From Acidobacteriota bacterium (GTDB lineage: Bacteria > Acidobacteriota > Terriglobia > Terriglobales > Acidobacteriaceae): a stretch of 62,309 nucleotides of DNA. Under the pieces are notes generated by a model. The model saw nothing but the letters and a program-made list of their open reading frames with translations. It did no database searches and had not been told where the DNA came from. A program made the position numbers and the translations under genes. Positions 1 through 62,309 of the stretch are shown here, piece after piece (within the stretch, counting starts at the first letter, position 1; each line of letters starts with the position of its first letter). Location: positions 1 through 62,309 of the forward strand of contig QHZY01000003.1 of the NCBI GenBank assembly GCA_003224855.1, given 5' to 3'.

Positions 1-1
1 T

Positions 2-1291
2 ATAGAAATCAATTTCCGCCGCGATCCATCCATCTACGATGGCCGCTTCGCCAACAACGGCTGGCTGCAGGAGTTGCCGAAGCCGATGATCAAGCTGACC
101 TGGGACAACCCGGTGCTGGTCGGGCCTGCGATGGCAGGTCGGATGGGCCTTGAAAAAATGGATGTTGTTGAGCTCGAACTGAACGGCAAAAAAGTTCAGG
201 GCTCAGTCTGGATCCAAGCCGGCCATCCCGACAATTCGGTGACTGTTTTTCTGGGTTATGGTCGCACTCGCGCTGGACGGGCGGGGACAGGCGCAGGTTT
301 CGATGCTTATCAGCTTCGCTACAGCGCAACCCCCTGGTTTGCCACTGGCGTGAATGTGCGCAAGACGGGCGAGAAGTATTTGTTGGCTTCAACCCAGGGC
401 TATCAGACCATGGACACTGAGAATGGCGATTCTCGTCCTGAGATCCGAGTCACAAACCTTGAGGAATATCACAAAGAGCCGAATTTTGCGAAAGAAGAAG
501 AGCCGCAGAAAGAGTTCACACTTTACCCGCAGCTAGGTTACAAGACCACCTATCCGAACTACGATCCGAAGAGCGGCCCATATCAGTGGGGCATGACCAT
601 TGACCTGAATGCCTGCGTTGGTTGCAACAACTGCATTGTTGCCTGCCAGTCGGAGAACAACATTCCGATCGTTGGCAAGGAGATGGTTAACCGTGGACGC
701 CACATGCACTGGCTGCGCGTGGATGCCTACTACCAGGGCGATCGCGATAACCCGCGCGCTCACTTCCAGCCAGTACCCTGCATGCAGTGTGAAGACGCGC
801 CCTGCGAGCTGGTTTGCCCGGTCGGGGCGACGGTGCACTCGACCGAAGGCTTGAACGACATGGTCTATAACCGCTGCGTGGGCACCCGTTATTGTTCCAA
901 CAATTGTCCATACAAGGTCCGCCGCTTCAATTTCCTGCTGTTCCAGGACTGGGACACGCCTCAGTACAAGATGATGCGCAATCCTGATGTCACTGTGCGC
1001 AGCCGTGGGGTGATGGAAAAATGTACTTACTGTGTGCAGCGCATCAGTGAACATCGCATCACAGCGGAACGCGAGAACCGGCTGATCGGCGATGGCGAGT
1101 TTACTACTGCGTGCGCGCAATCCTGTCCGGCGAACGCGATTGTGTTCGGAAACGTCAATGACCCGAACAGCGCTGTATCCAAGCTGAAAGCGGGAGCGCG
1201 AAATTATTCTCTGCTGGCCGAATTGAACACCCGGCCGCGAACCACGTACCTGGCTGAGGTACGAAACCCGAGCGGGGAACTCGAAAGCTGA
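2..1291 (+). CDS. actB: Alternative complex III iron-sulfur subunit ActB, C-terminal part (5' end outside window)
   Basis: Partial gene: the reading frame is open from base 2, and the first internal Met (base 74) is not a real start. The part seen carries four cysteine groups typical of the ferredoxin-like half of ActB: CVGCNNCIVAC (about nt 614-645), CMQCEDAPCELVCP (about 780-820), CVGTRYCSNNCP (about 875-910) and CTYCVQRI with CAQSCP further on. In the family ActB is a periplasm-facing protein with a molybdopterin-enzyme-like N-terminal half and this Fe-S half, and passes electrons from menaquinol toward the c-type heme subunits. The next five genes are ActC to ActF and partners in the usual order, which makes the assignment firm. 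The N-terminal half and any Tat signal cannot be judged here. Confidence 0.95.
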   Translation: MEINFRRDPSIYDGRFANNGWLQELPKPMIKLTWDNPVLVGPAMAGRMGLEKMDVVELELNGKKVQGSVWIQAGHPDNSVTVFLGYGRTRAGRAGTGAGFDAYQLRYSATPWFATGVNVRKTGEKYLLASTQGYQTMDTENGDSRPEIRVTNLEEYHKEPNFAKEEEPQKEFTLYPQLGYKTTYPNYDPKSGPYQWGMTIDLNACVGCNNCIVACQSENNIPIVGKEMVNRGRHMHWLRVDAYYQGDRDNPRAHFQPVPCMQCEDAPCELVCPVGATVHSTEGLNDMVYNRCVGTRYCSNNCPYKVRRFNFLLFQDWDTPQYKMMRNPDVTVRSRGVMEKCTYCVQRISEHRITAERENRLIGDGEFTTACAQSCPANAIVFGNVNDPNSAVSKLKAGARNYSLLAELNTRPRTTYLAEVRNPSGELES

Positions 1292-1297
1292 TTGAGC

Positions 1298-2422
1298 ATG
1301 GACGAGCAGCCAACACCAGCGCCGGTTATTGAACCGGGATATACGTTTGGCACGGTAACGGACAAGATCAGTTCGATCGTGCTGACCCGGCCGACCTCGA
1401 ACGGCTGGTTTCTGGGCTTTGGCGTGGCCTTTCTGGTCACCATGGGACTGCTGTACGCGATCGGCTATCTGTTTCTGAAAGGCGTAGGCATTTGGGGTGT
1501 AAACATTCCCGTAGGCTGGGGCTTTGCCATCGTCAATTTCGTGTGGTGGATTGGAATCGGTCACGCCGGCACGTTAATTTCGGCAATTCTTCTCTTACTG
1601 CGCCAGTCCTGGCGAAATTCGATCAATCGATTTGCCGAGGCTATGACGCTGTTCGCGGTGGCCTGCGCCGGCATGTTTCCGGTGCTGCACCTCGGTCGTC
1701 CCTGGCTGGCGTACTGGTTGTTCCCGTATCCCAACACCATGAATGTGTGGCCGCCGCTGGTTCTTTCAGTTCACACCGTGGTCAGCTTCGATTTCGCCAT
1801 CGGCCAGGTGCCGGGATGGCATACCACTATTTTCCCGCCCTACTTCGTGGCGGGCGCCATCTACTCGGGTTTCGCGATGGTGTTGATGCTGGCCATTCCC
1901 ATCCGCAAGTTTTACGGACTGGAAGATTTCATTACCGAGCGCCATCTGAACAATTCAGCCAAGGTAATGCTCGCAACCGGCTTGATCGTTGCCTACGGAT
2001 ACGGAATTGAGGCCTTCATGGGCTGGTACGGAGGCAATCGTTACGACGCTTTCCTGCTATGGAACCGCCTCCACGGGCCCTATTCGTTCTTCTATTACAT
2101 GCTGCTGCTCTGCAATATCGGCATCCCTCAGGTGTTGTGGATCAAGCGCCTGCGTACCAGCCCCTTCTGGCTGTTTCTGATTTCTGGTGTGGTGCTGGTG
2201 GGCATGTGGCTGGAGCGCTTCATCATCGTAGTGGTAAGTCTGCAGCGCGATTTTCTGACGTCATCCTGGGGCATGTATTACCCGACGCGCTGGGACTGGA
2301 TGACCTTCATCGGCACCATCGGGTTCTTTCTGGCCTGCATGTTCCTGTTCCTGCGGGTGCTGCCCATGATCTCGATCTTTGAAATGCGCACTCTGCTGCC
2401 GGAAGCGGAGGTCAAGGAATGA
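1298..2422 (+). CDS. actC: Alternative complex III membrane subunit ActC (NrfD/PsrC-like)
   Basis: Integral membrane protein of about 374 residues with roughly ten hydrophobic helices. It belongs to the NrfD/polysulfide reductase C family and is thought to hold a quinol site in alternative complex III. Family-like parts include the conserved FAEAMTLFAVACAGMFP region and HLGRPWLAYWL in the third and fourth helices. The start is uncertain: a TTG directly follows the actB stop at 1292, but the ATG at 1298 is the more usual choice; neither has a strong ribosome site. The gene lies 6 bases after actB and overlaps actD by 4 bases, so translation is probably coupled. Confidence 0.95.
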   Translation: MDEQPTPAPVIEPGYTFGTVTDKISSIVLTRPTSNGWFLGFGVAFLVTMGLLYAIGYLFLKGVGIWGVNIPVGWGFAIVNFVWWIGIGHAGTLISAILLLLRQSWRNSINRFAEAMTLFAVACAGMFPVLHLGRPWLAYWLFPYPNTMNVWPPLVLSVHTVVSFDFAIGQVPGWHTTIFPPYFVAGAIYSGFAMVLMLAIPIRKFYGLEDFITERHLNNSAKVMLATGLIVAYGYGIEAFMGWYGGNRYDAFLLWNRLHGPYSFFYYMLLLCNIGIPQVLWIKRLRTSPFWLFLISGVVLVGMWLERFIIVVVSLQRDFLTSSWGMYYPTRWDWMTFIGTIGFFLACMFLFLRVLPMISIFEMRTLLPEAEVKE

Positions 2423-2955
2423 AGCACACTCCGGTTTATGGGCTGATGGCGGAGTTCGATAATCCCGAGGCCGTGGTGCATGCCGCCCGCAAGACGTACG
2501 AAGCGGGATACAAAAAGATCGACGCTTACAGCCCGTTTCCGATCGAAGCCCTGAGCGAGGCCATCGGGTTCCATTACAACTTTGTTCCTCTGGTGGTTCT
2601 GATTGGCGGCATTCTTGGGGGCTTAAGCGGGTTCGCTCTGCAGTATTGGATTCACGTAATCAACTATCCGGTCGTAGTTGGCGGCAGGCCGCTCAACTCG
2701 TGGCCGGCGTTTATCGTGGTCACCTTCGAGATGACGATTCTTTTTGCGGGCATCTCAGCGGTGTTCGGAATGCTGGCGTTGAATGGGCTTCCTATGCCAT
2801 ATCATCCGGTTTTCAATGTGCCGCGATTCGCCTTGGCCAGCAAAGATCGCTTTTTCCTGATCGTTTTTTCATCCGACCCCAGGTACAACGCGCTTGAGAC
2901 ACGCCGGTTTTTGGAGAGCTTCTCGCCGCGATCCATATCGGAGGTGCCAAGTTGA
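2419..2955 (+). CDS. actD: Alternative complex III subunit ActD (DUF3341)
   Basis: A 178-residue protein with the DUF3341 layout: a soluble N-terminal stretch (YGLMAEFDNPEAVVHAA), then two long membrane helices (about residues 55-80 and 95-118) and a conserved HPVFNVP segment before a soluble tail with FLIVFSSDPRY. In alternative complex III this subunit anchors the complex and has no cofactor. Its ATG overlaps the actC stop (ATGA), and its own stop overlaps the TTG start of actE, so the whole operon is stitched together by 4-base overlaps. Confidence 0.94.
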   Translation: MKHTPVYGLMAEFDNPEAVVHAARKTYEAGYKKIDAYSPFPIEALSEAIGFHYNFVPLVVLIGGILGGLSGFALQYWIHVINYPVVVGGRPLNSWPAFIVVTFEMTILFAGISAVFGMLALNGLPMPYHPVFNVPRFALASKDRFFLIVFSSDPRYNALETRRFLESFSPRSISEVPS

Positions 2956-3554
2956 AACCGCACCTTCGCGCGAGCATACTACTGCCCCTGCTTGCGCTGG
3001 GGGGCTGCCGGCTTGACATGCAGGACCAGCCCAAGTTCAAACCACTGGCGGAAAACGCATTCTACGCTGATCTGCGCTCGGCGCGCGATCCCATTGCCGG
3101 AACAGTGGCGCGCGGGCAGTTGCATGAAGACTCGTACTTCTACACCGGAAAAATCGGCAACAATCCGGGCGACTACATGCCATTTCCTGTAAGCACGGAG
3201 GTGATGGCCCGCGGACAGGACCGCTTCAATATTTATTGCTCTCCCTGCCACTCGCGAGTGGGCGACGGTAACGGAATGATCGTGCAGCGCGGGTATCGCC
3301 GTCCGCCTTCGTATCACATCGATCGGCTTAGAAAAGCGCCACTAGGATATTTCTTCGACGTCATGACCAACGGCTTCGGCGCGATGCCGGATTACGCATC
3401 CCAGATTTCGCCGCGCGACCGCTGGACCATCGTCGCTTACATTCGCGCATTGCAACTGAGCCAGGACGCGGCCCAGGGTGACGTTCCCTCAGGGCAGAAG
3501 ATTCCATCGGAGACCTCGGCCGCCGACGCTCAAAGCAAGGAGCCATCACAATGA
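2952..3554 (+). CDS. actE: Alternative complex III mono-heme cytochrome c subunit ActE (lipoprotein)
   Basis: A 200-residue protein with a short lipoprotein signal ending in LALGGC (Cys19), so it is probably lipid-anchored on the outer face of the inner membrane. One heme-binding CSPCH motif lies at residues 96-100, and GAMPDY downstream supplies a likely axial Met. The family passes electrons from the Fe-S subunit to the oxidase or to another cytochrome c. The start is a TTG that overlaps the actD stop; no other start gives a full signal peptide. The C-terminal 25 residues are low in complexity and rich in Ser, Ala and Lys. Confidence 0.94.
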   Translation: MKPHLRASILLPLLALGGCRLDMQDQPKFKPLAENAFYADLRSARDPIAGTVARGQLHEDSYFYTGKIGNNPGDYMPFPVSTEVMARGQDRFNIYCSPCHSRVGDGNGMIVQRGYRRPPSYHIDRLRKAPLGYFFDVMTNGFGAMPDYASQISPRDRWTIVAYIRALQLSQDAAQGDVPSGQKIPSETSAADAQSKEPSQ

Positions 3555-4762
3555 GCGCCTTGCTCTGGAAGCCCGAAGACCTGCTGGCGCCGCCCATCGT
3601 CAAGGTGTACCAGCGCCGTTTTCTGATCGCCGGCGTAGTCGCATCGGTCATTGTCATAATCGGGGGTTTTTTCCAACCGCGAGTTTTCTTCCGCGGATAC
3701 CTCATCAGCTTCATGGATTGGCTCGGAGTCGCGCTCGGTTCCATGGTGATTCTTATGCTCCGCCATCTCACCAAAGGCGGTTGGGGCATGATTATCCGGC
3801 GCATCCAGGGCGCGGCCATGCGTACGATTCCCTTGATGACGGTATTTTTCATTCCGCTTATTTTTGGAGCCAGATACCTCTATATCTGGACGCAGCCCGA
3901 CAAAGTTTCCGACCCGCACCTGCGCAAACACCTGGAAGAGGTCAGTTCCTACCTTTCTCTCAAAGGCTTTGTTCTGCGTGCCCTGGTTTACTTTGCCATC
4001 TGGAACCTGCTCTCGTACCTTCTCACCAAGTGGTCGAAAGAGCAGGACACTCCTCCCGTCCGCGACAACAGCCAGCGCTTTAAGGTTCTGAGTGGCCCGG
4101 GCATCATTCTCTACGGCTTCACGATTTCCTTTGCCGCAATCGATTGGGTTATGTCGCTCGACCCCAGCTGGTTTTCGACCATTTACCCGCTGATCATTCT
4201 GATCGGCGAAGTGCTCTCGGCATTCTGTTTCGCCATCGTGGTGGAACGCGTTCTGTTCAACTACCGGCCCATGTCCGAACTGCTGAAGCCGGAATATGTG
4301 CACGACCACGGTAAGTTCATGCTGACCTTCATCATGGTCTGGGCTTACTTTTCGTTCTCGCAGTGGCTGATTATCTGGGCCGGGGATTTGCCGGAAGAGA
4401 TTTCGTTCTACCTGCGGCGCATAAACGGTGGCTGGGGCTGGGTCGCGATAGCGCTCGTGCTTTTTCACTTCGCCATGCCTTTCATCCTTCTTTTGTCCCG
4501 CCCATTCAAGCGGGACATCACTCGCCTGGTGTGGCTTGCAGTGTGGATGCTGTTTATGCGTTATGTCGATCTGTTCTGGCTGGCGGAGGCGAATTTCTCT
4601 GAGACTTTCACCGTGACCTGGGCAGATATCGCCGTGCCTATTGCCATGGGATGTTTATGGCTGGCTTATTTCTGCCGGAACCTGAGTTCGATGCCGCTGG
4701 TTCCGGCTTACGATTCGTTTGCTTCGGAGGTGCTCGAACCGGCTCACGAGCATTCGGTCTGA
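3551..4762 (+). CDS. actF: Alternative complex III membrane subunit ActF (NrfD-like quinol-binding subunit)
   Basis: A 403-residue polytopic protein with about ten membrane helices, related to ActC. Family-like sequence is seen in MSLDPSWFSTIYPLI and in YFSFSQWLIIWAGDLPEEI, which is highly conserved in ActF. The two NrfD-like subunits are believed to form the quinol-oxidising and possibly proton-moving core. The ATG overlaps the actE stop by 4 bases, and the stop shares one base with the start of the next small gene (TGATG). Confidence 0.95.
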   Translation: MSALLWKPEDLLAPPIVKVYQRRFLIAGVVASVIVIIGGFFQPRVFFRGYLISFMDWLGVALGSMVILMLRHLTKGGWGMIIRRIQGAAMRTIPLMTVFFIPLIFGARYLYIWTQPDKVSDPHLRKHLEEVSSYLSLKGFVLRALVYFAIWNLLSYLLTKWSKEQDTPPVRDNSQRFKVLSGPGIILYGFTISFAAIDWVMSLDPSWFSTIYPLIILIGEVLSAFCFAIVVERVLFNYRPMSELLKPEYVHDHGKFMLTFIMVWAYFSFSQWLIIWAGDLPEEISFYLRRINGGWGWVAIALVLFHFAMPFILLLSRPFKRDITRLVWLAVWMLFMRYVDLFWLAEANFSETFTVTWADIAVPIAMGCLWLAYFCRNLSSMPLVPAYDSFASEVLEPAHEHSV

Positions 4763-5088
4763 TGATGGACAAACTTTACAGCGACGAAAACAATCCCGAA
4801 ACGGGTTTTGAACGCGAAGATCTCGACCCCCGGCTTGAGGAAAACGAACGCATGGAAATCAATGGTTTTCGCAATGGCGAAGACAAAGTTCTAAACAGTT
4901 ATGGCTGGGCAGATAAGCCCGGAGGCCCGGTACGGATTCCGATTGATCGTGCCATGGAGTTGATCTCTCAACGCGGGCTGCCGACCCGCCCGCAGACTGG
5001 AGCCGCCCCGCCTTCTACGGTTCAGCTGACACGTGAGGCAGCGAAGAAAGCCGATAGCAGCCAAAAAGCAGGACAAAAGAACAAGTGA
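4762..5088 (+). CDS. Small conserved protein between ActF and SCO
   Basis: A 108-residue soluble, charged protein with no signal peptide or membrane helix. The middle holds the motif VLNSYGWADK then VRIPIDRAMELISQRGLP, a pattern also found in small proteins beside SCO and oxidase genes in other bacteria; the tail is rich in Ala, Lys and Gln and probably disordered. It is tied to its neighbours by overlaps at both ends (TGATG with actF, 4 bases with the SCO gene). Its function is not known to me; assembly or bridging of complex III and the oxidase is only a guess from position. Start chosen at the first of two adjacent ATG codons. Confidence 0.8.
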   Translation: MMDKLYSDENNPETGFEREDLDPRLEENERMEINGFRNGEDKVLNSYGWADKPGGPVRIPIDRAMELISQRGLPTRPQTGAAPPSTVQLTREAAKKADSSQKAGQKNK

Positions 5089-5918
5089 ATAGAAGCTTCA
5101 ACATTGCCGTGATGATGCTTTTGCTGTGTGGCTATTGTTTTGCGCAGCGCATGTCGCAGGGCATTATGTCGCCGCCCGCCAATGTCCGCCCACCTGGACT
5201 GGCCAATGTCAGCATCGAGCAGCGATTGGGTGAGCAGGTTCCGGGTAATCTTGAGTTTCGCGACGAATCGGGCAAGCCGGTGCGACTGGCAGACTACTTG
5301 GGCAGCAAGCCCATGATTCTGAATCTGGTTTATTTCAAGTGTTCAATGCTCTGCCCCGAGGTGCTGAACTCGCTTGAGAGTTCGTTGCGGGTGCTGAAGT
5401 TCGACGTCGGCAAGGAATTCGAAGTATTAACGGTAAGCTTTGATCCCGGCGACACGCCCGAGCAAGCCTCAGAAAAGAAAGCAGAGATCCTGAAGCGCTA
5501 CAAGCGCGCCGGTGCCGGTCAGGGCTGGCACTTCCTGACCGGGCAACAATCATCGATTGATGCGCTGACCAAAGCGGTCGGCTTTGGCTATCAATTCAAC
5601 CCGCAGAATCAGCAGTTCGCTCACGCGGCAACCATCGTGGTGCTGACACCGGAAGGCAGGATTTCGCAGTACTTCTATGGGGTTGACTTCGCACCGAAAG
5701 ATTTGCGTTTCAGCCTGATCCAGTCCTCGGGAAACAAGATCGGCAATGTAGTGGACCAGGTGCTTCTCTACTGTTACCACTACGACCCTGCAACCGGAAA
5801 GTATGGCGCGATCATCAGCCGTGTGCTCAAGATCTCCGGCCTTGCCACCATGCTGGTGATCGGGGTTCTGATCACCGCATTGCTGCGAATCGGCTCAAAC
5901 ACTAAGGTGCAGGTGTGA
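5085..5918 (+). CDS. SCO1/SenC copper chaperone for oxidase subunit II
   Basis: A 277-residue protein with an N-terminal signal sequence (cleavage after CFAQ likely), a thioredoxin-like SCO domain and a C-terminal membrane helix (about residues 250-270). The copper ligands are visible: CSMLC at residues 86-90 and the distal His in QFAHAATIVV. SCO proteins deliver copper to, or reduce, the CuA site of subunit II, which is the next gene. The start is GTG, overlapping the previous stop. The extra C-terminal helix is common in this gene context and would keep the protein on the membrane. Confidence 0.93.
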   Translation: MNRSFNIAVMMLLLCGYCFAQRMSQGIMSPPANVRPPGLANVSIEQRLGEQVPGNLEFRDESGKPVRLADYLGSKPMILNLVYFKCSMLCPEVLNSLESSLRVLKFDVGKEFEVLTVSFDPGDTPEQASEKKAEILKRYKRAGAGQGWHFLTGQQSSIDALTKAVGFGYQFNPQNQQFAHAATIVVLTPEGRISQYFYGVDFAPKDLRFSLIQSSGNKIGNVVDQVLLYCYHYDPATGKYGAIISRVLKISGLATMLVIGVLITALLRIGSNTKVQV

Positions 5919-5935
5919 CGGACTAAAAATCAACC

Positions 5936-6931
5936 ATGTTCGATAATTTTCCATTATGGCCGGCAAGGGCGGCGACCACCGCGGGGCAGGTGGATGCGCT
6001 GTACATCTTCCTGGTGCTGCTGTCGGCCTTCATGAGCGTGGCCATCTTCATCATGATCCTGGTGTTTGCCACCAAATACCGTCGCCGGCACGGCCGCCAG
6101 GCAGAGCCGATTGAAGGCTCGATTTCGCTTGAAATCACCTGGTCGGTGATCCCGCTGGGAGTGTTTCTGGTCATCTTTGTCTGGGGCGCAGTGATCTTCT
6201 TCCGTGAGCGCACCGCTCCGGCGGGAGCAAGCGAAATCTACGTAGTCGCAAAGCAATGGATGTGGAAGCTGCAGCATGAAGAAGGGCAGCGCGAGATCAA
6301 TGAGCTGCACGTTCCGCTCGGCCGCGACGTCAAAATGATCATGACATCGCAGGACGTGATCCACAGCTTCTATGTTCCGGCGTTTCGCTTGAAGCAGGAT
6401 GTGCTTCCGGGCCGCTACACCACCATGTGGTTTCATCCCACCAAGGCGGGCACTTACCATCTTTTCTGTGCGGAATATTGCGGAACTCAGCACTCCGGGA
6501 TGATTGGGCAGGTTGTGGTAATGGAGCCGGCACAATACCAGGCATGGCTGGGCGGCGGTACGACCACCGGCTCACTCGCGCAGAGCGGACAGACTCTTTT
6601 TGAGCAGTTCGGCTGCAACACCTGTCATCGCTTTGACGTCCAGGGCCGCGGCCCCAACCTGAAAGGCCTATTCGGGAAAACTGTTCAACTCGAAGACGGC
6701 CGCAGCGTGGTTGCCGACGAAAATTACATTCGCGAATCCGTCCTGAATCCTGGCGCCAAGGTCGTCTCGGGGTTCAAACCGATCATGCCAGTGTTTCAAG
6801 GACTGGTCAGCGAGGAACAGTTAAACGAGCTGGTGGCATATGTGAAATCGCTAAATACGCCCGCCAGTGGCGCCGCAGGCACTCCGAATTTGCAGTCTCC
6901 CGGCATTCAGCCCCCGACGCCGAAGGAATAG
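5936..6931 (+). CDS. ctaC: Cytochrome c oxidase subunit II with fused cytochrome c domain
   Basis: A 331-residue subunit II: two membrane helices (about residues 18-45 and 70-90), a cupredoxin domain with a complete CuA site (HSFYVP, then [12 protein letters not shown]), and a C-terminal class I cytochrome c domain with CNTCH near residue 226 and Met-containing PIMPVF near the end. The fused heme domain is the mark of caa3-type oxidases and lets the enzyme take electrons directly from complex III. It sits 17 bases after the SCO gene and 2 bases before subunit I. Confidence 0.96.
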
Positions 6932-6933
6932 TT

Positions 6934-8568
6934 ATGTCAAGTGTAGCGATAACCCCGGAACGCGAGCACTATCTAAATAAAGAGTACGGCATAAGTTCGT
7001 GGCTGCTGACCACGGACCACAAGCGCATTGCTCTTCTATATCTGGTCTCGATTACTTTTTTCTTCTTCATCGGTGGTTTTTTTGCATTACTGATCCGACT
7101 CGAGTTGCTGACTCCGGCCGGCGATCTGGTCCAGGCTGACACTTACAACAAGCTTTTCACGATGCACGGCCAGACGATGATCTTTTTCTTCCTGATCCCG
7201 TCGATTCCCGCCGTGCTCGGCAACTTCCTGGTTCCCATGATGATCGGGGCCAAAGACCTTGCCTTCCCTCGCATCAACCTGCTGAGTTGGTATCTCTATA
7301 TTATCGCCGGAATTATTTACTTACATTGCATCCTCACTGGTGGGGTGGACGTGGGGTGGACTTTCTACACGCCCCTGAGCAGCGGCTTCAGCAACACCAA
7401 AGTGATTGAGGCCGGTGTCGCGGTCTTCATAAACGGCTTTTCCTCGATCCTGACCGGCTTGAATTTCGTTGTCACCATCCACCGCATGCGGGCTCCGGGG
7501 ATGACCTGGTCACGGTTGCCCTTGTTCATCTGGTCGCACTATGCCACCAGCATCATCATGTTGCTGGGAACGCCGGTGCTGGCGATCACTCTGCTGCTGG
7601 TGGTTTTCGAACGTGCATTCGGCCTGGGAATTTTTGATCCTACCCGGGGTGGTGATCCGCTCCTGTTCCAACACCTGTTCTGGTTCTATTCCCATCCCGC
7701 GGTGTACATCATGATCTTGCCGTCGATGGGTGTAATCAGCGAAGTCGTGCCCTGTTTTTCCCGCAAGCGAATTTTTGGCTACCACTTTGTCGCCCTGGCC
7801 AGCATTGCTATTGCGGTGATTGGGTTCCTGGTCTGGGCCCACCACATGTTTGTTGCCGGGATGTCTCTGTATGCGGCCCTGATCTTCTCCTTGCTGAGTT
7901 ATCTGGTTGCGGTCCCTTCGGCTATCAAAGTTTTCAACTGGACCGCCACCATGTACAAAGGCTCGATTTCATTCTCCACACCCATGCTTTACGCGTTCGG
8001 TTTTATCGGCCTATTCACCATGGGAGGGCTCACTGGCCTTTTCCTCGCCGCCCTGGGCATTGACGTCCACGTCACCGACACTTATTTCGTGATCGCTCAT
8101 TTCCACTACATCATGGTCGGCGGCGCGGTCATGGGCTATCTCGCGGGAATGCATTTCTGGTGGCCGAAAATTTCCGGACGTATTTATCCTGAAGGTTGGG
8201 GACGCCTGGCGGCTTTGATCGTTTTCATCGGATTCAACCTTACATTCTTTCCGCAGTTTGTCCTGGGCTACGTTGGAATGCCGCGCCGCTACTGGCAGTA
8301 CTCGCAGGAGTTCCAGGTGCTCAACGTTCTCTCGACCGCCGGTTCGACGGTGCTCGCGGTTGGTTACCTGTTGCCTATGGTCTATTTCCTGTGGTCTATG
8401 CGCTATGGCAAACTGGCCGACGATAATCCGTGGAACGCAACTGGGCTGGAATGGCGCACCGCCTCGCCACCGCCGACCTACAATTTTGACGAAACTCCGG
8501 TTGTGACCTGGGAAGCATACGATTACGAAAACATGCCGCTGCCGCAAGAGGTGACGCTTGAGCGATAG
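6934..8568 (+). CDS. ctaD: Cytochrome c oxidase subunit I, type A2
   Basis: A 544-residue heme-copper oxidase subunit I with about twelve helices. Heme and CuB ligands are present (for example [14 protein letters not shown] at residues 254-258, AHHMF, and HFHYIM near the end). The helix VI motif is YSHPAV (residues 252-257) in place of the XGHPEV of type A1 enzymes, so the D-channel Glu is absent and the Tyr-Ser pair of type A2 (caa3-like) oxidases is present. The gene ends 11 bases inside subunit III. Confidence 0.97.
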
Positions 8569-9250
8569 TCCAGTTGCCGTCGAACAGGCTCACGGCCCGG
8601 AACTGCTGCACCATTTTGCCGATCCCGAGCAGCAGCGTGCCGCCGCCTCGCTCGGCATGTGGCTCTTCCTGGCCACTGAAATCATGTTCTTCGGCGGCAT
8701 GTTCTGCGCGTATCTGGTCTACCGGCGCTGGTACTTCGCTGAATTCGCCGCTTCCAGCCGCACGTTGGATATCTGGCTCGGTACGATCAATACCATTGTC
8801 CTAATCTGCAGCAGCTTGACGGTTGCACTGGGTGTGCGAGCGGCGCAAATGGGAAAGCGCAAACTGCTGGTGGTGCTGCTAATACTTACTCTGATTTTTG
8901 GACTGGCATTTTTGGGCATCAAGGGCAAGGAATGGTCGGATAAATTCCACGAGCACCACATCCCGGGCCCGCAGTTCGATGCCGGTGAAATCCAGTTGAA
9001 CGGCCATCCGGTTGACGCCCGCAGCGCACAAATCTTCTTTTCACTTTATTTTGCGATGACCGGCATGCACGCCCTGCACATGATCATCGGCGTGTTCATG
9101 TTCGTAATTCTGACCTGGTATGCGTGGAAGGGCCGCTTCAACCAGCGCTACTACACGCCGGTTGAAAACTGCGGATTGTACTGGCACTTCGTCGATATCA
9201 TTTGGATCTATCTTTTCCCGTTACTTTATTTGATCGATCGCAAGAAGTGA
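8558..9250 (+). CDS. ctaE: Cytochrome c oxidase subunit III
   Basis: A 230-residue membrane protein of the subunit III family with about six helices and the conserved [18 protein letters not shown] segment. It also shows [10 protein letters not shown] and [18 protein letters not shown], both typical of the family. It stabilises subunit I and is linked to proton uptake. The start is TTG inside the end of subunit I (11-base overlap); the resulting N-terminus matches the family and no better start exists downstream. Confidence 0.96.
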
Positions 9251-9255
9251 GGCAT

Positions 9256-9549
9256 ATGTCTGAGCACATTATTCCGACTAGAACGTACTACCTGATCTGG
9301 ATCAGCCTCATGTGCCTCACCGTGATTACCGCTGCCGTGGCTTTTGTCGACCTCGGTCAATTCAATACCATTGTTGCTCTTTCAATCGCCACTCTCAAAG
9401 CGTTACTTGTTGTTCTCTTCTTCATGCACCTGAAGTATACGAACGAGAAGATGAGCAAAGTGGCTGTGATCTCGGCCCTCTTCTGGCTGGTGCTGCTGCT
9501 TGCGCTCAGCCTGACGGACTACGGCTGGCGCGGTGCCGGCGCCGTCTGA
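9256..9549 (+). CDS. Small oxidase subunit IV (caa3/CyoD-like)
   Basis: A 97-residue protein with three hydrophobic helices and the family motif LKALLVVLFFMHLKYTN, typical of subunit IV of prokaryotic caa3 and bo3 oxidases, where it aids assembly of the CuB site. The ATG at 9256 lies 5 bases after the stop of subunit III; a longer open frame upstream would overlap that gene without reason. It ends the respiratory operon. Confidence 0.92.
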   Translation: MSEHIIPTRTYYLIWISLMCLTVITAAVAFVDLGQFNTIVALSIATLKALLVVLFFMHLKYTNEKMSKVAVISALFWLVLLLALSLTDYGWRGAGAV

Positions 9550-9601
9550 TGACCCTGCGCGGGCGCTGAAGTATACTCCTGCTAATCCTGCAACCGTCCT
9601 G

Positions 9602-12535
9602 ATGCAGAGTTCTGCACAAAAGACAAGCGCATCGATGGAGGCTGGGCGGCTTGAATCCGCCTTGCGCCGCCACCTGCGCGGCGAAGTCCGGTTCGATACC
9701 AGCAGCCGCGCTCTTTACGCCACCGACGGTTCCAATTACCGGCAAGTTCCGATCGGGGTTGTGTTTCCGCGCGACGAAGCGGACGTTGTTGCCGCGATTT
9801 CGCTTGCGCGCGAGCACGCTGCTCCTGTTCTGTGCCGTGGGGCGGGAACATCGCTTGCCGGGCAATGCTGCAATGTGGCCGTGGTGCTCGATTTCTCGCG
9901 CCATATGGGCAACATCCTGGAGATGGATCCACAGAAACGCCTGGCTCGTGTTCAGCCTGGCGTGGTTCTCGATACGCTTCGCAACGCTGCCGAGCGTCAC
10001 AACCTGACCTTTGCTCCCGATCCTGCCACTCACGACCGCTGCACGATTGGCGGCATGATCGGGAATAACTCCTGCGGCGTGCATTCCGTGATGGGTGGCA
10101 AGACCGACCAGAACATCGAGTCGCTGGAGATTCTCACCTACGATAGCGTTCGTATGAAGGTTGGCCAAACCAGCGAAACAGAGCTTGAGGCCATCATCAG
10201 CCAGTCCGGCCGGCAGGCTCAGATTCATTCAGAGCTGAAAAATCTCAGCACTCGTTACGCGGATCTCGTCCGTTCCCGCTATCCCAAAATCCCGCGTCGC
10301 GTCTCTGGCTATAACCTGAATTACCTTCTTCCTGAAAACAGTTTTCATGTTGCGCGCGCGCTGGTTGGTTCCGAAGGAACTTGCGTCACCGTTCTCGAAG
10401 CCACGTGCCGCCTGGTCGAAAGTCCTCAATATCGCGTGCTGCTCGTGCTTGCCTGGCCGGATATTTTTCAATGCGCCGATCACGTCCCCGATATTCTTTC
10501 TTATGGCCCGATCGGTCTAGAAGGCATTGACGATCTCCTGGTCGAATACACGCGCCGCAAAGGGATCAATTCTGAAGGGCTTGCCTTGCTTCCAGAAGGT
10601 GGCGGATGGCTGCTGGCCGAGTTCGGCGCCAACAATCCGCGCGAAGCCGAAGACCGCGCCCGCAAAGTTATTCAACACTTTGAGCGCTCTCCGAATCCGC
10701 CGAACATGAGCTTGTTCACCGATCGCGTGCACGTTAAGCGCGTCTGGGAAGTGCGTGAATCAAGCCTGGGCGTGATCTCTCATGTCCCCGGTGAACCGCT
10801 GACCTGGGAGGGCTGGGAAGATTCCGCGGTCGCTCCGGAGAAACTTGGGGCTTACCTGCGCGATTTGCTGCGGATGATGAAGTCTTTCGATTATCGCAGC
10901 ACACTGTACGGGCACTTCGGGGATGGTTGCGTTCACAATCGCGTGAACTTCGATCTGCAAACGGCCGCTGGTATTGCCAAATTTCGCAGGTTTATGGAAG
11001 AAGCCGCCGACCTGGTGGTGAGCTACGGCGGATCCATTTCCGGAGAGCACGGCGACGGCCAGGCGCGCGCCGAATTGCTCGATCGCATGTTTGGCCCTGA
11101 ACTCGTTCAAGCCTTTCGCGAATTCAAGCGGATCTGGGACCCGGATTGGAAGATGAACCCCGGCAAAGTTGTGGATCCCAACCGCATGGATGAAAATCTG
11201 CGCCTCGGAGCCGACTACCAACCCTGGCATCCTGAGACCCACTTCAAATTTCCGCAGGACGACGGCAGCCTGACCCTTGCCAATCTTCGCTGTGTGGGCG
11301 TCGGCAAATGCCGCCAAGAGCAGGGTGGCCTCATGTGTCCGAGCTTTCGCGTTACGCGGGAAGAGGAACATTCAACGCGCGGCCGCGCTCACCTTCTGTG
11401 GGAGATGACCAAAGGCGAAATCATCAAAGACGGATGGAACAGTGAAGAAGTGAAGGCCTCGTTAGACCTATGCCTTTCCTGCAAAGGCTGCAAAAGCGAT
11501 TGCCCGGTGGCGGTGGATCTCGCTACCTACAAAGCTGAGTTCCTTTCGCACTACCACGAGAAACATCATCGCCCTTTAAGTGACTTTGCCTTCGGACATA
11601 TCGATCGATGGGCGCGCATGGCTTCCCATGCACCAGCACTGGCGAATCTGCTACAGCTTCCCGTTATAGATGAGATCGCCAAGTCGGTTCTTGGAATTCC
11701 GCCAGGACGAAGCCTTCCACGCTTCGCTCGCCAGACGTTCAGAGACTGGTTTGGAAAACGGCCAGGGCTTGCTCAGCGCGGCCTGCGGTTTTCGTCTGCG
11801 AACTCTGCGATGAAAGATGTTTCGGCCGAAGTCATCCTCTGGCCCGATACTTTCAACAATTACTTCCTGCCGCATACAGCACAAGCCGCGGTCGAAGTCC
11901 TCGAGTCGGCGGGTTTCAGTGTGAAGCTCCCCAAGGCCGGCCTCTGCTGTGGCCGCCCTTTGTACGATTTTGGAATGCTCGACCGTGCTAAAGAGCTTCT
12001 TCAACGAGTTCTTGATTCACTCTCAGCGGAAATTATCGCCGACACTCCGATCATTGTTCTCGAGCCAAGCTGTGCGGCCGTTTTTCGCGACGAATTGATC
12101 AATCTGTTCCCCAAAGACGATCGCGCGCAAAAACTTTCCCGCCAGGTTCTGCTATTCAGCGAATTCATGGATGATTTGCAACCATTCGAGATTCCGAAAC
12201 TTCCGCGTAAAGCCTTGCTGCACGGCCACTGTCATCAGAAGGCGATTATGAAAATGTCGAGCACCGAATCGGTCCTGCGCAAAATCGGAGTAGACTTTTC
12301 ATCTCCTGCCGCGGGCTGTTGCGGAATGGCAGGATCGTTCGGTTTCCAAAAAGATAAGTACGATGTGTCGCTTGCCATCGCAGAACTGGAACTGCTTCCT
12401 GCCATCCGGAACGCCTCGCCCGACACCCTCATCATTGCCGACGGCTTCAGCTGCCGCGAGCAGGTCCGTCAATGCGTCAGCCGCAACACCCTACATTTAG
12501 CGGAATTAGTGCAACTCGCTTTGCGCGGTCCTTAA
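9602..12535 (+). CDS. FAD-linked dehydrogenase fused to Fe-S/CCG domains (YdiJ/GlcD-GlcF type)
   Basis: A protein of about 977 residues that joins a PCMH-type FAD domain (RGAGTSLAGQCCNVAVVLD, GSEGTCVTVLEA), a FAD oxidase C-terminal domain (GHFGDGCVHNRVNFD, SGEHGDGQAR), a ferredoxin-like domain (CVGVGKC, then CLSCKGCKSDCP) and two CCG repeats (GLCCGRP and HGHCHQKA with AAGCCGMAGSFG). The order equals glycolate oxidase GlcD plus GlcF in one chain and resembles E. coli YdiJ, a D-2-hydroxyglutarate dehydrogenase. Substrate cannot be told from sequence: D-2-hydroxyglutarate, D-lactate and glycolate are all possible. Electrons probably enter the quinone pool. ATG 9602 was chosen; a GTG at 9533 would overlap subunit IV. 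The last 4 bases overlap the convergent kbl in the palindrome TTAATTAA. Confidence 0.9.
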   Translation: MQSSAQKTSASMEAGRLESALRRHLRGEVRFDTSSRALYATDGSNYRQVPIGVVFPRDEADVVAAISLAREHAAPVLCRGAGTSLAGQCCNVAVVLDFSRHMGNILEMDPQKRLARVQPGVVLDTLRNAAERHNLTFAPDPATHDRCTIGGMIGNNSCGVHSVMGGKTDQNIESLEILTYDSVRMKVGQTSETELEAIISQSGRQAQIHSELKNLSTRYADLVRSRYPKIPRRVSGYNLNYLLPENSFHVARALVGSEGTCVTVLEATCRLVESPQYRVLLVLAWPDIFQCADHVPDILSYGPIGLEGIDDLLVEYTRRKGINSEGLALLPEGGGWLLAEFGANNPREAEDRARKVIQHFERSPNPPNMSLFTDRVHVKRVWEVRESSLGVISHVPGEPLTWEGWEDSAVAPEKLGAYLRDLLRMMKSFDYRSTLYGHFGDGCVHNRVNFDLQTAAGIAKFRRFMEEAADLVVSYGGSISGEHGDGQARAELLDRMFGPELVQAFREFKRIWDPDWKMNPGKVVDPNRMDENLRLGADYQPWHPETHFKFPQDDGSLTLANLRCVGVGKCRQEQGGLMCPSFRVTREEEHSTRGRAHLLWEMTKGEIIKDGWNSEEVKASLDLCLSCKGCKSDCPVAVDLATYKAEFLSHYHEKHHRPLSDFAFGHIDRWARMASHAPALANLLQLPVIDEIAKSVLGIPPGRSLPRFARQTFRDWFGKRPGLAQRGLRFSSANSAMKDVSAEVILWPDTFNNYFLPHTAQAAVEVLESAGFSVKLPKAGLCCGRPLYDFGMLDRAKELLQRVLDSLSAEIIADTPIIVLEPSCAAVFRDELINLFPKDDRAQKLSRQVLLFSEFMDDLQPFEIPKLPRKALLHGHCHQKAIMKMSSTESVLRKIGVDFSSPAAGCCGMAGSFGFQKDKYDVSLAIAELELLPAIRNASPDTLIIADGFSCREQVRQCVSRNTLHLAELVQLALRGP

Positions 12536-13746
12536 TTAAGGATCCCCATCCGCTTTCCCACCTTCTTCAGAGTTGCAAGCGCTTCGTCCAGTTCCTCACG
12601 TGCGTGGGTTGCCGTCATAATCGTGCGTATCCGCGCTTTCCCTTCTGGGACTGTCGGAAACGCGATCCCTGTCCCCATCACACCTTCTTTGAACAGTTCA
12701 CGAGAGAAGTCCATGGTGAGCTTTCCGTCTCCGATAATAATCGGCGTGATGGGAGTCTCACTGGCTGGCGTAGTTTTTCCGCCGATATCGAAGCCCAGCA
12801 GGCCAAGCTCTTTCTTCCAGAATCGCGTGTTCTCCCACAACTTGTCGATCCGGCCCGGCTCCTGCTCGAGCACCTCGAATGCCGCAATACAAGTCGCGGC
12901 CACCGATGGCGGATGCGATGTTGAGAACAGAAACGGCCGCGCGCGATGGTAAAGGAATTCGATCAGGTCGCGTGATCCGCACACGTATCCACCCAGCGCG
13001 CCAATCGCCTTCGACAACGTTCCAACCTGAATATCAACTCGCCCGTGCACTTTGAAGTGATCGATCGTGCCGCGACCGTTGCGCCCCAGCACGCCCGAAG
13101 CATGCGCATCGTCCACCATCATGATGGCCCCGTACTTCTCGGCAAGATCGCACAGCGCCGGCAGCGGCCCGATGTCCCCGTCCATCGAAAACACGCCATC
13201 CGAAATCAGCAGTTTCTTGCCGGGCTGGTCCTTTATGCTTGCCAGTTTCGATTCGGCGTCGCCGATATCTTTATGCTCGAACACCAGGATCTTGGCGCGC
13301 GAGAGCCGCGCGCCATCGATGATCGAGGCGTGATTCAGCTTGTCGGAAATGATGAAATCATCTTTGCCCAGCACCGCCGAAACAGTTCCAGCGTTGGCCG
13401 CAAAGCCTGACTGGAAAACCACGCAGGCTTCAACATCTTTGAAACGCGCAATCTTTTCTTCCAGCTGCATGTGGATCTTCATGGTGCCGGCGATGGTTCG
13501 CACGGCGCCTGATCCCACTCCGTATTTGCGTGTAGCCTCAAGCGCCGCCTCGCGCAGCTTGGGGTGGGTGGTCAATCCGAGATAGTTATTTGAGGCGAGA
13601 TTGATGACCTTCTTTCCGTCGAAGGTGCAGACCGGCGCCTGCTCGTCATCGAGAACCCGCAAATGAAAGTATGTTCCCTTGTCTTTGAGTTCGTTCAGCT
13701 GGTCCGTGAGATAAGAAAGGGGATCAACGCGCGTTGTGGCAGGCAT
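12532..13746 (-). CDS. kbl: Glycine C-acetyltransferase (2-amino-3-ketobutyrate CoA ligase)
   Basis: A 404-residue PLP enzyme of the alpha-oxoamine synthase family. The PLP lysine lies in GTLSKAIGALGGYVCG, and DDAHASGVLGRNGRG supplies the Asp and His that hold the cofactor. It splits 2-amino-3-oxobutyrate with CoA to glycine and acetyl-CoA, the second step of threonine breakdown; the first-step enzyme Tdh is encoded 20 kb away. Length and N-terminus fit Kbl better than the related BioF. ATG 13746 is preceded by GGAG at proper distance; a TTG four codons upstream is unlikely. Possibly co-transcribed with the broken HAD and selD genes upstream. Confidence 0.93.
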   Translation of the reverse strand: MPATTRVDPLSYLTDQLNELKDKGTYFHLRVLDDEQAPVCTFDGKKVINLASNNYLGLTTHPKLREAALEATRKYGVGSGAVRTIAGTMKIHMQLEEKIARFKDVEACVVFQSGFAANAGTVSAVLGKDDFIISDKLNHASIIDGARLSRAKILVFEHKDIGDAESKLASIKDQPGKKLLISDGVFSMDGDIGPLPALCDLAEKYGAIMMVDDAHASGVLGRNGRGTIDHFKVHGRVDIQVGTLSKAIGALGGYVCGSRDLIEFLYHRARPFLFSTSHPPSVAATCIAAFEVLEQEPGRIDKLWENTRFWKKELGLLGFDIGGKTTPASETPITPIIIGDGKLTMDFSRELFKEGVMGTGIAFPTVPEGKARIRTIMTATHAREELDEALATLKKVGKRMGILN

Positions 13747-13779
13747 AATTTTCTCCAAGGTGATCTCAGACGTTTCGGC

Positions 13780-14287
13780 TCAGGCTGACGAGCGAAGCTC
13801 TGCGGCAGGTACAGCCATTTCCGCCAGTTCAGCCATGCTTGCGACCTCGACGTCCGGGCGAACGTCAGCCGTCTTGGCGGCTCCTCCCGATCGCGGTGAT
13901 GGACGATTCACCCACACCGTCGAAATCTTCAGCGATTGTGCCGGCGCAACGTCGTGATACTTACTTTGACCGACGTGCAGCCACTCGCGTTGGTCCGCGC
14001 CAATGCGCTTCTGCGCCAGTTCGAACATTTTTAGCGATGGCTTGTAAGCCTGTGCCTGCTGGGCCGTGATCACGGCATCCAACTCCACGCCGAGTTTCGG
14101 TCGCGTGTTCGCGAACAGGTCATCGTCAATGTTCGACATGATCGCCAGCCGATATTTTGATTTCAGCCGGCGCAGCGCAGCCGCCGTGTCCGGAAATGCG
14201 GGCCAGAGCGCCTAAGATCCCGGTTTCCCAGTCAATGAGCGTTCCATAGGTATCGAACGTGATTACCTTGAATCGCGAGAAATCCAT
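13780..14287 (-). pseudogene. Haloacid dehalogenase-type HAD hydrolase with internal out-of-frame deletion
   Basis: The first 25 codons (from ATG at 14287) read as the start of a HAD hydrolase, with nucleophile motif FDTYGTLIDWETGIL. The rest of the family then reappears in another frame at about 14207 as ALWPAFPDTAAALRRLK, IMSNIDDDLF, AQQAQAYKPS (motif III Lys) and LHVGQSKYHDVAPA (motif IV). A stop (TAG) precedes the second part and the first frame ends soon after. In intact relatives about 70-80 residues forming the cap domain lie between the two parts, so about 200 bases have been lost at about 14205-14218 and the frame is broken. It begins 3 bases after selD and ends 33 bases before kbl, so it was part of that operon. 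Real decay or assembly error cannot be separated here. Confidence 0.85.
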
Positions 14288-14290
14288 AAG

Positions 14291-15176
14291 CTAAGTATTC
14301 GCAACACTGATCAGTGATTTTGAATGCGCAATAACCTCGCCTATCTCAGCCGCTTCCACCCCAGCGGATTGCAGCTCGCCTGCGAGTCGTTGTGAGTCCG
14401 AATCGCGTACGGAAATCAGCAAACCGCCGGCTGTTTGCGGATCGAACATCAGCATCTTAACGTCTTCCTCGATACCTTCATCGTAGGCGACCACACACTC
14501 CGCAAACTCACGATTGGCCTTCAATCCCCCCGGAATGTGCCCGGCACGAATGCATTCGAACGCACCTTCCATCGGCGGCACCTGATTGGCGAATACCCGC
14601 ATAGAGACCTCAGATGCCACCGCGATTTCCCGCGCATGGCCAATCAGTCCAAACCCCGTAATGTCGGTCATGGTGTGGACTTCGAATTCCGGGCGCGTCG
14701 CAACCTCGGCGGCCGCTTTGTTCAAAGTCGTCATGGAGTGCACCGCAGCGTCAATCCACTTTTCCTCGGCAGCGCCCTTCTTGATAGCCGTCGAAATCAC
14801 TCCGGTGCCGATTCGCTTAGTTAGAAGCAGCCGGTCGCCGGCCCGGGCTTCGCCATTGACCATAACCCGTTGCGGATTGATTTTGCCCGTCACTGCATAT
14901 CCAAACTTCGTCTCATCATCGCGGATGCTGTGTCCGCCGATCACCGTGCATCCCGCCTCCATCATCTTCGATAAGCCGCCCGCGAGAATCCGCTCCAGAA
15001 TGTACAAATCAGCTTTTTCTGGAAAGCAAACCAGCGCCAGGGAAGTCATTGGGCTTCCACTCATGTTGCCGGGCTAATTTCCCAAGCACCGTGTCCAGCG
15101 CCGCCGGACTCAGCTTGGACGCTCAACCCGCAGCTTTGACCGACTCAGTCAGCCGGAAAACTTTGGTTTCTGACAT
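14291..15176 (-). pseudogene. selD: Selenide, water dikinase SelD with in-frame UGA (Sec) and internal out-of-frame deletion
   Basis: From ATG 15176 the frame reads RLTESVKAAG, then TGA (15123-15125), then ASKLSPAALDTVL, matching the SelD active-site loop where Cys17 and Lys20 of E. coli SelD stand; the TGA takes the place of the catalytic Cys and so most likely encodes selenocysteine. After LGKLARQH the family sequence jumps to MSGSPMTSLALVCFPE in another frame at about 15064-15055 and then runs complete to the end (GGHSIRD, DITGFGLIGHA, FDPQTAGGLL). About 55-60 residues that hold the ATP/Mg-binding Asp residues are missing, so the gene as read cannot give an active enzyme. SelD makes selenophosphate for selenocysteine and selenouridine. 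Lesion type is the same as in the next gene. Confidence 0.87.
15082..15122 (-). promoter_or_regulatory. SECIS-like hairpin directly after the selD UGA
   Basis: Four bases after the UGA the minus strand can fold: CCAAGC (plus 15113-15118) pairs perfectly with GCTTGG (plus 15082-15087), and an inner GTCC/GGAC or CCGGC/GCTGG stem caps it with a G-rich loop. Bacterial SECIS elements lie immediately 3' of the UGA inside the coding region and bind SelB. Position and shape fit; exact loop contacts cannot be tested by eye. Confidence 0.6.
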
Positions 15177-15218
15177 GTGGGTAATTGTAAAGGAAGGCGC
15201 GTGGTCGGAGCGGTTGCG

Positions 15219-15722
15219 CTATTTCAATTCAACATCCGTGACCTGAACGGTGGGATATTCCTGATTCCATTCTGACGTCACGTGCTCAAAGCTCAAGCGA
15301 AACTGTGTGCTGCTGCCCGGCGTCAGAGGGGCAAGTTTTAGATCGACTGCATCAGGATAAGGCCCCGTGGTTTGCAGGACGCGCAGCGGGACATCTTCAG
15401 ATTGTGCCACCTGATTCATCGAATCTTTAAATATAACCCGCACCATCGCGTGGCTTACAGTGCGGTCGCCGGTATTTGTGATCGTCCCGTCTATGTACGT
15501 GACGCTCGCACCCACAAAGTTCTCTGCCGCGCTCATCTTGATGTTGGTAAGCTGAAGTTTTGTCGCGTAGGGATGAGGTCCGGTAGATGTCTTGGGCTGA
15601 TTGCGAAGGAGAAAAGCGGCGATACCGACCACCAAAATAACCAAGCCGAGCCCAAGCAGAACAGGCTTCAGGTTCGATTCTGATTCCTGGGTTGCGGGCG
15701 ACGGCTGTATCAGTCCACCCAT
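15219..15722 (-). CDS. Single-helix membrane protein with extracytoplasmic domain (DUF2393/FxLYD-like)
   Basis: A 167-residue protein: short polar N-terminus, one membrane helix (about residues 20-40, PVLLGLGLVILVVGIAAFLL) and a beta-rich outer domain with YIDGTITNTGDRTVSHAMVRVIFKD-like sequence (quoted in part: GTITNTGDRTVSHA). This pattern is typical of the DUF2393/FxLYD class of proteins common in acidobacteria. No catalytic motif is seen. Function unknown. Confidence 0.7.
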   Translation of the reverse strand: MGGLIQPSPATQESESNLKPVLLGLGLVILVVGIAAFLLRNQPKTSTGPHPYATKLQLTNIKMSAAENFVGASVTYIDGTITNTGDRTVSHAMVRVIFKDSMNQVAQSEDVPLRVLQTTGPYPDAVDLKLAPLTPGSSTQFRLSFEHVTSEWNQEYPTVQVTDVELK

Positions 15723-15749
15723 GCGCTGATTGTAACGGAATGCGAGTAC

Positions 15750-17138
15750 TTATTCGCCGCCAACGGTTAGCCCGTCAATCCGAATAGTGGGACACGCCAA
15801 CGGTCCGCGAAATTCCAAGTCGTTGGCAATTTCTGAAATATTAAAAAAGATCTCTTTCAGATTGCCCGCTACTGTGATTTCCTCCACCGGATAAGCGAGT
15901 TCTCCGCCCGAAATCCACATCCCCGAAGCTCCGCGTGAGTAATCACCCGTGACCAGGTTCGCGCCGTGTCCCAGGAACTCGGTAACGTACAGGCCTTCTT
16001 TGACTCCCCCAATTACTTCGGCCGGCGTTTTCATCCCGGGTTGCAGGAAGTAGTTGCCCAGGCCAATGCCCGGAGTTCCCGCCAGACCTCTTGATGCATT
16101 GCCGGTAGTCTGCAGCTTCAGCTTCTTGGCCGTATAGGTATTCAGCAGATACGACTTCAGTACGCCGTTCTCGATGACAACCGTTCGTCGCGTCGGAATG
16201 CCTTCGCCATCGAACGGACTGGTCCCGAAGCCGCCCGGAATAGTTCCATCGTCGATTACCGTGATCTGGTCGGCAGCAATTTTCTCGCCCAGCTTTCCTG
16301 CCAGGAATGACGCTCCGCGATACACCGAATCCCCGTTCACGCCCTCAAAAATATGTTCCAGGATCGAAGCCGCTACCAGCGGATCGAAAATAATGGGTAC
16401 CTGCGCGGTCTTCACCTTTCGCGAGCCGAGGCGCCGCAGTGTTCTCTGTGCCGCGATCCTTCCTACATTTTCCGGCGAATCCAGTTTCGCCAGGCTCCGT
16501 GCAACAGAAAACCAGTAATCACGCTGCATCGCGCCGCTTTCATCCTGCGCAATCGGCACCGCTGCAATTGAACAATACGAGCGCCGGTACTCGCCCCGAA
16601 ACCCCAGCGAGTTTGCGAAAATCTTGTGCCCAGTGGCCGCGTCAAACGAACCGCCGTCGGAGTTCTTGATCCGCGCATCCACATCAATCGCCGCTTTCTC
16701 GGTGCGCCGTGCGTACGCAATTCGCTCCTGCCCCGGCAAGGAATAGACATCCGGGTGATACAAATCGAGATCCCCACTCAGCGAACCCAGCTGCGACGGT
16801 TCCGGCAATCCCGCAAACGGATCCTCCGATGTGATTCGGGAGAGTTCCAGCGCGGACTTCAGCATCCTGTCCAGTCCTTCGCGTGAAAAATCACTCGAGT
16901 ATGTGCTGGCCGTACGTTTGCCATTGAACACCCGAACGCCGATCGACCTCGAGCCGGACTCCTTCAGCGTCTCCACCTGGCCCAGTCGCACCAGGGTCGA
17001 GAACTCATCGCCCTCTGCAATTACGCACTCCGCCGCGCTTGCGCCACCGGACATCGCGCGGCTCACCATCTCCTGCGCCAAATTCCTCAGATCGGTCTCG
17101 ATCTGCTCAGGTTGATTCTCAAGCTGTGTAGAAGACAT
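15750..17138 (-). CDS. pmbA: TldE/PmbA family partner of the TldD metalloprotease
   Basis: A 462-residue protein of the TldD/PmbA family. It lacks the zinc-binding HExxxH motif, as expected for the TldE half of the TldD-TldE heterodimer that trims small proteins and peptides, such as microcin precursors and antitoxins. Family signs are RSIGVRVFNGKRTAS near the N-terminus, IFDPLVAASILEHIF in the middle and SRGASGMWISGGELAYPV near the end. It is 50 bases downstream of tldD and surely co-transcribed with it. Confidence 0.93.
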   Translation of the reverse strand: MSSTQLENQPEQIETDLRNLAQEMVSRAMSGGASAAECVIAEGDEFSTLVRLGQVETLKESGSRSIGVRVFNGKRTASTYSSDFSREGLDRMLKSALELSRITSEDPFAGLPEPSQLGSLSGDLDLYHPDVYSLPGQERIAYARRTEKAAIDVDARIKNSDGGSFDAATGHKIFANSLGFRGEYRRSYCSIAAVPIAQDESGAMQRDYWFSVARSLAKLDSPENVGRIAAQRTLRRLGSRKVKTAQVPIIFDPLVAASILEHIFEGVNGDSVYRGASFLAGKLGEKIAADQITVIDDGTIPGGFGTSPFDGEGIPTRRTVVIENGVLKSYLLNTYTAKKLKLQTTGNASRGLAGTPGIGLGNYFLQPGMKTPAEVIGGVKEGLYVTEFLGHGANLVTGDYSRGASGMWISGGELAYPVEEITVAGNLKEIFFNISEIANDLEFRGPLACPTIRIDGLTVGGE

Positions 17139-17188
17139 GAAACTCCCAAACCTTTTATTGTTATTCCTGATCTTAAGAGGAAAAGACC

Positions 17189-18640
17189 TTACTGCATGAA
17201 GCCGCCGGGGTCGCGTTTAGCAGTTCCGCCCACCGTCAAGCGATCCACCTTGAGCGTCGGAATGCCTACACCGACCGGCACCGCTTGCCCATCCTTGCCG
17301 CAGGTGCCGACACCCTCATCCAGCTTCAAATCATTTCCTACCATTGACACCCGAGTCAGAACGTCGGGTCCGTTGCCGATCAACGTCGCGCCCTTAATTG
17401 GGGCGGTAACTTTACCGTTCTCAATCAGATAAGCTTCGGAAGCCGAGAACACGAATTTGCCGCTCGTGATATCAACCTGCCCGCCTCCGAAGTTAACCGC
17501 GTAAATCCCGTTCTTCACCGACTTCACGATGTCCTCCGGATTATCTTGCCCGGAAAGCATGTAGGTGTTCGTCATGCGTGGCATCGGAATGTGCTCGTAG
17601 CTCTCGCGCCGGCCGTTTCCGGTGTCAGCAGTTTTCATCAGACGCGCTGACAGCTTATCGCTCAAATACCCCTTCAGAATGCCCTTTTCAATCAGCACCG
17701 TCTCTTGCGTCGGATGACCTTCGTCGTCTACGTTCAGCGATCCGCGACGCCACGGCATGGTGCCGTTGTCCACCACAGTGCACTTTTCGCTTGCCACCCG
17801 TTTGCCGATCAATCCGGCAAACGCGGATGTCTGCTTACGATTGAAGTCCGCTTCCAGCCCATGACCGACCGCTTCGTGCAACAGCACCCCGGGCCATCCC
17901 GGACCGAGCACCACTTCCATTTCACCGGCCGGCGCCTCACGGGCATCCAGCTGCAAAATCGCCTGCCGCGCCGCCTCTTTCGCAAAATACTCAGGCGTTT
18001 TCTCGCCGAAGAAGAAGTCCAGAGCCACTCTTCCGCCGCCGCCCGAGCTGCCTCGCGCAGAAGTGCCTTCTGTTTTCGCGATACACGACACATTCAACCG
18101 CGCCAGCGGCTGTGAATCTTCTGCGAACGTTCCGTCCGATCCCACTACCAGAATGTTCCGCAGTTCATCCGCATAGCTCGCCCGAACTTCTTTTATTCGC
18201 GGATCGTATGCGCGCGCCGCGCGGTCTCCGCGCATGACGAGCTCTACTTTTGCCGTGATCTCCGCATCCACTGACGGCAGCGTGACCGGATATAAGCTTC
18301 TCGCCTGCTTCTGCTGAAACCCGGCGGATGGCGTCTTCGCCGGCCCGCTCGCGATCAATGCCGCTGTCCGCGCGGCATGCAGGATCCGGTTGGCCGAGAG
18401 ATCGTCGGTGTAGGCATAGCCCGTGCGCTCGCCCGAAACTACCCGCACTCCGCAGCCGGCGGAAATTCCCTGCGATGCCGACTTCACCATGGATTCATCC
18501 ACCGTCAGCGAAGTTGAGGAAAGGTATTCAAAATAAAGATCTGCATAGTCCCCGCCAGCTGAAAGCGCGGCTGCCAGATAGCGCTCGAGATCATGCTCCG
18601 TAAGCCCATAATGCTGAAAAAAGAACCGATTATTATCCAC
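17189..18640 (-). CDS. tldD: Zinc metalloprotease TldD
   Basis: A 483-residue TldD. The zinc motif HEAVGH (HExxxH) appears in VLLHEAVGHGLEADFNRK, and further zinc-ligand region residues follow near the C-terminus (VLTRVSMVGNDLKLDEGVGTCGK, quoted in part as VGTCGKDGQ). The N-terminal half shows VDESMVKSASQGISAGCGVR as in the family. It pairs with the TldE gene just downstream. Start is GTG 18640; the gap to the divergent gene at 18769 is 128 bases and holds the promoters for both. Confidence 0.94.
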   Translation of the reverse strand: MDNNRFFFQHYGLTEHDLERYLAAALSAGGDYADLYFEYLSSTSLTVDESMVKSASQGISAGCGVRVVSGERTGYAYTDDLSANRILHAARTAALIASGPAKTPSAGFQQKQARSLYPVTLPSVDAEITAKVELVMRGDRAARAYDPRIKEVRASYADELRNILVVGSDGTFAEDSQPLARLNVSCIAKTEGTSARGSSGGGGRVALDFFFGEKTPEYFAKEAARQAILQLDAREAPAGEMEVVLGPGWPGVLLHEAVGHGLEADFNRKQTSAFAGLIGKRVASEKCTVVDNGTMPWRRGSLNVDDEGHPTQETVLIEKGILKGYLSDKLSARLMKTADTGNGRRESYEHIPMPRMTNTYMLSGQDNPEDIVKSVKNGIYAVNFGGGQVDITSGKFVFSASEAYLIENGKVTAPIKGATLIGNGPDVLTRVSMVGNDLKLDEGVGTCGKDGQAVPVGVGIPTLKVDRLTVGGTAKRDPGGFMQ

Positions 18641-18768
18641 GCTGATTAGATGTCCTTCTTTTCGGGAATGATTCCGAGGTATAAGCCATTATCCCACAGC
18701 GTCGGCAGCCAAAACTCCACTGTTCATCCGTCACAGACACAGGAACAAAGCTTTCTAATAATGGCTTC

Positions 18769-20307
18769 ATGACTCCGGAGAGCCTGGTTCGTACCCTCGA
18801 AGAGTTCCTTGCCTCGGCACGCGATGCCCAGGTAATAGAAGATGGCGCCGTGGTTTTTGACTTTGCCGACGCGAAATATTCCGTCTCCGGCGAGCACAAC
18901 AAATGCCTGCTGCATTTCTGGTCAGCCGAGCGCAACGTCGTACGGCGGGTGCTGGACGCGCAAATCAAAAATGACGTTCTAAGATTCCTCGTCCAGAGAC
19001 TCGGTCAGAACAAGCCCACCAAAATCGAGATCTGCCGCCAGCGCGATGGTCGTACCGCCAGCGCAAAACACCAGCATCGCCTCACCTACGCGCGTACCCT
19101 CAAGATAATTATTGGCCGCCATTTTTCCGAGTACACCATTACAGATCTCCGCACCAGCATGGACCTTGAGCGCTCCTTCGGGCCCATCTACACCCGAGGC
19201 CTGATCAAGCGCGGACAATCTGCCTTCGCCTTGATCGGCATCAACCACGAGGAATCCCAGGCTTCCGTCGATGCCATTCTCAGTTTTGCCATTCTATGGC
19301 TCGACCTGTGCCGCCATGTTCAGGCCGCGCGATGCGTGGTGGAAGGCGTGAAGATCTTCGTTCCGCCTGGGGGTTCAAGCCTGGTTCGCGAGCGCATGGC
19401 CTGCCTCTCGCAAGCAGCGGCCAAGTGGGAACTGTACGAATTGAATCAGCGCGAGCACTCAGCTGTCCGCGTTGATCTTGCAGATCGCGGAAACCTTGCA
19501 ACTCGGCTGGTGCAATTCACTCAACCCCAGGCAGCCTATGAGCGGTTTTCCTCGGCAGTCGCCTGCATTCGCGAACTGATGCCGGAATGTGAGGTTGTCG
19601 CGCTTTCGCCCGCCGAACTGGGCTTCCGACGCTTTGGCCTCGAATTCGCCCGCGCTCGCCTGGAGTACGAATACGGGTCGCTACGCGCTACTGCTCAGAT
19701 AGTTTTTGGCCTGGGAGCCGCGGAACAGAAACTCACAGAAAAGAACCGCTCCGAATTCGCGCGCCTGGTCCAGAGCATCGGAGAAGTTCGCCACCCTGAG
19801 GGCCCTCGCGATCACATTCTCTGGCGCATGCATCCCGAACGCTGGCTCGAATCTCTGGTCGTCAGGAACCTCCACCCCCTCGATCAGCAACTTGCCGCCG
19901 GCTCTCCTGTCTATTCGCAGGTCCCGGCTTTTTCCGCGTCTGATCGCGCCATGATTGATGTTCTCACCTGCACCCGGCAGGGCCGGCTGCTGGTGGCCGA
20001 ACTCAAGGCCGATGAAGACATTCACCTGCCTCTACAAGGACTTGACTACTGGGCGCGCGTCTGCTGGCACCATCAGCGTGGGGAATTTCAGAAGTTCGGA
20101 TACTTCCCAGGAATTGAGCTGTCGCCTGAGCCCCCGCTGCTGTTGCTGGTGGCTCCGGCTCTGCACGTTCATCCCGCGACCGACACCATTCTGCGCTATG
20201 TCTCTCCTGCAATTCCGTGGACTCTTGTCGGCATCGACGAGCACTGGCGGGAAGCTATCAAGCCGGTGTTCCGTAAAAGGTCAACTCCGGCAGCTCGGGT
20301 CGCGTGA
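18769..20307 (+). CDS. Uncharacterised protein with C-terminal PD-(D/E)XK nuclease-like motif
   Basis: A 512-residue soluble protein I do not recognise by name. The C-terminal part holds a classic nuclease-type signature: MIDVL (Asp397), then 13 residues on AELK (Glu411, Lys413), followed by LQGLDYWARVCWHH, as in restriction-endonuclease-fold proteins. The first 370 residues are alpha/beta with many Arg and Glu and no known motif. There is no helicase, methyltransferase or toxin partner beside it; the opposite-strand neighbours are DinB, a UvrC-like protein and TldD. Start ATG 18769. It ends one base from the convergent dinB-like gene. It could be a DNA repair or defence nuclease, but only the motif supports that. 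Confidence 0.72.
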   Translation: MTPESLVRTLEEFLASARDAQVIEDGAVVFDFADAKYSVSGEHNKCLLHFWSAERNVVRRVLDAQIKNDVLRFLVQRLGQNKPTKIEICRQRDGRTASAKHQHRLTYARTLKIIIGRHFSEYTITDLRTSMDLERSFGPIYTRGLIKRGQSAFALIGINHEESQASVDAILSFAILWLDLCRHVQAARCVVEGVKIFVPPGGSSLVRERMACLSQAAAKWELYELNQREHSAVRVDLADRGNLATRLVQFTQPQAAYERFSSAVACIRELMPECEVVALSPAELGFRRFGLEFARARLEYEYGSLRATAQIVFGLGAAEQKLTEKNRSEFARLVQSIGEVRHPEGPRDHILWRMHPERWLESLVVRNLHPLDQQLAAGSPVYSQVPAFSASDRAMIDVLTCTRQGRLLVAELKADEDIHLPLQGLDYWARVCWHHQRGEFQKFGYFPGIELSPEPPLLLLVAPALHVHPATDTILRYVSPAIPWTLVGIDEHWREAIKPVFRKRSTPAARVA

Positions 20308-20308
20308 A

Positions 20309-20791
20309 TCACTCTTTCCAGGCACCCAGCAATCTTCTGAGATCCACGATCTGCGCCACGTGGTACGCATTGTGATCGGCAATCAGCAGCGCTTCCCGGA
20401 GAATTGTCTGCCCATCTCCCCATGGAAGGTTTGCGAACAAGTCTGTTTTCGGGTCCGCAACCAGCTCTTCCATCGCTTTCAAGTCCTGGCGAATCTGCCG
20501 CACAGATTTGTCCCACGCCGCGGCTGAGGGTTGCTCCGGGCTCTCGGGCCAGTATCCTTCAGGCCAAGCGGGCGACTTGTGCTTGGCATCGCGGCTGAAC
20601 TCCAGAATGTCCCACTGCGCGATGCGCACATGTTCCAGCAACATCCACGCCGAGTGCGGCAGCCCTTTTACCTTCTGGGCGCGCAGCTTTTCCGGAAAGT
20701 CTTTGATGGCCTGCTCCAGTGTGGCGTGCGCGCCGCCGCCTTTCAATACGTGAAGAACGTGATCGCGTAATTCCTGCTGCTTGTCCGGCAT
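20309..20791 (-). CDS. DinB-family (DinB_2) putative metal-dependent enzyme
   Basis: A 160-residue helical protein of the DinB/YfiT four-helix bundle class. Likely metal-binding His residues are seen in [11 protein letters not shown] and in [15 protein letters not shown] near the C-terminus. Members act as thiol transferases or are simply stress-induced; no role can be fixed here. Its start overlaps the stop of the UvrC-like gene (TAATG), showing a shared transcript. Confidence 0.8.
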
Positions 20792-21960
20792 TATTCACCC
20801 CTGGTTTGCTCTGATGTGGCTGGCACCACACCGTCTTCTTTTTCTCCTCGGTACACCCGAGAGATTCCCCTCACCAGCCTGCGCATTGGAAGCGCCCCGC
20901 CCTGGTCAGTAAGAAAAAGTTCTCCCGCTCGCTTTCCACGGAAATACCAGCGCTTCAGGATCGCCAGATGCTCCATTCGCTCAGTCGCGGATGCCGCCTC
21001 GGCTGCCTGCGCGCCGGCAATCGCTTCCTGCACCCGGGCTTCCATGGACTGCGACTTGGCATGTTCAGGACCGCGAATCGCGAATATCAACGGATCACAA
21101 ATCGTCCCTCTTTGCAGCACAAACAGATTGACGCATTCAGCTTCTGTACTTCTCTGCACGATTACTCCCGAAAGTTCGTCAATCCGCCGAACGATTCCCG
21201 GCAATTGCCGAATGACGGGCTCCAACTTTTCCAGGCGTGAATGTATCGCCGAGGCTTCTTCGAACGCCAGTCGCGACGAAGCCACTTCGCGCTGGAGCGT
21301 AATTTCACGCACCAGAGACTCTCCGCCCGTGTCCCAGAAGGCTTTCACTCTCGCCACTTCTGCCGCGTATTCCTCATCCGAGCACCCCTTGAAGCACGGC
21401 GCCAGGCACATCTTCATCTCCGAATAAATACAGCCCGGAAACGCCGGGTCTGGCCGCAAATCCTCAACGCACCGCCGCATCTTGAAAAAGTCCAGTGCAT
21501 CGTTAGCAAACGTTTCCGCAGCAGCCCGCGATGAAAATGGCCCGTAATAAACGTTCCCACTCTTCTGGCTGCCTAACCGGTTAGTGATCGAAGCGCGCGG
21601 ATACTGGTTTTTGAGGTGCAACTTCACCAGCGGCGCGAAGCGCAATCGCAATCTTCGTGTGTATGCCTGTGGAAACTCTTTGCGCGTCAGCCTGTAAAGC
21701 AGAAAATTAGATTCGAAATCGGAACCTGTTTCGCTGAATTCCAGCTTTCTGGCCAGCTCACGCAGATTTAGCTTGCGTGATGGTTCGCCCGAATGCTCCA
21801 GCAATCGCTGCAGCCGCCGGCGAAGATTCGCCGTCTTGCTGATGTATGGTTCTCCGCCGGGATCGTGGCTGCGCAGCAGGAAAACTGCTGCAGATGACGG
21901 CAGCGCGCTGAAGAACTCATCTTGGCGCGCGGGATCGAACTCCAGGTGCTGGCTCAGCAC
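20791..21960 (-). CDS. UvrC-like protein lacking the C-terminal nuclease half
   Basis: A 389-residue protein matching the N-terminal part of UvrC. Residues about 20-55 resemble a GIY-YIG domain but the signature is degraded (AVFLLRSHD and [14 protein letters not shown] in place of GVYLM and YVGKAKNLRKRL). The UvrC Cys block follows ([19 protein letters not shown]), then a UVR motif ([20 protein letters not shown]). The RNase H-like endonuclease domain and HhH tail of true UvrC (about 600 residues) are missing. So it is not the main UvrC; it may have one weak or no nuclease activity. Start is GTG 21960. Lies between DinB and a DnaC-like ATPase. Confidence 0.82.
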
Positions 21961-21990
21961 GCCTTCATTCTAAATTTGTGGCGCGTAAAT

Positions 21991-22743
21991 TTATCGGAAA
22001 CTTGCGCTGCGGATGGTCTGCCGGAAGTCTTCGCCTTCCATTTTGATGATGCGGCACATTTCATGCAGTCGCGATCGCATCCGCTCGCCGATGCGATCTC
22101 CCAGCGTCTCATTTCGGCTCGCGCCCCGTGGCCCGGCAACTGCCGCTGCCGGCTGATCATCGAAATTGGTCGTAATAATTGTCGTACGGTTCTCGTTATA
22201 CCGCGTGTTCAGGATCAGGCTTACCGTATCCCATACCCATTCTGTCGGTTTCACCGCGCCCAGTTCGTCGAGCACCAGCACTTCCGTCTCAAATACCGGG
22301 CGCAATACCTCCAACTCCGTAGCCTGCACCGAGCTGTTATACGAATTCTGGATCTGCTTCAGCAATTCCCGGTAATCGTAGAACAGGCACCCAATCCCCT
22401 TGCTCAGGATCAGTTCTTTGATAATACCGACCGCCAGATGCGTTTTTCCCGTTCCGATCGTTCCGATCAGCAGCAATCCTGCATTCTCGCGTGCTGGCGA
22501 ATACTCCTCCACAAACCTGCACGCCGCCAGCCGTGGTCGAGCCAGCGATTGGTGCGGCCCATCAAATTCGAAATTCGAAAGTTCACAATGCTCATAACGC
22601 TTGGGAATTCGCGCTGCTTCCAGTAATCCCTGGCTCCGCGCCTGTAGACGGCAATCACACCGGCTCACTCGTCGATTGCCTGCCGACGAAGGCTTCCATC
22701 CTGTACCATCACAGATCGGACAAACTTCCGCTGCCACTTTCAT
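21991..22743 (-). CDS. DnaC/IstB-like AAA+ ATPase with N-terminal zinc ribbon
   Basis: About 250 residues. The N-terminus has CPICDGTGW and a downstream RCDC, a likely four-Cys zinc site. The ATPase core shows Walker A GTIGTGKTHLA, Walker B VLVLDELGA, sensor I TTNF and an arginine-finger-like region (GERMRSRLHEMC). This architecture is that of DnaC/DnaI helicase loaders and of IstB; no transposase is near, so a replication or repair helicase loader is more likely. Start ATG 22743 begins just before the zinc site; an earlier start at 22836 adds 31 residues without clear homology. Confidence 0.85.
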   Translation of the reverse strand: MKVAAEVCPICDGTGWKPSSAGNRRVSRCDCRLQARSQGLLEAARIPKRYEHCELSNFEFDGPHQSLARPRLAACRFVEEYSPARENAGLLLIGTIGTGKTHLAVGIIKELILSKGIGCLFYDYRELLKQIQNSYNSSVQATELEVLRPVFETEVLVLDELGAVKPTEWVWDTVSLILNTRYNENRTTIITTNFDDQPAAAVAGPRGASRNETLGDRIGERMRSRLHEMCRIIKMEGEDFRQTIRSASFR

Positions 22744-23356
22744 AGGTTCGGCCAAAGTCCTTCTATCGAATTTGCACCCTGATGATGGTTGACGCAAGTG
22801 GCAACCACGGCCCGACTGTGCAGATGCTGTGAACATACCGTGACCTCTGTGGACGACCGAGGAAATCTTGTTTGTATGTGCGTCCCTGGTCTGCCGAGCA
22901 CAGCCAACCTCTCTCCTGAGGAATCCAGGGAGGGATCTTCACACGGGTTTTTCGCCCGGCTTTGGCCACCAGTACTCGACCCACACTCCGGAAGGAGTCT
23001 TCGTAGCTCATTCTCTTTCCGACGGCGGTACGCCAGCTATGCTGGGTGCAAATTTGAACAGTTGCAGTACCTGCCGACTTGGTCCAATGCTAACCCTGCC
23101 TAGGTTCGCGTTCAATCCCGCGAATTTTTGGACAACGGAAGAGAGTTACCGTGTTTGTCCTTCCCAATGACGGGCAAACAGGAAGCCGCCAACGTCAACC
23201 GTTTGTGACAGCATTACCAGCAAAAATTTTGGTGAACTCGCGGTTTTTTCGCCAACGTTTTTCGCCAACAATGACCAGGTGCTAGTTTCCGGATCGCGAA
23301 AAACTGGAAATAATGGCAATTCAATTTGATTTCGCTTCGTCCTGTGCGGCTGAGCC
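22744..23356. other. 613-base stretch with no recognisable gene
   Basis: No frame here gives a protein I can place, and codon pattern looks non-coding. It would hold the promoter of the DnaC-like gene and the 3' end of the aldo/keto reductase gene. Two local structures are visible: a hairpin GTTTGTCC/GGGCAAAC at 23153-23179, not followed by a T run, and a near-tandem repeat of TTTTTCGCCAAC at about 23253-23272. No tRNA or known riboswitch was recognised. Confidence 0.5.
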
Positions 23357-24217
23357 CTACGCTGCCGCTATCCTTCTTACCAGATCTTCCTGCTCAGTTT
23401 TGGTCTCTGCGCCAATCGTAAATGCGTCCAGCACTCCCAGCGAAAGTGCAAACTTTATGGCTTCGTCCTGGCGCTTGCTCAAATCGCCCTGTCCCAAAAT
23501 CTTCATTCCGATCACGCCTTTTCCCGCCGTTTTCATCTGGCGCAGAACGCTGACCACCGTCTCGGGATCGGCATCCATGTGCGATCCGCTCGGATTAATT
23601 CGGGCCAAATCTACTTCCACCCACGGAGACTGCGCTGCCGCCCGCAGTGCCTCAATGCTATGGCATGAGCATCCATGCGCCCGGATCGTGCCTTTCTCTT
23701 TTGCCTCGGAAAGCACGTCCATTGCCCCTCGGTACCGTTCCGTCCAGTCTGCTTCCGTAAGGCAATGCATCAGGCAGATGTCAATGTAGTCCGTCCCCAG
23801 TTCGCGCCGGAAGCGATCCAGGTCAGCTCGCACGCCTGCGGCATTGCGTGCCCATGTCTTGGTCAGCACCGTGACCTGATCGCGGCGTACATGCTTCAGC
23901 GCCTCCGCTACATGCGGATGGCTCCCATATGAATCCGCGGAATCGAAAAACCTCAAGCCGTGCTCATGCCCATTCAGCAGCAACTCGGAAAGTCCCTTTA
24001 CGCCGAGATCACTCTGATGTGAGTGGTGTCCTACTCCTACCGTTCCGGTCCCCATGGCCAGCCGGCTGGTTTTGATCCCGGTCTTTCCAATCGTCACCGT
24101 GTCTGACGCGCTGAATTTCTGTGGCAAAGGAGCGAAGATGCCGGAATGCAATTTGCTGTGAAGCCAAATGCCGCCTGAACCGTAGGCTGCGGACTTCAGG
24201 AACTCTCTCCGCTTCAT
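23357..24217 (-). CDS. Aldo/keto reductase with Tat-type signal
   Basis: A 286-residue protein that starts MKRREFLKSAAYGSGG, a twin-arginine signal, so it is probably exported folded. The aldo/keto reductase barrel follows with FFDSADSYGSHP (catalytic Asp and Tyr), VLTKTW (Lys) and DICLMHCL (His), and GMKILGQGDL near the NADPH site. It appears complete though short for the family. Start ATG 24217 with GAGG ahead. Divergent from the HxlR regulator, with whose operator it shares an intergenic region. Confidence 0.88.
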   Translation of the reverse strand: MKRREFLKSAAYGSGGIWLHSKLHSGIFAPLPQKFSASDTVTIGKTGIKTSRLAMGTGTVGVGHHSHQSDLGVKGLSELLLNGHEHGLRFFDSADSYGSHPHVAEALKHVRRDQVTVLTKTWARNAAGVRADLDRFRRELGTDYIDICLMHCLTEADWTERYRGAMDVLSEAKEKGTIRAHGCSCHSIEALRAAAQSPWVEVDLARINPSGSHMDADPETVVSVLRQMKTAGKGVIGMKILGQGDLSKRQDEAIKFALSLGVLDAFTIGAETKTEQEDLVRRIAAA

Positions 24218-24310
24218 AGCGCACCTCGCATAGGAGTTTAGACGCAGGCCGTTGCCCTTGGGTACACGCAGACCTTTCCCGAAAAAATAATTTCGGCAAC
24301 TTTCAAATTA

Positions 24311-24327
24311 ACTTGCAATATGCAAGT
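24311..24327. promoter_or_regulatory. Perfect palindrome, likely HxlR operator
   Basis: ACTTGCA-ATA-TGCAAGT is an exact inverted repeat with 7-base arms, placed 24 bases before the HxlR start and about 95 bases before the divergent aldo/keto reductase start. HxlR proteins are dimers that bind such sites and often control their own gene. A role in controlling the divergent gene is inferred from location only. Confidence 0.6.
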
Positions 24328-24350
24328 GATATTTGCTAAGGTCTCAATCA

Positions 24351-24854
24351 TTGGAAAGCAGTAGTTCAAAGCGTCGCTCCGGGTGTCCGGTGAGCATTGC
24401 GCTCGAACGCTTCGGAGACCGCTGGTCGTTGCTCATTATTCGTGATCTGATGGTGCGCGGATTTCATACCTTCAAGCAGTTCCAGGAATCGGGCGAAGGC
24501 ATTGCCAGCAATGTGCTTACCGATCGCCTGCGGCGCCTGAAAAAATGGGGCATAATTTCCGCGGAAACTGAAACCGGCGATGCAAGGCGAGTAAATTATC
24601 GTCTGACCGAAAAAGGCATTGACCTTGCGCCCGTAATGCTCGAATTGCTGATCTGGGGATCTCGCCACGAAGCAGCAGGACTTCCGTGTGCCGTGACTGA
24701 GAACATGGCTAAAAATCGTGAGCAGGTGCTGAAGGAAGTCCGCCTGCGATGGCAGAATCGAGACCGAACTCCGGTTTTGCCTGCCTACAGCCCTGGTAAT
24801 TTTTTCTCAGGAAATAAGCGAACCAAAGGCGCGCGCATTCCGTCCAATCCATAG
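24351..24854 (+). CDS. HxlR-family winged-helix regulator
   Basis: About 167 residues. The family pattern is clear: CPVSIALERFGDRWSLLIIRDL, then FHTFKQFQESGEGIASNVLTDRLRRLKKWGII (recognition helix region, quoted in part as IASNVLTDRLRRLKKWG), and YRLTEKGIDLAPVMLEL. A Cys (in SGCPVS) stands where redox-sensing HxlR proteins such as HypR/YodB carry theirs, so thiol or electrophile sensing is possible. Start TTG 24351 has AAGG 9 bases upstream; TTG 24333 is the other option. Downstream lie VOC genes. Confidence 0.88.
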   Translation: MESSSSKRRSGCPVSIALERFGDRWSLLIIRDLMVRGFHTFKQFQESGEGIASNVLTDRLRRLKKWGIISAETETGDARRVNYRLTEKGIDLAPVMLELLIWGSRHEAAGLPCAVTENMAKNREQVLKEVRLRWQNRDRTPVLPAYSPGNFFSGNKRTKGARIPSNP

Positions 24855-24893
24855 TCTCAACAAATACGACCAGACAGTCCGAAGGAGCACACC

Positions 24894-24995
24894 ATGCAGT
24901 TGAATCCTTATCTCAGTTTAAAGGGGGAGTGCGAGTCAGCGTTCAGGTTCTACGAAAAAGGTGGATGCTGAAACTGCGAAAAGCCAGCCCCTTAG
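24894..24995 (+). pseudogene. Remnant of a PhnB-like VOC protein: N- and C-termini joined out of frame
   Basis: A good ribosome site (GAAGGAGC) and ATG begin MQLNPYLSLKGECESAFRFY, the exact type of N-terminus of PhnB-like VOC proteins. Translation then stops after EKGGC at 24969-24971. Just after, one frame shift away, the bases read WML, then NCEKPAP and stop if one A is dropped, which is the usual C-terminus of the same family. About 100 internal residues are therefore gone. It follows the HxlR gene by 39 bases, so the intact gene was probably a regulated partner. Confidence 0.7.
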
Positions 24996-25184
24996 ACAAG
25001 CGTTCCATATCTGGAGTAATAAAGGCGGACCCGAATTTCCCAAAATTAACAAATAATGCAGGTCTTCGGGTTGTCGCAACCTTAAACGCAATCCTGATAG
25101 TGCCGAGACACTTTTTACTCACGAACGTAAAACACCCGGAAACAGTTTTAAAACGAACAAAACACAAGAAGGAGAAAAACGATC

Positions 25185-25643
25185 ATGGCAAATCCTACCC
25201 ACGAACAAGCAAAACTCCATTTGCAGGTTTTCGAAGAGCGGCGCGAACCTCGTCTACGGCAGGCGCGGGAGTGGTTCTTCAAGAACTATCACGTAACCAG
25301 CGTAGATGACGCGATGCGGATCGCCGCGCCTGGAACTGAAAACGGCGCCCTGGCAATGATGGTCATCAGCTATTGGGAACAGACCTGCGCTCTGCTGAAT
25401 TACGGTTTGCTGCACGAAGACCTGTTCTTCGAAACCACCGGTGAATTTTTCGGAGTTTGGGAGTTCGTGAAAGCGACCGTCCCTCAAAGCCGTCAACTGT
25501 TCAAGTCAAACACTTATCTTTCGCACCTTGAGAAGGCTGCCCAGCGCTTCGAGGCCTGGAGCGAAAAGCGTTCTCCCGGACACGTCGCTGCCATGCGCGA
25601 GTTCATGAGCAAAATGCGTACGCAATCAGCCAAAGCGGCGTAA
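25185..25643 (+). CDS. Conserved helical protein, DUF4760-like
   Basis: A 152-residue soluble protein, mostly helical, with no signal peptide. The middle ([24 protein letters not shown] then [16 protein letters not shown], quoted in part) resembles the DUF4760 group; this naming is tentative. A strong AAGGAG lies before the ATG, and a strong terminator directly follows, so it is expressed as a unit, from its own promoter or from the HxlR side. Function unknown. Confidence 0.75.
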
Positions 25644-25655
25644 ATTCCAGAATTT

Positions 25656-25691
25656 CCCACCCTTCGACTTTTTCGAAGGGTGGGTTTTTTT
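25656..25691 (+). terminator. Strong intrinsic terminator
   Basis: A perfect 12-base stem CCCACCCTTCGA / TCGAAGGGTGGG with a 5-base loop, followed at once by seven T bases. It ends the transcript that includes the 25185-25643 gene. Confidence 0.93.
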
Positions 25692-25705
25692 GTACAGGAG
25701 CAATC

Positions 25706-26077
25706 ATGTTAGAAGCCAGCAAAGCGTTTAGCAGTTATTCCGTGAACGACATAGAAAAAGCGAAACAGTTTTACGGCAATACTCTCGGGCTGCAGGTTTC
25801 TGGCGGCCCGGAGGGCACCATCCGGGTGAGCGAGGCCAGGGTGCTGATCTATCCGAAGCCCTCGCACCAGCCCGCCAACTTCACGGTCCTGAATTTTCCG
25901 GTCGAGAATATTGAGAACGCAGTCGATGAGCTGAGCAAGCGCGGCGTGCGTTTTGAAAAATACAACCAGCCTGAATTGAAGACGGACGACCGCGGTATTT
26001 TCCGTGGTCGCGGGCCGGTGATTGCGTGGTTTAAAGATCCGGCTGGTAATATTTTGTCGGTGTTGGAACAAAAATAA
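25706..26077 (+). CDS. VOC/glyoxalase superfamily protein
   Basis: A 123-residue protein of the vicinal oxygen chelate fold with the expected two beta-alpha-beta-beta-beta units: [20 protein letters not shown] at the start and [16 protein letters not shown] at the end. The final Glu and possibly Ser/Asn near the start are in metal-site positions, but the usual first His is replaced, so activity is unclear. Good ribosome site AGGAG before ATG. It is an intact relative of, though not the same as, the broken VOC gene 700 bases upstream. Confidence 0.85.
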
Positions 26078-26121
26078 AACAGCCACAGCTGTGGCCAAAA
26101 ACTCTGCAAGGAGCCAGATAT

Positions 26122-27294
26122 ATGTCTTCTGTCCGCGTTCTTGTTGGTACCCGGAAAGGCGCATTCATCCTCACCTCCGACGGCAAGCGGGAGAAATGGG
26201 AGGTCTCTGGTCCGCACTTTGCCGGATGGGAGATGTATCACCTGAAAGGCTCGCCGTCCGATCCGAATCGTATTTACGCTTCGCAAACCAGCGGGTGGTT
26301 TGGCCAGATTGTTCAGCGCTCGGATGATGGAGGGAAAACCTGGCATCAGCCGGGGACGCCCGCGGGGCAGCCGCCCGAGCCGGGACCGCCGAAATCGGCC
26401 AGTAATAAATTTGCTTATGACGCGGCGGCAGCGCCGCTGACCACGCACCAGTGGTATGACGGCACCCAGCATCCCTGGGAGTTCAAGCGGGTGTGGCATC
26501 TGGAGCCATCGCTTACCGATTCGGACACGGTTTACGCGGGAGTGGAAGACGCGGCGATTTTCCGCTCGACCGATGGCGGCGAGAACTGGCAGGAACTTCC
26601 CGGACTGCGCGGACATGGTACCGGGCCGAAGTGGCAGCCAGGCGCGGGCGGCATGTGCCTGCACACCATCATTCTTGATCCCAGCAATCCTAAGCGGATG
26701 TGGATTGCGATTTCCGCGGCAGGCGCATTCCGCACCGACGATGGCGGCAAGAGCTGGAAGCCGATCAACCGCGGGTTGAAGTCGCAATACATTCCCGATC
26801 CGAATGCAGAAATTGGACACTGCGTGCACCACATCGCTATGAACCCGAAGCGGCCGGGCGTGCTCTTCATGCAGAAGCACTGGGACGTCATGCGCTCCGA
26901 CGACGCGGGTGATAACTGGAAAGAAGTCAGCGGAAACCTGCCCACGGATTTCGGGTTCGTCATCGACGTGCATGCGCACGAACCGGAGACCATTTACGTT
27001 CTGCCGATCAAAAGCGACTCCGAGCATTTCGTTCACGAAGGCAAGCTGCGCGTTTTTCGCAGCAAGAGCGGAGGGAACGAGTGGGAGCCGCTGACCAAAG
27101 GCCTTCCACAAAAGGATTGCTATGTGAACGTGCTGCGCGATGCCATGGCAGTGGATTCGCTCGACAAATGCGGAATTTATTTTGGGACCACGGGCGGCCA
27201 GGTGTACGCATCGGCCGACGCGGGCGACAGCTGGAACCCGATTGTGCGCGATCTGCCGGCGGTGCTTTCGGTCGAGGTGCAGACCCTGAAATGA
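26122..27294 (+). CDS. Asp-box (BNR/sialidase-like) beta-propeller protein
   Basis: A 390-residue protein with five Asp-box repeats: [32 protein letters not shown] and SADAGDSW. These mark a VPS10/sortilin-sialidase type propeller, also seen in WD40/YVTN-like exo-alpha-sialidase annotations. No signal peptide and no sialidase catalytic set are seen, so it is likely a cytosolic binding or unknown-enzyme propeller. ATG with AAGGAG upstream; 44 bases after the VOC gene. Confidence 0.85.
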
Positions 27295-27297
27295 GTC

Positions 27298-27324
27298 GGA
27301 AGGGGAACCCTTCCCCGCATCTTT
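27298..27324 (+). terminator. Probable terminator after the propeller gene
   Basis: Stem GGAAGGG / CCCTTCC with loop GAA just after the stop, then a short CTTTT. The T run is weak and offset, so this is a moderate candidate. Confidence 0.5.
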
Positions 27325-27469
27325 TGGAGTGAGGAGTTTACGGCGGCAATCGGGCAAAATCTTTGGAACAAAGAAGTTGCACCTAAAATCCAGAAAATGT
27401 GGAACTTAGGTGACATGCTTACTGCCTTTCGCAAGACACGGAACGGGGTTATGAAACCTGGTCGAGCCA

Positions 27470-27508
27470 CGCTTGACTGGACAGCCGATGGCGGCTGTCC
27501 CCACGCGG
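27470..27508. repeat. Short intergenic hairpin repeat, family 1, copy A
   Basis: CTTGACTGG begins a hairpin GGACAGCC / GGCTGTCC (8 bases, loop GATGGC) that ends in CCCACGCGG. The same frame (GACTGG, stem, CCCC(T)AA or CCCCACG) occurs at 29470 and 62024 with different stem bases. It lies between two convergent genes. Confidence 0.6.
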
Positions 27509-27520
27509 GCAGTGATGTCT

Positions 27521-29047
27521 CTAAGTGATTTCCGGCTTTCGCTTGCCGACCTGAGTGGCCTGTTCGAACGCGTATGCCAGCTGCAGAACTCCCCAGTCAT
27601 CGTGGTGCTTGCCGACGATTTGCAGGCCAATGGGCAGGCCGGTGCTCGAAAAGCTGCAAGGCACCGCGGCTGAGGGATTCCCGGCCACTGAGATGTAATA
27701 CGCAGACTTCATCCAGGCGATGTAGTTCTCCATTTTTACGCCGGCGATTTCGGTCGGATAATGCGTGTTCACGTCAAACGGCAGGACCTGGTTGACTGGC
27801 AGCACGAAGAAGTCGAATTCATTTTTGAATCCGCAGAGACGCTGGAACAGGGCAGTACGCCGAGCTTCAACCCGAGAAAGATATGGGCCGTTGAGCTTGC
27901 GGCCTTCCTCCACGTGCCAGTGAATGTATTCGTTCAACTGGTCGCCATGAGTGGCCAGCTGATCGCCGAAAGAACGTTCGGTAGCCCAGTGCCGCCAAGC
28001 GAGAAAACATTCGTTGGCGTCGGTGAAATCGGGCTCAGCTTCAATGACAGTGCAACCCAACGACTCGAAAACTTTCCGCTGGGCATGGACACTGTTTTTA
28101 ACTTCCGGTTCCCAAGGCAATCCAAGGTCGCGGAACATGGCCACGCGCACACCTTTGAAATTCCGATCGAGCGGGGCGGCGAATTGCGATCCCGGCTGGT
28201 CGATGGAAATTGGACACTGCTGGTCGAAGCCCGCCAGCACACTTAAAAAGTACGCGCAGTCAGTGACGTTGCGTGCTACCGGCCCGGGAACAGAAAGCGT
28301 GAACCAGCCGAGATTGGTTGGAATATCGGGAACCCGCCCGGGCGAGGGACGAAGGCCAACCACGTTGCAAAAGTTCGGCGGGTTGCGAAGAGAGCCGCCC
28401 ATGTCGCTGCCATCGGCCAGCGGAACCATTCCGCAGGCCAGGGCAGTGGCGCCGCCCCCGGTGCTTCCGCCGCAGGTTTTGTTCAGGTCATAGGGATTGC
28501 GTGTGGGACCGAAAACTTTGTTGAAGGTTTGCGAGCCCAATCCGAATTCCGGCACGTTGGTTTTTCCGACCACGATTGCTCCGGCTGCCTTCTCGCGTTG
28601 CACCAGGCGGCAATCGAAATCGGGAATGAAATCCTTATGCAGGGGAGAGCCAAATGTGGTGCGGATGCCCGCGGTCTCGTGAAGGTCTTTCGCTCCGACC
28701 GGGAGTCCGTGCAGCGGCCCCAGCCATTTACCGTGGGCAAGCGCCTCGTCGGCGGCTGCGGCCTGAGCCATCAGCTGGTCCTCGGGAACGAGTGTGACTA
28801 TTGCGTTGACCTTTTCATTAACGCGATGAATCTGTTTCAAATGCGCCTGCATGATCTCGCGCGAGGAGAGTTTTTTGGCACGGATGGCGGTCACCATATC
28901 GACCGCGCGCATGAAGCAGATCTCGTCTGAGGTTTCGCGCGACGGAGTGGCCGGATTGGACTGCGAGGACAGCAACGGAGCGGCAACGCCTGAAACTACG
29001 GCGCCGGCTCCATAGCGGAGAGCATCACGACGGGTAAAGGAGTTCAT
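27521..29047 (-). CDS. Amidase-signature family hydrolase with Tat-type signal
   Basis: About 508 residues. The N-terminus MNSFTRRDALRYGAGAVVSG is a twin-arginine signal. The Ser-cisSer-Lys triad is present: Lys in PVGAKDLHETAG, cis-Ser in GGSTGGGATALACGM, and nucleophile Ser in ADGSDMGGSLRNP. The family cleaves amides, for example glutamine-type amides, nitrile-derived amides or 6-aminohexanoate-type oligomers; substrate unknown. ATG 29047 was preferred to the TTG 26 codons upstream because the Tat motif starts there. Confidence 0.9.
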   Translation of the reverse strand: MNSFTRRDALRYGAGAVVSGVAAPLLSSQSNPATPSRETSDEICFMRAVDMVTAIRAKKLSSREIMQAHLKQIHRVNEKVNAIVTLVPEDQLMAQAAAADEALAHGKWLGPLHGLPVGAKDLHETAGIRTTFGSPLHKDFIPDFDCRLVQREKAAGAIVVGKTNVPEFGLGSQTFNKVFGPTRNPYDLNKTCGGSTGGGATALACGMVPLADGSDMGGSLRNPPNFCNVVGLRPSPGRVPDIPTNLGWFTLSVPGPVARNVTDCAYFLSVLAGFDQQCPISIDQPGSQFAAPLDRNFKGVRVAMFRDLGLPWEPEVKNSVHAQRKVFESLGCTVIEAEPDFTDANECFLAWRHWATERSFGDQLATHGDQLNEYIHWHVEEGRKLNGPYLSRVEARRTALFQRLCGFKNEFDFFVLPVNQVLPFDVNTHYPTEIAGVKMENYIAWMKSAYYISVAGNPSAAVPCSFSSTGLPIGLQIVGKHHDDWGVLQLAYAFEQATQVGKRKPEIT

Positions 29048-29159
29048 AGGGGAGTTAATTATGCACCGGTTGTTGTTCCAGAGCGCGATCAATGACGTTA
29101 TGGTGTAGCGCGGCAATCCCCTCAATGGCTAAAATCGCAGAATCATCGGATTGACTCAT

Positions 29160-29456
29160 ATGGTTCGTGTAACGCTTCCTTACCACCTTCGAACTCTGGC
29201 GCACGCCGAGGCGGAAGTGACGCTCGAAGTTTCTAATCCCGTTACGCAGCGCTCGGTGCTGGACGCGCTGGAGTCGCGGTACCCGATGTTGCGTGGGGCG
29301 ATTCGCGATCACGATACCCAGCAGCGGCGGGCATTTTTGCGGTTCTTTGCATGTGAAGAAGATTTATCGCACGAGTCGCCGGATGCGCTTTTGCCGGAAG
29401 CGGTGGCGTCCGGTAAAGAGCCGTTCATTGTGATCGGCGCGATTGCGGGAGGATAG
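29160..29456 (+). CDS. MoaD/ThiS-like small sulfur-carrier-type protein
   Basis: A 98-residue beta-grasp protein that starts [13 protein letters not shown] and ends IAGG; the C-terminal Gly-Gly is the residue pair adenylated and thiolated in MoaD and ThiS. Helix region [15 protein letters not shown] fits MoaD. No moaE, thiG, thiF or tungsten/molybdenum gene is near, so the acceptor pathway is open. ATG 29160 gives a normal N-terminus; a TTG three codons earlier is less likely. Confidence 0.85.
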
Positions 29457-29469
29457 CGGCCGCGAGCTG

Positions 29470-29510
29470 CGCTCGACTGGGCGGATCAGAGATCCGCCCC
29501 TAACGTGGAC
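29470..29510. repeat. Short intergenic hairpin repeat, family 1, copy B
   Basis: CTCGACTGG runs into a perfect 9-base stem GGGCGGATC / GATCCGCCC with loop AGA, then CTAACG. It matches copies at 27470 and 62024 in flanks but not in stem bases, so the pairing has been kept while the bases changed. Lies between convergent genes and might act as a two-way terminator. Confidence 0.65.
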
Positions 29511-29514
29511 TTCG

Positions 29515-30441
29515 CTAGGCGGTGCGCTCAAGCAATTTGCGGTCCCAGCTTCCCTTATCGGCTGCGGCGGCGTAGGTGGTTTGGCAGAAATCGAGCAGCA
29601 TGGCGCTGGGTGAAGGTGATCGCCGCACGTCCTCATACATCAAGATGAATTCGTTCATCTGCCGGTGGTAGCTGGCGAACGACGGCAAGACGTGTGATTC
29701 ACGGAATCCTGCGGGCTCCGGGCTTGCATAAGAGTAGAAGGCGGGTTCAGTGATGTCTCCGCTGCCGGTCCAGAAGCCGACGCTGCTGACTTCGTGCGAA
29801 TAGGCTTCCCGGGTAATGGGATCGGCACCCGGCCGTTCGGGTGCGCGCCGGCCGGAAAAGCGGGTCACTGCGAGGTCGAAGCTTCCCCAGAAAAAGTGCA
29901 CTGGGCTGGACTTGCCGATGAAGCGGGAGCGGAACTGCTGGAAGACGGCGTCGACCGACATGAGGATTCGCCAGAATCTTTCTACAGCAAGTGGGTCGTA
30001 TGAGGCGTGGGTGTGGTCCTGATCAAACGGAATCGGGCCGGCTATTTCCACTGGCATCCGCCAGATGGAAACCTCAATTCCTGAGGAGTGCAGCGTGGCC
30101 ATCAGCTCCTGGTAAAAATCTGCCACCGACCGAGCAGAGAGAGGGACGGAAGCGAGCGAACCGTTACACACCCGCAGTACGAGACGGTGATCGATGAAAT
30201 CGAATTCAAGTTCAAAGGAACGCAGCCCGTAGGGAATTGACGATGTGGTCAGGCCACGCGCACTGACGTAAAGTGGCACATTCCACCAGTGATTAACCAG
30301 CGGAGTTAGTGCGAGACGAACTTTGCCCACCACCTGAGTCCACATATGAAGGGTGTCGCGAGTTGGCTGCCAGGATGAAAGTGGGAGAGCCGGCCAGCAG
30401 TCGGCGGAGTCGAAAAGGTGAGGGGCTGGGTTATCGGACAT
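29515..30441 (-). CDS. DUF5996 family protein
   Basis: A 308-residue soluble protein with the conserved DUF5996 layout: WPALPLSSWQPTRDTLHMW at the start, HWWNVPLYVSARGLTTSSIP, then FFWGSFDLAVTRFSGRRAP and the C-terminal FYSYASPEPAGF. Members are common in bacteria but lack a known role. ATG 30441 used; a TTG two codons upstream is the longer option. Confidence 0.88.
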   Translation of the reverse strand: MSDNPAPHLFDSADCWPALPLSSWQPTRDTLHMWTQVVGKVRLALTPLVNHWWNVPLYVSARGLTTSSIPYGLRSFELEFDFIDHRLVLRVCNGSLASVPLSARSVADFYQELMATLHSSGIEVSIWRMPVEIAGPIPFDQDHTHASYDPLAVERFWRILMSVDAVFQQFRSRFIGKSSPVHFFWGSFDLAVTRFSGRRAPERPGADPITREAYSHEVSSVGFWTGSGDITEPAFYSYASPEPAGFRESHVLPSFASYHRQMNEFILMYEDVRRSPSPSAMLLDFCQTTYAAAADKGSWDRKLLERTA

Positions 30442-30447
30442 GCGCAA

Positions 30448-30731
30448 ATCATACCTCGAGCATTCGGGGCTGAGCCCCCATTAGAAGATCTGGGGCACCG
30501 CTGGACGCCGTGCCCTCCCGTTCCGTTTCTTGCTTTCGCCCCTTCGGGGGCCGGGTCGTCTCTTCACGCTGACCCACGGCTTGCTCCACGGGCTGCATTC
30601 ATGGGCCGCTTCGCGGCTTCACTTCGACCTGCTGAAGCGCTATCCACCAAAAACAGCAATACTGTGACCGTCAAACAATCCCACTTCTCGCCGGCGCGAG
30701 AAGTGGGGCACCCGGCGCCGCTTCGCGGAGT
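30448..30731. other. Non-coding gap rich in hairpins (repeat family 2)
   Basis: No gene is seen in these 284 bases. Four short hairpins lie in a row: GGGGC-TGA-GCCCC (30466-30478), GCCCC-TTC-GGGGGC (30538-30551), GCCGC-TTC-GCGGC (30605-30617) and a long perfect one at 30680-30707. Two places carry the same phrase TGGGGCACC (about 30491 and 30704), which suggests pieces of one dispersed repeat. Confidence 0.5.
30680..30707 (-). terminator. Long perfect hairpin, likely terminator or palindromic repeat
   Basis: CCCACTTCTCGC pairs over 12 bases with GCGAGAAGTGGG around the loop CGGC. Read on the minus strand it comes 25 bases after the BON gene stop and is followed by ATTGTTTG, a weak T run. The trailing GGGGCACCC on the plus strand looks like a repeat-family tail. 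Confidence 0.55.
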
Positions 30732-31280
30732 TTATTTGCCTTCGTCTTCGACTCGCAGATTATCGGTGACTGAGAAGACATTGGGAACGCTCTTGGCCTG
30801 CGTTTCAGCAATCTGCTTGTCCATCTGGCGAGAGACCACACCCTCCAGGGTGACATGGCCGTTCTTCACGATGATGTGAATGGGGGGAACGGCACGCAAG
30901 GCATACTGGCTTAGAACTTCGTTGCCGTAGACGGCACGGTACACGGCGCGGCGGGTCTGATCGTCCATAGGAGAGGTGGGGAGCACCTCGATCTGGTTGT
31001 CGACGCGCTCGACGCCTTCAACGTTTTTAACTGCGCGCTCGGCATCCGACTTCAGAGTTGGCCGAGCTACCTGGCCGAGCAGGGTAACAGTGCCGTCGGG
31101 TGAAACCCTGTAGGACAGATTGTCGAACACCCCGTAATAGGGAAGCATTACCAGCTGATGGCGAACTTCCTGGGTGATCCGCTCCGAAGAGCGGGGGTTC
31201 ATGGGCGCGTTTTGCGCGGGAGAGTTCTGCCAGGCGGCAGCAGAAACCACGCAAAGCAAAAGAAAAGTGATCACTTTCAT
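30732..31280 (-). CDS. Exported protein with two BON domains
   Basis: A 182-residue protein with a signal peptide (MKVITFLLLCVVSAAAW, cleavage near residue 18). Two BON units follow, each with a VxLxG core: GTVTLLGQVARPTLKSDAE and GHVTLEGVVSRQMDKQIAE. BON domains bind phospholipids or stabilise the envelope, as in OsmY. ATG 31280 has GGAGG six bases upstream; the longer start at 31298 is unlikely. Confidence 0.88.
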   Translation of the reverse strand: MKVITFLLLCVVSAAAWQNSPAQNAPMNPRSSERITQEVRHQLVMLPYYGVFDNLSYRVSPDGTVTLLGQVARPTLKSDAERAVKNVEGVERVDNQIEVLPTSPMDDQTRRAVYRAVYGNEVLSQYALRAVPPIHIIVKNGHVTLEGVVSRQMDKQIAETQAKSVPNVFSVTDNLRVEDEGK

Positions 31281-31405
31281 TACAAGCCTCCTTACCAAGC
31301 CGAGAGTCTAGTAGAAGGGAGCTTGAGAGGGATAAGCAATCAGGGCTTCGCAGTAAAACCAGAGGAAAACTGCTTTAAGTTTAACTTAGCGTTGAGGAAC
31401 GGCGG

Positions 31406-31612
31406 CTATCGCAGTTTGATCAGCATCGTGACCAGCAACGACAGCGAAAGCGCGATGGCGGCAATGCTGTTAGCCCGTACGGTGCGGGAGCTGGCGGGCC
31501 AGGGAAACATCAGGACATCAAAGACGGCGACGAACTTCTCGGGCCAGAGCAAGCCGGCTACGCCGAAGCCCAGGCAGAGCTGCACAAGCAGGGGAATACC
31601 CAAATTTGCCAT
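31406..31612 (-). CDS. Small two-helix membrane protein
   Basis: A 68-residue protein with two hydrophobic helices (about residues 5-24 and 48-66) separated by a short loop with PWPASSRTVRANS. It looks coding in base pattern and has GGAG 11 bases before the ATG. No family is recognised. Likely a small inner-membrane protein. Confidence 0.5.
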   Translation of the reverse strand: MANLGIPLLVQLCLGFGVAGLLWPEKFVAVFDVLMFPWPASSRTVRANSIAAIALSLSLLVTMLIKLR

Positions 31613-31747
31613 CGCTTAGTAAACTCCAACGCTGAATACGGTGCGGGTGGGGAACCCGATAACTCCGAGTGTGCCGCGCGCGAGCGCGAGCGTCAATAGC
31701 TAAGTGGCCGGAAGAGGTTACCCAGGTATGTGTCTAAGCGGTTTGCC

Positions 31748-32143
31748 TTAATGACGAGGAGAGAGCATGGTCAAAATGTCACGAAGACCCTGACGGATGT
31801 ACTTCAGTTCAGAGTTGGAACGGGCTGGAAAGGGAAGGGGCGACTGCTTAGTGTCACTTTTCACTTCTGCACGCAGGTGCTGGCGCGCGCCCGGGATAGT
31901 GAACCCTTGTTCGTACAGCAGTTGCTTGATACGAAGCACACTTTCCACATCCTTGCGACGATACATGCGCTGGCCAGTGCTGCTTTTAATCGGCTTGAGC
32001 TGGGGGAACTCAGTCTCCCAGAAGCGCAGCACGTAGGCAGGTAACCGGCAAAGACGAGCGACTTCGCCAATGCGAAAATAGAGTTTTTCGGGAATCAGAA
32101 TTTCGGTGGTGGATCGAGAGACGGACTTTACGCGAGGGCTCAT
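31748..32143 (-). CDS. MerR-family regulator
   Basis: A 131-residue protein with a MerR winged helix: YFRIGEVARLCRLPAYVLRFWE, then the wing GQRMYRRKDVESVLRIKQLL and GFTIPGARQHL. It lacks the metal-binding Cys set of MerR proper and has a short C-terminus, like the constitutive MerR-type proteins often seen in acidobacteria and delta-proteobacteria. Divergent from hyuB with a 106-base gap. Confidence 0.88.
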   Translation of the reverse strand: MSPRVKSVSRSTTEILIPEKLYFRIGEVARLCRLPAYVLRFWETEFPQLKPIKSSTGQRMYRRKDVESVLRIKQLLYEQGFTIPGARQHLRAEVKSDTKQSPLPFPARSNSELKYIRQGLRDILTMLSPRH

Positions 32144-32249
32144 TCTTCAGAACCGATCTTCCGGAAATCTGTTACACAGGTTTCTAGCACGATGCGGGCT
32201 TTCGGACAACTCTATTCTACTGGGGAAAGTTGTAAACTGGCGGCCAACT

Positions 32250-33836
32250 ATGGCGGGCAGGGATCCAGTTGAGCTTGAAATTTTTAAGAATATCTTCCAC
32301 TCCATTGCCGAGGAGATGGGGGCTGCGCTCAGGCGCACCGCCTTTTCGCCCAATATCAAGGAGCGCCGTGATTACTCCTGTGCGGTTTTTGATGCGGCAG
32401 GCGAAGTGATTGCAATGGGAGATCACATGCCGGTACACCTTGGGTCCATTCCCATGTCGGTGCAGGCGGCGATCGAGGCTTTTCCGCTGGAACCAGGCGA
32501 CATGGTGATGCTCAATGACCCCTTCCGGGGCGGTACCCACCTGCCCGACATCACGCTGGTGATGCCGGTTTACGTACAGCTGAAGGGACGGAAACGGCCG
32601 GATTTTTATGTAGCCTCTCGTGCGCACCATGCTGATGTTGGAGGAGCGTATCCGGGCTCGATGGGTCTTTGCCGCGAGATCTACCAGGAGGGTTTGCGAA
32701 TTCCCCCAGTGAAGATCGTGAGCGGCGGAGAGATGCAGAGAGATGTTCTGAACCTGCTGTTGAACAACGTGAGAACACCGGAAGAGCGCGAAGGCGACCT
32801 GGGAGCGCAGATTTCGGCCTGCCATACCGGCGCAACCCGGTTGCGCGAGACTTGCGGCCGGTATGGAAGGGCGCGCGTCAAGCAAGCTGGGGATGGTCTG
32901 TTGCGTTACTCGGAGCGACTGATGCGGGAATTTCTAAAGAAAATGCCTGTCGGAACTTACGCTGCCGAAGATTTTATTGATGACGATGGAATCTCAACCG
33001 CGCCCATCAAGATTGCAGTGAAGATCAGCATCCCGAAGAGTGCGAAGCGTTCTGTTGTCGTCGATTTCAGTGGTTCTGATTCGCAGGTGCAGGGCAGCGT
33101 CAACGCAGTGGCGGCGATCACTTATTCCGCATGCTTCTATGTTTTTCGTTGCCTGCTGGCTGACGACATTCCGGCGACAGCGGGACTGATGCGGCCGATC
33201 AAGGTGGTCGCTCCTGAAGGGACGGTGGTGAATGCGCGGCCGCCGGCCGCGGTGGCCGGTGGTAATGTCGAAACCTCGCAAAGAATAGTAGATGTGCTGC
33301 TGAGAGCACTGGCCCAGGCAATTCCAGACCGTATTCCCGCAGCAGCCGCGGGGACGATGAATAACCTGACGATCGGCGGAATCGATCCGCGCACCAATGA
33401 GCCTTTCGCGTATTACGAGACGATTGCGGGAGGCATGGGAGCGCGACCGGGTAAGGCCGGGGTTTCCGGCGTGCACACGCATATGACAAATTCTCTGAAC
33501 ACGCCGGTAGAGGCTTTGGAGCACGCCTATCCATTCAGGGTAACGCAGTATTCGCTCCGTCCAGGGAGTGGCGGAAAGGGGAAATTCCCGGGAGGGGACG
33601 GCATAGTGCGAGAGATTCAGGTTTTGTGCGATGCAGAAGTGACGCTGCTTGCGGACAGGCGCAAACGAGGCCCCTGGGGACTCAACCACGGAGGCGAAGG
33701 ATCCTGCGGGCAGGCGTGGATAGTGAGAAAGGATGGCGCGCGAGAACGGAAGCCGGGGAAGTTCAATGTTCGGCTGATAAGGGGCGAACGAATTCGTATT
33801 GAGAGCCCGGGTGGCGGGGGATGGGGAAAGGCTTAG
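32250..33836 (+). CDS. N-methylhydantoinase B / 5-oxoprolinase beta-type subunit (HyuB)
   Basis: A 528-residue HyuB. Family stretches: ELEIFKNIFHSIAEEMGAAL at the start, GDHMPVHLGSIPMSVQAAI, DPFRGGTHLPDITLVMPV, RAHHADVGGAYPGSM, and RLIRGERIRIESPGGGGWG at the end. HyuB normally needs HyuA, the ATP-using subunit, to open hydantoin or 5-oxoproline rings; no hyuA is near in this window, since the following gene is tdh. ATG 32250 chosen because homology starts there; the open frame runs further upstream into the merR promoter zone. Confidence 0.92.
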   Translation: MAGRDPVELEIFKNIFHSIAEEMGAALRRTAFSPNIKERRDYSCAVFDAAGEVIAMGDHMPVHLGSIPMSVQAAIEAFPLEPGDMVMLNDPFRGGTHLPDITLVMPVYVQLKGRKRPDFYVASRAHHADVGGAYPGSMGLCREIYQEGLRIPPVKIVSGGEMQRDVLNLLLNNVRTPEEREGDLGAQISACHTGATRLRETCGRYGRARVKQAGDGLLRYSERLMREFLKKMPVGTYAAEDFIDDDGISTAPIKIAVKISIPKSAKRSVVVDFSGSDSQVQGSVNAVAAITYSACFYVFRCLLADDIPATAGLMRPIKVVAPEGTVVNARPPAAVAGGNVETSQRIVDVLLRALAQAIPDRIPAAAAGTMNNLTIGGIDPRTNEPFAYYETIAGGMGARPGKAGVSGVHTHMTNSLNTPVEALEHAYPFRVTQYSLRPGSGGKGKFPGGDGIVREIQVLCDAEVTLLADRRKRGPWGLNHGGEGSCGQAWIVRKDGARERKPGKFNVRLIRGERIRIESPGGGGWGKA

Positions 33837-33871
33837 CCTGGTGCGTCGAAAAACCTGCGTTGAGCGGGTGG

Positions 33872-33924
33872 TAGAATCGAGATCAGCCTGGAGCGAACCG
33901 TGCAACGCTGGTTCCATCCAGGCT
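33872..33924 (+). promoter_or_regulatory. Extended -10 and 5'-end hairpin before tdh
   Basis: TGGTAGAAT (33869-33877) fits an extended -10 box. Transcription would begin near 33884, exactly where a two-part hairpin starts: AGCCTGG pairs with CCAGGCT (33885-33891 with 33918-33924) and GAACC with GGTTC inside it. The 3' arm holds the only AGG before the tdh ATG, so the structure could hide the ribosome site. Function is inferred. Confidence 0.4.
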
Positions 33925-33934
33925 TCATGCTGAT

Positions 33935-34984
33935 ATGACAAAGTCCATGCTGGCGGTGGTTAAGCCGAAAGCTGCGCCCGGCGCAGAGATTCGCGAAGTG
34001 AAAGTTCCGGGCTTTGGGCGCAACGATGTGCTGGTCAAAGTCAAAGTGGCTTCCATATGCGGGACTGACCTGCATATTTATGAGTGGGACCGCTGGGCGC
34101 AGGGCCGAATTCATCCTCCATTGATCCCGGGGCATGAATTCTGTGGGGAAGTGGTCGCCTTCGGCGACGAAGTGACCACCGTCAAGGAAGGCGATTTCGT
34201 CTCCGCCGAAATGCACGTGGCGTGCGGCAAGTGCCTGCAGTGCCGTACAGGCGAGGCTCACATTTGCCAGAACGTCAAGATCATAGGCGTGGATGCGGAT
34301 GGCGCATTCGCCGAGTACGTGGTGATTCCCGAGTCCAATATCTGGAAACTCGATCCCGCTATCCCGAAGGAGTATGCCTCCATTCTTGACCCTTTGGGAA
34401 ATGCGGTTCACACCGTGCTGGCGGGCGAGATTGCGGCGCGGACTGTTGCCATTACGGGGTGCGGTCCGATCGGCTTATTTGCCATCGCGGTGGCGCGCGC
34501 CGTCGGCGCTTCGCAGGTGTTCGCTATCGAGGTGAATGAGCACCGGCGCAAGATCGCAAGCGAAATGAAGGCGGACGTGATTATCGATCCGTCTAAAGAA
34601 GACGCGCGCGCGATTATCAGCGAGAGGACGGACGGAGCCGGCGCGGATGTAGTGCTGGAGATGGCGGGCCACCCGGATGCAATCCGCACAGCTTTTGATG
34701 TAGTGCGGCGCGGGGGAAGAATTTCTCTGCTGGGCCTCACTTCCAAGCCCATCTCTTTAAACTTCTCCGAGGACATTATTTTCAAGGGGATCACGATTCA
34801 GGGCATCAACGGCCGGCGGATGTACCAGACGTGGTACCAGATGACGGCGTTGCTCAAGGCGGGCAAGCTTGATTTACATCCGGTGATTACCGATCGCATC
34901 GCGATGAAAGACTTTTCCACCGCAATGGAACGGCTTAAGGCCGGGCAAGCCAGCAAGATTCTGATCTATCCGAACGGAGCCTAG
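33935..34984 (+). CDS. tdh: L-threonine 3-dehydrogenase
   Basis: A 349-residue zinc-dependent medium-chain dehydrogenase. Catalytic zinc ligands are in SICGTDLHIYEW (Cys and nearby residues) and PGHEFCGEV (His, Glu); the structural zinc Cys group is CGKCLQCRTGEAHIC. The NAD site is GCGPIGLFAIAVARAVGA. It oxidises threonine to 2-amino-3-oxobutyrate, the substrate of Kbl encoded at 12.5 kb. HIYEWDRWAQ near the active site is characteristic of Tdh rather than of sorbitol or alcohol dehydrogenase. Confidence 0.95.
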   Translation: MTKSMLAVVKPKAAPGAEIREVKVPGFGRNDVLVKVKVASICGTDLHIYEWDRWAQGRIHPPLIPGHEFCGEVVAFGDEVTTVKEGDFVSAEMHVACGKCLQCRTGEAHICQNVKIIGVDADGAFAEYVVIPESNIWKLDPAIPKEYASILDPLGNAVHTVLAGEIAARTVAITGCGPIGLFAIAVARAVGASQVFAIEVNEHRRKIASEMKADVIIDPSKEDARAIISERTDGAGADVVLEMAGHPDAIRTAFDVVRRGGRISLLGLTSKPISLNFSEDIIFKGITIQGINGRRMYQTWYQMTALLKAGKLDLHPVITDRIAMKDFSTAMERLKAGQASKILIYPNGA

Positions 34985-34992
34985 ACATCCAA

Positions 34993-35646
34993 TCACGCTT
35001 CGAGCGGCACTCTTACAATTTTTTTCTGAATAGCGTAGGTCACAAGCTGGGCTTTATTGTGAATGTTCAGCTTGCGCATCAGATTAAATTTGTGCGCCTC
35101 GATGGTTTTAATACTCAGCCCTAAGAGTTGTGCAATTTGCCGCACCGAATTTCCTTCGGCAATCATCTTTACGACTTCGCGTTCGCGCGGAGTAAGAGAG
35201 GAACTTCTAGGCACCCCGTGCGCTCCGAAGCCACTCTGGCTGACGAGCTTGTCGAGAACCTGTGGGCTCAGGTATTTGCGCCCCTGATACACATCGCGTA
35301 CCGCGCCAATTAACTGACTTGCAGGCGCGTCTTTCAGAATGTAACCATCCGCTCCAACTTCAAGACACTGCAGCAGGTATTCCTCATCTTCGTACATGGT
35401 AAGGAAGATCAGCCGGGTTCCCGGGTTGCTCTTCTGGATCATTCGCGCAGCTTCGAAACTCGATAACCCGGGCATGCCAATATCCAGGAGCACGACATGC
35501 GGCCTGAATTGGTCGACTAGTTCAAGGGCGGTGCGCGCATCGCTGGCTTCACCAACCACTTCGATATCAGGTTCATGGTCGAGGACACGGCGCAGGCCTT
35601 CGCGAAACAGAGTGTGATCATCGACGATCAGCGTTTTGATTGGCAT
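34993..35646 (-). CDS. NarL/FixJ-type response regulator
   Basis: A 217-residue regulator: receiver domain with acidic pair D9-D10, phosphoacceptor Asp55 in VVLLDIGMPG, the Thr in FLTMYED and Lys in ILKDAP; then a LuxR-type helix-turn-helix (LTPREREVVKMIAEGNSVRQ and KTIEAHKFNLMRKL). All key residues are intact. Its ATG comes 24 bases after the sensor kinase gene, so the two form a pair. Confidence 0.95.
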   Translation of the reverse strand: MPIKTLIVDDHTLFREGLRRVLDHEPDIEVVGEASDARTALELVDQFRPHVVLLDIGMPGLSSFEAARMIQKSNPGTRLIFLTMYEDEEYLLQCLEVGADGYILKDAPASQLIGAVRDVYQGRKYLSPQVLDKLVSQSGFGAHGVPRSSSLTPREREVVKMIAEGNSVRQIAQLLGLSIKTIEAHKFNLMRKLNIHNKAQLVTYAIQKKIVRVPLEA

Positions 35647-35670
35647 TATGCGAAGGTTCTCCTGAGTGAA

Positions 35671-36444
35671 TTAAGCGACATTTTTAAGTGATCCTGATCT
35701 TTGCGCCCTCTTGGGGCGCAGTGACTTGCGGCCGCGGATTCGATCACGACCAGACGGCGCCGACAGGTCACGAGTCAATGGCAGGGTGATATTGATACGC
35801 GTGCCCTGCCCCGGCTTCGAGCGAATCCGAACCGCACCTCCGAGGGCGGCAATTCGTTCCCTCATTCCAAATAATCCGAAACGACCGGCGCCGGAGGACT
35901 GTAGCCCGACGCCGTCATCCTCAATTCGCAAGCGGATCCTGCCGCCGGCAGCTTCCAGGGTCACGCTGAATGTGCTGGCCTGGGAGTGGCGGCTGATGTT
36001 AGTCAGCGACTCCTGCACCGCACGATAAAGGGCTATCTCCGCTTCGTGGTCCATCTCAGGCAACTGATGGGGCAGCGCAAGCCGGGCGCGAATTCCTGAG
36101 CTGCGGGCGAGTTCTCGCGCTTCTTTGCGAATCGCACTCATCAAACCAAGTTCCTCCAGCGCGCGCGGCGAAAGGCGAGCAATGATGCGCCGTAGATCGC
36201 CGATCGTGCGGTCGAGCATCGAGATCGCTTCGCCGACCTTGGCCTGAAACTCTTCATCTTCCACCTCTTCCGTCAGTCCGCTCAGGAAAAGGCGCAGAAT
36301 CATCAATCCCTGGCCGGTCTCGTCGTGCAGTTCGCGGCTTATGCGCTTGCGCTCTTCCTCCTGCGCGCGGAGCAAGTGCAGCGACAATTCCGACGGAGAG
36401 CTTTCCGGAAAAGCCTTGCTCCGAGAGCGAGACTTACCGGACAC
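35671..36444 (-). CDS. Soluble NarL-type sensor histidine kinase
   Basis: About 257 residues. HisKA_3 phospho-His lies in ISRELHDETGQGL (His40), and the ATP domain has ESLTNISRHSQA (N box), EDDGVGL (G1) and GLFGMRERI (G2). No membrane helix or sensor domain is seen, so the signal must come from a partner or from the short N-terminus. GTG 36444 has AGGGG seven bases upstream; longer open reading continues to 36741 but would run into the divergent aroC. The C-terminal tail is very basic (RGRKSLRPKRAQRSG). Confidence 0.88.
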   Translation of the reverse strand: MSGKSRSRSKAFPESSPSELSLHLLRAQEEERKRISRELHDETGQGLMILRLFLSGLTEEVEDEEFQAKVGEAISMLDRTIGDLRRIIARLSPRALEELGLMSAIRKEARELARSSGIRARLALPHQLPEMDHEAEIALYRAVQESLTNISRHSQASTFSVTLEAAGGRIRLRIEDDGVGLQSSGAGRFGLFGMRERIAALGGAVRIRSKPGQGTRINITLPLTRDLSAPSGRDRIRGRKSLRPKRAQRSGSLKNVA

Positions 36445-36643
36445 TAAAACACCCCTGGAGCCAGATAACGAACCTGGCGCAGCGTGAATACGCTGGGACG
36501 AAGGGCTAATAAGTGACAGCGGTTCCGATTCATTGTAAACCAGCCGCTCCGCAATACAATGCCGTTCAAAGCACAAGAACCCGTGAGTTGGATGTGCTCT
36601 GGAACAAAGGGTTTGCTCGGTCCATCGGATACAATCCAGAACG

Positions 36644-37807
36644 ATGCTTCGATATTTCACGGCCGGGGAGTCGCATGGAGAGGCTCTGGTGGCATTTATC
36701 TCGGGAATCCCCGCCGGATTGAAATTGTCCCAGTCGTTCATCGATCGTGAACTTTGGCGGCGACAACAGGGATACGGTCGCGGCGGCAGAATGAAGATCG
36801 AGACCGATCATGCGCATATTCTTTCCGGGGTGCGTCACGGGGCAACGATCGGCTCGCCGATTGCCATCATGCTGGAAAACAAGGATTGGAAAAACTGGAC
36901 TGAGGCCCTGCCAGTGGAGCAGGGCGATCCTGAGAAACATAAGAGGGTCGCCTCGCCGAGACCCGGACACGCGGACCTGGCAGGAGCTTTGAAATACAAC
37001 TTCAGCGAGGCTCGTTACGTGCTGGAGCGGGCCTCAGCGCGCGAGTCGGCAGCGCGAGTGGCGATAGGAGCAGTCGCGAAATTGTTTTTGCATGAGCTGG
37101 GAATTGAAGTGTTAAGCCATGTGGTCGGCGTAGGTTCGGCGGTGGCGAAGGACGAAGTCTTATGGGAGCAGATTCGGGACTTGCAACAGAAGGAAGAAGT
37201 TCTACTAAACTGTGCCGATGCAGAAGACGAACAGCGGATGAAAGAACAAGTTGATGGAGTATTGAGAACCGGCGATTCAGTAGGAGGAGTTTTCGAAGTG
37301 GTTGCGCGCGGAGTTCCGGCCGGACTCGGAACCTACGCGCAGTGGGACGAACGTCTGGACGCTCTACTGGCAAGTGCTGTGATGTCGCTGCAGGCCGTCA
37401 AAGGGATAGAGATTGGTGCCGGAATCGTGGCGGCACACTCGCCGGGCTCGGCGGTGCATGATGAAATCGGGTATTCGCGGGACCAGGGCTTTACGCGCAC
37501 TCGCAACAATGCGGGAGGCATTGAAGGAGGAGTTTCGAATGGCCAGGAGATTCGCGTGCGTGGTTACGTCAAACCTATTTCCACCTTGCGCCGTCCTTTA
37601 CAATCGGTGGATTTCGCGACGCGAGAGCCGGTGAAAGCGGCTTACGAACGCTCTGATGTGTGCGTAGTGCCGGCGGCGGGAGTTGCCGCCGAAGCTATGG
37701 TGGCTTTGACGCTGGCGCGCTGTGCGCTGGAAAAGTTCGGTGGCGATTCCATGGTCGAGGTACAGCGCAATTACCAAGGCTACTGCCAACAAGTGAAAAA
37801 TTATTAA
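36644..37807 (+). CDS. aroC: Chorismate synthase
   Basis: A 387-residue protein with the three chorismate synthase signatures: GESHGEALVAFISGIPAG, the flavin/substrate loop GRGGRMKIETDHAHILSG and RRPLQSVDFATREP near the C-terminus, with RNNAGGIEGGVSNGQ as the FMN-binding part. It converts EPSP to chorismate using reduced FMN. The stop shares its last base with the ATG of def (TAATG). Confidence 0.96.
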   Translation: MLRYFTAGESHGEALVAFISGIPAGLKLSQSFIDRELWRRQQGYGRGGRMKIETDHAHILSGVRHGATIGSPIAIMLENKDWKNWTEALPVEQGDPEKHKRVASPRPGHADLAGALKYNFSEARYVLERASARESAARVAIGAVAKLFLHELGIEVLSHVVGVGSAVAKDEVLWEQIRDLQQKEEVLLNCADAEDEQRMKEQVDGVLRTGDSVGGVFEVVARGVPAGLGTYAQWDERLDALLASAVMSLQAVKGIEIGAGIVAAHSPGSAVHDEIGYSRDQGFTRTRNNAGGIEGGVSNGQEIRVRGYVKPISTLRRPLQSVDFATREPVKAAYERSDVCVVPAAGVAAEAMVALTLARCALEKFGGDSMVEVQRNYQGYCQQVKNY

Positions 37808-38316
37808 TGATTTATCCGATCGTGAAATATGGCAACCCTGTGCTGGAGAAACCCGCGGAACCGGTGACCAATTTTGATGAGGACCTGGCAAAGCTGGTGG
37901 AGGACATGTTCGAGTCAATGTATGCAGCACATGGGGTAGGTCTGGCGGCGCCGCAGATCGGGATATCCAGGCGGCTGGCGGTGATAGATATCAGTTTCAG
38001 GAAAGATGCAAAAGCGAAGCTGGTTCTGGCTAACCCGCAGATCGTTAAAGTAGAAGGCAAGCAGCGGGGCGATGAGGGATGCCTGAGCATTCCGGATTTT
38101 CGCGAACCCGTTACGCGCGGGCAGAAGGTGACCGTGCGGGCGCAAAATCTGCAAGGCGAATGGTTTGAAGAAACCGGAGAGGAACTGCTGGCGCGCGCCT
38201 TCCAGCACGAGACCGATCATCTCAATGGCAAGCTGTACATTAGCCATCTGAGCGCCTTGAAGCGCGATCTTATAAAGCGGAAGATCCGCAAGCTGATGAA
38301 AGCAGGAGAGTGGTAG
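37807..38316 (+). CDS. def: Peptide deformylase
   Basis: A 169-residue deformylase with all three motifs: GVGLAAPQIG, EGCLSIPD (metal Cys) and QHETDHLNG (metal His pair and catalytic Glu). It removes formyl from nascent chains and is followed by fmt, which adds formyl to initiator tRNA. ATG 37807 directly overlaps the aroC stop; a longer frame upstream lies within aroC. Confidence 0.96.
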   Translation: MIYPIVKYGNPVLEKPAEPVTNFDEDLAKLVEDMFESMYAAHGVGLAAPQIGISRRLAVIDISFRKDAKAKLVLANPQIVKVEGKQRGDEGCLSIPDFREPVTRGQKVTVRAQNLQGEWFEETGEELLARAFQHETDHLNGKLYISHLSALKRDLIKRKIRKLMKAGEW

Positions 38317-39254
38317 GCGAGCCGCTCAATCTCGTTTTTGCCGGAACTCCACCGTTCGCTGTACCGTCACTCAACAGCCTGGCCGGCGCTGGATTCAAGA
38401 TCAGTCTGGTGGTTACGCAGCCGGACCGTCCCAAGGGACGGGGAATGGAAGTGGCCCACTCTCCAGTCAAGCAGCGGGCCACTGAGCTCGGCCTGCCATT
38501 GACGCAGCCGGAAAAAATAAAAAACAATCTGGAATTCCGGTCGCAACTGGAAAGCCTAAGGCCGCAGGCAATTATTGTTGTGGGATACGGGCGGCTGATT
38601 CCGCAATGGATGTTAGACCTTCCGCCGCTTGGGAACATCAATGTGCATGCATCGCTCTTGCCGAAATACCGAGGGGCAGCGCCCATCCAATGGGCGATCG
38701 CGAACGGAGAAGGCGAGACGGGGGTCACGATCATGAAGATCGACGCAGGCCTGGACACCGGTGACATACTTCTGCAACGCAGCATGAGGATTGAGGAAGA
38801 CGATACGTCGGAGACGCTGTCACTACGGATGGCCCACCTTGGCGCGGATTTGCTGCTGGAAACGATAAACCGGCTTCGGAAAGGTGAGATTGCACTGCGC
38901 CCGCAGGATCACTCGCGTGCGAGCCTTGCTCCACTGCTGAAGAAAGAAGACGGAATCATCGATTTCAAGCGCACGGCGCAGGAAATTTGTAATCGTCTGC
39001 GTGGGTTTCAGCCGTGGCCGGGCGCGTTCACAAGCTTTCGAGGAAAGTTGCTTCACATCTGGAGCGCTTCGACCGATCTCAAAAACCTGCCGCAAGCTGA
39101 AATCACGATCGAGGACGAACGCATGCTGGTTGGGTGCGGCGCCGGAACTACATTGGTTCCTGAGCAACTGCAGCCCGAGGGGAAGAAGCGAATGTCGGTC
39201 CGCGATTTTGTGCACGGCTATCATCCACGCCCGGGCGAAGTATTGGGCAGGTAA
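38310..39254 (+). CDS. fmt: Methionyl-tRNA formyltransferase
   Basis: A 314-residue enzyme with the 10-formyl-THF domain (FAGTPPFAVPSL, NVHASLLPKYRGAAPIQWAI with the catalytic Asn and His, TGVTIMKIDAGLDTGDIL) and a C-terminal tRNA-binding domain (RGFQPWPGAFTSF). Start is GTG inside the last codons of def, with AGGAG just upstream. Confidence 0.96.
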   Translation: MVGEPLNLVFAGTPPFAVPSLNSLAGAGFKISLVVTQPDRPKGRGMEVAHSPVKQRATELGLPLTQPEKIKNNLEFRSQLESLRPQAIIVVGYGRLIPQWMLDLPPLGNINVHASLLPKYRGAAPIQWAIANGEGETGVTIMKIDAGLDTGDILLQRSMRIEEDDTSETLSLRMAHLGADLLLETINRLRKGEIALRPQDHSRASLAPLLKKEDGIIDFKRTAQEICNRLRGFQPWPGAFTSFRGKLLHIWSASTDLKNLPQAEITIEDERMLVGCGAGTTLVPEQLQPEGKKRMSVRDFVHGYHPRPGEVLGR

Positions 39255-39265
39255 AAGCACGCTCA

Positions 39266-40609
39266 ATGTCACTCTCGCCAGCGCGGTCGGCAGCATTTCA
39301 GGTGCTTCTTCGAGTTGATCATGACCAGGCATTCGCGCCTGAGCTGTTGCATTCGGAACGGTACGCCAAACTCTCCCCTCAGGATCACGGTCTGTTGACC
39401 GAACTCGTTATGGGCGTCCTGCGTTGGCGCTCGCTTCTTGATAACTGGCTCTCAGATTATTCCAAACGTCCGATTACCAGTCTCGATGCGGAGGTTCAGT
39501 CCGCATTGCGAATGGGCGTATATCAGCTGAGATTTCTGGATCGCATCCCGGCGAGAGCGGCCATCAATGAATCCGTTGAGCTGGTTAAGCGGGCTCGCAA
39601 GACCTCAGCGGCGGCGTTCGTGAATGCTGTGTTGCGGAAAATAGATGCGGATCCGAGTGAGCGAAATTATTGGGAGGCGATTGAAAAAGCTGGAACCGTC
39701 TCAGAGTTGGCTGGTGCCGGTTCGCATCCAGAGTGGCTTGTAGAGCGCTGGGTTAAAAGCTTCGGCCTCCAGGACGCAAAGCGAATTTGTGCTTACGATC
39801 AGCACCGGCCTGGTGTTGCGGTCCGTTTGCCGGATGTGAGCACGGAGAATGAACTGCGCGAGTGTGAAGTGGAGCTTGCTCCTGGATTGCTGCTCTCGTC
39901 GGCGCGGCGCGTAATCTCAGGAGATGTGACGCGTGCGCAGCCGTTTCTCAATGGCCAGGTCGCGATTGAAGATGAGGGATCGCAACTGGTTGGGCTGCTG
40001 GTTGGTTTCGGCAAGCGAATCCTGGATTGCTGTGCGGCGCCAGGCGGCAAGACGCGAATACTCGCGCAGAGGAATCCGCAGGCTGAAGTGGTTGCAGTGG
40101 AATTGCATCCGCACCGGGCCGAGCTATTGCGGCGCCTGGTAAAAGAGCAACACGTGCAGGTGATCGCGGGGGATGTTCGCGCTCTGTCTGAAACAGCCTT
40201 TGATCGAATCCTGGTAGACGCACCTTGTTCGGGTACCGGAACGCTGGCGCGAAACCCGGAGATAAAATGGCGGCTGAGACCGTCTGATGTCCAAGATCTG
40301 CAGCAGCGCCAGTTGAGCATTCTGCAGTCGGCCCTGGCAAAACTGGAGCACGGTGGCCGATTGGTGTACGCAACCTGCTCACTCGAGCCGGAGGAGAATG
40401 AAGAAGTGATTGCAAGAGCGCTTGCGCAAAATTCGTTCCGGGTAGTTGACGTTTTGCCGGAATTGGATTGGCTGCGAAGTCGCGGCGAGATCACGTGGGC
40501 GGAACCCGCTTCGCTGGTCCGCGGACCATATTTGCGAACTCTCCCCGGCCTGCACCCCTGCGATGGTTTTTTTGCCGCGATCCTCGAGCATTCGACCGTC
40601 AATCGCTGA
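39266..40609 (+). CDS. rsmB: 16S rRNA (cytosine-967-C5)-methyltransferase
   Basis: A 447-residue protein with an N-terminal NusB-like RNA domain (ARSAAFQVLLRV, GVLRWRSLLDNWL) and a C-terminal SAM methyltransferase with DCCAAPGGKT, the catalytic VDAPCSGTGTLARNPEIKWR (PCSG Cys) and YATCSLEPEENE. Part of the common def-fmt-rsmB cluster. It ends at the base next to the stop of the convergent PASTA gene. Confidence 0.95.
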   Translation: MSLSPARSAAFQVLLRVDHDQAFAPELLHSERYAKLSPQDHGLLTELVMGVLRWRSLLDNWLSDYSKRPITSLDAEVQSALRMGVYQLRFLDRIPARAAINESVELVKRARKTSAAAFVNAVLRKIDADPSERNYWEAIEKAGTVSELAGAGSHPEWLVERWVKSFGLQDAKRICAYDQHRPGVAVRLPDVSTENELRECEVELAPGLLLSSARRVISGDVTRAQPFLNGQVAIEDEGSQLVGLLVGFGKRILDCCAAPGGKTRILAQRNPQAEVVAVELHPHRAELLRRLVKEQHVQVIAGDVRALSETAFDRILVDAPCSGTGTLARNPEIKWRLRPSDVQDLQQRQLSILQSALAKLEHGGRLVYATCSLEPEENEEVIARALAQNSFRVVDVLPELDWLRSRGEITWAEPASLVRGPYLRTLPGLHPCDGFFAAILEHSTVNR

Positions 40610-41287
40610 TTACTTCACCTGGAACTCGATTGCCGATCCAAGCTCGACCTTTTCTCCGGGAAAGGGAGTTTGCGAGACGATAATGCTCGCTGGTGAAATT
40701 GGCGAACTGGCCTCGGCAATTGTAGTAGCTTTGGGTTCGTGAAACCCTGCATCCTTTAAGGCGAGGGTTGCCGAACCCAACGGCTGGCCGGCAAAGTTCG
40801 GCATTACGAACGCTTGCTGCGCCCCCGGAGTACCAAACAACAAGCTGATTCTGGGCGATGAAATTCCGCGGGCGCTTGGCGGGGGCGATTGGGCAATCAC
40901 TCGCTCGTCGGCCATTTCGGGGATGTCAGTGCGCGCAACCATACCAAGTTCAATTCCACGCCGACGAAGATTAAGGTCCGCAGCTCGTTCGCTCTGACCA
41001 GTCAGATCAGGGATTTCAATGCGCTGCGGCCCCAGGCTCTCGGCCGCGCGAATTTGCCAGCTGCGCCGAACCTGGCTGCCGGCAGAAGGAGATTGCGAGA
41101 CGATTCGGCCCTCGGGAACACTCGCGCTGAAGAATTGCCGGTCCAGAATCAGTTGCAGGTTCTTTTGGCTGGCGAGCCGTCGAGCGTCTGCCACGGTTTG
41201 GCCGGCGAGGTCGGGTACGGTTACCTCACGTCCATGGATCGCAATGCTCATGGTGATCAAAGCAGAAACAAGCGCGACCACGATCAT
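40610..41287 (-). CDS. Membrane-anchored protein with three PASTA domains, no kinase
   Basis: At least 225 residues: an N-terminal membrane helix followed by three PASTA units, recognised by VTVPDLAGQTVADARRLA, IEIPDLTGQSERAADLNL and FVMPNFAGQPLGSATLAL. PASTA domains bind muropeptides or beta-lactam-like ligands and usually belong to Ser/Thr kinases or PBPs; here there is no kinase domain. The helix seems to start before ATG 41287 (reading NLKTFFRVVLVGLAMIVV), so the true start may be a rare codon such as ATT at 41332. It follows PBP1A by 40 bases. Confidence 0.88.
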   Translation of the reverse strand: MIVVALVSALITMSIAIHGREVTVPDLAGQTVADARRLASQKNLQLILDRQFFSASVPEGRIVSQSPSAGSQVRRSWQIRAAESLGPQRIEIPDLTGQSERAADLNLRRRGIELGMVARTDIPEMADERVIAQSPPPSARGISSPRISLLFGTPGAQQAFVMPNFAGQPLGSATLALKDAGFHEPKATTIAEASSPISPASIIVSQTPFPGEKVELGSAIEFQVK

Positions 41288-41327
41288 GGCAAGCCCGACC
41301 AGAACTACTCGAAAGAAAGTTTTCAGG

Positions 41328-43586
41328 TTAATGGCTCTCCTCCGCAGCCGGAGCGGTGTCGGGTGTATCGAGCCTGGTTTGGGTTGAAGCAGTGAGGGGC
41401 GCCGGGGCTGCGGGGAAGTCTCCCGGCGGACGTCCCACAGCGGCTGCTTTCATAAACTCCATCCAGATGGGCAGCGCAGCGCGCGCGCCGCTCTCTTTAG
41501 CGCCCAGAGTTTTCTTTTCGTCATATCCCACCCAGACGCCACAAGTAACGGAAGGTGAGAAGCCCACGAACCAGGCATCAGTGAAATTATTCGTGGTGCC
41601 GGTTTTACCAGCGAGAGGCAGCTTCAAGCCGGCCGCCGCGATCGCAGTACCGTGCTGCACAACTTCCTGCAGCATGGAAGTCATAGTGCGCGCGGTGTTG
41701 GCGCTAACTACATCACGAACGTCGGCGAAGTTTTCTTCCAGCACTTGTCCATCGTAATCCGTCACTTTCGTGAGATAGCGCGGAGTGATGCGGACGCCGT
41801 CATTCGGAAAGGCGCTATACGCAGCGGTCTGCTCGAACAGTGTAATGTCGGCTGCGCCCAGCGCAATCGGCAAATATTCCGGAAGGTTGGAGGTGATACC
41901 GAAGCGACGAGCGTAGCCAATCACAGTCTTGATGCCAAGTTGCTCGGCCAGCCTGAGGGCAGGGATATTCCGAGACTGCGCCAAAGCACGCCGCAAGCTG
42001 ATGGTGCCTTCAAACTTTTCATCGTAGTTGTGGGGAACATAGGGCCCGGAGGCAGTCTGAAACATGGCGGGAGCATCCAGAACCGGGTCGTCGGGCCGCG
42101 CACCGCGATCGATGGCGGCCGTATAAACGTAAGGCTTGAATGATGATCCTGCCTGCCGAAGGGCCTGAGTAGCGCGGTTAAACTTTGAGAGATTAGAGTC
42201 GCGGCCGCCAACCATGGCGAGAATTTCTCCTGTGCTGTTGTCAATGGCGATCAGCGCTCCCTGAACACCGCTATCCTGTTCAAGAGTGACTGCCGCCTTG
42301 CCATCCGGTGTCAGCGTCAAAATCTTCACATACACCACGTCTCCGGGCTTCAGTAGCTGCAGTAATTTGCGGTGAGTCCATGTGGCTTGCGCGGGGGTGA
42401 TCCTGGCGCTGAACCGCCCAAGTTTGACACTGGCGAAGCTTGCGGAAACCTGGGTGACAACACCATGGATATATCCCGCTTCTTCAGGCTCTTCATCCCA
42501 ATCCGGGTGCTGGTAGGAACTGATCAACATGCCGGAATCGATGACGTTTTCCAGGTGGCCTTTCCAGCCGTGGCGACGCTCATATGCCGCCAGACCATCG
42601 AGCACCGCGCGATTGGCGGCATGCTGCAGATTGCTGTCGATTGAGGTGTAAACCCGCAGGCCGCCTTCGTGCACCTGATCACTGCCGTATTTTCCTTCCA
42701 GATAGCGGCGCAGTTCCTCAACGAAGTACGGCGCGAGCGAGGGGGGATCACGCGCCAGCATCAACTGTAGCGGCTGTATACGGCTTTGGGCCGCCTGTAC
42801 AGCGGTGATCTTTCCATCTTCGAGCATGGCGTTGATCACCAGGTTGCGGCGCTTGATAGCGCGATCAGGATGGGCTATGGGCGAATAGATGCTGGGCGAT
42901 TTCGGCAAGCCTGCGAGAAGCGCTGCTTCCTGCAGCATCAAATCCGCCGCCGGTTTTTTGAAGTAGAACTGGGAGGCCGCCTCAAAGCCATAGACGCCGT
43001 GGCCGAGATAGATCTGATTCGCGTAGAGTGTGAAAATCTGCTGCTTGGTGAAACGACGCTCAATCTGGATGGCCAGCAGAGCTTCCTGAATTTTTCTGTG
43101 AAACGAGCGGTCGGGGGAAAGGAACAGGTTACGGGCAAGTTGCATGGTCAGCGTGGACGCGCCCTGAACTCTACCCCCGGAAAGAATGTCTCGGTAGGCG
43201 GCGCCGGCGATGCGCCAAACATTAACTCCCCAGTGACGGTAAAAGTCCTTGTCTTCGATCGCAATCAGGGCGTCTCGCAGCACCTGCGGATATTGTTCAT
43301 ACGTCGCAATGACCCGGTGCTGCAAAGCGAAGGTTCCGATGACGTGGCGTTGTGAGTCATACAATTCGGTCACTGCGCTCGGCCGGTAACGCTCCAGTTG
43401 TTCAACCTGCGGAAGATCGGTGGAATAAACCAGAACCAGGCCAGCGGTGGCGCCGGCGAGCGCTGACACGAACATCAGCAAGCTGATGATTATCCAGCCT
43501 AAGATTTTGCGAGGAACTACATCGGTTTCGGGCGCGAGCTTGACAACTGCTTTCACGGAAGATCGTGAGGTTAGGATAGCAGGCAA
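41328..43586 (-). CDS. Class A penicillin-binding protein (PBP1A type)
   Basis: A 752-residue bifunctional peptidoglycan synthase: membrane helix at about 28-55, glycosyltransferase 51 domain (catalytic Glu in AIEDKDFYRHWG, then GASTLTMQLARNLFLS and KIQEALLAIQIE), and transpeptidase domain with SSFK (in AGSSFKPYVYTAA), SRN and KTGTTNN. The start is TTG 43586, not well supported; GTG 43556 is another choice. Lies in an operon between the S41-like and PASTA genes, which points to shared work in wall growth. Confidence 0.95.
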   Translation of the reverse strand: MPAILTSRSSVKAVVKLAPETDVVPRKILGWIIISLLMFVSALAGATAGLVLVYSTDLPQVEQLERYRPSAVTELYDSQRHVIGTFALQHRVIATYEQYPQVLRDALIAIEDKDFYRHWGVNVWRIAGAAYRDILSGGRVQGASTLTMQLARNLFLSPDRSFHRKIQEALLAIQIERRFTKQQIFTLYANQIYLGHGVYGFEAASQFYFKKPAADLMLQEAALLAGLPKSPSIYSPIAHPDRAIKRRNLVINAMLEDGKITAVQAAQSRIQPLQLMLARDPPSLAPYFVEELRRYLEGKYGSDQVHEGGLRVYTSIDSNLQHAANRAVLDGLAAYERRHGWKGHLENVIDSGMLISSYQHPDWDEEPEEAGYIHGVVTQVSASFASVKLGRFSARITPAQATWTHRKLLQLLKPGDVVYVKILTLTPDGKAAVTLEQDSGVQGALIAIDNSTGEILAMVGGRDSNLSKFNRATQALRQAGSSFKPYVYTAAIDRGARPDDPVLDAPAMFQTASGPYVPHNYDEKFEGTISLRRALAQSRNIPALRLAEQLGIKTVIGYARRFGITSNLPEYLPIALGAADITLFEQTAAYSAFPNDGVRITPRYLTKVTDYDGQVLEENFADVRDVVSANTARTMTSMLQEVVQHGTAIAAAGLKLPLAGKTGTTNNFTDAWFVGFSPSVTCGVWVGYDEKKTLGAKESGARAALPIWMEFMKAAAVGRPPGDFPAAPAPLTASTQTRLDTPDTAPAAEESH

Positions 43587-43616
43587 GCTTTGCGCCGGAT
43601 CACCATCACAAAGCGC

Positions 43617-44834
43617 TTAGCTGGTACGGCTGCTCAATACCTGAATCGCCTTCTGCAACTGATCATCCTGCGGCGAAGGCTGCTTCTTCTCGTCCTGGGC
43701 GGGCGTGGCATTTTCGTCCTCATCCGGTAGCGCGGAACCATCATCGCCGCTATCGGCAACCAGTACGTTGGGGGTGACCGCGCTATCCTGAATCGCTTTG
43801 CCGCCGGGCGAATAGTATTTCGCCACTGAAAGAATCAAGGCAGAGCCATCGGGCAGTTCAATCACTTTCTGAATTGCCCCATCTCCGAAAGTCTTGTCTC
43901 CGACCACGTCTCCGCGGGCATTTTCGAGCACTGCCGCGGCAACCACTTCAGCCGCACCGGCTGTCCCCTTATTAACAAGAACCACCAGCGGCAGAGCGGT
44001 TATGTCTTTCGTGGGGTCGGCATTGAATGCCTCACGGGGATATTTCTGGCCCTGCAGGTAGGTGATGGTCCCGTGATTCAGGAACAGGTTGGCGACCGCG
44101 ATGCCTTCAGCCTCGTCCCCTTCCGCGCAATTGCGCAGGTCGAGAATCAGCTTCTTCGCACCCGATTTCTGCAGTGACCGGATCTTGGCAGCAATCTCTT
44201 GGGCCTTGCCTTTGGTGAGGGCGTCAACCTGGATGTAGCCGATTCCATCCTGCACCATCTTGTCAGAAATTGGCGGGATCGCAACGTTTTCACGGGTGAT
44301 CGTAATTTTCTGGGGTTCAGCACGGCGGGCGCGCACAAGCGCGACACTCACAGTCGATCCCGGTTCGCCTTCAAGAAGGTTATGAATCTCAGCCAGCGAC
44401 ATTTCGCGAGTGCTCTTGGCTTCAATTGCTTCAATGATGTCGGAAGCCTGAATGCCCGCCTTATCCGCCGGACCGCCCGGAATTACTGATATCACTGCCG
44501 CATAACCGAACCGCTTGGATACGGCGGCTCCGATCTCTGCCTTGGCACTGGTCTTATGCGATTTGTACTCTTTGTATTCGGCGGGGCTCAGATAGCTCGA
44601 ATTCGGGTCGAGCGATTCCAGCAGGCCATGCAGGGCTCCATCGGTGACCTGCGGGATATTCGGTTCCTCGACATACTCGCTGCGGACTCTGGAAAGCACC
44701 TCACTGTATACCTGCAACTGGCGATAAGCGCCATCGTTGCTGGAGGCCCGGACGCCGCTGGAGCCGCCCACCAGAATGAAAAGAAGAATGGCGCTGGAAC
44801 AAGTAAGTATGGTTGCTTTTAACATTTTGGACAT
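43617..44834 (-). CDS. S41/CtpA-family protein with PDZ domain, predicted catalytically inactive
   Basis: A 405-residue exported or membrane-anchored protein (signal helix about 8-30). It has the CtpA order: helical N-part (SEVLSRVRSEYVEEP, LDPNSSYLSPAEYKEY), PDZ (about 98-172) and S41 core. In active CtpA the motif is GTASASE with catalytic Ser, and 25 residues later FGKG with catalytic Lys. Here these read GTAGAAE (Gly293 for Ser) and FGDG (Asp318 for Lys); the nearby Gln322 is kept. The DLRNNPGG loop is also changed to DLRNCAEGD. So a dead protease fold used as binding scaffold is likely. Acidic C-terminal tail. It is 30 bases before PBP1A. ATG with GAGGA upstream. Confidence 0.9.
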   Translation of the reverse strand: MSKMLKATILTCSSAILLFILVGGSSGVRASSNDGAYRQLQVYSEVLSRVRSEYVEEPNIPQVTDGALHGLLESLDPNSSYLSPAEYKEYKSHKTSAKAEIGAAVSKRFGYAAVISVIPGGPADKAGIQASDIIEAIEAKSTREMSLAEIHNLLEGEPGSTVSVALVRARRAEPQKITITRENVAIPPISDKMVQDGIGYIQVDALTKGKAQEIAAKIRSLQKSGAKKLILDLRNCAEGDEAEGIAVANLFLNHGTITYLQGQKYPREAFNADPTKDITALPLVVLVNKGTAGAAEVVAAAVLENARGDVVGDKTFGDGAIQKVIELPDGSALILSVAKYYSPGGKAIQDSAVTPNVLVADSGDDGSALPDEDENATPAQDEKKQPSPQDDQLQKAIQVLSSRTS

Positions 44835-44849
44835 CGATTTCAGAGTTCC

Positions 44850-45014
44850 TCAGGAGACTGGCTTGCAAATCGCATTATATCTCTTTGATGCGGCATCTCT
44901 GGCGCTTGCTGCGATGAATTTACGACGCAGGTAACCTGTCTTCGGCCGAGTGCGCCGGCGGCGGGTCTTCTCGCCAGAGACTTTAAGAACAAAGGACTTA
45001 GTGGCGTCTTCCAC
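44850..45014 (-). CDS. Possible very basic 54-residue protein upstream of the S41-like gene
   Basis: Starting from GTG 45014 the frame encodes a Lys/Arg-rich peptide (ATKSFVLKVSGEKTRRRRTR and PKTGYLRRKFIAASAR) and stops just before the ribosome site of the S41-like gene. The amino-acid make-up is not random-looking for non-coding DNA, but there is no clear ribosome site and no known family. It could also be upstream non-coding sequence with promoters for both sides. Confidence 0.25.
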   Translation of the reverse strand: MEDATKSFVLKVSGEKTRRRRTRPKTGYLRRKFIAASARDAASKRYNAICKPVS

Positions 45015-45052
45015 AACTCGATAGTGTATAGTTCCGTGTTCTGGAGAGCCCA

Positions 45053-45718
45053 ATGATGATGAGAGGACTATTGGTTGCAATCATGGCATTGTCAAGCTTC
45101 GCAAGCGGGGCGCGAGCCGATTCAGGAGAGTGGAAGCAACTGTTCGACGGCCAGGACCTGACGGGGTGGAAACACGTCGGGCCCGGCCAGATGACGGTCG
45201 AAAATGGCTTGATTCAAACCCACGGAGGTATGGGGCTGCTTTACTGGACCGGAGGGAAGTTGGGCGACTGCGTGATCCGGGTGGTTTTCAAAATGCGAGA
45301 CCATAACAGCAATTCCGGCGTTTTCATTCGAATTCCGGTTGAACCTCGTGAAGAATGGATGCCGGTCCATTATGGCTACGAAGTTCAAATCGACAATGAG
45401 CCGGAGAAGTCGAATGAAGACGATTACCACGTTACGGGAACGCTTTATTCGCTAACCAAACCGCTGGCTCGCCCTGGAAAACCCGGTCCTGAGTGGAACA
45501 CCATGGAAATTACCCTGGACGGACCTAAGACGACGGTTGTGGTGAACGGCGTGAAGGTGACGGAATACACCGAAGGCGAGCCGGTTCCGGAGCGGAAGTT
45601 TGATTTTGAGCCGCAGCGTGGCACTCGCCCGAACCAGGGGTACATAGGGTTGCAGAACCATAGCGATAATGACATCGTGTTTTTTAAAGAAGTTGCGGTG
45701 AAGATGCTTACCAAGTGA
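45053..45718 (+). CDS. DUF1080 (3-keto-disaccharide hydrolase-type) exported protein
   Basis: A 221-residue protein with signal peptide (cleavage after GARA) and a concanavalin-like DUF1080 domain: WKQLFDGQDLTGWKHVG at the start, SNSGVFIRIPV, YGYEVQIDNE and GYIGLQNHSDNDIVFFKEV at the end. The domain family includes 3-keto-glycoside hydrolases that act with Gfo/Idh-type oxidoreductases; such a gene follows 16 bases later. GGAG lies 7 bases before the first of three ATG codons. Confidence 0.92.
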   Translation: MMMRGLLVAIMALSSFASGARADSGEWKQLFDGQDLTGWKHVGPGQMTVENGLIQTHGGMGLLYWTGGKLGDCVIRVVFKMRDHNSNSGVFIRIPVEPREEWMPVHYGYEVQIDNEPEKSNEDDYHVTGTLYSLTKPLARPGKPGPEWNTMEITLDGPKTTVVVNGVKVTEYTEGEPVPERKFDFEPQRGTRPNQGYIGLQNHSDNDIVFFKEVAVKMLTK

Positions 45719-45733
45719 GCGAACGGAGGATTC

Positions 45734-47083
45734 ATGACCAGCAATTTCTCGCGCCGGCGATTCCTGGAAATCAGCGCAGCAGTGGCAGGGGCCGGTCTGG
45801 CTGCCAAAACGATCATTCTTGATCCCGATCCACTGTATGCGCTTCCACAATCGGGTCCAGCAGAACAGGTGCGCTTCGGCATCATCGGCATCGGCATGCA
45901 GGGATCTGGTCTGCTGCAGAATGCAATTCAGCTGCCCGGGGTGGAATGCGTAGCGGCTTGCGATCTTTATGATGGGCGGCATACTCTGGCGCGAGAGATC
46001 ACCAACAATCCCAGCTTGCCGGTAACACGGCGCTACCACGATTTGCTCGCGAACAAAGAAATCGAATGTCTGATTGCCGCCGTTCCGGACCATTGGCACA
46101 AGCAGATTGTGGTGGACGCATGCAATGCGGGCAAAGACATTTATTGTGAGAAACCGATGTCTCACACCGCGGCTGAAGGCGTGGATATGTATACCGCGGC
46201 GCAGAAGAATAATCGGATCGTACAGATCGGGTCACAGCGCGTCAGTTCGGTTTTGTGTGCAAAAGCAAAGGAAATGGTGGCGCAAGGAGCGCTCGGCGAC
46301 CTGATGATGGTGGAGGGCTGGCTGGGACGCAATGATCCGACAGGAGCGTGGGAGTATCCTCCTCCATTCGATCTGTCGCCGCAGAATCTCGACTGGGAAA
46401 CCTGGCAGGGCACGGTGCCAAAGATAGAATTCAATCCCAACAAATTCGCCCGCTGGCGTTGCTGGAGAGCGTATGGGACCGGTGTGGCAGGCGATCTGCT
46501 GGTTCACCTGGTCAGCGGCATGATGTTTGTGCTCGGGATCAACGAGCCACCAAAGCACGCCATGGCCATGGGCGGTATTCTGCGCTGGAAGGATGGACGG
46601 GACATGCCTGATGTTCATGCAGCGTTGTTCCAATACGGAGATATTCCGGTTTACATGCGCCTGAACCTGGGCACGGAAATGCCGGAGACATACCGGTTCC
46701 AGGGATCAAAGGGAATCATCGAGTTGACCGAATTCGGCCTGAGCTACACGCCTCAGACCGGCGTCGACAACAGCCCCAGTTACTACACGGTGAGTTTCCC
46801 GAAAGCGATGCGGGAGGAATACCTGAACAAATGGCATGAGGAGTATGATCCCAAACCAGGGAAGGAACCGTTGTTCGAGGCGGTCAGCTACAAGGGCAAT
46901 GACTTCGATGATGTGAAGCCGCATCTGTGGAATTTCTTCCGTGCGGTAAAAACGCGGAAGCCGGTAGTGGAAGACGCGGTATTTGGCCACCATGCAGCAC
47001 TGGCCTGCCACATGGCAAATGAAGCGTACTTCAGAAACACAGCGGTGACCTGGGATGCGACCTCAAAGACCATAAAAAGCTAA
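45734..47083 (+). CDS. Gfo/Idh/MocA-family oxidoreductase with Tat signal
   Basis: A 449-residue protein starting with a twin-arginine signal (SRRRFLEISAAVAGAGLAA). The NAD(P) fold shows FGIIGIGMQGSGLLQNA and the catalytic EKP in IYCEKPMSHTAAEG. It is probably periplasmic with a tightly bound cofactor, like glucose-fructose oxidoreductase-type members, and likely oxidises or isomerises a sugar together with the DUF1080 protein. Strong ribosome site GGAGG. The end has a doubled AAAAGCTAA, giving two possible stops in tandem. Confidence 0.92.
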   Translation: MTSNFSRRRFLEISAAVAGAGLAAKTIILDPDPLYALPQSGPAEQVRFGIIGIGMQGSGLLQNAIQLPGVECVAACDLYDGRHTLAREITNNPSLPVTRRYHDLLANKEIECLIAAVPDHWHKQIVVDACNAGKDIYCEKPMSHTAAEGVDMYTAAQKNNRIVQIGSQRVSSVLCAKAKEMVAQGALGDLMMVEGWLGRNDPTGAWEYPPPFDLSPQNLDWETWQGTVPKIEFNPNKFARWRCWRAYGTGVAGDLLVHLVSGMMFVLGINEPPKHAMAMGGILRWKDGRDMPDVHAALFQYGDIPVYMRLNLGTEMPETYRFQGSKGIIELTEFGLSYTPQTGVDNSPSYYTVSFPKAMREEYLNKWHEEYDPKPGKEPLFEAVSYKGNDFDDVKPHLWNFFRAVKTRKPVVEDAVFGHHAALACHMANEAYFRNTAVTWDATSKTIKS

Positions 47084-47088
47084 AAAAG

Positions 47089-47793
47089 CTAAAGAGGAGA
47101 CAATTCGTCTTCCCGTTCTTCTTTGTGCTCGTGCATGAAGCGTCGTTCGAGGTAGCGACGCGCCAGGTCGCGCCCGCCCAGTCCAAAGGCGAGGGCCAAT
47201 CCGAGCATCAGGGCGCCGAACACGATGGTAAAAGCCACCAGTATGGTGTGTTCCCCAATTCCCAGCTCTTCGAAGCCCACCGAAACTGAAAAAATGACGA
47301 TGACGGTTCGTACGGTGGCTGCGATAAGACGCGGGGAGGGCAAGTCTGCATTGACCGAAGCCAGCAATGCTGCGCGCGAAAAAAAACTCGCAGCCAGCAG
47401 TCCGAAGAAGAAAACGAATAACGCAGCGAACAGGCGAGGCAGAAATCCGAAGAAGCGCCCGATGTGCTCCTGCAGGCCAACGATGCCCAGCACACTTACG
47501 CCGATCAGTATGAAACCTATCCATGCCACCCAGAACACAAACCGGCTCAGAAGCTCGGTGGTCGAAGGCAGTGCAGCCTTCTTCAAAAACTGGCTTGCGC
47601 CTGCATCCTCCGAGAGCCGGTCAAATTTGGCCAGCCGCAGAATGCTGCGCAGCAGATATCGCAGCACGTAGGCGATCACCCAGCCGATGAGAACGATGAT
47701 CAGGGTGATCATGAGCCGGGGCAGAAACTGCGCCACGCTGCGCAGAATTTCCAGTGTCTCTTTGGTCATTTCGCTAAAAAATCTTTCCCACAT
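47089..47793 (-). CDS. MscS-like membrane protein (conserved TM-helix repeats)
   Basis: A 234-residue protein with four to five membrane helices. It resembles small mechanosensitive-channel-like proteins: FLPRLMITLIIVLIGWVIAY, then GLQEHIGRFFGFLPRLFAAL, and a glycine-rich FGALMLGLALAFGLGGRDLA that is like the MscS pore helix. The soluble MscS beta domain is missing and the end is highly charged (HEHKEEREDE). It is 6 bases from the glycosyltransferase gene upstream, so they form an operon. Confidence 0.82.
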   Translation of the reverse strand: MWERFFSEMTKETLEILRSVAQFLPRLMITLIIVLIGWVIAYVLRYLLRSILRLAKFDRLSEDAGASQFLKKAALPSTTELLSRFVFWVAWIGFILIGVSVLGIVGLQEHIGRFFGFLPRLFAALFVFFFGLLAASFFSRAALLASVNADLPSPRLIAATVRTVIVIFSVSVGFEELGIGEHTILVAFTIVFGALMLGLALAFGLGGRDLARRYLERRFMHEHKEEREDELSPL

Positions 47794-47799
47794 AAAACC

Positions 47800-49068
47800 T
47801 CACTTCCTGCCATTCCACATCTCCAGCAAATACGGCTTGGAGCGCTCGAAGGCGAGGCAGAGGGCCTCTACGTTCGATTCCAGCGCTTCCGGCGAGTTGT
47901 CACGATTTTCCGCTAAAAAGGTATAAGTTCTGCCGCGATACAAGGGCGCGAGCGCCTGCACAATGTGGTCACGGCTGATTACGGATTTGTGATACGCCGC
48001 GGCAAATTCGTAGACCGTATGCGCCCAGAGTTCATCGGTGTACCCCAGCTCGCCTTCCGGCGAGGATGCGACCTGCTGCACCTGGCACAGTGTGCTGTGG
48101 CTCAAAATGGATCTGAGTACTGGTTCAAGTTCTCCTACTCCGCGAGCGAACATGTCATGCAGGCGCTTGCGATTGAAGCGCAAGGGCTCGGGATCAAGCT
48201 CGTGCTCCGGTCCAATGGTCACGACCGGTTCAGGGTCCAAATCCGCGCTCCAGATATTGAAGGTGGAATCGAGCGACCAGAAGAGAGTGCCGACGCTACG
48301 GCGCATTGCAGCTACCAGATCTGCCGGGGCTCCTTCTCCGCGTGACTTGGGACCAAGATATGTCTGCACAATCCGAAACTTCCCGGTGATGGCCGCAATG
48401 GTGAGATACATCTCAGCGCCTACGCGGGCAGCCTCCTCTGACCAGGTGTCGAGTCCCGCGACGTGCGAGGCAAACCGGCCAGAGAACGCGAAGTCGGTGG
48501 GATACGGTTCGCGCACGCGCGAGGAGTAAACGGCGCGGTTCATGGGATAAAGCAGATTGCGTATCAGCAGCCCTTCGAACTTGTGGCGCCGGTAAACCGG
48601 AGTCACCCAATCGTTGACATCATTCACTACCGGTTGCAACAGGGTCTGAATCCACTCGGGTGTAATGCTGGTTGAATCAGGTGAAATCACCGCACAAGCA
48701 TTGGCGCGAAGCAGGTCACTGGCCGCCATAATGGTGTGCAGCGCGGTGCCGCTGGAAGGCGTGCCTGTATAACGGGTGCTGATGCAGTGCAGGGTGCGCA
48801 AAGCGTAAAGATTGTCCGCGTGGTGCATATCGCTGATGGAAGCCGCTCGTACCAGTTCCTGAGTGTTGTCTTTGGAACCTCCATCGGCGTTGATGATGGC
48901 CGCGCGCTGGCGGGGAAAATACTTGAGCAGGCCGCTGCGGATGGCCTGAACGACTTGCCCGACCGTGCGCGCGTCATTGTAGGTAGGAACGCCGACGAGA
49001 AGGTCGACCTCACCTACGTTCATCAACTCGCGAAGAAAATCATCGTTAAGGATGGTCTCTTCGGGCAA
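47800..49068 (-). CDS. Glycosyltransferase, GT-A fold, possibly glucosyl/mannosylglycerate synthase type
   Basis: A 422-residue protein. The N-terminal nucleotide-sugar part reads LLVGVPTYNDARTVGQVVQA and INADGGSKDNTQELV; a DxD-like position appears as SPDSTSITPEW. The C-terminal helical part (ELWAHTVYEFAAAYHK) recalls GT78/GT81 enzymes that make mannosyl- or glucosylglycerate; this likeness is by eye. The motif differs from the usual DSD, so metal binding should be tested. TTG start with GGAGGAG upstream. Neighbours are trehalose synthase and a channel-like protein, in line with compatible-solute metabolism. Confidence 0.75.
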   Translation of the reverse strand: MPEETILNDDFLRELMNVGEVDLLVGVPTYNDARTVGQVVQAIRSGLLKYFPRQRAAIINADGGSKDNTQELVRAASISDMHHADNLYALRTLHCISTRYTGTPSSGTALHTIMAASDLLRANACAVISPDSTSITPEWIQTLLQPVVNDVNDWVTPVYRRHKFEGLLIRNLLYPMNRAVYSSRVREPYPTDFAFSGRFASHVAGLDTWSEEAARVGAEMYLTIAAITGKFRIVQTYLGPKSRGEGAPADLVAAMRRSVGTLFWSLDSTFNIWSADLDPEPVVTIGPEHELDPEPLRFNRKRLHDMFARGVGELEPVLRSILSHSTLCQVQQVASSPEGELGYTDELWAHTVYEFAAAYHKSVISRDHIVQALAPLYRGRTYTFLAENRDNSPEALESNVEALCLAFERSKPYLLEMWNGRK

Positions 49069-49157
49069 AACTCTCCTCCCGCTTCAGCGTGGAATCACGC
49101 AACGGAATTTAAGGCAATTAGCCACGCAAACCAGCGCCGTAACACGCCTTCCGCAGT

Positions 49158-50798
49158 TCAAATCTTTCTCAGCCGGAACCAATAGAACTGATATGGCCCC
49201 AAGGTGAGCAGATAAGGTAAATCGCCGATGCGCGGAAAGATGTTGCGACCGAACATTTCTATCAGAATATTGCCCTTGTAGTGGCGAAGGTCAAGCTCAA
49301 CAGCCTGCGCAGAACTGGAGAGATTGTTGACCACCAGGATGGCATCCTTCCCGTATTGACGGACGTACGCCAGGACCCGGTGGTTTGCGGGATACAGAAA
49401 TTCAATGCTGCCGCGTCCAAAGACAGCCAGCGATTTGCGTATGCGAATAAGACGTTTCATCCAGGAGAGCAATGAATGATCGAAACGCTTTTGAGATTGT
49501 ACGTTGACCGCCTGGTAGCCATACACCGGGTTCAGCATGAGAGGCGAATACAGTGATTCGGGGTCGGCTGTGGAAAATCCGCCATTCCAGCCGCCATCCC
49601 ACTGCATGGGCGTGCGAACACCATTGCGGTCGCCCAGGTTCACGTTATCACCCATGCCGATTTCGTCGCCGTAGTAGACGATAGGAGTGCCAGGCAAAGA
49701 CATCAACATGCCATTCATCAGCTCGATCCGGCGGCGGTCGTTATCTAACAGCGGAGCCAGGCGGCGACGAATGCCAAGATTCAGGCGCATGCTGCGGTCT
49801 TTGGCATATTCGTCGTACATGTAGTCGCGCTCTATGTCGGTGACCATCTCGAGCGTGAGCTCATCATGATTCCTCAGGAACAGACACCACTGGCAGTTTT
49901 CAGGGATGGCGGGAGTCTGCTGCAGGATTTCGGTGATCGGTTTGCGGTCTTCGAGCTTCAGTCCCATGAACATTCGCGGCATCAGAGGGAAGTGGAATGC
50001 CATATGGAATTCGTTTCCGCCGCCGAAGTAAGGCCGAAGGTCAGCCGGCCACTGATTGGCTTCCGCCAGCAGCATGCGGCCGGGATATTCCTCGTCAAGC
50101 CGACGCCGAAAATCCTGAATGATTACGTGGGTTTCGGGCAGATTCTCGCAATTGGTACCTTCGCGCTCAACCAGGTACGGCACGGCATCGAGCCGGAAAC
50201 CGTCCACCCCCATGTCGAGCCAGAACTTCATGACGCCCCACATGGTTTCGCGCACGGCAGGGTTGTCGTAATTGAGGTCGGGTTGATGGCTGAAGAAGCG
50301 GTGCCAGTAATATTGCTTCGAAACCGGGTCCCACGCCCAGTTGGAAAGTTCCGTATCCAGGAAGATGATGCGGGTGCCGCGATACCTGGTATCGGTATCG
50401 CTCCAGACGTACCAGTCGCGTTTGGGGTTATCGTGCGAACTGCGAGATTCCTGAAACCAGGGGTGCTGGTCAGAGGTGTGGTTCAGCACCATCTCAATGA
50501 TGACGCGAATTCCGCGCTGGTGGGCCCCGTCCAGAAAGGCTTTGAAGTCTTCGAGTACTCCGTAGCTGGGGTGCACCGAGTGATAATCGGCGATGTCGTA
50601 GCCGTCATCGCGCAGAGGTGAGGGGAAAAACGGCATCAGCCAGATGGTGTTGATTCCAAGGTCCTGGAGATAATCCAATTTCTGCGCCAGCCCGCGAAAG
50701 TCACCCCGGCCATCCGCGTTGCTGTCATAGAATGCGCGAACGTGCACCTGATAAACGACCGCGTCTTTGTACCAAAGCGCGTCCTGAGGCAGTGGCAA
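49158..50798 (-). CDS. treS: Trehalose synthase (maltose alpha-D-glucosyltransferase)
   Basis: A 546-residue GH13 enzyme. Catalytic residues are visible: nucleophile Asp204 in [10 protein letters not shown], acid/base Glu246 in LLAEANQWP and Asp312 in [30 protein letters not shown] and [19 protein letters not shown] are typical of TreS rather than of amylase or isomaltase. It interconverts maltose and trehalose; no fused maltokinase is present. TTG start with AGGAG seven bases upstream. Confidence 0.93.
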
Positions 50799-50876
50799 GC
50801 GGTTTCTCCTGAATCTGCGTAGGCGGGAGTTGCTGACGGATTTTTCAATCTAACACAGACGACCGAACCGGGGCAG

Positions 50877-51497
50877 CTAACCGCCAAGTGATCTGAGCTT
50901 TCCAATTGTCTCGGAGAGCGAGCCTGCCTGAAACAATCGAATGCCTGCAACCCCGGCAGCGCCTGCGGCCAGACAGGAAGCCGCATTTCGAATTGTTACT
51001 CCGCCCAACGCCAACACCGGAATTCCTGACTGGGAAGCCTCGTACAATTTGTCCAGACCCGCAACCTCGCTCTCGCCTTTGGCAAATACCGGACCAAAAA
51101 CCGCGAAGTCAGCGCCGTGGTGGGCGGCTTTGCGCACCTCGTCAAGCCTGTGGCATGAAACCGCGACCACCACTCGATCGATGCCGGCCCGTGAAAAGAC
51201 AGCTCTGGCATCCGCAGCTGAGACGTCATCTGAGCGTAAGTGGACTCCATCCGCTCCTGCCGCAATGGCGACATCAATTCTGGAATTGATAAGAAGAACA
51301 GTTTTCAGTTGCCGGTTCTCAGTTCTCAGTTGCCGCGCAAGGCCTTCCAGGTCGCGCGATGAGAGGTCTTTTTCCCGCAACTGAATGTAGTCGACGCCGT
51401 AGCGCATGGCTTCCGAGAGTCGGGTGAGAAGCTGTCGGCAGCGCTCCGCTTCGTTGCCGGGGAACTGAGTTCGATCAGAGATGTAGTAGAGCAGCAA
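50877..51497 (-). CDS. thiE: Thiamine phosphate synthase (ThiE/TenI family)
   Basis: A 206-residue TIM-barrel protein with YIQLREKDLSSRDL (pyrophosphate-binding), DGVHLRSDDVSAADAR, FGPVFAKGE and ALGGVTIRNAASCLAAGAAGVAGIRLF. It joins the thiazole and pyrimidine halves of thiamine; a TenI-like role cannot be excluded as no other thi gene is near. The TTG start follows the LOG-like stop directly. A degenerate 7-base repeat inside the gene (about 51301-51335, TCTCAGT units) encodes TENRQLKT between two beta strands and may be an inserted simple repeat. Confidence 0.85.
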   Translation of the reverse strand: MLLYYISDRTQFPGNEAERCRQLLTRLSEAMRYGVDYIQLREKDLSSRDLEGLARQLRTENRQLKTVLLINSRIDVAIAAGADGVHLRSDDVSAADARAVFSRAGIDRVVVAVSCHRLDEVRKAAHHGADFAVFGPVFAKGESEVAGLDKLYEASQSGIPVLALGGVTIRNAASCLAAGAAGVAGIRLFQAGSLSETIGKLRSLGG

Positions 51498-52361
51498 TCA
51501 GCGATTGGTCTTGGCTATTTCCGGTTCTTCTTCTTCTTTCTGTTTCGACTTCTCGGGGCGCAGATGGAATTCCGTCAAGCCGGCTTTCAGATATTCAAAA
51601 CCTTCCTGTGGGGAATCCACCATCTTGAAAAGGCTCAGGTCGGCGGCCGAAATGGTTCCGGTGTCGACCATGGTCTGGAAATTCAGGACACGACTCCAAT
51701 ATTCACGTCCGTAGATCACAACCAGAATTTTTTTCGCGAGCTTCTGGGTCTGGGCGAGGGTCAATATCTCAAACAACTCGTCAAGCGTGCCAAAGCCGCC
51801 GGGAAAAATGACCAATGCCTTAGCCAGGTAAGCGAACCAGAATTTACGCATGAAGAAGTAGTGAAACTCCAAATTCAAGGAGGGCGTTATGTATGGATTC
51901 GGGGACTGCTCGAAAGGAAGGGCGATGTTCAGCCCGATGGTTTTCCCTCCCGCCTCCTGCGCGCCAAGATTGGCCGCTTCCATAATGCCCGGTCCGCCGC
52001 CCGTGGTCACAACGAATCGCTTGCGTCGTGCTGGAATCTGAATGGCCCACTGGGTCAGCAGGAATGCCATCTGTCGGGCGTCTTCGTAGTAGCGGGCCAT
52101 GTCCACGGAAGCCACCGCTCGCTGGTGTTCAGCAGCGTGAGCGGGGTCATTCTCAAGCGCCAGCAGATTCTTTTCTGCATTGAGCCGGTTCTGAAAACGG
52201 GCGGAGCCGAAAAAGACCACGGTGTCCTGAATCTGCTCGCGCCGGAAGCGCGATAATGGTTCCGAGTACTCAGCAAGAATACGGAGAATTCGTCCTTCCG
52301 GGCTGTTCAGAAACTTCTCGTTCTGATAAGCAAGCGGGGCTGATTTCAATAAGTCGTTCAT
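51498..52361 (-). CDS. LOG-family Rossmann-fold protein (TIGR00730-type)
   Basis: A 287-residue protein with the LOG hallmark PGGFGTLDELFEILT and the upstream TTGGGPGIMEAANLGA. Family members split nucleoside 5'-monophosphates to base and ribose phosphate; the label lysine decarboxylase is outdated. The N-terminal 100 residues and the charged tail (KSKQKEEEEPEIAK) extend the basic fold. Ends directly at the start of thiE. Confidence 0.9.
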   Translation of the reverse strand: MNDLLKSAPLAYQNEKFLNSPEGRILRILAEYSEPLSRFRREQIQDTVVFFGSARFQNRLNAEKNLLALENDPAHAAEHQRAVASVDMARYYEDARQMAFLLTQWAIQIPARRKRFVVTTGGGPGIMEAANLGAQEAGGKTIGLNIALPFEQSPNPYITPSLNLEFHYFFMRKFWFAYLAKALVIFPGGFGTLDELFEILTLAQTQKLAKKILVVIYGREYWSRVLNFQTMVDTGTISAADLSLFKMVDSPQEGFEYLKAGLTEFHLRPEKSKQKEEEEPEIAKTNR

Positions 52362-52382
52362 CGCACCATACTTTCGTGGAGC

Positions 52383-52742
52383 TCAGTGGGCTTCGTGATA
52401 ATGGACGGCTTCCCAAAATCCAATCCAGATATCGAGCACGCCTAATCCCGTGCACAACCCGCGAACAAAACCGCTGGCAAAAACCGAGCGCAGTGCGGGG
52501 AAGTCGAGAAAGAAATAGTTGTCGGTCCACTCCGGACGCCAGGGGAGGATGACAAGCAGAACTCCAACCCCAGCACATAAGAAGACGAAAAACAAAACCA
52601 GAATGCGATGGATCCAAATCCGCGCCGGAGAGATCTGCCGGTGGTGGAGTTCGGCCTGAGCCCGCGATGCTTCCGCAATTGGTTGTACCCTGGAGTCTAC
52701 CTGGGTTGCGGAGATTGGGTTGATGGGGGACTCAGAGCTCAA
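52383..52742 (-). CDS. Small membrane protein, two helices
   Basis: A 119-residue protein with a polar N-terminal 40 residues and two hydrophobic helices (about 44-66 and 88-108), separated by WRPEWTDNYFFLDFPAL. No family is recognised. It lies 21 bases before the LOG-like gene in the same direction. The start is TTG with no good ribosome site, so the N-terminus is unsure. Confidence 0.6.
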   Translation of the reverse strand: MSSESPINPISATQVDSRVQPIAEASRAQAELHHRQISPARIWIHRILVLFFVFLCAGVGVLLVILPWRPEWTDNYFFLDFPALRSVFASGFVRGLCTGLGVLDIWIGFWEAVHYHEAH

Positions 52743-52833
52743 AAATCACTCCGCGCCAGCGGGGGTGTGTCTCAAAAAATTGAGAGCTGACTTCATCAGA
52801 TCCCGAATACCTGGGACAAGGCATTCGCCTATT

Positions 52834-55806
52834 TTACGACTTTAGAGCCTGAATGCGCTCCGCGACGTCACGATAATCGATGTTGCTGCCGTACACGTGC
52901 ATGAAGTGGGTGAGAGCAGCCGGCCGGTTACCCGCGAATTCGTAAGCTGCTGCCAGTTCGTAGTTGAGCGCGGTAGTCGTTTCTCCATCGATGTTGGGCA
53001 GTTTCAGGGCTTTCTCGTACCAGCGTATTGCAGCTTCAGGAACACTCTTGTCCAGGAAACATTGAGCCAGCCAGGTATAGGTCTGCATAACTTGCGGGAA
53101 CGGATGGCCCTTATCGACCGCCTGGCAGACCTTCTGCAATTCGCTGATGGCCTCGTCCAGAAGTCCCATTTCGCGGAACGCGACTCCCAGGTTGTAATGA
53201 GTCTCGGGATCTTCCTGAGCTGCTGCGGTATCTTCTTCGAGTTCCTGCTTGAGCTCGCCGAACATGTCCGCCAAGTCGATGCCAGCGCCGGTCGCCGCCG
53301 CCGTAACAGCAGTTCCGGCCAGGGGCCGCGGCTTTGAAAGGCCATAAGTGAACGGAGACGCTGTTGGGGTTTCCGAAATCCGCGCCGGAGCTACTGCTGA
53401 GGCGGAGCCATCGGTGCCGGCGGTTACCGCAGCCATGGCGGGCCAACTCGGAGCAGGTGCGGGAGTAACCGGCTTTGGTTGGGCAATGCGCGCAGCTGCT
53501 GCACCGGGTTGCACAACCGGAGCCTGCATGAAGTCAGGTCCAAGAGAGCTCTCCAAATCAGAGACAAAATCGCTCAGCCGATCTCCGGCAGTGTCAGTTG
53601 CACGTGCGACCGCTACCTCAGGAGCCGGTTCGGCGTGAGGAGCCGACCCAGCAATGAAACCATCTCCGAGAGAGGTGTCAAGATCCGCAACCAGGTCTTT
53701 CAGTTCATCGTTGTCAACAGAATGGTCAACCGGAACGGAAGCCCGCTCAGGGCGTTCTGCAGAGAAATCCCTTTCTTCAACGGTGACTTCAGGAACTGCG
53801 ACCTCAGGAACAGGTTTCGAGTTTGCGACTTCAATCTCGCGGCGGAGAATAGAGAGTTGCGTGTCACCAGGATTAAGGTTTTCCAGATGGTGAAACACGG
53901 TTTGCGCCTGATCAATGAATCCTTGAGAAAGATAAAATCGAATCTGTTCGACCGCCTCCACAATCTGTTGCGATTTATGTGCCTGGTCGGAAGCCGAGGG
54001 TGATATTGCAGGCGCCGCGCTGCCGGCAACTTCCTCAGGAGCCTCGTCCGACAGATCGCTCTCCCACTCTTCAGAAATGTCGATTTCTTCTTCGCCCGGA
54101 GGTTTTGACTCTGCCGAGAGTGCTTGCCCAACCTCAGGCATGGCTTCTGGCTGGTGAAAGAACGGAGCAGCAGCGGCTTTGGCAGGTATTTCGGGCAACT
54201 TTGCAGATGGCGCTTCTGGCCGGGCCTGGGCTTCGATGGCGCGTGCCGCCCCTGAGCGAGCCTCATATTTGTCGGCCAACTCCCCATAGCGAGTTGCTTC
54301 GTCGGCGCTTCCTGCTTCGTGATAGAGCTCTTGTAAGGTGCGGCAGCAGACTGCTGCTTCCGCGAAACGGCTCGCCCGGGTGTGCAAAGCTGCCAGCCGC
54401 TGATTGATGCGCAAATCTTTCGGCGCCTTGGGCAACGCCGCCATGAGCGGTCCAAGCGCCTTCGCGGGCATGTTATAGGAAATGAAAAGTTCGGCGTCCG
54501 TCAGAGCTGCTCGGACTGCCAATGCCACCTCATCCGCATAACGCTGGTCGATGAAAGGGGCGGTTGCTTCCAGTTCGTCGACCAGCACAGCGCCTTCTTC
54601 CGGACTGATCAGGCTTGCGCTGGAGGCTTTGCCTCCCAGCCTCGCCAGCACCTGCTCATAATTGCGGGTGTGCATCTGGTTCTGCGGTTCCAGTTGCGTG
54701 AGCTTCAGATAATAATCGCGCGCTTTTTCGAGGCTTCCGGCCTGCACCGCCGCGTGCGCCAGCAATTCGTATATTTCGGTCAGGTGCGACTTCTCTCCGG
54801 CTTTTTCGGTGAGCTCAAGAAGAGTCTCAAGCGCGCCTACATTTTCCCGGACGTGCCCGATCAAGGCATGCAAAGCGTCCACGACTTTTCCGGAATCGTT
54901 GGCCAGCAGCCGCTCGAAGTTTTCTTTATATACACCCAGAACTTCCTGATAATGTCCGGCAGTGATCAGCGCCTCGGCATAACTTGCAATCGCGGAAACA
55001 TCGTTATGCACCGTGCTCAGCTTGGTAGCCAAAGTGCCTGCTTCTGCCAGGCGCCCACTTTGCTGATACGCCTGCATCAGCGCCTTCAGGCCCTCGGGAT
55101 GGCTATCGAGATCCGCAACGCCTTCCAGATTCTTTATCGCTTCGGGAATATTGCCGGTTTCAAATGCGGTGCGGCCGCGCATCAGCAGTGCGTAGCTATT
55201 GTGGGGATCGAGTTTAAGCATCCGCTGCAGAATTTCCTCAGCGGCGGCAAGCTGGCCTTTGGCGCGAAGATGATCGGCAGCCGAGGTAAAGATCTGCCAC
55301 GCCTCGTTTTTCTTGTTCAGCCGGATGTAAACCTCGGCCAGGCGCATGCGCATGGCCGCGTTTTCCGGGTCCATCTCCAGCGTCTTCTGGAAAATCCGCA
55401 CTGCTTCTTCCAGCTGACCTGATCGCAGGAATTCTTCCGCAACCTGCAGATACTGGGCACGGGCGTCGTTAAACAGCCCCTGCTGGGTATAAAGCTCCGC
55501 CAGTCGCAACACATGCTCTAGCGAAGGCTTCATCTTGGTGAGTTTTTTGTACATGGCGATCGCCTTCACCGTGAAACCTTGGGTGGCGTAGGCGTCGCCA
55601 ACGCTCTTGAAGCAAGTGGCTGCTTTGTCTGCCTGCCCAAGACGGGAGTAAAGGTCGCCGACGGTGTTGGAGACGGTCAGGTCCTTGGGATCAGCCTTGA
55701 GGACCTTCTCATATTCCGCGATAGCGTTCTGCAGCTTGCCCTGCTGAACGAACTTCTCGGCTGAGCTGAGAGCTTTCTGTTTGTTAAAGCCAAAGCCAAA
55801 CGCCAT
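52834..55806 (-). CDS. Large TPR-repeat protein (990 residues)
   Basis: Residues 1-530 are TPR units, for example LQNAIAEYEKVLKADPKDL, LEEAVRIFQKTLEMDPENA and LEKARDYYLKLTQLEPQNQ; more TPRs follow at 870-985 (DPETHYNLGVAFREMG). Between them is a long low-complexity linker rich in Pro, Ala and Glu with a repeated acidic motif: LKDLVADLDTSLGDGF and LSDFVSDLESSLGPDF, and later DMFGELKQELEED. No signal peptide is present, so it is cytosolic. Such proteins are common in acidobacteria, with a scaffold role suspected, often near type IV pilus or gliding genes, none of which is here. ATG 55806 is clear. Confidence 0.85.
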   Translation of the reverse strand: MAFGFGFNKQKALSSAEKFVQQGKLQNAIAEYEKVLKADPKDLTVSNTVGDLYSRLGQADKAATCFKSVGDAYATQGFTVKAIAMYKKLTKMKPSLEHVLRLAELYTQQGLFNDARAQYLQVAEEFLRSGQLEEAVRIFQKTLEMDPENAAMRMRLAEVYIRLNKKNEAWQIFTSAADHLRAKGQLAAAEEILQRMLKLDPHNSYALLMRGRTAFETGNIPEAIKNLEGVADLDSHPEGLKALMQAYQQSGRLAEAGTLATKLSTVHNDVSAIASYAEALITAGHYQEVLGVYKENFERLLANDSGKVVDALHALIGHVRENVGALETLLELTEKAGEKSHLTEIYELLAHAAVQAGSLEKARDYYLKLTQLEPQNQMHTRNYEQVLARLGGKASSASLISPEEGAVLVDELEATAPFIDQRYADEVALAVRAALTDAELFISYNMPAKALGPLMAALPKAPKDLRINQRLAALHTRASRFAEAAVCCRTLQELYHEAGSADEATRYGELADKYEARSGAARAIEAQARPEAPSAKLPEIPAKAAAAPFFHQPEAMPEVGQALSAESKPPGEEEIDISEEWESDLSDEAPEEVAGSAAPAISPSASDQAHKSQQIVEAVEQIRFYLSQGFIDQAQTVFHHLENLNPGDTQLSILRREIEVANSKPVPEVAVPEVTVEERDFSAERPERASVPVDHSVDNDELKDLVADLDTSLGDGFIAGSAPHAEPAPEVAVARATDTAGDRLSDFVSDLESSLGPDFMQAPVVQPGAAAARIAQPKPVTPAPAPSWPAMAAVTAGTDGSASAVAPARISETPTASPFTYGLSKPRPLAGTAVTAAATGAGIDLADMFGELKQELEEDTAAAQEDPETHYNLGVAFREMGLLDEAISELQKVCQAVDKGHPFPQVMQTYTWLAQCFLDKSVPEAAIRWYEKALKLPNIDGETTTALNYELAAAYEFAGNRPAALTHFMHVYGSNIDYRDVAERIQALKS

Positions 55807-56021
55807 AGCAGTGCCGACTCCGGGTCCGGTTTGCTGCAGGAGTACGAAACCAGCTTTCGATTTCGCCTGCAGCTATCGTCTGATCAGACTGGCTCGCGGT
55901 ACATGCCTGCGAGATGGTCTTTCGGACAAGGCTCATTGTAAGGCGCGGCAGCCGGAATCGTATGGTTACTAAGGGTTACCAGAAGGGAGTGTACGACCGA
56001 GTTACCGCCGGAATGCACAGT

Positions 56022-57353
56022 TCACAAGGATTTCTCACTGCGCGTTGCTCGTAACAGGGGATAAACCACTGGCCCAAGCAACAGAGCGACAGGCCCCCAG
56101 CGCCAGGTGAAACTGTCGCTGCCGAGCAGCGCGACCACGCTCATGATCACTGGGGCAGCGATGACATATACCAGGCCGGCCTTCGCTCCCGGAACAAGAA
56201 ACGCTCGTGGCAGATCAGGCCGGCGGCGGCGCATTCCCCAGGCAGCAAGGACGGTCAGAATAGTTGTTGCGGAACGCAGCCACACGTAAATCGTGATCAG
56301 CCTGGTAAGCGTCTGGAATGCGAGCAGCGCGTAAACTGCCGCTGATACCAGGATCGCAACCCATGGTGTACCAAATCGCGGATGCAAGCGCGTGAGCGCA
56401 CGCGGAAGATAGCGATCTTCCGCCATGGCGAACGGCATTCGGGTTGTGGTGAGCACGGTGCTGTTCAGCAAGGCCGCGTTCGTTACCATTGCAGCGATAG
56501 TCATTCACTGGCCAAACCACGGGCCGCCGATCAGCCGCGCAGCATCAGAAAAATATCCGGTGTGCCAGTCCTGCCAGTTGCCCAGAGCTGCTAATGATGC
56601 CAGCGTAGGCAAAAAATACGTCGCTATAGAAAGCGGGACAACAATCGCCAGGGCGATAGGATAATTTCGCTGCGGATTATCCACTTCCTCCGCAACCGTC
56701 GAGAGTTGCTCGTAACCTGAGTACAGCCAGATCCCTAAAGCCAATCCCACCCCGAAGACTTTGAAGGGTGGCCCATTCGGCGGAATGAAGGGAACGAATG
56801 GATTGTGATGCCAATGCAGCAGCCCCAGAACGACCAGTATGAGAATGGGAAGCAGAATGAAGAGCTCGAGTGCGGTTGCGAATTTTCCCACCATCTGGAT
56901 GCCGCGCACGTTCACATATGCGATTACCGCTACCAGACCCACCGAGATCACATAGTGCTTCCAACCGGTGATTTGCGGAAACCAGATGCGTAGGTAATCA
57001 GTAAACAGGACTGCATACACTCCGCCCAGCAGAAATGAAGCCGACCAGTTCCACCAACCGGCCAGAAAACCCCAAAAATCGCCGAATGCTGCGCGCACCC
57101 AGCGATAGAATCCGCCTTGTACCGGCATCGCTGATGTGAGTTCTGCCGCTACCAGAGAGACCGGGATACACCAGAAAAATGGGATTACCAGGTGATAGAG
57201 CAGGGTCATTCCCGGGCCCGAGGTGCTCACCTGATCTTCCAGTCCGAATGGACCTGCGGTCGTGTAGGAGAACATGACCCAGACGAAATAGAACAGGCTG
57301 GCTTTACGCAGTACTGATTTTGCTGCAGTAGCAGTGGTGGAAGTGGCAGCCAA
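56022..57353 (-). pseudogene. APC-family amino-acid permease interrupted by a single in-frame UGA
   Basis: Two same-frame segments make one permease of about 443 residues: helices 1-8 from about 57353 to 56508, and MTIAAMVTNAALLNSTVLTT to the end at 56022. They are split only by TGA at 56505-56507, after GGPWFGQ, at a place where relatives carry an aromatic residue, so TGG to TGA is the simplest change. The TGA is directly followed by ATG, so reinitiation could give a C-terminal fragment. Family signs: GPFGLEDQVSTSGPGMTLLYHLVIP-type helix 1 and YEQLSTVAEEVDNPQRNYP (quoted in part). Start is uncertain because the frame runs into the neighbouring esterase gene; TTG 57353 is used. Confidence 0.78.
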
Positions 57354-57358
57354 GGAAA

Positions 57359-58144
57359 TTAGTGTTGCGTCGGTTGCTGCAGTAGCCACGGAACCAGGTC
57401 CGGCTCGGCATACGCGTTGTCCCACGACTCGTGACCAACGCCCGCATACTCGGTATATCTGACGTTGGCGTGCGCAGCTTCGAGCGCTGCCTTCATCTTG
57501 CGCGATTCTTCAACGGGCACAGCGGGATCGGCATCGCCATGAAAAATCCATACCGGTGTCTTGCCGACCAGGCGCGCCGTCTCGGCATAGGGATCAGCAA
57601 CTTTATGTTCCTTCGCCAGGCTGACGGCGATCTCAGGAAGTTGCGGCAACGGACTTATGCCGCCGCATATGACTACGTAGGCGGCGAATCGTCCGGGATA
57701 CTTTGCGGCCAGGTCCCAGGTGCCGAAGCCTCCCATGGAAAGCCCGGTCAGATATACGCGCTCCCGGTCGCCATGAAACTCTTTGATCGAGCGATCCAAC
57801 GCCCCAAGCGCTTGCGCTTCCATGTCAGGCTGGGTCCAGACTTTGCCTTTCCGGCACTGCGGCATCACCACGATGAACGGAAAAGCGGCTGCGTTTTTCC
57901 TGATGGCGTGGCCCAGACCGACATCTGATTGCAGCAGGCCATCATCGCCACGTTCACCAGCTCCGTGCAGAAACAGAATCACCGGCCATTTTTTATGGTC
58001 GTTCCAATCAGCCGGCACGTAAACCTGGTATCGGTATTCCTCCCCTGCCTCCATTACCGTGCGATTCAGAAACCCGGTTTGTGCGCGACCTGCAAAAGCG
58101 GGGAGAGCAAACAACGCAGTGATGAGCACAATCTGCTTGAGCAT
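57359..58144 (-). CDS. Exported alpha/beta hydrolase, esterase/dienelactone-hydrolase type
   Basis: A 261-residue protein with signal peptide (cleavage near AFAGRA). The catalytic set is visible: Ser in YLTGLSMGGFGTWD, Asp in FHGDADPAVPVEE and His in GVGHESWDNAY. LHGAGERGDDGL supplies the oxyanion region. It resembles the esterase/phospholipase proteins of the feruloyl-esterase-like group that act outside the cytoplasm. Substrate unknown. ATG 58144. Confidence 0.88.
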   Translation of the reverse strand: MLKQIVLITALFALPAFAGRAQTGFLNRTVMEAGEEYRYQVYVPADWNDHKKWPVILFLHGAGERGDDGLLQSDVGLGHAIRKNAAAFPFIVVMPQCRKGKVWTQPDMEAQALGALDRSIKEFHGDRERVYLTGLSMGGFGTWDLAAKYPGRFAAYVVICGGISPLPQLPEIAVSLAKEHKVADPYAETARLVGKTPVWIFHGDADPAVPVEESRKMKAALEAAHANVRYTEYAGVGHESWDNAYAEPDLVPWLLQQPTQH

Positions 58145-58199
58145 GAAGGCTGAGACTCAGACGGCGGAAAGCATAACATCTCTGTGCAATGACTGGTAG

Positions 58200-58233
58200 A
58201 AAACAAAAGCCTCCTGCCTTGCGGCAAGAGGCT
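58200..58233 (-). terminator. Intrinsic terminator of the OmpA-family gene
   Basis: On the minus strand AGCCTC..TGCC / GGCA..GAGGCT forms a stem with one mismatch pair, followed by TTTTGTTTTC. It lies 28 bases after the stop codon. Confidence 0.85.
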
Positions 58234-58260
58234 CGGTCGAGACGTCGTTAAACTTCAGAC

Positions 58261-59151
58261 TTACTTCGGTTGTGCAGCCTGATCCTGACTTGCAGGAACC
58301 GGAGCATTTGAGGTAGTCGCAAGCTGCTCAAGATCGTTCTTCAGCAGGCTGATTTCTACTCGTCCACCGCTCATGCGCTTCGCCTTGCCACCCTGTTCGT
58401 CGGCGGTCTGTACCGGCGCATTGCCCATGCCGACCACGTAAATCCGGTAAACCGGAATGTCATGGTTCAGCACCAGATAACGGACAACTGAATCGGCCAT
58501 CTTCTGCGAAGTTGCGATAGCGGCGGTTCCGTGTCCAGCTGAGAAGCCCTGTACTTCGATGATGTAGCCGCGCTGTGACTTCAGAGGCGTGGCAATCTCA
58601 TCGAGCGCGGATTTGGCATTCTGGCTCAGCACAGTCTGGCCGGGCCGGAAGCGAATCTCAGTCTGCGTGGCTGCCTTGTACTGGTCGATGTTGCCAACCA
58701 CTTGCTCGACCGTGGTCAGGCGGTTCGTGGCCGTGGTCGCAGTCTGCTGCGCCACCTGCGCCTTGTTACCGGCATCGATTGCATGCTGATCAGCTTCGTT
58801 GGCTTTGGTCGACGCCAGGCGAATGCCTTCCTGCGCGCGTGCATCCGTGTCTTTAATCATCTTACTGTTGGCGGAAGTCAGTTCATCGAGCTCGTTTACG
58901 CGATCACGGATAGGAGCGGTCTGGCGCTGAACGTACTTCTTGCGGGCAAATGGGTTCAGCTTGCCCCAGAAACCTTCGTGGGTATCAGACTGCAGTGCCG
59001 GTTTGCCGCTCGCGCCTGTGCCCGCCTGATCGGTGGATGAGGGCTGACTGGTTGTGGTTTGATCTTGCGACGTTGTGCCACTCTGTTGCGCTACCGCGGG
59101 CAGCGCGATCACAACGGCCAGAAGCAGCGCTACGAGAATGCGACTTTTCAT
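58261..59151 (-). CDS. OmpA-family exported protein with coiled middle
   Basis: A 296-residue protein: signal peptide (MKSRILVALLLAVVIALPAVAQ), a low-complexity Thr/Ser/Gln stretch, a helical part with Ala and Thr repeats (likely coiled coil, about 105-175) and a C-terminal OmpA-like peptidoglycan-binding domain (LSQNAKSALDEIATPLK, YIIEVQGFSAGHGTAAIA, YRIYVVGMGNAP). It probably links outer membrane or periplasm to the wall. ATG 59151 has GGAGG at good distance; the longer open frame upstream is not needed. Confidence 0.9.
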   Translation of the reverse strand: MKSRILVALLLAVVIALPAVAQQSGTTSQDQTTTSQPSSTDQAGTGASGKPALQSDTHEGFWGKLNPFARKKYVQRQTAPIRDRVNELDELTSANSKMIKDTDARAQEGIRLASTKANEADQHAIDAGNKAQVAQQTATTATNRLTTVEQVVGNIDQYKAATQTEIRFRPGQTVLSQNAKSALDEIATPLKSQRGYIIEVQGFSAGHGTAAIATSQKMADSVVRYLVLNHDIPVYRIYVVGMGNAPVQTADEQGGKAKRMSGGRVEISLLKNDLEQLATTSNAPVPASQDQAAQPK

Positions 59152-59554
59152 GTTCACTTCCTCCGAATGGGGAGCATCGGGGCTCCACTCACGCCCTTGG
59201 GCGTGTACGAAATTTGCTGTGCGTCCCCTCATGCGGTACTCCGAAAGCCCGCCGCTTGCGTTGACGCTCCGCAAGCAAAACCTGGTAAGCCGGCGCCCCA
59301 ATCCAGAGCGCCTGCCCTTTCGTTATAACAGTTCTGATGCCAAATTCCACAAAAAGCTAAGTTGTTGCCAACAAACAAATTATACGCTCATCCAGAGTTG
59401 GTTACGAGGCTTGAAGGAGAGTAAATTTGGCAATAGTTGATATAAAAACTGCTGTGCCATCCATAGCGGTTTGGCTAGCTTCCAGATTTTGTCGGATACT
59501 TGTCACCGACGTCCAATCAGCAAATTCAACTCAAAGAGGAAAACCACAATCACC
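59152..59554. promoter_or_regulatory. Divergent intergenic region (403 bases) with candidate -10 box
   Basis: No gene is seen. The region separates the OmpA-family gene (minus) from the sugar dehydrogenase (plus). A perfect TATAAT stands on the minus strand at 59379-59384, without a clear -35; it would give a leader of about 220 bases. A palindrome TTGTTG-C-CAACAA lies beside it at 59362-59374 and may be an operator. Confidence 0.4.
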
Positions 59555-60664
59555 ATGCGCTCGTTGACGGTTGCAGCCGCAGCTCTTCTGATGATTTCCT
59601 GCACTCACGCCGAAAAGCTCGACATCTCGCGCCTGAAAGTCCCACCTGGTTTTCATATTGAGGTTTTCGCGGAAGCCCCGCACGCCCGCCTGCTGGCATT
59701 CAGTCCAGGTGGTGTTTTGCTGGTTACGGACATGAGTGACGGGAAGATTCTGGCATTTCCCGACTCGAAACATAACGGGCATGCCGAAAGAACGGCCACA
59801 GTGATCCAGGATCTGAATGCTCCGCATGGCATTGCCTTTCATGACGGCAAACTGTACGTCACGGAAATCAATGCCATCGACCGTTATGACTGGGATGAAT
59901 CACAGCTCAAGGCGACCAATGGGAGGAAGCTGGCTGATATTCCCGGCAGCGGCGGAGGGCACTCGACCCGCACCATAGCTTTCTGGAATAACAAGATGTA
60001 TGTGGCAGCGGGTTCGAGCTGCAATGTCTGCAAAGAAGAGGACCAGCGCAGGGCTGCAGTCTCCGAATACAATGAAGATGGCAGTGGGCAACGCATCTTC
60101 GCCTCTGGGTTAAGGAATGCGGTTGGATTAGCTGTTAATCCGAAGACCGACACGCTCTGGGCAACGGACAATGGCCGAGACTGGTTGGGCGACAATCTTC
60201 CGCCCGAAGAACTGAACGATCTTGGCAAGAACGGCGGCAACTTCGGATGGCCGTACTGTTACGGCAACAAAATTCTCGATAAATCTCAAAGCAAAGATTA
60301 TGACTGCTCGAAGACGATTGCGCCGAAAGTTGAGATGCAGGCGCACTCTGCGCCCCTCAACCTGATCTTCTACAACTCCGATATGTTCCCGGCTGAGTAT
60401 CGCAATAATGTTTATGTGGCCCTCCACGGTTCATGGAATCGCAGCGTGCCCACTGGTTACAAGGTAATTCGTGTAAAGCTGAACGACCAGGGCCAGCCCG
60501 AAGCCCAGCCCGAAAATTTCATTACTGGCTGGTTGCGGGAAGGCGAGACCCGCAAGGGAACATGGATGGGACGGCCTGTTGGCTTGGCCATCGGGCCGGA
60601 CGGCGCAATGTACCTGGCTGATGATTCGGCAGGAGTGGTTTATAGGATCACTTACCAAAAATAA
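59555..60664 (+). CDS. PQQ-type soluble sugar (glucose/sorbosone) dehydrogenase-like protein
   Basis: A 369-residue exported protein; the N-terminus ends in LMISCTHAEK, a possible lipobox, so it may be lipid-anchored. The six-blade propeller family is shown by PPGFHIEVFAEAPHARLLAF, NAPHGIAFHDGKLYVTE, FASGLRNAVGLAVNPKTDTL and GKNGGNFGWPYCYG, with PVGLAIGPDGAMYLADDSAG at the end. A pair of Cys (CNVCKEED) is extra. It probably oxidises sugars or aldoses outside the membrane. ATG 59555 follows AAAGAGGA. Confidence 0.88.
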   Translation: MRSLTVAAAALLMISCTHAEKLDISRLKVPPGFHIEVFAEAPHARLLAFSPGGVLLVTDMSDGKILAFPDSKHNGHAERTATVIQDLNAPHGIAFHDGKLYVTEINAIDRYDWDESQLKATNGRKLADIPGSGGGHSTRTIAFWNNKMYVAAGSSCNVCKEEDQRRAAVSEYNEDGSGQRIFASGLRNAVGLAVNPKTDTLWATDNGRDWLGDNLPPEELNDLGKNGGNFGWPYCYGNKILDKSQSKDYDCSKTIAPKVEMQAHSAPLNLIFYNSDMFPAEYRNNVYVALHGSWNRSVPTGYKVIRVKLNDQGQPEAQPENFITGWLREGETRKGTWMGRPVGLAIGPDGAMYLADDSAGVVYRITYQK

Positions 60665-60765
60665 GGGACAAATCTTAATCGCAGAGCACGCACAGTAAGC
60701 CGGCGGATCTTCCGCGGTTGTTATCACCCTGCGACTTTCGCGGCAGTTCTCTGCGAACTCGGCAC

Positions 60766-61893
60766 TTAGAATTTTGCAACGACCGCAAGGAATTGTTGAT
60801 GCCGCTCTTGGATGTAGTTGTCGGTCATGCCCGCGATATAGTCACAAACAACCCGTGCCGGAGGTTCTTCTCGTAATTTTTGCCGGTAACTGGGAGGAAG
60901 TCTGTCAGGGTTTTTTGTCCAGAATTCGAACAGCTCTGAGATTACACGCTCGGCGTCATTTTTCTCCGGATCAAGTGGCTCGCTGAAGTAGAGACTGTTA
61001 TAAAGAAATCGCTTGGTGGCTGCTCTTTCTCTTTCCACTTCAGAACTCAACCCAACCAGGCGTCGGGAACATGCGCGCACATCTTGTACAGTACGAATGC
61101 CCGCGGACCGAACCTGGCCTCGAGTATTCTCAATAAGATCGCCAACGAACTTGTTCAACATTCGTTTCAGCGCTTCATTGAATTGCAGTTTGGGAATTGC
61201 ATGGGGATAAAGATGCTCCACCTCTTCCAGAAAACCTGCGAACACCGGCACACCTGCACGAATCTGATCGAGCGATAACAGCCGTGATTCATAGCCGTCA
61301 TCCAGATCGGCGGTGTTGTAGGCGATTTCGTCGGCGATGTCGATCAGCTGTGCTTCCAGCGGAGGAAGTTGCTCGAGCGAGTACTCGCGAAGTTCGGGAA
61401 ACTCTTTCCCGTCGTAATCTCGGGAATGCTTGATGATCCCTTCGCGCACCTCAAATGTCAGATTCAATCCCCGGAAAGCCGCATATCGCAACTCGAAATC
61501 TTCCACTATGCGCAATGCGTGAAGATTGTGGTCAAAGAACAGCCCGTAGCGGCGCATTGCCGTATCCAGCGCCTTCTCCCCGGCATGGCCGAATGGGGGA
61601 TGGCCGACGTCGTGAACCAGAGCCAGCGCCTCTACCAGGTCTACGTTCAAATTGAGTTGTGCGGCCACGGTACGCGCAATCTGCGCCACTTCGATGGTGT
61701 GAGTCAGTCGGTTGCGGAAGTGGTCGGAATAACGTCGCGTAAAGACTTGAGTCTTTGCTTCTAAACGGCGGAAGGCGCGCGCGTGAATCACGCGATCGCG
61801 GTCACGCTGAAAGTCGTTTCGATAGGGATGCTGCGGTTCAGGATGGCGCCGTCCGCGTGATTGCTCGACGTGAACCGCATAGCCAGCCAGCAT
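60766..61893 (-). CDS. dgt: dGTP triphosphohydrolase-like HD protein
   Basis: A 375-residue HD-domain enzyme. Metal residues appear in RLTHTIEVAQIARTVA (first His) and ALVHDVGHPPFGHAGEKAL (HD pair and following His), with IIKHSRDYDG and LIDIADEIAYNTADLDDG (last Asp). It splits dNTPs to nucleoside and triphosphate. It belongs to the shorter type 2 group. ATG 61893. Confidence 0.94.
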   Translation of the reverse strand: MLAGYAVHVEQSRGRRHPEPQHPYRNDFQRDRDRVIHARAFRRLEAKTQVFTRRYSDHFRNRLTHTIEVAQIARTVAAQLNLNVDLVEALALVHDVGHPPFGHAGEKALDTAMRRYGLFFDHNLHALRIVEDFELRYAAFRGLNLTFEVREGIIKHSRDYDGKEFPELREYSLEQLPPLEAQLIDIADEIAYNTADLDDGYESRLLSLDQIRAGVPVFAGFLEEVEHLYPHAIPKLQFNEALKRMLNKFVGDLIENTRGQVRSAGIRTVQDVRACSRRLVGLSSEVERERAATKRFLYNSLYFSEPLDPEKNDAERVISELFEFWTKNPDRLPPSYRQKLREEPPARVVCDYIAGMTDNYIQERHQQFLAVVAKF

Positions 61894-62023
61894 ATAGCGA
61901 GTCTAAATCAGAACTATACTCACAGACCACGTAGCGACCGCCGCCCTCTGCTGTTGAGCGGAGCGCAACTCAGCAGACTGCTTCTACGGACGCGATCAAC
62001 GAAGGAATTTTGCACACGGCCAC

Positions 62024-62062
62024 GCGCGACTGGACAGGGCGACGGCGACTGCCCCTAAGCGG
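62024..62062. repeat. Short intergenic hairpin repeat, family 1, copy C
   Basis: GCGCGACTGG, then an imperfect stem (GGACAG with CTGCC, one bulge), then CCCCTAAGCGG. Flanks are the same as in copies A and B. It lies 27 bases downstream of the TPR gene end. Confidence 0.5.
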
Positions 62063-62088
62063 TCTGTTGCCTGCCGCAGTCGTAAACA

Positions 62089-62309
62089 TCACTTGTTCTG
62101 GGACTCGTCCTTGGCCAGCTTCATCTTGGCTGACTCGAGCTTTTTCTGGACTTTGGCTACATCTGTCTGGTCGACTTCTGCCGAAACGGTCTTGTTCCAC
62201 TCGTTCAGCGCCCGCTCCCAGTGTGCGGCCGCCAGCTTCAAACGTCCGGTCCGCAGGTAGAGATCTCCCAGATGGTCCTGAACCGTCGGATCGGTTCCGA
62301 TGCGCTGCG
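62089..62309 (-). CDS. C-terminal end of a TPR protein (5' part outside window)
   Basis: The minus frame from the window edge reads DPTVQDHLGDLYLRTGRLKL and AAAHWERALNEWNKTV, a TPR unit, followed by the charged tail VAKVQKKLESAKMKLAKDES. This is the typical last repeat of long acidobacterial TPR proteins. Nothing can be said about the rest of the gene. Confidence 0.85.
   Translation of the reverse strand, partial: QRIGTDPTVQDHLGDLYLRTGRLKLAAAHWERALNEWNKTVSAEVDQTDVAKVQKKLESAKMKLAKDESQNK

Follow-up and report, generated by a model that had tools for sequence, protein, structure and literature searches.

A phylum-wide relative of CtpA suggests that Acidobacteriota use a non-cutting former protease to manage the cell wall

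Why would bacteria keep a gene for a protease whose catalytic residues have been replaced? The question is raised by a gene in the window, the 62,309-nucleotide stretch of acidobacterial DNA analysed here. Its product, which we call pseudo-CtpA, resembles CtpA, which has been regarded as a protease that governs the wall through the degradation of hydrolases. The source genome assembly comprises 3.74 Mb in 274 contigs and is 92% complete. Its closest named relatives are acidobacterial MAGs.

The window gene and its active site

The open reading frame of pseudo-CtpA runs from ATG to stop without interruption. The gene and its domains are as follows.

43617..44834, minus strand: pseudo-CtpA, a very probably catalytically dead S41A protease homologue of 405 aa (ORF, Pfam, NCBIfam, relatives, tree)
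44745..44834, minus strand: probable signal peptide or membrane anchor, hydrophobic N-terminal residues 1-30 (sequence; predicted helix 3-22 in the model)
44289..44546, minus strand: PDZ domain, residues 97-182 (Pfam PDZ_6, PDZ_2 and PDZ; model)
43761..44243, minus strand: Peptidase_S41 core, residues 198-358 (Pfam PF03572, 132 bits)
43629..43667, minus strand: residues 390-402, a C-terminal helix that follows an acidic linker of low complexity (helix 391-401 in the model; conserved in relatives)

By its domains the protein belongs to S41A/CtpA, with PF03572 (E 1.5e-38) and PDZ both above the Pfam cut-off. It also scores 232.1 bits against a cut-off of 218.6 with TIGR00225, the NCBIfam model of the 'prc' subfamily (C-terminal processing peptidase). 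The reading frame and these matches bear out the intact frame, kept fold and kept PDZ domain of a preliminary description of the gene. The hydrophobic N-terminal stretch makes a periplasmic location probable.

The structure was predicted with AlphaFold from 30 rows (mean pLDDT 63) and again from 65 rows (mean pLDDT 69, pTM 0.65). In the second model the PDZ domain and much of the core are confident, and the N-terminal segment and residues 317-319 and 349-388 are weak. Gly293 is placed at the start of a predicted helix formed by residues 293-304. The top structural matches (Foldseek, VIA-align) are the CtpA proteins of P. aeruginosa and H. pylori, with Z 29-30 over 314-330 residues. P. aeruginosa CtpA (PDB 7RPQ, 8SXE-8SXH; partner LbcA) is also the best match in sequence and has the same domain order. 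Helicobacter pylori CtpA (PDB 9JR1, 9KU0) matches with Z 30; unlike pseudo-CtpA, it is an active protease, with Ser300, Lys325 and Gln329 (PMC12749690). In position, residues 390-402 correspond to the C-terminal dimerization region named for the P. aeruginosa enzyme (PMC8764530). Segments matching both the N- and C-terminal dimerization regions are present and conserved in the clade; the N-terminal part is of low confidence in the model.

Residue equivalences were taken from an alignment to P. aeruginosa CtpA (PDB 7rpq), with the numbering checked. Each of the following assignments comes from that alignment.

44601..44603, minus strand: Asn78, replacing His84 (the His of LDPHS) of P. aeruginosa CtpA (role of His84, PMC11021448)
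44118..44129, minus strand: CAEG, residues 236-239, replacing NPGG (of DLRNNPGG)
43956..43958, minus strand: Gly293, replacing the catalytic Ser nucleophile (Ser302 of P. aeruginosa CtpA)
43881..43883, minus strand: Asp318, replacing the catalytic Lys base (Lys327 of P. aeruginosa CtpA)
43869..43871, minus strand: Gln322, retained (Gln331 of P. aeruginosa CtpA)

Four catalytic elements are therefore lost. The preliminary description had numbered Gly293, Asp318 and Gln322 correctly and had recognized the Ser and Lys losses; it overlooked the change of His84 to Asn78 and that of NPGG, the oxyanion-hole motif, to CAEG. In P. aeruginosa CtpA, His84 lies within hydrogen-bonding distance of the Lys and its mutation lowers activity (PMC11021448). 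The substitutions S302A and K327A each abolish activity in vivo (PMC11021448). Since pseudo-CtpA is without both residues whose single mutation is sufficient for this, established chemistry indicates that it should not be a protease. Judged from its sequence, we regard it as dead with little doubt.

Spread, conservation and descent in the phylum

Relatives were collected from 61 related genomes, 74 named MAG loci and 297 genomes across the phylum (80 regions taken). Another 20 genomes were added from families with only one or two strong matches listed in the first survey. Conservation was counted over 196 distinct, near-complete clade members; because these are weighted towards the window's family (f1), the figures are counts of sequences and not of events. 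Members of that family share about 46-82% identity with the window protein.

Both Ser and Lys are absent in 191 of the 196 members, in line with the dead S41 protein first proposed for the window. Ser alone is kept in two (L178, L240), Lys alone in one (L208) and both in two (L187, L210). Close relatives with an intact Ser and Lys at the same locus were sought, and none was found among the relatives from the window's own family, which leaves the reading as a dead protein standing. The Ser position is Gly in 183/196. The Lys position is occupied by D (68), E (32), A (16), R (15), V (14), L (11), S (10), I (9) and others, and the Gln that follows is Q in 168. At the His84 position N, D, Y, F or another residue is found; ten residues, His not among them, cover 195/196 rows. 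Within the NPGG motif the Asn is kept in 8 members, the first Gly in 28 and the second in 188. Glu296 is kept in all 196, and Gly239 and Gly102 of the PDZ domain are also held. By contrast, 31/31 active S41 paralogs from Acidobacteriota have His, Asn, Gly, Ser, Lys and Gln at the six positions, so the losses in the clade exceed what chance would give.

These counts do not agree with a Gly/Asp pair fixed in the clade, for which the preliminary description had suggested a check. The Gly is fixed, and the second site varies freely, which rules the pair out. That Gly is kept at the Ser site while the Lys site varies indicates that the Ser position is under constraint and not decaying. A site that was merely released would not be expected to remain Gly. 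The coding sequences of pseudo-CtpA are under purifying selection, as had been proposed for the intact window gene. Within the window's family the median dN/dS is 0.07 and the maximum 0.24 over 450 pairs, by a simple counting method and with high dS in many pairs. A sequencing or frame artefact is ruled out by the same losses in independent genomes and assemblies. Intact frames, sequence conservation across genera and the low dN/dS likewise rule out a one-off pseudogene.

Several individual copies depart from the common pattern. A member from a genome of the same class (L187, positions 2986-4200 of its locus, plus strand; genome G057) has Ser, Lys and Gln intact and NCGG for NPGG. Its active site was either retained or regained, and it offers a useful natural comparison. 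Two loci of one family (f33), both with the envC-ctpA-yibQ order, differ at the Ser site: L208 (2767-4185, plus strand) has Gly and Lys, whereas L210 (4869-6062, minus strand) has Ser and Lys. This pair is possibly a catalytic loss caught in progress. Three very divergent members (L241, L244 and L218) carry W/T/Y, G/L/R and Q/G/G at the Ser/Lys/Gln positions, which suggests that the remaining Gln may be dispensable in some families. In a 99% complete genome of the window's family (G147, contig C8, 154069-154752), the best match spans residues 2-226 only, in a 415-aa frame; the S41 half has perhaps been replaced or diverged.

In a tree of 88 proteins, all pseudo-CtpA sequences (72 rows) form one clade with SH-aLRT 100 and a stem of length 0.70. 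The clade persists with support 99 (66 rows) after removal of the catalytic columns and six unstable rows. Its sister group consists of the CtpA proteins of P. aeruginosa and H. pylori, which would make pseudo-CtpA orthologous to the envC-linked lineage; this relation is provisional since only two outside sequences were included, and some inner branches are weak. The active acidobacterial paralogs, of about 540 aa, form a separate group that is not sister to pseudo-CtpA. One of them is encoded in the source genome (L001, contig C58). It shares the superfamily and the PDZ and S41 domains with pseudo-CtpA, but its catalytic residues are all intact. Parsimony reconstructs three changes of the Ser-Lys pair on the tree, for instance an early loss followed by two returns; alternatively, an ancestor with Ser and Lys may have given rise to repeated losses. 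Pseudo-CtpA would thus be the acidobacterial branch of the envelope CtpA lineage, that of the proteobacterial envC-ctpA-yibQ operon. The conversion of the envelope CtpA to a pseudoprotease would have come early in Acidobacteriota, and the non-cutting protein would have been kept from then on.

Gene neighbourhoods

Two genes follow pseudo-CtpA on the same strand.

41328..43586, minus strand: PBP1A with transglycosylase and transpeptidase domains, the next downstream gene (ORF, Pfam, NCBIfam)
40610..41287, minus strand: PASTA protein with three PASTA repeats and no kinase domain (ORF, Pfam, NCBIfam)

The gaps are 30 bp to PBP1A and then 40 bp to the PASTA gene, and the order is the one first described for the window. 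The arrangement is consistent with one operon. Scans for promoters and terminators gave results at chance level. The PASTA protein has a hydrophobic N-terminus and, among NCBIfam models, is matched best by the PASTA portion of Stk1-type kinases; a relative was found near pseudo-CtpA in only eight loci of the window's family. Beside the operon, a divergent pair of genes (45053-47083, plus strand) encodes a 3-keto-disaccharide hydrolase and a GFO/IDH/MocA oxidoreductase, with no evident wall link.

Among 119 testable loci of the window's family, 83 have PBP1A within 600 bp downstream in the same orientation, with a median gap of 136 bp; some of these loci are duplicates of one species. PBP1A is not adjacent in about 30%. 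Outside the family, no PBP1A above threshold was found beside pseudo-CtpA in flanks of up to 5 kb. The neighbour survey gave one PBP1A-like neighbour, in another Terriglobia locus. Because the PBP1A neighbourhood is practically confined to one family, PBP1A is ruled out as a universal partner and is unlikely to be the ancestral or sole one.

The C-terminus of PBP1A was also compared. In most loci of the window's family (L033-L105), the last residues of PBP1A form a conserved tail, DTPDxAPxxxE[S/A]H, which is better kept than the Pro/Ala-rich stretch preceding it. It could be a docking tail. In five copies of the family (L172, L175-L177, L181) the tail is missing though PBP1A still follows pseudo-CtpA. 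A classical hydrophobic PDZ ligand is ruled out, as the last residue is non-hydrophobic in 45/46, mostly His.

Deep lineages have a different arrangement. In about 20 loci pseudo-CtpA is preceded, on its own strand, by a gene that resembles envC and has an M23 domain, and in 14 a divergent polysaccharide deacetylase gene of the YibQ/SddA family (PF04748) lies downstream; both flank pseudo-CtpA in nine. EnvC is an activator of amidases. P. aeruginosa has the same order in its envC-ctpA-PA5135 operon (PMC12569750); in E. coli, the orthologue of PA5135 deacetylates peptidoglycan (PMC12440217). The window lacks the envC-ctpA-yibQ order, and no PF04748 gene was found in the source genome; in contrast to P. 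aeruginosa ctpA, the window gene adjoins PBP1A. Of the nine loci with both neighbours, six are without Ser and Lys (L201, L204, L235, L236, L237, L238), so the catalytic loss did not need a departure from the wall operon. The other three have Ser only (L240), Lys only (L208) or both (L210).

A third type is found outside Terriglobia, where ruvX and mltG are divergent from pseudo-CtpA in 31/50 and 25/50 loci. Genes for HU, thrS, infC, rplT and pheS lie downstream in loci of this type, these names being read from the sequences. MltG, of the YceG family, is a lytic transglycosylase. Each of the three types therefore holds a peptidoglycan gene: envC-like/yibQ, mltG or PBP1A. The preliminary description had tied the gene to wall synthesis through PBP1A. 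The tie to wall genes stands, in three neighbourhoods; a general partnership with PBP1A does not. The association with PBP1A is genuine, though restricted in extent and of late origin, and the one with the wall is older.

Function of a CtpA that does not cut

In our preferred reading, pseudo-CtpA regulates wall enzymes by binding peptides and has no proteolytic activity, being derived from the envelope CtpA lineage by an early conversion to a pseudoprotease. We give this statement as a whole a probability of roughly 0.57. P. aeruginosa CtpA, with an adaptor, controls peptidoglycan hydrolases by degrading them (PMC8764530, PMC11021448). For a CtpA in which the PDZ domain, pocket and oligomerisation segments are kept and cutting is lost, the simplest role would be to bind the same kind of targets and to hold, shield or position them. 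Pseudo-CtpA would keep the CtpA fold, including the PDZ domain, the pocket for substrates and the segments for oligomerisation at both termini. It would be exported, form oligomers and bind, without cleavage, the unfolded ends or tails of peptidoglycan enzymes in the periplasm. There it would serve as a tether, a shield or an allosteric adaptor through which wall hydrolases and synthases are positioned or have their activity set; candidate partners are EnvC-dependent amidases, MltG and PBP1A.

Several observations qualify this reading, among them the roughly 30% of testable loci in the window's family where PBP1A is not adjacent and the two clade members (L187, L210) that have both Ser and Lys. 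One of the two Gly in the ligand-binding loop of the PDZ domain (position 100) is often replaced, so classical C-terminal peptide binding may be weakened. In addition, ruvX, thrS and infC also adjoin pseudo-CtpA yet are unrelated to the wall, and neighbouring genes can be co-inherited without working together. More tentatively, and at somewhat less than even odds, we propose a single phylum-wide conversion of envelope CtpA to a regulator of peptidoglycan enzymes. This would be an ancient and nearly universal bacterial pseudo-CTP, with its wall neighbours (EnvC/YibQ, MltG, PBP1A) swapped over time.

The chief rival, which we consider unlikely, is that pseudo-CtpA is a regulatory subunit of an active S41 paralog and tunes proteolysis through mixed oligomers or competition for an adaptor, as ClpR does for ClpP. 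Every genome with a dead copy that is at least 90% complete has another S41 protein, by a reading of the table for the 61 related genomes, source genome included. CtpA enzymes are trimers of dimers assembled through N- and C-terminal segments (PMC8764530), which pseudo-CtpA retains. ClpR of the chloroplast Clp protease is likewise a set of conserved dead relatives beside active ones (PMC6508832), but that protease family is unrelated to S41, and for pseudo-CtpA a shared complex is hypothetical. Against a subunit role, the active paralog belongs to a different clade of longer proteins and is encoded elsewhere, and a common interface of the two would be conjectural.

It is less probable still that pseudo-CtpA is a general periplasmic folding helper or hold-ase beside which the wall genes lie by coincidence. 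The neighbourhood does differ by class and includes the housekeeping genes thrS, infC, rplT, pheS and HU. This reading has to account, however, for three separate neighbourhoods that each contain a peptidoglycan gene and for a sister CtpA that regulates the wall.

The pocket might instead now carry a small ligand such as a lipid, which seems very improbable. Vertebrate retinol-binding protein 3 (RBP3, the interphotoreceptor retinoid-binding protein, IRBP) offers a precedent among dead S41 relatives: it has the S41 fold, has lost the catalytic residues of the protease and carries retinoids and fatty acids (PMC11750400). IRBP modules are among the structural matches of pseudo-CtpA with Z 14-16, as a resemblance of fold only; CtpA is far closer. 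RBP3 is built of repeated modules, serves retinoid transport and is not known to have a PDZ domain, whereas pseudo-CtpA keeps its PDZ domain and nothing in it points to a ligand. Least probable of all is a hydrolase that works through another residue pair. In its favour, Gln322 and Glu296 persist, Thr291 is conserved at 95% and some Lys near the site (K323, K346) are common in the window's family. Against it, Ser, Lys, the His84 equivalent and NPGG were all lost together; the best-kept Lys reaches 84% (K107, in the PDZ domain) and those near the site 63-77% despite a sample dominated by that family, and in a sample of better balance every Lys stays below 80%.

By its descent and its fold pseudo-CtpA thus belongs to the CtpA lineage; by function it stands outside the protease family. 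MEROPS lists non-peptidase homologues. In the open-licence literature searched we found no described bacterial pseudo-CtpA and no account of this acidobacterial S41 clade. Because automatic annotation labels pseudo-CtpA an S41 peptidase, the number of proteases counted in each acidobacterial genome is probably too high by one. Acidobacteria are abundant in soil, and their wall biology is little studied. That the gene was kept and its chemistry dropped across the phylum suggests that part of the CtpA job may not be proteolysis. Acidobacteriota thereby offer a natural experiment on which role of CtpA needs no cutting.
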